Part shown: positions 1 through 28,883 of the stretch, piece after piece
Layout: the number at the start of each line of letters is the position of its first letter
Numbering within the stretch: the first letter of the stretch is position 1
IMG/VR virus record: IMGVR_UViG_3300015199_000015
Coordinates: 1-28,883 of that record
Strand: one strand, 5' to 3'
Source: a virus
DNA: 28,883 nt
The notes under the pieces: generated by a model
Seen by the model: the letters and a program-made list of their open reading frames with translations, nothing else
What the model was told of the DNA's origin: nothing
Database searches by the model: none
Position numbers and translations under genes: made by a program

Positions 1-34
1 CACGTAATATCTTTCTGCTTTTTGGTTAACATTT

Positions 35-72
35 AAACCCCGCTACTAAATTAGTTTAGTAGCGGGGTTTTT
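35..72. terminator. Perfect hairpin intrinsic terminator, probably bidirectional
   Basis: A perfect inverted repeat has 16-base arms at 35-50 and 55-70 and a 4-base TTAG loop. The GC-rich core CCCCGCTACTA lies inside A/T-rich ends, so the right side ends in a T-run and the left side begins with the matching A-run. This is a strong rho-independent terminator that could work on both strands. It sits immediately upstream of the first tail-side gene and probably ends the transcript of the capsid genes presumed to lie before the window. Confidence 0.9.
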
Positions 73-99
73 ATAAACTTCGATCGGGAGTTTTCTTCG

Positions 100-453
100 A
101 TGCCCTCCACTTCTTTTAAGTATTCCCCTCAACTTCTGGCGTCGGCCGTTACTGCCGCAAGCGGATCTAGCATCGCGGTAGGAATTCCGTCGAAGTCACA
201 GTATCAGGTTGTGAATTTGCTTTGCAACTTCACGCTTGGATCGTTGACCAACATTACCTTGATCCCGCAAATTACTTTTGACGGGGCGACGTGGTGGAAC
301 GTTCTGCCAGCGATGCTAGCCATTACTGTGACGGGTACCTACGCCATCCCGGTTTTGTGCGCGGGCGCTAAACAGGTCCGCCTGAGTTACACCACGACTG
401 GCGTTGTGACCGGCAGTCTTCTGGCTGTCGACGCTCTTACTCAATCCGCTTAG
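100..453 (+). CDS. Small beta-rich virion protein, hypothetical
   Basis: The product is 117 residues and I recognise no family. It has no signal peptide or membrane segment. The composition is rich in Thr, Val, Ala, Leu and Ser, with alternating hydrophobic strands through residues 30-115, which suggests a small all-beta protein. The start ATG has a GGGAG Shine-Dalgarno at 86-90, nine bases upstream. The gene follows the strong terminator and precedes the neck genes. Many phages have a minor capsid, decoration or head-tail joining protein here, so a structural role is likely, but that rests on position only. It ends one base before the next ATG, so the two are probably co-translated. Confidence 0.7.
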   Translation: MPSTSFKYSPQLLASAVTAASGSSIAVGIPSKSQYQVVNLLCNFTLGSLTNITLIPQITFDGATWWNVLPAMLAITVTGTYAIPVLCAGAKQVRLSYTTTGVVTGSLLAVDALTQSA

Positions 454-454
454 T

Positions 455-727
455 ATGTTGCGCAAAGAGATTCCTCCGACGGTCTCACCTAAACCGGTCG
501 TTTCGACTGCCGGAGTGAGAGCTTTAGGGGAAGCCTTGCGCGGGGTCAATGTGGATCTCTTCGTGCGATCCAATTTGTGGCCCCAGTGGTTGGAAGACGG
601 TTACCAAATTTGTGATCATTGTGGGTATGTGATTTCACCCAACACGGGGATCTGTGCAGCCAATTCCGTGCATGTTACCGCTCCCTATAATCACAAGTCT
701 CGGCTTCGTTCGGTTTTGTTGAGGTAA
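455..727 (+). CDS. Small cysteine-containing protein, hypothetical
   Basis: This is a 90-residue protein of unknown family. Its middle carries C-D-H-C (residues about 53-56) followed by G-I-C-A about a dozen residues later and a nearby His. That spacing could bind one zinc ion as a partial zinc ribbon. The C-terminus is basic. The ATG lies one base after the stop of the preceding gene, so translation is probably coupled. The neighbours are virion genes, and a small zinc-stabilised connector or a scaffold-associated protein would fit. This is inference; no catalytic motif is visible. Confidence 0.65.
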   Translation: MLRKEIPPTVSPKPVVSTAGVRALGEALRGVNVDLFVRSNLWPQWLEDGYQICDHCGYVISPNTGICAANSVHVTAPYNHKSRLRSVLLR

Positions 728-731
728 TTCT

Positions 732-1112
732 ATGGCTCTCACCACTCCCGAGATCCAGCAAATTAAGCACTGGCTTAATTACGGCAACTTGACTGCCGTC
801 GCCATACCCTTCTTCGATATCGCTTTAATGTTCGAAGAAGTTATCGCGCCAAACCTGGATACGACGTGGGCAGAGCCTTATATTAGGAACACGATTCTCC
901 CTAATCTGCTGCAATTAGATATCGACATCATGGCTTGTCGCACGCGGTTTCAGGCTTTGGTGTTGGTCGGCGATGTCGAGTTAAATCCTAAAGAACTTGA
1001 TCGTCTGTTGGATCTGCAAGCGTATTGGATCAAGCAGCTTTCTAGCACTATCAAGGTCCCTGTCGCCGGTGGGGCGGGTAGCTCCAACGGTGGCGGCGTC
1101 ATTCTGACATGA
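732..1112 (+). CDS. Putative head-tail connector / neck protein
   Basis: The product is 126 residues. Residues 1-100 look mainly helical, and a flexible Gly/Ser/Ala-rich tail of about 20 residues follows (VAGGAGSSNGGG). Helical proteins of this size directly after capsid genes are typical of head-tail adaptors of the HK97 gp6 type, but I see no diagnostic motif, so the assignment is positional. GAGG at 720-723 provides a ribosome site. The stop overlaps the next start as ATGA (1109-1112), the usual mark of translational coupling in morphogenesis operons. Confidence 0.6.
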   Translation: MALTTPEIQQIKHWLNYGNLTAVAIPFFDIALMFEEVIAPNLDTTWAEPYIRNTILPNLLQLDIDIMACRTRFQALVLVGDVELNPKELDRLLDLQAYWIKQLSSTIKVPVAGGAGSSNGGGVILT

Positions 1113-1561
1113 GCTTGCGTGACGATCTTCTCCCGGTCGTCAACGCTCTCCGATCGTTGCCGAATACCTTCGGCCTTCGACGGTACACGGTAGCCATCCG
1201 GCGACGTGCTTGGAGCGGTGGCAAGCCCGGAAACGGTGTTGCTACCGTGACGGATCTCGCTATCAATCCTCCGCCTAAAGTGCGGTTCGTCTCGACGGAA
1301 GAAATCGCGTCAAGCGGCGGTACCTATCGCGAGGGTGATGTCATGATCGATCGGATCACACCGCGGTTTGTTGTCCCGACAACCGGGGGGTTTTCTCCTG
1401 TGATGTTGAATATCCGCCCCAATTCTGCGGCGGAGGATGTCGCTATCGTTTTAAACGGCGATGAAGGCTTGCTCGAAGCGGAAGTGATTAAGTTCAATTT
1501 CACCCGCGCCTTTAATTATTGGATGGTAGTTAGACTCGTTCGCGCTGGCGTCCGCGGGTGA
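1109..1561 (+). CDS. Putative head closure / head-tail joining protein
   Basis: The product is 150 residues and unrecognised by sequence. It starts with a helical stretch and then a basic segment (RRYTVAIRRRAW). The rest appears beta-rich with many Val, Ile and Thr. Its size, basic N-terminal region and position between a helical connector and a gp10-like protein resemble head-closure proteins of long-tailed phages. It overlaps both neighbours by four bases: ATGA at its start and GTGA at its end. It is therefore firmly part of one translated unit, although the exact role is inference. Confidence 0.6.
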   Translation: MSLRDDLLPVVNALRSLPNTFGLRRYTVAIRRRAWSGGKPGNGVATVTDLAINPPPKVRFVSTEEIASSGGTYREGDVMIDRITPRFVVPTTGGFSPVMLNIRPNSAAEDVAIVLNGDEGLLEAEVIKFNFTRAFNYWMVVRLVRAGVRG

Positions 1562-2001
1562 TTCACAACGTTACCCTGGGAGAGCTTCCTAGCATTATCG
1601 CTCGAGCAGAAGGAAAGCGAAAGATCGCTATACACGCCGCAGTAGTAGAAGCAATCCTATTAGGGACTGAGATTTTAGCTAACGAGGCCCCCAAGGCTTT
1701 CGGAGAGCTAAAGCAAAGTTTTCATGCAGAGCCATCAGGGGACCCTAGAACGATCGTTGCTGATGCTCCTCATGCGGCAGCTGTTGAATTTGGAGCGCGT
1801 CCGCACATGGCTCCATTCGCTCCTCTTTTGGCGTGGGCGGAGCGGATAGGCGCGGACGATCCTGGAGCGCTTGCCAAAGCAGTTCAGAAGAAGATAGCGG
1901 AAGTTGGAAGTCAACCAACGCACTTTATCAAAGATAGTCTCCCAAAGCTCCGCGAGGCGCTTGTTATTCTGGTCGAAAGGGCGTTAAACCGTGGCGAGTG
2001 A
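1558..2001 (+). CDS. HK97 gp10-like neck / tail-completion protein
   Basis: The product is 147 residues and begins with GTG at 1558, overlapping the previous stop by four bases. The central motif AAAVEFGARPHMAPFAP is characteristic of the HK97 gp10-like family, in which 'vE.Gt..~a.PFl.Pa' is the recurring element. The surrounding regions are helical and charged. Members act at the head-tail interface or in tail completion. The family call is fairly secure from this motif and from the position just before the tail terminator and sheath genes; the structural detail is inference. The gene ends inside the next one (11-base overlap). Confidence 0.75.
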   Translation: MIHNVTLGELPSIIARAEGKRKIAIHAAVVEAILLGTEILANEAPKAFGELKQSFHAEPSGDPRTIVADAPHAAAVEFGARPHMAPFAPLLAWAERIGADDPGALAKAVQKKIAEVGSQPTHFIKDSLPKLREALVILVERALNRGE

Positions 2002-2620
2002 TCCTAGAGTCGCCGTTCGGAGTGCGCTCGCTAACTATCTCCGATCCAAAATCACGGCGCAATTTAGCGCGGCGTTTCTCGTGTCTGAGAATTGGCCTAC
2101 GCCGCAAGCTAACTTTCCGCTTGAAGCGCTTACCATCGTCGCTCCGGGTGGTGTCCGTACCAATTGGCATCAACCTGTTGTGTGGACCACTACACCGACG
2201 AGCGGCGTGAACGCTAACGTTTTCTACTCGACCGCGCTTATGGAAATCGATTTACAGATAGACGTCTGGTCTCAATATGAAGACGTGCGGGACTCGGTGA
2301 GCAGTTGGCTCACGCCGCAACTCAATAAATGTGCATCCGTTAGTTTGGGGCTGACGACTTTCCCAGAGCTTGCAAGCGCCCCGGGTCTAGTGATTCAGAT
2401 CCCACTTTTAAATAACGTCCAAGCTGAATTTCTCTTCGATTCTACGCCTCGCCTTATTGAGAACCCCGGCGCAGCGATGACCGGCGACTGGCGGGCGACG
2501 TGGCTCGGCACCGCTACCGTGCACTTCACCACCATCGAGCAGCAAGCGATGATGCAAACCATTCTCCTCAATCTCAGTATTAACGGCGCGACTGTAGAAG
2601 TCACTCAGTTAGCCCCGTAA
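1991..2620 (+). CDS. Putative tail terminator / tail completion protein
   Basis: The product is 209 residues. It starts with GTG at 1991, eleven bases inside the preceding gene. An N-terminal helix (VRSALANYLRSKI) is followed by a mixed alpha/beta region that includes 'MEIDLQIDVWSQ', a beta strand of the kind found in tail terminator proteins where a strand pairs across a hexameric ring. It is the last gene before the sheath gene, the usual place of the tail terminator. At 209 residues it is longer than many such proteins. The function is inferred from order and general pattern. Confidence 0.6.
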   Translation: MASDPRVAVRSALANYLRSKITAQFSAAFLVSENWPTPQANFPLEALTIVAPGGVRTNWHQPVVWTTTPTSGVNANVFYSTALMEIDLQIDVWSQYEDVRDSVSSWLTPQLNKCASVSLGLTTFPELASAPGLVIQIPLLNNVQAEFLFDSTPRLIENPGAAMTGDWRATWLGTATVHFTTIEQQAMMQTILLNLSINGATVEVTQLAP

Positions 2621-2641
2621 CCCCTTCCGTCGCACCCTTAA

Positions 2642-2646
2642 TAGGA
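2642..2646 (+). promoter_or_regulatory. Shine-Dalgarno AGGAG for the sheath gene
   Basis: AGGAG lies ten bases upstream of the ATG at 2657, in the short gap after the preceding gene. I see no sigma-70 promoter or hairpin in this gap, so the sheath gene is probably transcribed with the genes upstream. Confidence 0.6.
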
Positions 2647-2656
2647 GTCCAAGTAT

Positions 2657-4120
2657 ATGCCTCTTTTCACGGCTAACACTGCCGCGGTTCAGCAACCGGG
2701 CGTGTTTTTGATCGAGGTGGCTGCGCCCACTATTATTGACGGCGTAGCAAACGGATACGTTGGGCTCGCGTTTCAAGGTGAGTGGGGTCCGGTTCAGACT
2801 CTTTATATCCCGACTTCTGGCGGCGATATGATGAACACTTATTTCCCGGCAGGCAGCGCGCACAACTCGACGGGCTACTACGCGGTTATGCGTCGAAAAG
2901 CCGTCCCTTGGGCCATGTGCCGAGTGCTCGGCACTGGATATGCGTCGGCTACGTACAACCTACAAGATGCGGCTCCCGTCAACGTTATGTTGCTGACGGC
3001 GAAATATCCGGGCACGTTGGGCAACAGCATCACGGCGACCGTAGCGGCCGCTACCGACGGTGTAGCGAACCATTTTAACCTGACCGTGACGCTGAGTAAC
3101 GCGACCACCGGATCGACGACTGAGACATATACTAACCTGCAGACGATCGCTCCTGCGATCCTGCCGGTGCTGACGAGCTCGAATCTGCTCGCGAGCGCGA
3201 CTCTGGTGGGTACTCCGGTCACGCGTCCGGTCAACGGTACGTTTACCATGGCTGGTGGATCTGCCGGTGCAGCAGTAGGTGCAGCGGATTATAACACCGC
3301 GTTCTCCCAGCTGGCGACTAGCGGCCTTATTCGCGTTAAGTGTGTGGACGATTGCGGCGACACCATCCGCGCCGCAGTTAACGCGTTCCTGCAGGCCTCG
3401 GTTGATGCCACCACTAACTGCATGGCAGTGTTGCAGGGTTCGCCTACTAATGCTCTTGCAGCCGCTCTCACCGACGTCGCTACCTACCGCGACGATCGAG
3501 TTATTTACTGCGGATCGTGGGTCAACGTTCTCGACGACAACGGCGTTGTTCAGCAGAGTCCGTTCGCTACTTTCGTCGCTAGCGCGATCGTCAACCTAGA
3601 GCCACAGCAGTCGCATGCATGGTGGGACGATCGAGTCACCACGTACTACAACGGAATTGCCTCGATTCCTAACACCATCCTCAACACGAACGACGACGGA
3701 ACCAAGAATCAGTGCACGACTAACGGCGTGTGTCTCCCCGTCCGTCTCGACTCCGGGAAGTACGCGGCACTGCATGACCGTACCACTTCGCTGACTACCA
3801 GCAAGCTGTTCTCCGTCACCCGACGGCTGAAAGATTACTACGGTCTGTCGATCAAGGCAGGAATCCCCGGATGGGTCAACGGACCGAACACCGGCGATCA
3901 GCAGAGGGCTTTGAAACTCACGATCGACGACTTCATGAATCGTGAACAGATCAAGGGCCGTAATACTGGCTATTCGATCGATACTAAGTCCGGTAACACG
4001 CTTTCTTCTATCGCGCTCGGTCAGTTTGTGGTGATCATTAATGCGACCACTCCGGCGCCGATGGAGAAGATCTTCATTATGCTTAACGTCGGTCCGACCG
4101 TCGTCATCGCAGTCCAGTAA
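2657..4120 (+). CDS. Contractile tail sheath protein
   Basis: The 487-residue product forms the contractile outer tube of the tail. The N-terminus has the family hallmarks: QPGVFLIEV at about residues 13-21, then a YVGLAFQGEWGPVQ segment, matching the 'PGvy..e......pi......aglvG.a.~Gp' pattern of sheath proteins. The C-terminal domain, with RTTSL and KDYYG, ends in a segment like 'PMEKIFIMLNVGP', corresponding to the beta-strand region where neighbouring sheath subunits link. The length is normal for a sheath. The tube gene follows at once, the standard sheath-tube order. This is one of the most secure calls in the window and fixes the phage as a myovirus type. Confidence 0.93.
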   Translation: MPLFTANTAAVQQPGVFLIEVAAPTIIDGVANGYVGLAFQGEWGPVQTLYIPTSGGDMMNTYFPAGSAHNSTGYYAVMRRKAVPWAMCRVLGTGYASATYNLQDAAPVNVMLLTAKYPGTLGNSITATVAAATDGVANHFNLTVTLSNATTGSTTETYTNLQTIAPAILPVLTSSNLLASATLVGTPVTRPVNGTFTMAGGSAGAAVGAADYNTAFSQLATSGLIRVKCVDDCGDTIRAAVNAFLQASVDATTNCMAVLQGSPTNALAAALTDVATYRDDRVIYCGSWVNVLDDNGVVQQSPFATFVASAIVNLEPQQSHAWWDDRVTTYYNGIASIPNTILNTNDDGTKNQCTTNGVCLPVRLDSGKYAALHDRTTSLTTSKLFSVTRRLKDYYGLSIKAGIPGWVNGPNTGDQQRALKLTIDDFMNREQIKGRNTGYSIDTKSGNTLSSIALGQFVVIINATTPAPMEKIFIMLNVGPTVVIAVQ

Positions 4121-4145
4121 CATCATTTTACAGAGGCCTAATTAA

Positions 4146-4598
4146 ATGGCGATCGCTTCTAATCCAAAACTTCCAGTTACTGGAAAAAACGTTGTTTTGA
4201 CGATTTTCGTCGGTGGATTGCCACTGACCCAAACCGACGTCGCTCAGTCGATTTCCATTACCGAAGTTGTGCAGCAATATCGTGATAAGTACCTTGGTCG
4301 CGATCGTGACCGTACCGACGAGCAGACGACCGGATACGATGCGACGATCTCGCTGCATTACACCGGTTCGCAGCTGGTGCAGTCGTTGTTCGCTCAGAAG
4401 GTTGCGCGTCAAACGCTGCAGCCGGTTCCGGTCATTTCGATCGGTCTTACCGTTGCCAATCGTGACGGCACTTTCGACGGTTACCTGCTGCAGGATTGCA
4501 CTGCCAAGATCGCGATCGACTTTCGCGGCAAAGAAGATCGCGGCATGATCAACCTTTCGATCCAGGCTCAGGATCTGCGACTGACTCAGTCTTTGTAA
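4146..4598 (+). CDS. Tail tube protein
   Basis: The 150-residue product directly follows the sheath gene and has the typical length of a myovirus inner tube subunit. It looks beta-rich throughout (for example VVLTIFVGG near residue 17 and PVPVISIGLTVAN near residue 98) with a charged loop YRDKYLGRDRDR. No membrane segment is present. The inner tube carries the DNA during ejection and is built on the baseplate before sheath assembly. The assignment rests on position between sheath and chaperone, length and predicted beta content rather than a unique motif. GAGG at 4132-4135 lies ten bases before the start. Confidence 0.85.
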   Translation: MAIASNPKLPVTGKNVVLTIFVGGLPLTQTDVAQSISITEVVQQYRDKYLGRDRDRTDEQTTGYDATISLHYTGSQLVQSLFAQKVARQTLQPVPVISIGLTVANRDGTFDGYLLQDCTAKIAIDFRGKEDRGMINLSIQAQDLRLTQSL

Positions 4599-4647
4599 CA
4601 TCTCCCGCCCTTCTGTTACTCCCCCGCTCTAAACTCCCCGAGGTTGA

Positions 4648-5094
4648 ATGGCCACATACATCGAAACGATCCTCCCTTCCGGCAAGGGTCTCCGAATCTC
4701 CAAACTAAACACCCGATCCTTCCGTGAAGTTCAAGAGCGAGTCGTTAATCGACTCGGTGAAGCCAATTCGAGTCGAGTCGCGACAGCACTCGGTCACGAG
4801 ATGCTTTTGCGATCGTTCGCTGGTATCACTAACGGTCCGCTCGAGTGGGTGTACGGCGAAGATAAGACCGTAGACATTGACGCCATGCTCTCTAAGGTTC
4901 CCGGTGAAGCTTGGCTCCGTCCCACCTACGAAGAGTTGATTATTACCGACGGCAGTCAGTCCCTCGACGTGCTGCTCGACGACGTGAGCGACTACGCCAC
5001 GGCTATCGGTCTCGTCCAGGATGTCACGATGCCCAACAGGGGGCGCGCTGGATCGCTCGCGGGAAAAACTCGGACGGCTTTCGTCGAGCCGTAG
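4648..5094 (+). CDS. Tail assembly chaperone, zero-frame product (gpG-like)
   Basis: The 148-residue product lies between the tail tube and tape measure genes, where long-tailed phages encode the chaperone that coats the tape measure during tail assembly. It is a soluble, charged protein with a helical N-terminal half. Near its 3' end it carries a consensus -1 slippery heptamer, after which only eight codons remain before the TAG at 5092-5094. A second product extends into the -1 frame, listed separately. GAGG at 4640-4643 is the ribosome site. Function comes from position and the frameshift architecture; sequence similarity to lambda G or Mu gp41 is not obvious by eye. Confidence 0.85.
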   Translation: MATYIETILPSGKGLRISKLNTRSFREVQERVVNRLGEANSSRVATALGHEMLLRSFAGITNGPLEWVYGEDKTVDIDAMLSKVPGEAWLRPTYEELIITDGSQSLDVLLDDVSDYATAIGLVQDVTMPNRGRAGSLAGKTRTAFVEP

Positions 5095-5225
5095 CCTACC
5101 TAATGCGGTATGGGCATCAACCCATATCTGAAATCATGGCGCTATCACTTGACGACTTAAGCGCCCTAGTCGATGAAATTATCGATATCGTAAACGCCGA
5201 AAACGCTACCGGGTCGAAGGAGTAA
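4648..5225 (+). CDS. Tail assembly chaperone, -1 frameshift fusion (gpGT-like)
   Basis: The predicted product joins 4648-5067 with 5067-5225, giving about 192 residues: 140 from the zero frame and 52 from the -1 frame. Slippage on GGGAAAA converts the reading ...AGK to the -1 frame, which continues as NSDGFRRAVAYL and runs to the TAA at 5223-5225, three bases before the tape measure ATG. The extension looks helical and acidic near its end (LDDLSALVDEIIDIVNAE). It has no plausible start of its own with a ribosome site. In lambda the T extension binds the tail tube while the G part binds the tape measure; a similar division is likely here. Confidence 0.85.
5061..5092 (+). promoter_or_regulatory. 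Programmed -1 ribosomal frameshift signal
   Basis: GGGAAAA at 5061-5067 lies in phase as G GGA AAA in the chaperone frame, a canonical X XXY YYZ heptamer. After a six-base spacer (5068-5073), a perfect 6-bp stem ACGGCT (5074-5079) / AGCCGT (5087-5092) encloses a 7-base loop. The spacer and stem-loop match known stimulatory geometry. The zero-frame stop begins at the last base of the stem. Confidence 0.85.
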
Positions 5226-5227
5226 TC

Positions 5228-6922
5228 ATGGCCGACACTACATATAGAGTGTTAGTTGATTACAACCTTGAAACTCGTGGCGCCGAAGGTGGGATCGATC
5301 GCCTTAATACCCTCTTCGATCGTTTGAAGGGTGCCGCTACGCTGGCTTTCGGTGTTCTCGGTCTCGAGAAGATGATCGAGAAAACGATCGAGCTCGGTTC
5401 AGCCGTCGAAAACACTCGTATCAAGCTCGCCGGCATGATGACGGCTGGAGGAGCTCCGGGGGCTTCTGATTTCAATCAGAGCCTCCGACTCTCGGGACTC
5501 TTGATCGACGAGCTTCGCGAGAAGTCTCTTCGGATCCCCGGTACGTGGCAGGACCTAGCGAAGATCGTCAACACGATTACTGTCCCCGGACTCAATGCCG
5601 GCCACAGTATGAATGAACTGGCAGACATGGGCGCCAAGGCTCAGAGCCTGTTTCTGCCACAGGGAAATGACTCCGGCCAGATTGCGCACAGCCTTCGGGC
5701 AATGATGGGAGGCCACGCTCGTGGCCAGGACCCGATCTTTATGCTGCTGAGTGGTGCTATGAAAGGCACTCCCGGCGCAAAAGAATTTAACGCAATGAGC
5801 GGTACCGAGCGATACGACGAGATCTTGAAAGCGCTCGAGAAGTTCGATCCGGCCATGAAGGCTTTCGGTAATTCGTGGATGGCGGTATCAACTACCACCA
5901 AAAACTACGCCGAAATGCTGTTTACGGCCTTCAGTGGGGGAGTGTTCGACACTCTCAAGAGCACACTAAGTGATCTAAACGATTGGTTTGCCAAGAATAA
6001 AGAGACGATCGACGCGTTCGCCGTGAGTCTCGGAACCAAGGTTGCCGACGGACTCACCAAAGCTTTTGAGAAAGCTAAAGTAGTTATAGAGTTCTTAGTT
6101 GCACACAAGGATCTGATCTTAGGCCTCGGCGAGTCTATGCTTTTAAGCAAAGTCGTCGGGAAGTTTGGATCGGGAACGACCGGCGCCGGCGCGGATGGAA
6201 AGTTTAGTCTAGGCGCTGTGGATCCTTCTATGGTCGCTGGTGGATCTCTTCGTGGTTTCGGAATGGCTCAAATCACGGGGTCTGCGACCACCATCGGCAC
6301 GGCTATGATGACCGTCGAGGGAGCGTTTAGCACTTTGGTCGGCAACTTAGGGCTGGTGGGTAAAGCGCTTTTAGTTTTCCACGCGGCTTTGAATAAGATC
6401 GCCGAGTGGTTTGATAAGGAACATCAAAACCGCATTGGCGGCGCCGAAGAGTGGGGCAGTATCCACCGCAAGCTGTCGCTAGAAGCTTCGCAAGGCGATA
6501 CCAAGAGCCTTCTCGCCGCGACTTCTACGCAGATGCGTGATGCTGGGGTTTTCAAGGGTGACATGACGAAGGGCCTCACCTTCGATAATTCAGCCCTACA
6601 GGCCTACCTCGCTAACTCCAGAATTGACGAAGTTGCCGCGAAGTCCTTCACCCTCCTAGTGGAGAAGGCCTTCAGTGCCGCACGGTCGAATATGCCGTAC
6701 GGTCCCGCGGCTCCTACTCCCGACCAGATTCTTGCCCGTAAGCTTGCCGAAAAGGGCAAAGTTAAAAACGGCGGGAACACGAACATCAACGTCAAGATCG
6801 AACAGACGATCGAGAACGCCGACGATCCTGAGCGGGTGATGATCAAGACCCGCGAGGCGCTTGATCGCTTCCTTATCCACCCCATCGAAACCGGGTCGAA
6901 CGTTATCGCGCCGCTTAGGTGA
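5228..6922 (+). CDS. Tape measure protein
   Basis: The 564-residue product follows the frameshifted chaperone with a two-base gap, as tape measure genes do. It is mainly helical, with a coiled-coil-like N-terminal third (MIEKTIELGSAVENTRIKL) and hydrophobic stretches around residues 365-390 (LVGNLGLVGKALLVFHAAL). The C-terminal end looks like the tail-tip anchoring domain with a strand-rich NINVKIEQTIE segment. Tape measure length sets tail length at roughly 0.15 nm per residue, which would suggest a short tail of about 85 nm. I see no lytic transglycosylase or peptidase motif. The call is secure from context and composition. Confidence 0.85.
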   Translation: MADTTYRVLVDYNLETRGAEGGIDRLNTLFDRLKGAATLAFGVLGLEKMIEKTIELGSAVENTRIKLAGMMTAGGAPGASDFNQSLRLSGLLIDELREKSLRIPGTWQDLAKIVNTITVPGLNAGHSMNELADMGAKAQSLFLPQGNDSGQIAHSLRAMMGGHARGQDPIFMLLSGAMKGTPGAKEFNAMSGTERYDEILKALEKFDPAMKAFGNSWMAVSTTTKNYAEMLFTAFSGGVFDTLKSTLSDLNDWFAKNKETIDAFAVSLGTKVADGLTKAFEKAKVVIEFLVAHKDLILGLGESMLLSKVVGKFGSGTTGAGADGKFSLGAVDPSMVAGGSLRGFGMAQITGSATTIGTAMMTVEGAFSTLVGNLGLVGKALLVFHAALNKIAEWFDKEHQNRIGGAEEWGSIHRKLSLEASQGDTKSLLAATSTQMRDAGVFKGDMTKGLTFDNSALQAYLANSRIDEVAAKSFTLLVEKAFSAARSNMPYGPAAPTPDQILARKLAEKGKVKNGGNTNINVKIEQTIENADDPERVMIKTREALDRFLIHPIETGSNVIAPLR

Positions 6923-6925
6923 TTT

Positions 6926-8377
6926 ATGCCCGATGATCTCAGGTTCTACCCCCGGGCGATGGTTGGTATCAACGCCGTTTTAAACGACGGGGATCCTAAT
7001 GGGATCGACACAATTCTTTACCCTGACAGGGTGTCCGTAAGCCTTCGCCCACATCACCAGGCATCGGGAGCGGAGATCACGATCAAACAGACTTACCTCC
7101 CCTTCGATCCGCGACGAATTAATAATCTGTTCGTTTCGGTATACATGGGAGTGTCCCCCAGCACTAAGGCCAGCATATTGTCGCAAGATACTATGCTGTT
7201 TTGCGGCTGGGTTGACGATCTTGACGTGAAGTACTCCGCTGATGGTCCTCTGGTTTCCATGAAAGCGCGGGACGTCTCGGCGTATTTGAGAGATGAGAAG
7301 AATTTAGTAACTCGCACCTATAAAACTAACGGTGTGGTAACGGCTAAGATCAACCCGATCCCCCGTTACAAAGATTCGATTGTGTCCGCTATTAAGAAAT
7401 TGCTCGAGTGGGCCAACGTCCCAGCAACTGCGATTCACATTGAAGATCGATCTACTGGGTTGAGAGCGTCTCAACCTATGACGTCCTACACTCACGCGCG
7501 GGGCGGGGATGGGTTCGTTCCATTTAAAAACGGATCGAACGCTTGGGAAGTAATCGAACATCTCGCTGCCTTGACGTCGCTGCTGATTTCGGTAGATAAG
7601 AGCACGATCGTAATTCGCGATCCTATGAACGCATTTCCTCCTGTGGGAGCTTCGAAGGTAGCGCCGTCCTATTCGTTCGTTTTCGGTGAAAATCCCAAAT
7701 CTTCGACGATCCCGATCCAGTTTATGAGTAACGCTCTTTGGACAACCAAACACGTTCCGGTGTTCAGTCTGGAGCTCAAAAAGAAGTTTCTCCGCAACCG
7801 TAAAGGGGTGCGTCTGGTTTCGTTTGATTCCACTACAGGGCGGAAGATTATCGCGGATTGGCCGTCTAATGATAAGCTACCCCCAAAGCGAAAAGCGAAG
7901 CTCGCTCCTAGTAAGCATCCGATCCATAAGACTAGAGACGTACCAGATCCTGATCGCGACGTGTATGTGGTCGGCGGAACGTTAGGAATCCAGACCAAAG
8001 CGAAGTTGCTCGAGGCAGCGCAGCGATTCTATCAAGAACGCTCGCGCCAAGAGATGGAAGGGGAGTTGACCACCTATATTTGGGACGATCAACTCTTCGC
8101 GCTTCGAAATGCGTCACGAATCGACATCCGTATCAAGCCTGAGCTTGAAGCGGAATTGCTAAATATCAAAGACGCACAGAAGCGAAGTATCTTTCTACAA
8201 AATCGTTTGTCTATTGATAAGAAAGCGGCAGACGTTCTTGTCAACGCGACGATGAATAAAGAATCAGACACCTACTACGTCCGATCCATCACCCACGAGT
8301 GGGATGCGGAACAGGGTGGCAATACTAAGATCGATTTCATTACCCTGCTCGAGGCCGACTTGGTTAAGGGCTCCTAA
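6926..8377 (+). CDS. Baseplate hub protein, gpD / Mu gp44-like
   Basis: The 483-residue product lies between the tape measure and the central spike, the position of the baseplate hub (P2 gpD, Mu gp44, T4 gp27). The N-terminal half, with SVSLRPHHQASGAEITIKQ and a 'FCGWVDDLDV...LVSMKARDVSAYLRD' stretch, matches the usual hub pattern in which a field such as 'lf.G.vd.v....~g~~v.i.arD....l' recurs. The C-terminal half includes HEWDAEQGGNTKIDFITL, similar to the closing strands of late-control D proteins. It works as a trimer joining tube to spike. Its TAA overlaps the spike ATG (8375-8379). Confidence 0.75.
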   Translation: MPDDLRFYPRAMVGINAVLNDGDPNGIDTILYPDRVSVSLRPHHQASGAEITIKQTYLPFDPRRINNLFVSVYMGVSPSTKASILSQDTMLFCGWVDDLDVKYSADGPLVSMKARDVSAYLRDEKNLVTRTYKTNGVVTAKINPIPRYKDSIVSAIKKLLEWANVPATAIHIEDRSTGLRASQPMTSYTHARGGDGFVPFKNGSNAWEVIEHLAALTSLLISVDKSTIVIRDPMNAFPPVGASKVAPSYSFVFGENPKSSTIPIQFMSNALWTTKHVPVFSLELKKKFLRNRKGVRLVSFDSTTGRKIIADWPSNDKLPPKRKAKLAPSKHPIHKTRDVPDPDRDVYVVGGTLGIQTKAKLLEAAQRFYQERSRQEMEGELTTYIWDDQLFALRNASRIDIRIKPELEAELLNIKDAQKRSIFLQNRLSIDKKAADVLVNATMNKESDTYYVRSITHEWDAEQGGNTKIDFITLLEADLVKGS

Positions 8378-9039
8378 TGTTCGACCTTAGTCAAGTTCTT
8401 ACCGGCTCCTATATTCGAACCATCGCCGGCATCCGTGACCTCGGCGAGCTGATAGCCGCTTACGTAGGACATCCCGAGGGTGGCACCGTCGCTACGGTGG
8501 CTCCTGATCGGTCTGATATCTACGTCAAGATCATAGACGCCATATCGGACGCCCCCATTATCGGTCGACTGTTCACGCCGCTCAATATCATGTTTCGGCT
8601 GCCGCTGAACAACGACAACGTAATGATCGCGAGAGGGCAAGACACCCACGGGCCAGGCGCACCACTGGTGTTGCACGGCATGGGGGGTATGGCCAACATC
8701 GTACCACCGTGGCTCGACGCGAACAACTCCGGGATCTATCTCTCGGAAGGGTTCCACATCGAATCCACCAAAGACAAGATCATTATCACGTCCAACTCAA
8801 GCGGGACACCGGCGACGGTAACGCTCAACAAAGACGGGACGATCGTGCTTAACGGTGGGAACCTCCAGATAGCGAGATCTACGGATCCGCTTCAGCTCGG
8901 CGTGTTAAGCGCCGCATTAGCGGGCGGAGTGGTCAATTTAACGTATACCCCGACCGGTGGTGGTCCGGTTATCGGTCCGCTGCCTGCCGTACTTCTATCA
9001 GGAACCATCGCATCCGGTAATCCTACGATCAAAGGCTAA
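8377..9039 (+). CDS. Baseplate central spike protein, gpV / Mu gp45-like
   Basis: The 220-residue product has the arrangement of membrane-piercing spikes. A small OB-like N-terminal region (about 35-110) is followed by a repetitive beta-helix-prone part (GFHIESTKDKIIITSNSSGTPATVTLNKDGTIVLNGGNLQI), typical of the gpV/gp45 shaft. The C-terminal Gly/Pro/Thr-rich segment probably forms the tip or its cap. I do not see the HxH iron-binding motif that ends P2 and phi92 spikes, so the tip may differ or be completed by another protein. Position after the hub supports the call. The start overlaps the hub stop as TAATG. Confidence 0.8.
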   Translation: MFDLSQVLTGSYIRTIAGIRDLGELIAAYVGHPEGGTVATVAPDRSDIYVKIIDAISDAPIIGRLFTPLNIMFRLPLNNDNVMIARGQDTHGPGAPLVLHGMGGMANIVPPWLDANNSGIYLSEGFHIESTKDKIIITSNSSGTPATVTLNKDGTIVLNGGNLQIARSTDPLQLGVLSAALAGGVVNLTYTPTGGGPVIGPLPAVLLSGTIASGNPTIKG

Positions 9040-9041
9040 CC

Positions 9042-10112
9042 ATGTCGGACCCGGATATCTTTATCATTCAGGAAGCGATTCCGAACGGTAAGCGGATCGA
9101 ACTACTTGACACTGATATGCCTTTCGGGCGCCCGCGTGAAGTCGCCGCGTTTCAGTCCGGAGGCGAGCTAACGATTGCACAGAACGGGATTTATAATCCT
9201 GGTTCCGATCGTCCAGTTATTCAGATCATGCAACCCCGCGAGCGCCCGCTCATTATCAAGGGCGCTTTTCGCGATCGTATCTACCGCGGTCCGGGTGGTT
9301 TCGCAGCACAAGGCGACGCATCAAACCACGCGCGATTCATGCGGGACGCCATCGAAGAAATTCGTCGCCGCGGCAACTATCTAAATATCACGTGGCGGAA
9401 CGATACCCGTCAAGGCGTGCTGGTAGAAACTACCTTCAGCGAAGAAGGTAAGAACGACATAGCCTACGAGCTAAAGTTCTTTATCACCACGCCGGCGAAC
9501 GCTCCTGGAATCACTCAGGCAGCTGGCATGGTTCCCGTCGCCAGCCTCCAAGATCTTGAAGCGAAAATGGCGTCGGATGTGTCGCAGCTTAGAGCTAAAA
9601 TGTTGACGCTTTACATCTCAGCGATCATATCGACGGCTATCAGCTCGAGCTGGGACGCGCTATCCGCATCTCTCGACGTCGTCGGCATCACTACCACGGC
9701 GCTGGAGAAAGCCTCTTCGTCTCCTCAGCGACTAATGTATAAAGTGAACGCAGTCGTCGCCTCCGCTACGTCGGTGCAGACGCAAATCAATAACTTTAAA
9801 TTGATTCTAGACGCCACTCGAGCAGATGCCGCGATGATTACCGGGTCAGCCGACGCGTACGTGCTGTTCTGGCAGTCGGTCTATACGACCGAAGCGATGT
9901 TAGATCAGTTGCAATATGCGATGTGGGTTATGAAGTCCCAAGCATATGCGATGCTGCGCTCCTCCACTAGACTCTACCGGGTTCAGCCGTTCGATACGCT
10001 CGAATCAATCGCGCAATCGCAGCTAGGGTCAAGCGCCAGATCACAGGATCTAGGAGTGCGGCAAGATCAGCTCGTAGTAGGGAATTATATCCGCATCCCC
10101 CAGGCCTCTTAG
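9042..10112 (+). CDS. LysM-domain baseplate / tail hub-associated protein
   Basis: The 356-residue product ends in a LysM-like domain (about residues 310-353) with LYRVQPFDTLESIAQSQLG and a closing LVVGNYIRIP, matching 'Y.V..GDTL..IA..~~G....~..L..G..I.IP'. The N-terminal 150 residues resemble tail proteins of the Mu N / XkdP kind (PFGRPREVAAFQSGGELTI). The middle is helical. LysM binds glycan in cell-wall enzymes, but in myovirus baseplates such domains often serve as structural links of the hub to the wedges. Its place between spike and gp25-like genes fits a baseplate role. LysM assignment is good; the rest is inference. Confidence 0.75.
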   Translation: MSDPDIFIIQEAIPNGKRIELLDTDMPFGRPREVAAFQSGGELTIAQNGIYNPGSDRPVIQIMQPRERPLIIKGAFRDRIYRGPGGFAAQGDASNHARFMRDAIEEIRRRGNYLNITWRNDTRQGVLVETTFSEEGKNDIAYELKFFITTPANAPGITQAAGMVPVASLQDLEAKMASDVSQLRAKMLTLYISAIISTAISSSWDALSASLDVVGITTTALEKASSSPQRLMYKVNAVVASATSVQTQINNFKLILDATRADAAMITGSADAYVLFWQSVYTTEAMLDQLQYAMWVMKSQAYAMLRSSTRLYRVQPFDTLESIAQSQLGSSARSQDLGVRQDQLVVGNYIRIPQAS

Positions 10113-10114
10113 CC

Positions 10115-10120
10115 AGGAGG
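10115..10120 (+). promoter_or_regulatory. Strong Shine-Dalgarno AGGAGG that fixes a GTG start
   Basis: AGGAGG lies seven bases before GTG at 10128, an ideal spacing. It supports GTG as the true start of the gp25-like gene, which has no nearby upstream ATG in frame. Confidence 0.85.
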
Positions 10121-10127
10121 CTAGCAC

Positions 10128-10817
10128 GTGGCTATCCTAAATCTATTTTCACGCTCGCCTTGGCGAGTGACGTTAATCCAAGATGTTGTACCGTCGCTTG
10201 TCCTCACTGACTACGTGTTTACTCGACAAGATTCCGCTCCCACTTCGGTTGTCGTTAATTACGCTTTTCTGGTCGGTCCTACGAGTGTTGAGCTCTCTTT
10301 AAGCGAGGCCATGATCCCGGGTGTCGCTTACACCCTCTCGCTTCCCAACGGACCAGGCGCGCCGACTGCGAACCTAGCGTATACGCTCCCTCTGAACCTT
10401 TCGCCTATCCCGGCGGTAGGAGCGGAAGATCCAGAAGCGGAAACCTACGGCGTTGACATTGACTGGCTGGCAGATAACTTCGTCGGCAACGGCGACACTC
10501 CGGTGATTCGTGGCCGCGCTTGCGTGGTGAACGATCTGCAGAGCCTCGCGCTAATCAACCCAGGCGAGATATTCCACCGTCCGGATGCGGGCGCAGGCAT
10601 GAAGTTACGAGTTAACTCCCCAAACCAACAAAACGAGGTTAGCAAAGCGACGGCTGCGCTAAAGCGCGAATGGTCGCGGGATCCTCGGGTGCGTCAAAAC
10701 GGGGTCTCAATCAAGGCGGATCTTTCTACAGTCGGAACGCTCAGCATTAGCGGCACGGTGCAGACCATCGCAATCGACGAGCCTCTAAACTTTAAAGTTC
10801 CAGGCGGGGGCTCTTAA
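10128..10817 (+). CDS. gp25/gpW-like baseplate wedge protein with Ig-like N-terminal domain
   Basis: The product is 229 residues and starts at GTG. From about residue 105 on it has the gp25/gpW pattern: DLQSLALINPGEIFHRPDAGAG followed by a helix ending in EWSRDPRVRQNGV and beta strands. Typical family members are only 100-140 residues. The extra N-terminal 100 residues (TSVVVNYAFLVGPTSVELSLSEAM...YTLSLPN) resemble a bacterial Ig-like domain of the SbsA type, an unusual fusion that may decorate the baseplate rim. The gene precedes baseplate J, as W precedes J in P2. The wedge call is good; the Ig-like call is moderate. Confidence 0.75.
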   Translation: MAILNLFSRSPWRVTLIQDVVPSLVLTDYVFTRQDSAPTSVVVNYAFLVGPTSVELSLSEAMIPGVAYTLSLPNGPGAPTANLAYTLPLNLSPIPAVGAEDPEAETYGVDIDWLADNFVGNGDTPVIRGRACVVNDLQSLALINPGEIFHRPDAGAGMKLRVNSPNQQNEVSKATAALKREWSRDPRVRQNGVSIKADLSTVGTLSISGTVQTIAIDEPLNFKVPGGGS

Positions 10818-12043
10818 TGGCGACTGAACTACCTACCCCGTCCGAGACGGCGACGATCGCACAGCAGAAGCTTCGATCGTTGCTCGATCCGGGTGGCACC
10901 GGAGCGGTCAACTTATCGTCCGGTTCGCGCAATGACATCATGATCTCCGTGATGGGTGCGTTAATCAACCGGGTCAACACCTACGTCGCGGATCGCGTCT
11001 CGGCTCGAACGTTGTCGACGGCTACGGGCGACGATCTTGATGCGCTCGCTACTGACGTGTTCCAGGATGCGAGAAAGCCTGCAGTCGCCGCTACTGGCAA
11101 CTTGAACCTCGTCCGCACCGGTACCGCCGTCACGGTCATTCCGAACGGCACTAGGTTCGCTGTTCCCGCTACAAGCTCGACCCCCGGCATATTCTACATA
11201 GCCACGCAAGACGTCTCCGTCCCCATCAACCAGCTCACCGCATACGTCCCAGTAGTGTGCACGCAAACCGGCCTGATCGGTAACGCGACTTATGCGACCG
11301 TTACCTCGATCGCTGATTCGCTTGTCGATACTACCTGGACAATCGCCCCTCCTCCCGTTCCACTTCCCAATCCCAACACTTATCTCCCGATGGCGGGTGG
11401 CGCGGAGCTCGAGACCGACGACCAGCTACGCGCTCGTTTGCAGGCCTCTGCCTACGACGACAGCAAAAAGCGCGGGACCAAAAAGGCGATCCAAATCGGA
11501 GCGCTACAGGTTCCCGGTGTCGCCTCGAACGGCGTCACGGTAATCGAACCGGGTGACGGCACCGTCCTGGTTTATGTGGGAGATGCTTCGTATAATCTTT
11601 CTGCCGCTCTGCAGGCTGCTGTCCTCGCGAACCTCGAAAACTGGCGAGCGTTTGGAGTGCCGTGCATCGTTAAACCGTACGCGGTTAACACGCTCAATCT
11701 CGTCGCTAACATTTATATGAGTAAGCCGCTCAGTAACTACAACCTCCAGACGATTTTGACTCAAGCGAATACCAACCTAAACAATTATTTTTCTAACCGC
11801 CCACGTCCCGACGAAGTGTATGGTGGGGCGATTATCTCCGCGCTGTGTGCGGCTCATCCTGAAGTGCAGACTGCGGCGATCATCACGTTTACCAATCAGA
11901 ACGCAGCGGGAGTGCAACCCGATTCGACGTTCAATATTAAACACAGCACCGATGCTCTAGCGGGCGTCGCTTCTGCTCTCCCTCGGTACGTTATCAATAA
12001 CACGTCGCTAGTTCTAGCGATCCTCCCTCCCCTTACTACGTAG
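10817..12043 (+). CDS. Baseplate J-like protein (P2 gpJ / Mu gp47 family)
   Basis: The 408-residue product has classic J features. The N-terminal helical part (LLDPGGTGAVNLSSGSRND, then ATGDDLDALATDVF) matches the usual 'G..L..la...g..R' region. The middle has a beta segment beginning VIPNGTRFAVPA, the 'i~~Gt.f.' signature. Next comes ELETDDQLRARLQASAYD, matching 'ET.~~~R.R~' of the family, and a C-terminal ferredoxin-like domain (VLVYVGDASYNLSAAL...NLENWRAFGVPCIVKP). J forms the baseplate wedge with W and I. The start overlaps the previous stop as TAATG and has a G-rich site at 10806-10810. Confidence 0.88.
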   Translation: MATELPTPSETATIAQQKLRSLLDPGGTGAVNLSSGSRNDIMISVMGALINRVNTYVADRVSARTLSTATGDDLDALATDVFQDARKPAVAATGNLNLVRTGTAVTVIPNGTRFAVPATSSTPGIFYIATQDVSVPINQLTAYVPVVCTQTGLIGNATYATVTSIADSLVDTTWTIAPPPVPLPNPNTYLPMAGGAELETDDQLRARLQASAYDDSKKRGTKKAIQIGALQVPGVASNGVTVIEPGDGTVLVYVGDASYNLSAALQAAVLANLENWRAFGVPCIVKPYAVNTLNLVANIYMSKPLSNYNLQTILTQANTNLNNYFSNRPRPDEVYGGAIISALCAAHPEVQTAAIITFTNQNAAGVQPDSTFNIKHSTDALAGVASALPRYVINNTSLVLAILPPLTT

Positions 12044-12050
12044 GTCAACC

Positions 12051-12581
12051 GTGCCTGTAGCTTACCCCGGTACTAACCTCACTCAGGACGTTAGCGATGC
12101 GCCGTATGGCGGAGCTCCGGCCAATCGCTGGGGCACTCCCGCGCGGCAATATGTTGACGGGTTGCTCCAGTTTCTGGGCAAGGCCTACCTTAAATATTTG
12201 CGGGTGGAGTACCTTACACACGCGGTCATTCTTTCAAGTAACTGCAACGTAGGCGACGTGGCTGTATTCGACACGGGTCACTTCGTCGCCGCCTCCGGTT
12301 ACTGGGCTCGTAATGCCATCGCCGCATCGGGTGGAGCTACTAACGCGCTGGTCTGGGGAGTGTTTATCGAGGCAGGCTCCGTAGGGGCTCGAGTGAGAGT
12401 GGCCACGCACGGGGTGCTTTCACCGGCGATTACTGGGCTCGGTTTGCAGCCAGCGGGTACGCCTTTAGGGGTCGATTTTGTCCTAGGCAAGCTCCGCGTG
12501 GCTATTAACGGCGATCCGATCGTTGGCTACACAGATATCCAAGGCAACGCGCTGCTTTTGGCTCCCGGTCACCTGCTCTAA
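12051..12581 (+). CDS. Unknown baseplate-locus protein between J and I genes
   Basis: The 176-residue product starts at GTG, seven bases after the J stop. I do not recognise it. Residues 60-175 look all-beta with repeated Gly/Val/Ala motifs (CNVGDVAVFDTGHFVAASGYW and VGARVRVATHGVLSPAI), similar in feel to small trimeric decoration folds. It has no signal, no membrane segment and no obvious catalytic residues. Neither P2 nor Mu has a gene between J and I/gp48, so this is an insertion in the wedge operon. A baseplate decoration or fibre-attachment protein is a fair guess. The stop is immediately followed by the next ATG. Confidence 0.65.
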   Translation: MPVAYPGTNLTQDVSDAPYGGAPANRWGTPARQYVDGLLQFLGKAYLKYLRVEYLTHAVILSSNCNVGDVAVFDTGHFVAASGYWARNAIAASGGATNALVWGVFIEAGSVGARVRVATHGVLSPAITGLGLQPAGTPLGVDFVLGKLRVAINGDPIVGYTDIQGNALLLAPGHLL

Positions 12582-14093
12582 ATGATCCTCCCTATCGACG
12601 ACACTATTGCGCTAGATCCTAGCGACGACGGTCCGTTGGTCACGGATAGGAGCGAACGGGCTGCGCCTACTCTCCAGGATCTGCAGCGCTTGCTCCCAGC
12701 GTTCACCAGAGGCGGCACGAGCGCACTGCGTGACGCCTGGCTGCAAGTGTTTGGGCAGATGGCTGCGACCATGCAGGCGCGCTATGGCTTCGTCCTAGAG
12801 GCTCAGGAAAGCCCCCGCTTCGCTGAGGGTGTTTGGCTCGATATGTTCGGCAACCTCCTAGGTAAACCTAGGACGGCAAATGAGTCTGATTTGGACTACA
12901 GGGCTAGACTTTTAATCCCAGTCGATATCGTTAGCCCTACGGCCATCAAGACGGCAATCAATAACGCTTTGACCCAGTTTCTGCCCAATTTCACCGGGTC
13001 GATTATCTACAATGAGCCCGGGATTGATATGGCTCACGTTGCGCCAGCTACAACGTCCGATCCTATCATAATCAACGGCGCTCAGCAGTGGACGAATCCC
13101 CCCGCTAACCTCCTAATAGCCATCCAAGGCGCTACAGCAGCGACGTCTATCAGTTACGTGGTAGTCTCTCGCAACGTGCTAGGCACGTCGCAGGCTACGA
13201 CGGTTGTCACTACCACCGTGGCCCCCGCGACGCTTACCGCTGCGAATAACGTGATCCTTTCTTGGAAAGCTTCCCCGGGGGCGGTTTCCTATGACGTCTA
13301 TAGGACTGTGACGGCTGGGCTACCCGCGTCGGTGGGTTTGATTGGCAACACTACTGCGACCAGCTTCACCGATACAGGGCTAGCGGGCGACGCCAGCATA
13401 GCGCCCGTTGCGAACACTACCGGACAAGTCCCGGTGTGGTCCTCTTGGACTCAACCAGCCGTGCCCATCCCAGCGCAACCGTTCGAAGCCGGAACGATCC
13501 AGCTTTCTAACGGTTCGGCGACGGTGGTAGGCACGGGCACCGCGTTTTCGACTAACTGGGTCGGCAAAACCATCGGCACGGGCACCGCATGGTGGGGGAT
13601 TGTTCAGAGCGTCACCAGCAACGTCGCGATGCAATTAGTTAACCCCGCGACGATTACGACGGCCGCTTCGCAATTCACCATCACCCCAGGCATATATCGT
13701 GGGGTCAATTTTCGTTTGTGGGCAACCTATCCCGATATCGCTCCGCGTAAAGTGGGGGCGTTTGTGGTGCCTGTCAACTCGCCAGAGTTTTGGATTATCG
13801 TTCCCGGCGCGATTGGTGATGATTCGTTAACGCCCCGCTGTGAAAAGCTGGTGTTAAATCCGTCGGGTGTCGATATCGGGCAGCAATACGATCCGCAAGA
13901 CTTTCTCGAAGGCTTGGCGGGCCAAGCGACGACGAATCAGACGGTGATTGCTCCCAGTCCTACACCGTCGGGATATATACCAGGTGCTGTTGATTCCCTA
14001 CTCGACAGAATACGGGGCGAAGTGGAACGTCGCCGAGCGGGCGGGGTTCTGTGGTCTTACATTTCTGATCTTCCTTCCGGTTCATCCTTCTAA
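12582..14093 (+). CDS. Tail protein I / Mu gp48-like, with inserted FN3-like domain
   Basis: The 503-residue product begins with a gp48/gpI-like region (residues 20-135): helices, then GVWLDMFGNLLGKPR, ESDLDYRARLL and SPTAIKTAINNAL. Residues about 180-275 look like a fibronectin type III domain (ILSWKASPGAVSYDVYR ... FTDTGL). Residues about 305-370 carry a strand-rich stretch of the 'IQLSNGSATVVGTGTAFSTNWVGK' type found in phage fibres and necks. P2 gpI is about 175 residues, so this is a much enlarged version with domains inserted before the C-terminus. FN3-like domains in phages are thought to bind surface sugars weakly. It follows the preceding stop without a gap. Confidence 0.72.
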   Translation: MILPIDDTIALDPSDDGPLVTDRSERAAPTLQDLQRLLPAFTRGGTSALRDAWLQVFGQMAATMQARYGFVLEAQESPRFAEGVWLDMFGNLLGKPRTANESDLDYRARLLIPVDIVSPTAIKTAINNALTQFLPNFTGSIIYNEPGIDMAHVAPATTSDPIIINGAQQWTNPPANLLIAIQGATAATSISYVVVSRNVLGTSQATTVVTTTVAPATLTAANNVILSWKASPGAVSYDVYRTVTAGLPASVGLIGNTTATSFTDTGLAGDASIAPVANTTGQVPVWSSWTQPAVPIPAQPFEAGTIQLSNGSATVVGTGTAFSTNWVGKTIGTGTAWWGIVQSVTSNVAMQLVNPATITTAASQFTITPGIYRGVNFRLWATYPDIAPRKVGAFVVPVNSPEFWIIVPGAIGDDSLTPRCEKLVLNPSGVDIGQQYDPQDFLEGLAGQATTNQTVIAPSPTPSGYIPGAVDSLLDRIRGEVERRRAGGVLWSYISDLPSGSSF

Positions 14094-14111
14094 CACTTAG
14101 AGGCAATTTAT

Positions 14112-15287
14112 ATGTCTGGAACTCGCCCCATTTGGAACGATGGGCAAGGTAATACCACCCCCGATCTTCAGCGTATGTCGGATACGTTGGCCGGGATGGA
14201 CGATCGATCACTCGAGGTTTTGTGCACTCCTCCCAACGTGTCGACGGGAAAATCTATTGTTCTTTTAACTGAGGATAACAACGGTTTCTACAGTTTATCG
14301 GGAACTAACAACGCGCGATTGTTGGTTTATCCCTCAGCTACTTTAGGGGCTCTTAGTGTTCTCCCTTGCACTCTTATGGCGGGAGCTGCAAACAACACGC
14401 AGATCGCTCTTGCGGGATCTATTTATTCAACAGTCTCTACAGGCCTAATCGCTAGTAATTCCTCTGGGTCTACCCGTTACGATCTGCTATACGCGACTTT
14501 GACCCGTGGCGTCACGGTTACCGGATCGCGTAAAATCAAATCAGTAGTGGACTCTTCTGTCAGTGCGCAGACGGTTAACCTCGCCGACGCGCCAAACGTG
14601 ACGCTGCAGATTATTCAAGGCGTATCCGGTACAACTCCCCTCGCGAGTCTTCCAGCGGATACGGCTACCGCTTACAATTTTGGTCTCGCTATGGTCACCG
14701 TTACCAACGGTTACACATCCGGTAGCGCTATCAGCGCTGGAGTCTCGGCGGGCGGCACGACTTTTATTTCTCAGCTTTGGTCTGGCGGGTTTATTCAGCC
14801 GTCTCGGTATCGCTCGCTGCGGATGGGTTCGCTCGTAAACAAAGCCCCAGGTACTACGGGGAAGCCGACCATGCCATTGTCGGATCGCTGGTGTGCCTCT
14901 TATCGATTGGTTTGCCCGGTCAAAATCACAGGGACGAATCAGGTCGTGACTTTGGACGATTCGATCAACTGGTCCTCGCGCATGCTAGGAATCCGAGCGT
15001 TCCGCGCGGGCGCTTTGACGAATACGGCCGTGGTCGGTCTCGAGTACCCGGCCAGCTATCCTAACGGGATCAATGGCGTGTCTTTCTACATCCCGACTTG
15101 GTTTGCCGTCGGCGCCGCGACCGTTTCGGACTTAGTAGCGCAAGGCGGTAACGGTTACTGGACCTTTTCGCTCGGTGCTGCGAGCTCGCTCGTCGCCACG
15201 TATGGAACCCAAGCGCTAGCGTCGGGCACCGGAGTATCCGACCAATGGTGGTTTGATATCGATTACACCGACCGGATGATTTTCTAA
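14112..15287 (+). CDS. Baseplate-proximal tail fibre / adhesin protein
   Basis: The 391-residue product is Ser/Thr/Gly-rich and predicted beta. A short N-terminal segment (RPIWNDGQGNTTPDLQRMSDTLAGMDDRSL) looks like an attachment domain, followed by repeated strands. A segment near residue 120 (SGSTRYDLLYATLTRG) matches a pattern common in phage fibre and baseplate proteins ('.~R.DLvy.t....'). The C-terminus ends in an aromatic, acidic stretch (WWFDIDYTDRMIF). It is placed between tail protein I and the paralogous fibre genes, where P2 has gpH. It differs in sequence from those paralogues. GAGG at 14100-14103 is the ribosome site. Confidence 0.65.
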   Translation: MSGTRPIWNDGQGNTTPDLQRMSDTLAGMDDRSLEVLCTPPNVSTGKSIVLLTEDNNGFYSLSGTNNARLLVYPSATLGALSVLPCTLMAGAANNTQIALAGSIYSTVSTGLIASNSSGSTRYDLLYATLTRGVTVTGSRKIKSVVDSSVSAQTVNLADAPNVTLQIIQGVSGTTPLASLPADTATAYNFGLAMVTVTNGYTSGSAISAGVSAGGTTFISQLWSGGFIQPSRYRSLRMGSLVNKAPGTTGKPTMPLSDRWCASYRLVCPVKITGTNQVVTLDDSINWSSRMLGIRAFRAGALTNTAVVGLEYPASYPNGINGVSFYIPTWFAVGAATVSDLVAQGGNGYWTFSLGAASSLVATYGTQALASGTGVSDQWWFDIDYTDRMIF

Positions 15288-15291
15288 GCAC

Positions 15292-17106
15292 TTGGCCGCT
15301 ACAGTCGTCGTTAAAACCGCCAACGGGACCGCGATAAGCGTCAACGGCATCATCATTGACCCTACTAACGCGAGTCCCGGTAACGCCCTAGTATTCTCCG
15401 GGGGGCAATTTGTGCCTGGAGCGGGCGGAGGTGGCGGCGTTACCCAAGCCTACCAGACCGTTCAAGCAAATCTCACCCCGCGCACTCAGCGCAACATAAT
15501 CAACTTCCAGACTCGCTTTACCGCCGTCGATAACGCAGGCAATTTCTCGACTGATATCGATTTGGCAGCCACGGGTGTCGGCGCGGGAACGTACACATCC
15601 GTTACCGTCGACGCTTACGGCAGAGTCACGGGCGGAACTAACCCTGCCGGGTCTACCACGCTAGGAAATGCCTACGCCACAGGCGGCGCGGGTGGTGGCG
15701 TTATCGGGCTGACAGCGTCGGGTGGCGGGCTAATCGTTCGAGACAACGCTACCCCGATCGCAGCGACTCTCTTAGGAGCACAAAACTCGGCAGGATCGGT
15801 CAAATATCTAGACGTAACCGCGTCCGGTGCCTACGCCCCAAATTACTGGGGTGCTATGGTCACGGTAACTTTTTCTAACACGCCGACTTTTACCGTCGCT
15901 AGCGGCGAGACTCAGACGATCACCCTTACCGGAAACGTGACCAGTTACACGGTCACCAACGGCACAGGTGCAGGTCAGCTTCTTACGCTCATCTGGGTTC
16001 AGGACGCTTCTGGCTCGCGTACCTTGGCGGCCCCTCCTGGTAACGTCAAGCTTGCGGGAGGAGCCTTCACACTTTCGACAGCGGTTAATTCTCGCGACTC
16101 GATTACGTTTCGATGGGACTCTGTCGCGTCGGTGTGGCAAGAAATTGGGCGTGGTTTAGCTACGTCCCCAGTTAGCGCCACGTCGCTGCAGACCGCGTAC
16201 AACGGCGGCAACACTGTTGCAATCGTCGCCGGTACTGATATCACTCTCACACTGAGCGACATTCGCCAGACCACGTCAAACCCTGTGTTGACGGTTCAAA
16301 ACCCGACAGCAGCAACAGCCGGCATCACAGTACAAAACTCCCCGGCTTTACGGTTTTACGGGGCGGCATGGAATAGCACCGCAGTCGCGAGTCAAAACAC
16401 ATGGTGGTCGATTTTCTGTCGTCCTAATACCGTCGCCGGACCTATTTACAGCGATCTCGTGTTTTTCGCATCCCCCATAGGTGCGCCACAGGTTGAAGCC
16501 TTTAAGCTCGCTTACGATGGCGCCGGGACTACGGCAATGCGATCTACCCAAGGAACGCTGTCGTTTAACAATAATCAAGACACGGGAATTATAGCAGCAA
16601 CGAATCAGCTGCAAATGCAGGTTAGCGGATCGCCGCGAGTTTATCTTGATACGACTGGCATGTGGCCGTTTTATCTCACGCACCTTTGCGGATCGGCTAC
16701 CAACTATTGGCAGCAAGTCAACTCAAAACACTACGTTTCGCAAGGGACGGCGCCCTCCATCGCCGTAGGAACGGCGGCGCAATTGGGCACCGGTCCAAGT
16801 GCGGCCCTTTCCGGTACCGACACGGCGGGAGTTATCACTATCACCACCGGAACCGCGGTGAGCACCCCTACTTTGGGAGTCGTTTATGTTCTCGCGACCA
16901 TTACATTTAACACACCATTCGGCGCCGCACCGCAATCGATAATGATAAATCCAGCGAATGATAACGCAAGTAAGATCTATGCTTTAGGATCTGTAGCATT
17001 TTCCAACAACGATACGACTACGACCACTTGGAAACTTAGTTGGGGCGGCAACACGGGGTTAGCGAACAGCACTGTGTATAAGTTCCAATATATCGTGATT
17101 GGTTAA
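15292..17106 (+). CDS. Tail fibre paralogue A
   Basis: The 604-residue product starts at TTG (15292). The rare start is supported because its first residues align with the ATG-started paralogue at 18548 (KTANGTAISVNGIIIDPT versus KTAQGTAISVNGVVIDPT). The order is: N-terminal anchor (1-35), Gly linker (GAGGGGG), a strand module with GTYTSVTVDAYGRVTGG, a 'VIRDNATPIAATLLGAQNSAG' type module, a VWQEIGRG module, then a C-terminal module from 16183 shared with both other fibre genes. It ends in a hydrophobic YKFQYIVIG. It probably forms trimeric fibres that recognise the host surface. There is no clear ribosome site, so translation may be coupled to the upstream gene. Confidence 0.8.
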   Translation: MAATVVVKTANGTAISVNGIIIDPTNASPGNALVFSGGQFVPGAGGGGGVTQAYQTVQANLTPRTQRNIINFQTRFTAVDNAGNFSTDIDLAATGVGAGTYTSVTVDAYGRVTGGTNPAGSTTLGNAYATGGAGGGVIGLTASGGGLIVRDNATPIAATLLGAQNSAGSVKYLDVTASGAYAPNYWGAMVTVTFSNTPTFTVASGETQTITLTGNVTSYTVTNGTGAGQLLTLIWVQDASGSRTLAAPPGNVKLAGGAFTLSTAVNSRDSITFRWDSVASVWQEIGRGLATSPVSATSLQTAYNGGNTVAIVAGTDITLTLSDIRQTTSNPVLTVQNPTAATAGITVQNSPALRFYGAAWNSTAVASQNTWWSIFCRPNTVAGPIYSDLVFFASPIGAPQVEAFKLAYDGAGTTAMRSTQGTLSFNNNQDTGIIAATNQLQMQVSGSPRVYLDTTGMWPFYLTHLCGSATNYWQQVNSKHYVSQGTAPSIAVGTAAQLGTGPSAALSGTDTAGVITITTGTAVSTPTLGVVYVLATITFNTPFGAAPQSIMINPANDNASKIYALGSVAFSNNDTTTTTWKLSWGGNTGLANSTVYKFQYIVIG

Positions 17107-17107
17107 C

Positions 17108-18547
17108 ATGAAAATCGCAATCCAAGGGGTTTTAGTGGATGGCTCGTCGCCAGTTACCAAAACCCCCACAGCTCAACCGTTAACCTTTCCAAAAGCGCAA
17201 ACCGACACGATCACCATCACGGTGACCAACTCAGTCGGCGCCGCCGTTGACTTGACAGGGTCCGCTCTTGTGTTCAGCCTTAGCGGACAGTTTAACGACG
17301 TGGCTCCGCCCGTCTCGAGACAAGGCATTATCTCGGCTCCCGCTTCCGCCGGCATTTGTGTGTTCACGCTCGTTCCGGTAGACACTCAAAATCTACAGCC
17401 TAACAACTATTTTTGTGACGTTTGGTTGACGGATTCCTCTGGCAATCGCAACCAAGTGATGCCTTTGTCGCCCGTTACTCTTCAAGCGGCGCTAGGCGCA
17501 CCCACTACTGCAGTCACGGTGGCGACATTTCAAACTCCGCTAGCCGTAGGCCCAGCGGGACCGACAGGACCGACGGGACCGACAGGACCGACCGGCCCGC
17601 CAGGAACGTCTTCGCTGCAGGCCGTGTATACGGGCGGCAATACGATCGCGGTGGTACCTGGTAGCGAAGTCACTTTAAATCTAAACGACATTCGTCAAAC
17701 GGTTTCGAATCCCGTTGTGATACTTGCCAACCAAACAGCAGCAAGCGGTGCTTTGACCGTGCAAAACTCCCCTTCAATTAAATTGTCGGGGAACGCTTGG
17801 AATAGCGTCGCAGCCGCTAGTCAAAACACATTTTGGTCGGTGTTCTGTAGGCCTAACTCTTCTGCCGGTCCTATCTTCAGCGATCTTGTGTTTTTCTCTA
17901 GCCCCATCGGCGCACCTAACGTAGAAGCTCTCAAACTAGTTTACGACGGAGCTAGTACCGTTTCTTTCCGCTCGACACAAGCGACATTGCAATTTAACAA
18001 CAATCAGGACACCGGTATCATCGCAGCCCCCGGTCAATTACAGATGCAGATCGCAGGATCTCCGCGTGTGTATCTTGACACCACGGGCATGTGGCCCTTT
18101 TACACTAACACCCATGTTTCCGGCACCGCGGCCAATTACTGGTCACAGGTCAACTCGAAGCACTTCGTTTCGCAGGGTACCGCTCCCGGTTGTGCAGTCG
18201 GAGCAGCAGCCCAGTTAGGCACCGGGCCTACCGCTACCCTATCCGGTACAGATACAGCGGGAGTTATCACCCTCACGCCCGGCACAACTCCGTCCGCGAT
18301 GGTTGCGAGTACTCCTATCGTTGCCGCTACGATTACGTTTAACACCCCTTACGGCTCAGCACCTAAGACTGTGTCCATTACTCCCGCCAACACGGCCGCG
18401 TGTATTTTGGTCACAACGTCGGGAGCGACGGGCTTTTATAATAACGACGCGACCACTACCACCTTCCGCCTCAGTATCGTGTCCACTGGCGCCGCCACTC
18501 TCCCCGCTAGTACCCCCCACCTATTTAGCTATTTCGTGGCAGGTTAA
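17108..18547 (+). CDS. Tail fibre paralogue B with BppU-like N-terminus and collagen-like tract
   Basis: I place the start at ATG 17108, one base after the preceding stop; an in-frame TTG at 17099 is less likely. The product is 479 residues. Residues 1-130 resemble the N-terminal baseplate-binding domain of BppU-type upper baseplate proteins (QTDTITITVTNSVGAAVDLTG ... NYFCDVWLTDSSGN). A collagen-like tract (17549-17608) of Gly-Pro-Thr triplets follows. From 17609 on, the protein carries the module shared with paralogue A (from 16183), including NNNQDTGIIAAPGQLQMQIAGSP and RVYLDTTGMWPFY. It appears to be a swap: same tip, different base. Confidence 0.78.
   Translation: MKIAIQGVLVDGSSPVTKTPTAQPLTFPKAQTDTITITVTNSVGAAVDLTGSALVFSLSGQFNDVAPPVSRQGIISAPASAGICVFTLVPVDTQNLQPNNYFCDVWLTDSSGNRNQVMPLSPVTLQAALGAPTTAVTVATFQTPLAVGPAGPTGPTGPTGPTGPPGTSSLQAVYTGGNTIAVVPGSEVTLNLNDIRQTVSNPVVILANQTAASGALTVQNSPSIKLSGNAWNSVAAASQNTFWSVFCRPNSSAGPIFSDLVFFSSPIGAPNVEALKLVYDGASTVSFRSTQATLQFNNNQDTGIIAAPGQLQMQIAGSPRVYLDTTGMWPFYTNTHVSGTAANYWSQVNSKHFVSQGTAPGCAVGAAAQLGTGPTATLSGTDTAGVITLTPGTTPSAMVASTPIVAATITFNTPYGSAPKTVSITPANTAACILVTTSGATGFYNNDATTTTFRLSIVSTGAATLPASTPHLFSYFVAG
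17549..17608 (+). repeat. Collagen-like Gly-X-Y tract coded by 9-base DNA repeats
   Basis: Twenty codons read GPA GPT GPT GPT GPT GPP GT. The DNA is built on repeating GGACCGACA / GGACCGACG / GGACCGACA / GGACCGACC units, so adjacent copies are nearly identical and may gain or lose units by slippage. Such tracts are common in phage fibres as trimer-forming stalks. Confidence 0.85.
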
Positions 18548-21500
18548 ATGCCCCCTACAGTAGTCATAAAAACCGCGCAAGGCACCGCTATCAGTGTCAA
18601 CGGCGTGGTGATAGATCCCACGGGGGCGGTTCTTAACAATACCCTCGTGTATAACGGATCGGCTTTCGTTCCCGGTACTGGGGGCGGCGGTGGCGGCGGT
18701 ATTCTATTCGCCTATCAGACGATCCAGACCAACGGCACGCCCCTGACGGCGCGATCGATCGCCAACTTTTCCTCCTCTTTTACTACCACCGACAACGCCG
18801 GCGCTACTCGTACGGATGTAGATATCGCACCGACGGGAGTAACCCCAGGGTCCTACACTAACGTAAACCTCACCGTAAACAACAAGGGCCAGATCACTAC
18901 CGTCTCGAACGGCTCTTCCGGTATCGGCACCCTCGCGACGGTGTACGCCAATGGCGTATCAGCCGTTTCGTCGACGCTATTGCTCGATGGTACGCGGCTC
19001 GGGTTTATCGTAAAAGACGCTGTGTCTGGTATCTCGTCGACGCTCATGGGAGCGCAGACCAACGGCGGCGCGAAAATCTTCGATGTTCTAGCGGGCTCGG
19101 TCTCCACTTACGTTCCCTTCGGTAGCAACATCGTCCCGACTTACGGCATACACAACCTCGGAAACGGCGCACGATTTCAAGCGCTCGCCACTCCCGCGGC
19201 ACCGTCTATCGCTCAGGTCGGTACTGCCGGCGCGACTTCCTACACCTATTATGTTGTCGCGATCGATCGTTACGGCAATAAAACCCTTCCCAGCCCCGCC
19301 GGTACTACGGCGACGGGTAACATTAGCCTTTCGGTTAGCAATTACAACACGGTCTCCTGGACCGCGATCCCGGGCGCTGTCGCGTATGATATTCTCAAAA
19401 CCAATACGACGACCAGCATCGGGACGAATATCGCGAATGTTACCTTTAGCGACACCGGTCAATCAACAAGCGCCTACACCACCCCGACTCGAAACAACAC
19501 AGCGGACACGATTTTCGATAGTCGTATCTCCGTCAACGGCTTTCAAATCGATGCCGGGTTCACGACTCCAGTCGCTGGCCAGTCCCTCGTGTGGAACGCG
19601 GCGGCGAACGCATTTATCCCTGCTACAGCAGGCGGAGGTGGCGGCGGTACTCTAGCGAGTACGTACGCTGCAGGTATCTCGCAGGCCTCTAGTACGATGG
19701 CTCTCGACACCACGCGACTGGGTGTGTTGATCCGGGATAACGCTACTCCGATCGCGGCGACTCTTTTCGGAGTGCAAAACTCTGCCGGGTCTACCAAATA
19801 CCTCGACGTTACAACTACCGCAGTACAAGGGCAGTCGTTCGACGCCCCGACAGCGCTCGCCTTGTTGGTCGGGAGCGTCAACGCTAGTAGTGTGCAACTT
19901 GGCCGCGCTACTGTATCGACCTTTATCGGCGCGCAGCTTAATCCGATCCTAGATAACAGTAACACCCAGACCGTCGGGACAGGATCGTCGAGATGGGGCG
20001 CTATCTGGGCGCTCAATTACAACGGTGTGGTCCAGACCCAAGCATTTAGCGCGACGCCGACGTTTAACACGTTTAACGGCGAGACCATTATCCTTACCCT
20101 CACGGGTAACGTTACGGGCTGGTCGATTAACTCGGGAAACCCCGGCGAAATTATCACCATTTTCTGGGTCCAGGATGCGACCGGCAGCCGTACCTTGGCC
20201 GGTACCCCCGGCAACGTTAAACTCGCCGGCGGGGCGTATTCACTCAGCACACCAGCAAACTCGAGAGACTCACTCACGCTGCGTTATGACTCTGTAAACC
20301 TCGTTTGGCAGGAAATCGGCCGAGGGCTGGCAGTCGCCGCGGGCGGCGGGGGTAGCGTGGGCACTCTGGCGAGCGTATACGCTAACGGTACAGGCCTCGC
20401 TAGCAGCATCATGGTCCTCGACGCGACACGCGGGACGATCGTTATCCGCGACGCTGGTAGCACTATTACCAACCTACTCAATGTTCAAAACAACGCCGGA
20501 TCTGTGTCCTACTTTGTTGCGTCGACGGCTGGCGCTCTAGCTACCGCTTACGATAGCGTGACGGGCGCTTCTCTTTCGTTTGGAGCGACTAACGCCACAG
20601 CGATCACCATCGGCAAATCGGGAGTTGTGGCGACGTTCCCGGGCGCTACGATTTCAGTCAACGGTGTGTTGATTAACCCCGGTTATACGGCTCCGACTGC
20701 CGGACAGGGTCTAATCTATTCGGCCGTCGCGGGCGCCTTTATTCCGCAGAATCAAACAGGCGGAGGCGGTGCAGTTAGTTTGCAGACCGCATACAATAAC
20801 GGCAATATTATAAACCTTGCAAGTAGCACAGACGTACAGATCAACTGGAACAATATAGGGACAGCGGTCACAACAGGTCTAACGTTAGGCAACATCACGC
20901 AAGCAACTGCCGGAGCTCCTCAGCAATTTTCGGCAGGTTTGCGCTTTTACGCCTCTGGTTGGAATGGTACGGTCCCACAGGCTACTTGGTGGAAGTTTCT
21001 TTGCAGACCTAACAACGTTGGCGGAGGTAACATCACGAGCGATTTTGTGATGTATAACTCACAAATCGGCGGTGCCGACATTGAAATGGTCAAGTGGAAT
21101 TTTGACGGAGCTAGTACCCTACTCGAGAAATCCAACACTCCATATTATGCGATTCGAAATAGTGTAAACTCCGGATGCTCATATGCCAATAATACGGTCT
21201 ACACGGTTATCGCTGGATCGGGCATCTATATCGCCGACTCTACAGGATTTTACCCCTCTTCCGCTAACACCTACGCATGCGGCGGGTGGTCGAACTGTTG
21301 GAACAACAGTTATTCGCAGCATTTGATTGCGTCTGGCGGTACACCGGCAGTTTCGGTCAATTTGACCTATGTGGCGTCTGCATCCCTGTCCGCTAATAGT
21401 AAAGACCAGGCTGGGACAGTAACGTTTACGACCATTGCTGGGGAACCTTCAATTGCCGCAAACACAACGGTGACTCTGTTTACTATTCAACTTAATACAT

Positions 21501-21763
21501 CTATTCCGGTCGCTGCCAGTGCAAACAACGCCCCTCGCATGTGTCTTGTAGTCCCTTACGAGGCAAACTTCGCACAGGACTTCGGCCCGTCGGGATGTTT
21601 CGGCCTTTCTGCCGCCCAGCCAGCCCCTACAATTTGGGCGCAAGTGGGCGGGCAATTTGGAAATAGTCTAATTAACGTGTTTTTGACCACTAGCGCGTAT
21701 TCTACCGGCTACTCAATGCGCAGCAATTTCACTTACGGCTGCCAGTATTTTATGATGGGCTAA
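18548..21763 (+). CDS. Large tail fibre paralogue C with internal repeats
   Basis: The 1071-residue product begins at ATG directly after the previous stop. Its N-terminus matches paralogue A. The module 'ISVNGxxID/INP...' appears three times (nucleotides near 18590, 19526, 20651), each followed by a Gly-rich linker. The 'GTLAxxYAxG...VIRD' module appears three times (near 18925, 19645, 20360). An FN3-like domain (SYTYYVVAIDRYGNK ... WTAIPGAVAYDILKT) sits near residues 220-315, similar to that in the protein at 12582. A VWQEIGRG module and the shared C-terminal module (from 20777) complete it. It is probably the long, distal receptor-binding fibre. It ends GCQYFMMG. No fibre assembly chaperone gene follows. 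Confidence 0.8.
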   Translation: MPPTVVIKTAQGTAISVNGVVIDPTGAVLNNTLVYNGSAFVPGTGGGGGGGILFAYQTIQTNGTPLTARSIANFSSSFTTTDNAGATRTDVDIAPTGVTPGSYTNVNLTVNNKGQITTVSNGSSGIGTLATVYANGVSAVSSTLLLDGTRLGFIVKDAVSGISSTLMGAQTNGGAKIFDVLAGSVSTYVPFGSNIVPTYGIHNLGNGARFQALATPAAPSIAQVGTAGATSYTYYVVAIDRYGNKTLPSPAGTTATGNISLSVSNYNTVSWTAIPGAVAYDILKTNTTTSIGTNIANVTFSDTGQSTSAYTTPTRNNTADTIFDSRISVNGFQIDAGFTTPVAGQSLVWNAAANAFIPATAGGGGGGTLASTYAAGISQASSTMALDTTRLGVLIRDNATPIAATLFGVQNSAGSTKYLDVTTTAVQGQSFDAPTALALLVGSVNASSVQLGRATVSTFIGAQLNPILDNSNTQTVGTGSSRWGAIWALNYNGVVQTQAFSATPTFNTFNGETIILTLTGNVTGWSINSGNPGEIITIFWVQDATGSRTLAGTPGNVKLAGGAYSLSTPANSRDSLTLRYDSVNLVWQEIGRGLAVAAGGGGSVGTLASVYANGTGLASSIMVLDATRGTIVIRDAGSTITNLLNVQNNAGSVSYFVASTAGALATAYDSVTGASLSFGATNATAITIGKSGVVATFPGATISVNGVLINPGYTAPTAGQGLIYSAVAGAFIPQNQTGGGGAVSLQTAYNNGNIINLASSTDVQINWNNIGTAVTTGLTLGNITQATAGAPQQFSAGLRFYASGWNGTVPQATWWKFLCRPNNVGGGNITSDFVMYNSQIGGADIEMVKWNFDGASTLLEKSNTPYYAIRNSVNSGCSYANNTVYTVIAGSGIYIADSTGFYPSSANTYACGGWSNCWNNSYSQHLIASGGTPAVSVNLTYVASASLSANSKDQAGTVTFTTIAGEPSIAANTTVTLFTIQLNTSIPVAASANNAPRMCLVVPYEANFAQDFGPSGCFGLSAAQPAPTIWAQVGGQFGNSLINVFLTTSAYSTGYSMRSNFTYGCQYFMMG

Positions 21764-21766
21764 CCC

Positions 21767-21795
21767 TTGACCTAATCTTTAGACTGTGCTAGTAT
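21767..21795 (+). promoter_or_regulatory. Strong sigma-70 promoter with extended -10
   Basis: TTGACC (21767-21772) and TAGTAT (21790-21795) are separated by exactly 17 bases. TG at 21787-21788 gives an extended -10 (TGCTAGTAT). It starts four bases after the last fibre gene stop and about 20 bases before the GGAGG ribosome site of the next gene, so it probably drives the lysis region. Confidence 0.85.
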
Positions 21796-21802
21796 ATTGG
21801 TC

Positions 21803-21807
21803 GGAGG
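21803..21807 (+). promoter_or_regulatory. Shine-Dalgarno GGAGG of the lysis-region leader gene
   Basis: GGAGG ends eight bases before the ATG at 21816. With the promoter just upstream, it gives a short 5' leader. Confidence 0.8.
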
Positions 21808-21815
21808 TTAATTGA

Positions 21816-22169
21816 ATGCGATACATTTCCATCCCCGCACCGATCGCCCTTAAAAATAAATTTACGGGTGAAGATGGCGACACGGTCAAATTTAAAGACT
21901 TTGTCCTGGCCGTGCTACTGTCGGATACCACATGGATCAAGAGCTACGCCGCTATCAAGGCCGCGAAGGCGATCGACGAAGCGCTCGAAACGGAGTCCGG
22001 CACGATGGTTCTGGATTCAGCCGATTGGGAGAAGCTCAAGGCCGTGGCGGAGAATCCCTCAGCCGGTTACACGGGTTTCGGAGCGCTCGGAATGATCCAG
22101 ATCATTAGCTTCGTCGACGCTATTATGAACGCTCCCGACAAGCCCCCGCTGGCCGAAGTTCCGGCCTAA
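21816..22169 (+). CDS. First gene of the lysis-region transcript, hypothetical
   Basis: The 117-residue product is soluble and mixed in charge, with several helices (DFVLAVLLSDTTWIKSYAAIKAAKAIDEAL) and a proline-rich C-terminus (DKPPLAEVPA). I recognise no family. It has a strong ribosome site and promoter, so it is likely well expressed late in infection. Similar-sized proteins placed between fibre and holin genes in other phages are often unassigned virion or chaperone-like proteins; nothing here allows a choice. It has no membrane segment, so it is not a holin. Confidence 0.8.
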   Translation: MRYISIPAPIALKNKFTGEDGDTVKFKDFVLAVLLSDTTWIKSYAAIKAAKAIDEALETESGTMVLDSADWEKLKAVAENPSAGYTGFGALGMIQIISFVDAIMNAPDKPPLAEVPA

Positions 22170-22190
22170 ACCCCCTAGTAAAGGTTTCCT

Positions 22191-22346
22191 ATGCTTTCCG
22201 CTGAAGAGGAATCAAATAGCCTCGACGTCATCTTAAGCCGTATCCGTTCGAAACTTACTCTCCTGAAGGAAATCAACGAAGATGGCGAAGACCGAGATGT
22301 CGCTGTTTCACCTAGCGGCGTCGATCGAGGAAATTCTAGACGCTAG
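22191..22346 (+). CDS. Small acidic 51-residue protein, hypothetical
   Basis: ATG at 22191 has AAAGG at 22180-22184 six bases upstream. The reading frame gives MLSAEEESNSLDVILSRIRS, continues through KLTLLKEINEDGEDRD and stops with TAG at 22344-22346. It is mostly helical and acidic, and its second half overlaps the start of the next gene by 65 bases in another frame. The overlap and small size make it less certain than its neighbours, but the spacing and ribosome site are normal. No family is recognised. It might act as a translational leader for the next gene. Confidence 0.5.
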   Translation: MLSAEEESNSLDVILSRIRSKLTLLKEINEDGEDRDVAVSPSGVDRGNSRR

Positions 22347-22599
22347 CCTCGAGGATGCACGTTCTCGAGCGAAGTATCGCCGGCAGATGGTTGAGCAACT
22401 TCACGAGATGGAAGAGCGAATCACCAAGCACATCTCTTCACTCAGTCTCTCCGCTAAAGCTACCGCTCAGATAGAGGGCCTTATCCTCTCACCCACTACC
22501 CTCGGCAAGTGGGGCCAGAGTTTTATCCGCTGGATTCTTCCTATTAGCATCGGCGCGTATGAGGCAATCAGCCACGCGCTTCCCCACCTAAAACCGTAA
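22282..22599 (+). CDS. Helical lysis-region protein with amphipathic C-terminus
   Basis: The 105-residue product has a long charged helix (residues 10-50, AASIEEILDASLEDARSRAKYRRQ then MEERITKHISSL), likely a coiled coil. It is followed by a modestly hydrophobic C-terminal stretch (GQSFIRWILPISIGAYEAI). It has an AAGGAA site at 22266-22271. The order upstream of a holin-like gene and the possible membrane-associating C-terminus suggest an antiholin or membrane-linked accessory protein, but the hydrophobic segment is not strong enough to call a membrane protein. No family is recognised. Confidence 0.65.
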   Translation: MAKTEMSLFHLAASIEEILDASLEDARSRAKYRRQMVEQLHEMEERITKHISSLSLSAKATAQIEGLILSPTTLGKWGQSFIRWILPISIGAYEAISHALPHLKP

Positions 22600-22634
22600 C
22601 TCCTCGCAACCCCACACCCCAAAGGAAATATCAA

Positions 22635-22874
22635 ATGGATCTCATCGGCACTCTGTCCCACTACGTCATTTTGCTCGGACCTTGGGTCGTCGTTTTGTCG
22701 TCGCTGGCGACGGCACTCACCGAATACCCTAAGACTAAGGGAGTCGGGATGTACATCAAACAATTCCTGAACATTTTCAGCATCCTAACCCATAGTGATA
22801 GCCCGAAGTCCATCAAGTCACTCGGTGAGCAATCGGCTCCTCCTCCCGGTTTCGTCCCCCCGGCGGCTAAGTAA
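22635..22874 (+). CDS. Holin-like small membrane protein
   Basis: The 79-residue product has a clear membrane segment at about residues 10-28 (YVILLGPWVVVLSSLATAL) preceded by a short N-terminus. A second, weaker hydrophobic stretch (MYIKQFLNIFSILTHS, residues about 39-54) follows, then a Pro-rich tail. This size and layout fit a small holin. Holins differ greatly in sequence, so the call depends on size, membrane segment and its position before the lipoprotein and endolysin genes. A ribosome site AAAGGAA lies about ten bases upstream. Its stop lies one base before the next ATG. Confidence 0.65.
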   Translation: MDLIGTLSHYVILLGPWVVVLSSLATALTEYPKTKGVGMYIKQFLNIFSILTHSDSPKSIKSLGEQSAPPPGFVPPAAK

Positions 22875-22875
22875 T

Positions 22876-23253
22876 ATGATTAAACTTACCGCCTCCGCGT
22901 TGGTGTTTGCGCTAGGCCTTAGCGGATGCTGTCACAGCCTGCAATGCCGCGCCGTGACGTCTGACGTCGCCGCTTGCGCTATGGGCACCATTCCCCAGGA
23001 GGTCACGAACCTCATCCCAGCCGTTACCTCTATCCTCACGGGTGGCGCTACGAATTGGGACAGCCAGCTAAAAGCACTCGAGCGCCTCGGCGTCGGAGCC
23101 GTGGTGTGCGCAGTGCAGCGCGTGATTGCTGACCTTGGTCGTATGCCCGGCGCCGGTCTCAAGAGCGAACCCACTCCAGAGTATCAGCGCGCGCATTTTC
23201 GTGGTGAGTCGTATCTGAAAAAGCACGGCATTCCGGTACACAAAAGCAAGTGA
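22876..23253 (+). CDS. Small outer-membrane lipoprotein, spanin-like or lysis accessory
   Basis: I start this at ATG 22876, one base after the preceding stop, giving 125 residues; longer in-frame reading would place the signal peptide internally. Residues 1-18 form a lipoprotein signal with a lipobox LSGC (Cys18). The residue after the Cys is not Asp, so outer-membrane sorting is expected in a Gram-negative host. The mature part is mixed, with a basic C-terminus (YLKKHGIPVHKSK). In the lysis cassette this could be an outer-membrane spanin, but it is longer than typical ones and lacks a Pro-rich linker. The GTGA at 23250-23253 overlaps the next small gene. Confidence 0.72.
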   Translation: MIKLTASALVFALGLSGCCHSLQCRAVTSDVAACAMGTIPQEVTNLIPAVTSILTGGATNWDSQLKALERLGVGAVVCAVQRVIADLGRMPGAGLKSEPTPEYQRAHFRGESYLKKHGIPVHKSK

Positions 23254-23423
23254 GCCTAAAAGAGCAGGCAATCGCCGAGCTCGAACGTATCCGCCGTGAT
23301 AAGAGCGCGGCGGATACGAGGCTACCGGATAAAACGGCGCAGTGGATTGTAGACCAATGCGAAGAGCACGAAAAGCTAGTGTTAAAGATTATCGCGCTCT
23401 TTGAAGAAGATGGGGAAGCATGA
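23250..23423 (+). CDS. 57-residue charged helical protein, overlapped at both ends
   Basis: GTG at 23250 overlaps the lipoprotein stop (GTGA) and the TGA at 23421-23423 overlaps the next ATG (ATGA, 23420-23423). The product begins MSLKEQAIAELERIRRDK, continues through TRLPDKTAQWIVDQCEEH and ends IIALFEEDGEA. It is highly charged and probably helical, with no membrane segment. Four-base overlaps on both sides strongly suggest translational coupling and that it is a real gene despite its size. No family is recognised. A small regulator or partner of the lysis proteins is possible, with no direct evidence. Confidence 0.7.
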   Translation: MSLKEQAIAELERIRRDKSAADTRLPDKTAQWIVDQCEEHEKLVLKIIALFEEDGEA

Positions 23424-24184
23424 AAATTGCTATCATTAATCAATCCACTGTCGTCACTCCCGACGAAGCTAAGCAGATGACCGAGGGTTGTGGTTTGCAG
23501 GTCAACCACCATCTTTGCCCAGCGTGGGGACGGTCTCCGATTGACGTAACGTATTTTAATGCGGAGACCGACGTCCCTCCGGATTACTCTTTGATTGCTC
23601 TCCTAGACGATCCGGACCACGCTAACGCGCTGGGCTATCATAGTGAATCCCCTACCGGGCGAAAGTACGGCAGAGTATTCGCTAAGCTGACGCTTAAAGG
23701 TGGCGGCTCCAATCTGCTCGGCCCGTACTCTACTTGCTCGGTTCTCTCTCACGAGGTCACCGAGCTGGCGATCGATCCAGGTTGTAACATCTGGGTAGAT
23801 GGTACTCCGTCGGCATCTGGTAACGGCGCATCGTACGCGATGGAAGTTGCCGATCCGGTGCAGGGTAACAGTTACGAGATCCCTATCTCTTCGGGGCGTC
23901 TCGTTACCGTGAGTGATTTCGTCTTTCCAGAGTGGTTTGATTTGGGAGCGCTCGGCAAGCAAGTGGACTATATGAGTCTGGCTAGCGGGCCGTTCTCGTT
24001 GGCGAATGGTTACTGTATCGTTCGGCAGGGACCGGGAAGCGAAACCCCTATCTGGGGGATGATGCCCCCGGCAGACTGGGATGATAAGTGCGCCCACCCC
24101 GCATCGCGGACGTTTAAGCGCTGTGGGGGGATCTCTCCCGCGTTTTTGACTGAGGTAACTGCATCACTCACTAGGCGCGGGTAA
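23420..24184 (+). CDS. HEVTE-motif, metallopeptidase-like protein in lysis cassette
   Basis: The 254-residue product has SVLSHEVTELAIDP at about residues 107-120 (H111, E112, E115, D119) and AMEVADPV at about 140-147. This pairing matches a family of mostly secreted bacterial proteins with 'sHE..E..tDP' and a later 'EI.D' that I know only as hypothetical or putative peptidases. The HExxE arrangement could bind a metal, but the usual third zinc ligand of HExxH peptidases is not evident. It lacks a signal peptide. It lies between small lysis genes and the endolysin and overlaps both by four and three bases. It could be a virion or lysis protease; it could also be inactive. Confidence 0.7.
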   Translation: MKIAIINQSTVVTPDEAKQMTEGCGLQVNHHLCPAWGRSPIDVTYFNAETDVPPDYSLIALLDDPDHANALGYHSESPTGRKYGRVFAKLTLKGGGSNLLGPYSTCSVLSHEVTELAIDPGCNIWVDGTPSASGNGASYAMEVADPVQGNSYEIPISSGRLVTVSDFVFPEWFDLGALGKQVDYMSLASGPFSLANGYCIVRQGPGSETPIWGMMPPADWDDKCAHPASRTFKRCGGISPAFLTEVTASLTRRG

Positions 24185-24915
24185 TGTCCGCCTTACGGCT
24201 GGGGGCGTGGCACGTCGGTGAGCTACAGCAGAAGCTCATCGAAGCGGGTGAAACTGTGCCCGATCAAGAGCTGACTACTCAGGTCTTCGGACCCGGTACA
24301 CGAAGCGCCGTGATCGACTTCCAGTCGCACCACCTAGACCAGAACGGCGACCCTCTAACGGTAGATGGCGTCGTCGGCAACATGACTGCTTGGTCCCTCG
24401 ACCATCCTCACAATAGCACCCCCGGACACGTAAACGGGTATTTGTCTCCCGGTTGGAAATGCGCGCCGTCAGAATCTAGCGGCCCGGTCACTCGAGTAGT
24501 TGAGGCTGCCTTTTCACAGATCGGCGTGCACGAGATTCCAGACGGCTCGAACCGCGGGCCGGAGGTAGATCGTTACGGGGGCGCGGGGGCACCGTGGTGC
24601 GCCTATTTTGTGAGTTGGTGTTACGGACACGCCGACGGGGGATCTCCGTTCGGCGTGTTAGCCTCCGCTCTCTCGCTCAAAGAGTGGGGAGTGAAGAAGA
24701 ACAGGATCGTTACTACGCCAGCCGTTGGGGATGTTTTCGTTATTTTGCGAGGGACCACAGGACACGGTCACACGGGACTGATAGCGGATGTGTCCGCTGA
24801 CTTCTCCGGAGGCGGAAAAGTCTCCACAATCGAGGGCAATTCTGCGAACGCTGTGCGAGGGATACTACGCGATCCGTCGGTGTTCAACTGCCTAGTGAGG
24901 CCTCTTATTACGTGA
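24184..24915 (+). CDS. Endolysin with PG-binding and CHAP domains
   Basis: The 243-residue product has an N-terminal peptidoglycan-binding domain (about residues 5-75; FGPGTRSAVIDFQSHH, then LTVDGVVGNMTAWSL, the standard 'f..~t..Av..fQ...gl..dG.~G..t~~' pattern). A CHAP amidase/endopeptidase domain follows (about residues 100-240). Likely catalytic residues are Cys139 in APWCAYFVSW, His196 in TGHGHTGLI and Asn219 or Glu217 in TIEGNS. It cleaves the cell wall at the end of infection. It lacks a signal peptide, so a holin is expected to release it. The start overlaps the previous stop (TAATG) and its stop overlaps a further GTG. Confidence 0.88.
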   Translation: MSALRLGAWHVGELQQKLIEAGETVPDQELTTQVFGPGTRSAVIDFQSHHLDQNGDPLTVDGVVGNMTAWSLDHPHNSTPGHVNGYLSPGWKCAPSESSGPVTRVVEAAFSQIGVHEIPDGSNRGPEVDRYGGAGAPWCAYFVSWCYGHADGGSPFGVLASALSLKEWGVKKNRIVTTPAVGDVFVILRGTTGHGHTGLIADVSADFSGGGKVSTIEGNSANAVRGILRDPSVFNCLVRPLIT

Positions 24916-25052
24916 AGCGAAACAACGCGAAGCCAGGCGAAACAAGAAAGCCCTGCCCAAAGCCGAAGTGCGGAGGGACTATCTTATTCCCCGGAGGTAG
25001 GGTCAAGATCGGGTGCTGCGATGTTTGCGGCAGGACTTTCGGGCTTCGATAG
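24912..25052 (+). CDS. 46-residue zinc-ribbon-like protein
   Basis: GTG at 24912 overlaps the endolysin stop as GTGA. The product begins with basic residues (MKRNNAKPGETRKP) and then has two cysteine pairs: CPKPKCGG, about 18 residues further CCDVCG. The pattern fits a single zinc ribbon of DNA- or RNA-associated type. It stops with TAG at 25050-25052. Its last 69 bases overlap the 3' end of the opposite-strand gene ending at 24984. No homologue is recalled. The coupling to endolysin and the clean cysteine spacing argue that it is translated. Confidence 0.6.
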   Translation: MKRNNAKPGETRKPCPKPKCGGTILFPGGRVKIGCCDVCGRTFGLR

Positions 25053-25238
25053 TGGTTCAAACGGAATTGTATTTAGTTTTCTGCAGTGTTCACATTTTAG
25101 GAAAACCTCCGAAATTAGATCATAAAGATCGTCTAACAATTCATCTCGCTCTACTCTAAGATCAAACACTTCAAAACGCAAAGCGTCCCGCTCTTTCACA
25201 ATCTCCGCTAGTCTCTCTGCTGTCGTTCTATCCTTCAT
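24984..25238 (-). CDS. Coiled-coil protein with CxxC motif
   Basis: On the minus strand I start at ATG 25238, because the G-rich site (GGGGGGA) lies about five bases upstream; a GTG one codon earlier is possible. The 84-residue product has a long charged helix with a heptad-like pattern (MKDRTTAERLAEIVKERDAL ... RVERDELLDDLYDLI), then CEHCRKL and a Pro/Ser/Ala-rich tail. A single CxxC could help bind a metal in a dimer. It overlaps the preceding gene's stop by 11 bases and is the last gene of the minus-strand block. No family is recognised. Confidence 0.65.
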   Translation of the reverse strand: MKDRTTAERLAEIVKERDALRFEVFDLRVERDELLDDLYDLISEVFLKCEHCRKLNTIPFEPLSKPESPAANIAAPDLDPTSGE

Positions 25239-25410
25239 CACAATCCCCCCACATACTTAACGGTAAATAATTCGCTGACGTCGAGGGCTGCGCCTCGTCT
25301 TTGGCTATCGTGACGTTAATGGCGCTATCTCTTGTTTGTTTCTCGATTGCGTCAAGACGATCTTCAATTGCTTTGAGACGATCGTTAAGTCTTTTCGTTT
25401 CATCCCCCAT
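25228..25410 (-). CDS. 60-residue coiled-coil protein, hypothetical
   Basis: The start is ATG 25410, overlapping the end of the preceding gene by 11 bases. The N-terminal 30 residues form an obvious amphipathic helix (ETKRLNDRLKAIEDRLDAIEKQ) with heptad spacing of Leu and Ile, typical of short coiled coils. The rest is polar. No family is recognised. Its size and chained overlaps with both neighbours match a compact early-gene operon. It may pair with other coiled-coil proteins of the block, such as the one ending at 24984; that is speculation. Confidence 0.6.
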   Translation of the reverse strand: MGDETKRLNDRLKAIEDRLDAIEKQTRDSAINVTIAKDEAQPSTSANYLPLSMWGDCDEG

Positions 25411-25693
25411 CTTTATCCGCCCCTATCATCCCATAGCCCACGACGTCAACCCACGGGCTTTCACCCCCCAAATCCCTTCCGTCTTCTCCCCGTTGTGCTA
25501 GTCGACAAATCTTATCTAGCGTTCTAACAATTAGAAGAGCGTCCGCATACGCGTGAACTGGTACGCCTTGCGGATAGAGCACAGCCAGGATCTCCCCGGT
25601 ACGTGCTGCAGCTGGACCGTATTGTCGGCGCTTCTCGTCGACGGTGGCGCCCAGTTTGGCGCCTAGTTCGCTAAAAGTAGCCCGCTTACCCAT
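25400..25693 (-). CDS. Phage protein with GESPW-x-D motif, function unknown
   Basis: The 97-residue product has a helical N-terminus (KRRQYGPAAARTGEILAVLYPQG) followed by YADALLIVRTLDKICRLA and a conserved-looking close with GGESPWVDVVGYGMIG. I recall this combination in many phage hypothetical proteins. The 'QYG' helix and later 'W.D..GY..L' are reminiscent of small phage MazG-like or nucleotide-pool proteins, but key acidic motifs are missing or not seen. A strong AAAGGAG site lies seven bases upstream of the start at 25693. It overlaps the upstream gene's end by eight bases. Confidence 0.65.
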   Translation of the reverse strand: MGKRATFSELGAKLGATVDEKRRQYGPAAARTGEILAVLYPQGVPVHAYADALLIVRTLDKICRLAQRGEDGRDLGGESPWVDVVGYGMIGADKDGG

Positions 25694-26072
25694 CCTTCAA
25701 CTCCTTTATCTGTTGTTCAACCTTCTCGAGATTTTTCTTGATAGCGCTAAAAGCCTCGCCCAGCACCTCGAGTAGGCGAGTGTTAACCTCTACCTGGGCG
25801 TGTACTTGGCTCGGTCTGATCTTTGGTGTGTCTTTGGCAGCAAACGTCTCCCACAATGATCGCAACGCGGGGCCAGCGTTTCCCTCTAGGGGTTTCCCGT
25901 CTAGCGCGTGTTCTAACGTTTCGACAATTAGGATTTGCTGATCTTTTCTTTGAAGCTCTTTCATGCTGCTCGACGAGACCTTGGCTACGTTGGACTCCAC
26001 AGCAGTCCGCAAAATCTGCAACATTTTTGGATCTTTTTGAGCGATAATCTGCTCAGCTTCTTCGAACGTCAT
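25686..26072 (-). CDS. Helical protein with C-terminal coiled coil, hypothetical
   Basis: The 128-residue product looks almost entirely helical. The C-terminal 40 residues (LEVLGEAFSAIKKNLEKVEQ continuing to QIKELKDG) form a likely coiled coil. It has no membrane segment and no catalytic motif. The start ATG at 26072 directly abuts the TAA of the preceding gene, so translation is coupled. No family is recognised. It belongs to the minus-strand operon driven from 26814-26843. Confidence 0.7.
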   Translation of the reverse strand: MTFEEAEQIIAQKDPKMLQILRTAVESNVAKVSSSSMKELQRKDQQILIVETLEHALDGKPLEGNAGPALRSLWETFAAKDTPKIRPSQVHAQVEVNTRLLEVLGEAFSAIKKNLEKVEQQIKELKDG

Positions 26073-26783
26073 TTAGTGGACCTTCTTCGGCTCAAGCGCC
26101 GACGTGAATAGTTCCACGATTGCGGCGTAACTGCCGACGTCCGCTAGTTTGAGGTGTGCCCGTTCTGGGCTCTCTCCCGATCGGATGGCCTTGCCCAAGT
26201 CAGTCTTGAGCTTGCGAGCGATGACTACCGCCTCCCGCAACTCCGACGCGTAGATACCGCGCGCGTATTGGTGCATGTTCAGGAGCAAATCGATGCCGCG
26301 CCCCATATCTCGCTGACTACCCGCGAGGAGTCCGCTTTTAACGTACAGCAGCCACTCAATAGTATACTCGAGGATACGTTGGGTGATTTCCTCAGTGACC
26401 GGAAACGCTACGGGGTAAAGTTTGATAATAACACGGCGCTCGGAACCTTGTTTTTCCGCTATCTTGTTCAAGAGGGCGGCCTCCTCTTGTTTCCCCGCGA
26501 TTCGTTCGATCGCGGCAATCAAACCCTCGTCGGTAGCGTACCAACCGATTGGAGTTTTCGCGGTCGAGGTCTCCATAATATAATGACAGTCGCTGATAAT
26601 TCGGTTGCTGATCTCATAAAGCGATTGATTGTCGATGACCTTGGTAGGCTCGGCTGAGTCGGAGCGCTCATATTTCACGCCACCGAACTTTGAAAACTCT
26701 GTAATTATTAGGTTCCCCGGGTTGAGGCTGAACCGCTGTATCCCGGAAGCAGCTTGCTGTGACCGTTCGCTTGAAAGGTTCAT
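26073..26783 (-). CDS. First gene of the minus-strand operon, hypothetical
   Basis: I start at ATG 26783 (236 residues). A strong GGAGGAG site lies a few bases upstream, and a promoter at 26814-26843 would place the transcript start just before it, inside any longer reading of this frame. The N-terminal 100 residues appear mixed (FSLNPGNLIITEFSKFGGVKY), and the rest is largely helical (EYTIEWLLYVKSGLLAG and SELREAVVIARKLKTDLGKAI). It has no known motif. As the first and strongest gene of the block it probably has a regulatory or takeover role; that is inference. Confidence 0.75.
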   Translation of the reverse strand: MNLSSERSQQAASGIQRFSLNPGNLIITEFSKFGGVKYERSDSAEPTKVIDNQSLYEISNRIISDCHYIMETSTAKTPIGWYATDEGLIAAIERIAGKQEEAALLNKIAEKQGSERRVIIKLYPVAFPVTEEITQRILEYTIEWLLYVKSGLLAGSQRDMGRGIDLLLNMHQYARGIYASELREAVVIARKLKTDLGKAIRSGESPERAHLKLADVGSYAAIVELFTSALEPKKVH

Positions 26784-26905
26784 CTTCTTCTCCTCCGTAC
26801 CGCCCATGTCTTGAAGATATATTCGCGGAGGTAGAATTGTCAAGACGAAAAGTTGCTTTCGTACACTTTTATTTAGTAGCGTACGGTGGGACACACAGCA
26901 AAAGG
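26784..26905. other. Intergenic region with the minus-strand operon promoter
   Basis: This 122-base gap between the RuvC-like gene and the next minus-strand gene contains the TTGACA promoter and the GGAGGAG ribosome site. I see no hairpin terminator in it, so the RuvC-like transcript may read through into the operon. Confidence 0.6.
26814..26843 (-). promoter_or_regulatory. Sigma-70 promoter of the minus-strand operon
   Basis: On the minus strand TTGACA is perfect (plus-strand 26838-26843). A -10 candidate TATATC lies 16 bases on (26816-26821), or TATCTT at 18 bases (26814-26819). The predicted transcript start is about 25 bases before the ATG at 26783, which supports that start. Confidence 0.75.
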
Positions 26906-27364
26906 TTAAAGGCGTTCGAGATGGTGTAGTCCAATACCAATCGCGTCCCATACATTGTGTTGTAAGCTTCGCTGCGTCGGTAACACAATACAGGCGAGCT
27001 CCTCGTCTGTCAACTTTCCTTTGATTCGTCGGGTCATAACATCTTTAGGGGTCTGTCCTTTCCACTGTCGTGGCAGATAGATAGACACCATGGGGTGACT
27101 ATCCGCTATCATCCCAACGATAACCGCGAGCTGAATCAGATCGTTAGGGTCGCCTTTGCTGAGCCCTCGCGTGTAGACCTGTGGGAGCTCAATAGCTAGC
27201 TCGTCGGAGCGGTGCTTCCCTACCGCGAGGGCCATCGGATACCAGGCATCGAAGCCCAGGGCTTTCGGAGACCCCAGAACCAAATCGGCGCGGGTCAGAA
27301 CACCATCGCGCCAAAGTGCTACGCCACACGTTCGAAGACCAGGATCAACAGATTTTAAGATCAT
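26906..27364 (-). CDS. RuvC-like Holliday junction resolvase family nuclease
   Basis: I start at ATG 27364 (152 residues); an in-frame GTG at 27379 would add five residues. The N-terminus SVDPGLRTCGVALW carries the first acidic residue (Asp7) in the 'DPG...tG.A' motif of the RNase H-like RuvC fold. LAIELPQVY provides Glu59 of the second strand. HNVWDAIGIGL has Asp140 in the 'H..~D.~.~a' C-terminal helix motif. Three acids in order fit a two-metal resolvase. Phage versions resolve branched DNA during packaging or recombination. The third-site motif is slightly different from classical RuvC (HNVWD), so specificity is uncertain. Confidence 0.78.
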   Translation of the reverse strand: MILKSVDPGLRTCGVALWRDGVLTRADLVLGSPKALGFDAWYPMALAVGKHRSDELAIELPQVYTRGLSKGDPNDLIQLAVIVGMIADSHPMVSIYLPRQWKGQTPKDVMTRRIKGKLTDEELACIVLPTQRSLQHNVWDAIGIGLHHLERL

Positions 27365-27385
27365 GTGTAATACTATCACATTGTT

Positions 27386-27407
27386 AGACTCATGTCTAGC
27401 TGAGTCT
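27386..27407. repeat. Inverted repeat AGACTCA-N8-TGAGTCT, possible operator
   Basis: Seven-base perfect arms with 22-base total span is a usual size for a dimeric repressor site. It lies where transcription of the RuvC-like gene would begin if TATAAT at 27412-27417 is its -10. Confidence 0.5.
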
Positions 27408-27453
27408 GTTAATTATACTTGACAGCGAATGCAACGAAGGGCACGCTAAGAAC

Positions 27454-27459
27454 AGGAGG
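27454..27459 (+). promoter_or_regulatory. AGGAGG ribosome site shared by two overlapping frames
   Basis: AGGAGG ends three bases before ATG 27463 (methyltransferase) and seven bases before GTG 27467 in the +1 frame, so a single site could serve starts in two frames. Confidence 0.65.
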
Positions 27460-27462
27460 CAC

Positions 27463-28173
27463 ATGCGTGAGTTGGCACTTTTTGGAGGAGCTGGAGGCGG
27501 TATCTTGGGCGGGACCTTGCTCGGTTGGCGCACCGTATGCGCTGTCGAGATTAATCCCTACTGTCGGCGGGTCTTACTCGCAAGGCAGCTCGACGGATGT
27601 CTCCCAAGGTTTCCTATCTGGGACGACGTTCGAACATTCGACGGAAAGCCATGGCGAGGACACGTCGACGTCATTAGCGGAGGATTCCCATGCCAGGATA
27701 TTAGCTCAGCAGGAAAAGGCAAGGGACTCGACGGCGAGCGGTCTGGATTGTGGTTTGAATTTGCCAGAATCATCGGCGAAATCAAACCGCCGCACGTCTT
27801 TATCGAAAACTCCCCTCTGCTTCGCAGTCGCGGGCTTGTCACCGTCCTGCAAAACCTTGCCGCCCTGGGGTATGATGCGCGCTGGGGTGTGCTATCCGCT
27901 GCCGACGTTGGTGCTCCGCACGTTAGAAAACGAATATGGATTGCTGCCGACACCGACAACGGTATCAAACGAACATTCAGCCAGCATGCAGAAGTGGCCA
28001 GCGCACGGTCGACTCAAGCGGTTATTTGGCCGTCGAGCGATATCCTTTCGGGAGTGGATGATGGGCTGGCCAATCGGCTGGACCGCGTTAGAGCCACTGG
28101 CAACGGGCAGGTTTCGGCAGTGGCTAGACTGGCTTGGCTAACTCTAACGTCTAACAATGTTGACGAGGAATAG
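27463..28173 (+). CDS. C5 cytosine-specific DNA methyltransferase (Dcm-like)
   Basis: The 236-residue product methylates cytosine C5 in DNA. Motif I is LFGGAGGG (residues 6-13), followed by a VEINPYC motif II. Motif IV is GGFPCQDIS with catalytic Cys77. Motif VI is IENS (Glu115), where most relatives have ENV, and VIII is VRKRIWI (155-157). Motif X is RVRATGNGQV near the C-terminus. The region between VIII and X, which holds the target recognition domain, is only about 40 residues, far shorter than in HhaI-like enzymes. The target cannot be read. It probably protects phage DNA from host restriction. A second open frame overlaps the whole gene. Confidence 0.85.
   Translation: MRELALFGGAGGGILGGTLLGWRTVCAVEINPYCRRVLLARQLDGCLPRFPIWDDVRTFDGKPWRGHVDVISGGFPCQDISSAGKGKGLDGERSGLWFEFARIIGEIKPPHVFIENSPLLRSRGLVTVLQNLAALGYDARWGVLSAADVGAPHVRKRIWIAADTDNGIKRTFSQHAEVASARSTQAVIWPSSDILSGVDDGLANRLDRVRATGNGQVSAVARLAWLTLTSNNVDEE
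27467..28141 (+). CDS. Overlapping +1 frame ORF within the methyltransferase gene
   Basis: From GTG 27467 (or TTG 27419) the +1 frame stays open for over 220 codons. Its product has segments I recognise from phage proteins commonly labelled as methyltransferase-related: WGMMRAG (27866-27886), GLLPTPTT (to 27961) and EWMMGWPIGWTALEPLAT near the C-terminus. These lie in the same DNA that encodes motif X in the other frame. Either the overlap is a real second gene or it records an ancestral frameshift in the family. GTG 27467 has AGGAGG at seven bases, ideal spacing. I have no proof of translation, so confidence is limited. Confidence 0.4.
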   Translation: MSWHFLEELEAVSWAGPCSVGAPYALSRLIPTVGGSYSQGSSTDVSQGFLSGTTFEHSTESHGEDTSTSLAEDSHARILAQQEKARDSTASGLDCGLNLPESSAKSNRRTSLSKTPLCFAVAGLSPSCKTLPPWGMMRAGVCYPLPTLVLRTLENEYGLLPTPTTVSNEHSASMQKWPAHGRLKRLFGRRAISFREWMMGWPIGWTALEPLATGRFRQWLDWLG

Positions 28174-28174
28174 A

Positions 28175-28375
28175 ATGTGCACCATTCAAGACCACAACGC
28201 GATGCGCGAGCTCGAGGACATCTGGCAGGTTCTGGACTTCGTGGGGTACCAAATGACCCGCGGGCCGATGGCGCTTGAGCTACGCAACTGCCGGCTGTGT
28301 CATTCCACGCTGGCTCGCAAGGTCTTGATCTCGATCCTCGAAGAGTCAGACGATCGGGGTAACGATGTTCGCTGA
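28175..28375 (+). CDS. Small zinc-binding-like protein, hypothetical
   Basis: I place the start at ATG 28175, with GAGGAA five bases upstream; an upstream in-frame ATG at 28157 lies inside the methyltransferase end and has no ribosome site. The 66-residue product begins MCTIQDHNAMRELEDIWQVL and ends with a CRLCHSTLARKV segment. Cys2, the CxxCH unit and neighbouring His could bind a metal. No family is recognised. It overlaps the next gene by 11 bases. Confidence 0.65.
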   Translation: MCTIQDHNAMRELEDIWQVLDFVGYQMTRGPMALELRNCRLCHSTLARKVLISILEESDDRGNDVR

Positions 28376-28547
28376 TAACCCTTACTGGGTGGTTTGTTTA
28401 ACCGGTGTAGCAGTTCCGCGGCACCTATACACCCTCAAAGCTGACAAAGAGAGCTACCGACAAATGCTCCTATGCGAGCACCACCTAGTGGCTGGCTATT
28501 TAGGTGTGCGAGAGAGGAATCCGCAGTATTGGGGCTGTGCTCTATGA
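28365..28547 (+). CDS. 60-residue hypothetical protein
   Basis: The product begins MFADNPYWVVCLTGVAVPRH and contains LCEHHLVAGYLG. The 'C..~.~~..~' plus CEHH arrangement could bind a metal but is not diagnostic. It overlaps the previous gene by 11 bases and its stop overlaps the next ATG as ATGA at 28544-28547. It is too short to place in a family. The chained overlaps argue that it is translated. Confidence 0.6.
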   Translation: MFADNPYWVVCLTGVAVPRHLYTLKADKESYRQMLLCEHHLVAGYLGVRERNPQYWGCAL

Positions 28548-28804
28548 CCGTCCGAGACGTCGCGCACTTGATGGGGATACCGCTGCGCTCGGCTCGCAGG
28601 TTCGTGACACGCTACTGCCTGCACACGATGCACGAAGGTGAACCTGTAGTTAATCTTCGTGCGCTGGAAGCGGCGTTAATTAGGGTCGATAGGAAGTGCG
28701 ACGGGATTAAAGCGCCAGCTCAAGCGGGCCGGGTGTTACCTCTTATTCAGGTCGCAATCACCCACAAAGTAGGTCACGATGACAGTCAAACAAAAATGGA
28801 TTGA
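28544..28804 (+). CDS. Small helix-turn-helix protein
   Basis: I start at ATG 28544, which overlaps the preceding stop (ATGA); the longer in-frame reading upstream lies within the previous gene. The 86-residue product begins TVRDVAHLMGIPLRSARRFV, matching the helix-turn-helix of excisionase or MerR-like DNA-binding proteins ('~.~~evA.~lGis..tv~r~~'), followed by a segment (VVNLRALEAAL) like the wing and helix that follow. It could be an excisionase, a transcription regulator or a terminase-like DNA-recognition subunit; the sequence alone does not decide. It overlaps the start of the next gene. Confidence 0.6.
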   Translation: MTVRDVAHLMGIPLRSARRFVTRYCLHTMHEGEPVVNLRALEAALIRVDRKCDGIKAPAQAGRVLPLIQVAITHKVGHDDSQTKMD

Positions 28805-28883
28805 GCAGCAAAGGTATGGCGTCCCCTCGCTCCTGCCACTGCCGCCGATAACGATGCAAATGCTAGTGGCGGAAGGGTTCAGG
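28779..28883 (+). CDS. Start of a gene that runs off the window end
   Basis: ATG at 28779 overlaps the preceding gene by 26 bases. Thirty-five codons are seen (beginning MTVKQKWIEQQRYGVPSLLP) with no stop before the window ends. AGGT at 28771-28774 lies four bases upstream. Too little is present to name a family. Confidence 0.5.
   Translation, partial: MTVKQKWIEQQRYGVPSLLPLPPITMQMLVAEGFR

Follow-up and report, generated by a model that had tools for sequence, protein, structure and literature searches.

The methyltransferase locus at positions 27463-28173 of the window (the whole 28,883-nt stretch analysed, taken from a virus record) most probably encodes a two-subunit C5 DNA methyltransferase (C5-MTase), both subunits of which would be read from the same DNA in two frames and would assemble to methylate phage DNA. 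Judging from sequence comparisons, we assign this reading a probability of roughly 0.8. Frame 1 would yield alpha, a catalytic domain with motifs I-VIII and X, and the +1 frame, begun 4 bases downstream behind a shared Shine-Dalgarno site, would yield beta. Motif IX, and probably a portion of the target-recognition region as well, would come from beta, and the assembled subunits would form one enzyme acting on phage DNA, probably against host restriction. We infer that beta is produced as a protein in its own right, that it binds alpha and that activity depends on it, and likewise infer the DNA target and the anti-restriction role.

Organization of the locus

The window also codes for contractile-tail phage genes (tail sheath, baseplate wedge and endolysin). 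On its minus strand, positions 26906-27379 weakly matched phrog_159 (E=0.006), a family of RuvC-like Holliday junction resolvases. The features of the locus are collected in Table 1. An earlier sequence-only reading had given the correct coordinates for the methyltransferase frame and had reported that the +1 frame is open for more than 220 codons; indeed, the open run extends from 27419 to a stop codon at 28139-28141 (240 codons, or 224 from the GTG at 27467). Beta starts 4 bases past the alpha start and is nested in alpha over nearly its whole length. As the same reading had noted, one AGGAGG is placed to serve both starts, and WGMMRAG, GLLPTPTT and EWMMGWPIGWTALEPLAT (from 28052) all lie in the +1 frame. 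In alpha motif VI, ENS followed by P takes the place of the usual ENV, and the same is seen in nearly all of the window's clade (alignment A5).

Table 1. Features of the nested methyltransferase locus (positions in the window)
Feature	Position	Strand	Evidence or remark
Alpha, C5-methyltransferase frame, 236 aa; motifs I-VIII and X, without motif IX	27463..28173 (ATG to stop)	+	PF00145, phrog_363
Beta, +1 frame gene, 224 aa from GTG; carries motif IX	27467..28141	+	Stop avoidance, substitution test, kept start, motif IX match, phrog_1008
Shine-Dalgarno site, AGGAGG	27454..27459	+	Spacer 3 to alpha ATG, 7 to beta GTG
Alpha motif IV, GGFPCQ (catalytic Cys)	27679..27696	+	Invariant in alignment A5
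Alpha motif VI, ENS in place of ENV	27805..27813	+	E and N invariant in A5
Beta WGMMRAG, conserved	27866..27886	+	W134, G135 and G140 conserved in alignment A4
Alpha motif VIII, RKRIW	27925..27939	+	Both R and W invariant in A5
Beta LLPTPT element, start of TRD-like part	27941..27958	+	T162 and P163 conserved in A4
Beta motif IX, EWMMGWPIGWT	28052..28084	+	hhalign against single-chain MTase C-termini, E 3.2e-6
Alpha motif X, TGNGQV	28096..28113	+	hhalign against single-chain MTase C-termini, E 1.9e-5

Alpha is a C5 DNA methyltransferase by its match to PF00145 (E=1.2e-33) and by motifs I, IV (PCQ), VI (E) and VIII, and its PHROG match was phrog_363 (E=1.1e-61). The +1 translation matched phrog_1008 (7.5e-14), phrog_35493 and phrog_26627, and a tblastn search with it found 36 phage records, 14 of which were covered over at least 80% of the beta length. 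The likeness of the +1 frame to a recurring phage family, proposed previously, was thus borne out. Searches of beta against Pfam and NCBIfam gave no match.

Selection on the +1 frame

Stop codons were compared with a null obtained by permuting synonymous codons; the +2 frame and single-chain MTases served as controls. The first set, 80 relatives fetched by the methyltransferase frame alone, contained few stops in +1 and many in +2, even at GC 0.34 to 0.38, and showed the same pattern as the wider sets. Among 83 distinct genes, 140 stops were found in +1 (446 expected) and 1064 in +2 (935 expected), and 82 of the 83 distinct relatives had 200 or more consecutive open codons in +1, versus 3 of 95 control ORFs on those contigs. 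In the interval from motif IV to motif IX, three +1 stops were counted in 216 loci against 604.9 expected (+2: 1857 against 1779), whereas nine single-chain control loci with motif IX in frame had 40 against 54 expected in this interval; because loci were chosen by similarity, many of them by the +1 frame itself, these counts describe the window's relatives and not all C5-MTases.

The pattern of substitutions was examined as well. Changes silent in alpha introduced no new +1 stops (203 expected), and the +1 replacements they caused were milder than expected (z 15.6; +2 z 3.6, with each change counted in both directions). Alpha-silent changes avoid both stops and harsh replacements in beta. By region, with changes counted once, z was 6.7, 7.2 and 2.6 in +1 and -1.9, 4.5 and 0.9 in +2 for the N-terminal, middle and C-terminal parts, respectively. 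Some +2 signal is thus present in the middle of alpha; at alpha codons 71-160 of the relatives, alpha-silent changes were milder than expected in +2 too (z 4.5), less so than in +1. In the C-terminal part, which aligns poorly, the first codon position of alpha was slightly more variable than the third (0.316 vs 0.297 per codon), which would be expected were beta the more tightly constrained frame in that part. Pairwise +1 identity against permuted codons, the first measure used, was set aside because +2 also exceeded its null through shared descent, and the substitution test replaced it.

These comparisons show that both frames are conserved and that the +1 frame is under its own selection. 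Measured against the +2 control, the +1 frame is constrained beyond the demands of alpha, as in an overlapping (dual-coding) gene pair. An overprinted pair was one of two origins suggested earlier, and it is strongly supported: +1 homologues exist, close relatives carry the frame without interruption, and the pattern of variation is not that of frame 1 only.

Conservation of the beta start codon

The +1 frame is open over 200 or more codons from +4 in 177 of 187 non-redundant relatives, and in 162 of these 177 the codon at +4 is ATG or GTG. This start codon arises because alpha codon 2 is AAT or CGT. Specifically, Asn at codon 2 is written AAT in 141 of 145 cases, compared with 37% elsewhere in the same genes (p 4e-55), and Arg is written CGT in 18 of 35 cases, compared with 6.6% elsewhere. 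In relatives whose alpha start is shifted upstream, the +4 start is often retained. Additionally, an SD-like site was found in 110 relatives, with a median spacer of 4 to alpha and 8 to beta. In a distant, C72C1-like clade, the beta start lies within alpha, in most cases as an ATG located 10 to 16 codons ahead of motif IV and often behind AAAGG-type bases, and beta is 163-306 aa long in the examples shown. In the window's relatives, codon usage at alpha codon 2 shows that the beta start codon is itself under selection.

Division of the motifs between the two frames

Frame 1 had been credited with all main C5-MTase motifs. Motifs I-VIII and X (TGNGQV) were found there, whereas motif IX is absent from it. 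The C-termini of single-chain MTases from actinophage PFR2 and its relatives, in which motif IX precedes X, were built into a profile; compared with both products by hhalign, it matched beta at motif IX, over 25 columns, and alpha at motif X (E values in Table 1). Since motif IX was matched in beta and motif X in alpha, the two products look like a single enzyme divided between two frames. When both motifs were placed by pattern in 242 loci, IX lay in +1 relative to IV, with X in frame, in 241, and in frame in only one (phage PFR2). The profile search agreed, with in-frame motif IX found mainly in the PFR2-like set. Therefore, alpha has motifs I-VIII and X, and beta has IX; in a single-chain C5-MTase, IX would lie between VIII and X in the same chain.

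The two C-terminal motifs also account for the earlier observation that shared bases give a plausible C-terminus in both frames, +1 contributing motif IX and frame 1 motif X. The second suggested origin, the fossil of a frameshift, held in part: the motif IX region does resemble an ordinary C5-MTase piece moved to the other frame, but it is no fossil, as both frames are selected now. What that reading missed is the apparent complementarity of the two products, IX in one and I-VIII plus X in the other, for which M.EcoHK31I is a precedent.

The AlphaFold model of alpha matched the catalytic domain of M.HaeIII and M.HhaI, and the stretch between motifs VIII and X was predicted to be disordered, with very low model confidence. 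The model of beta was poor (mean pLDDT 55) and gave no PDB match. The N-terminal ~120 residues of beta are constrained, yet have no role in the two-subunit model.

Alternative explanations

Beta might instead be a real +1 protein that is not an MTase subunit, such as a counter-defence or regulatory factor that arose as a separate phage protein over the MTase gene. The constraint on its N-terminal part, which lies outside motif IX (z 6.7 in +1 and -1.9 in +2), and the lack of a Pfam or NCBIfam match are in line with this. However, beta carries exactly the motif absent from alpha, and it was not found free of the MTase frame: a search of genome and viral contigs with the +1 alignment for a free-standing +1 family yielded no clear case without the methyltransferase frame. 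We therefore consider such a protein unlikely.

Programmed frameshifting from alpha into +1, giving one fused protein and involving no separate starts, is much less probable still. Such a shift could reach motif IX, and in phages Catdawg and Vash motifs IX and X do lie together in +1 past the end of the alpha core; in the window, however, motif X would require a second shift back. Moreover, beta's own +4 start is kept by strong codon choice, the +1 frame is open and constrained from +4 onward, and the other clade starts beta at an ATG inside alpha. Scarcely credible is an open +1 frame that has no product and merely follows from base composition or from the constraint on alpha. Some GC-rich members are indeed expected to have few +1 stops (for example, 0.97 in L020), but stop avoidance, start retention and mild +1 replacements were seen across contigs of GC 0.34 to 0.69, and an accident of composition was rejected by the stop counts and the substitution test, controlled by the +2 frame and by single-chain MTases.

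Distribution, evolution and annotation

The same nested second gene is present in hundreds of related phage and bacterial genes, almost always without annotation. A broader view, possible rather than probable, is that these genes belong to a large, old and mostly unannotated class of C5-MTases found in phages and bacterial genomes as well as, judging by motif layout, on an archaeal plasmid, and that in the window's clade beta was lengthened until it covered alpha almost completely, its constrained N-terminal half having a function of its own beyond motif IX. If so, this would be one of the longest same-strand gene overlaps in prokaryotic DNA, and one of the most widespread.

In the tree, single-chain MTases were placed inside the nested ones, under a midpoint root and biased sampling. 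A path from a single chain through an AquI-like split to EcoHK31I-like nesting is attractive, and the tree leaves its direction unsettled. The arrangement suggests how frameshifts could turn a single-chain enzyme into a two-subunit one. A frameshift near codon 124 disrupts the alpha frame in L094 (1129-1888) and L280 (Mycobacterium phage Llama genes 74 and 75, both annotated as methyltransferase). In L113, L142 and L227, the alpha match is interrupted at one place and the beta frame is intact, which may reflect sequencing error or loss of alpha.

In 19 public records checked, a count that leaves aside the split genes of Catdawg, Vash and Llama, only alpha was annotated in 15, only beta in 4 and both in none. 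Annotation keeps one gene per DNA stretch, so half of the proposed enzyme is missing in all 19. If the two-subunit model is true, phage MTases of the window's class would lack activity when studied only through the annotated frame. In addition, the 187 non-redundant genes (177 with a full +1 frame) provide a deep natural alignment for the evolution of two proteins on shared bases. A literature search for an earlier report of a nested MTase gene in phages found none, which is weak evidence, as subscription papers lay mostly outside its scope.

Comparison with known systems

The single-chain enzymes M.HhaI and M.HaeIII resemble alpha in its catalytic domain and differ in having all motifs in one frame. 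The genes of actinophage PFR2 and its relatives likewise have all motifs in one frame, with little +1 stop depletion, and their C-terminus matches beta at IX and alpha at X. The families phrog_1008, phrog_26627 and phrog_35493 match the +1 proteins, but are described as 'DNA methyltransferase' or as of unknown function, and their description text does not mention a second frame.

M.AquI is likewise a C5-MTase of two polypeptides with IX in the smaller one; it recognizes CYCGRG, and its smaller polypeptide holds motifs IX-X (as cited in PMC3404938). By that secondary account, IX and X are both in the smaller polypeptide of M.AquI, whereas the window has X in alpha. The M.AquI layout (I-VIII in one frame; TRD-like part, IX and X in +1) was seen in Catdawg, Vash and L360. 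The AquI-like split of Mycobacterium phage Catdawg involves genes 6 and 5 (L093:792-1743), and that of Streptomyces phage Vash involves genes 32 and 33 (L095:1062-2118).

The closest likeness is to M.EcoHK31I. Its small subunit, as Lee and co-workers reportedly found in 1995, is encoded in another frame inside the large one, and in the window too the small polypeptide is encoded in the other frame inside the large one. The enzyme is made of two polypeptides and recognizes YGGCCR; motifs I-VIII and X lie with the predicted TRD in the larger polypeptide, and IX lies in the smaller (Lee, Kam and Shaw 1995 as cited in PMC3404938). The window locus has a motif layout of this kind (I-VIII and X versus IX); the likeness claimed is one of layout and not of common descent. 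Relatives of M.EcoHK31I on plasmids were sought with window-type, L082 and C72C1-type queries, and none was identified as such. The division of C5-MTase motifs in the M.EcoHK31I layout is thus already known (PMC3404938). What is new, and differs from M.EcoHK31I, is a beta that begins 4 bases after alpha and overlaps it almost completely; new too is that the arrangement is widespread yet poorly annotated.
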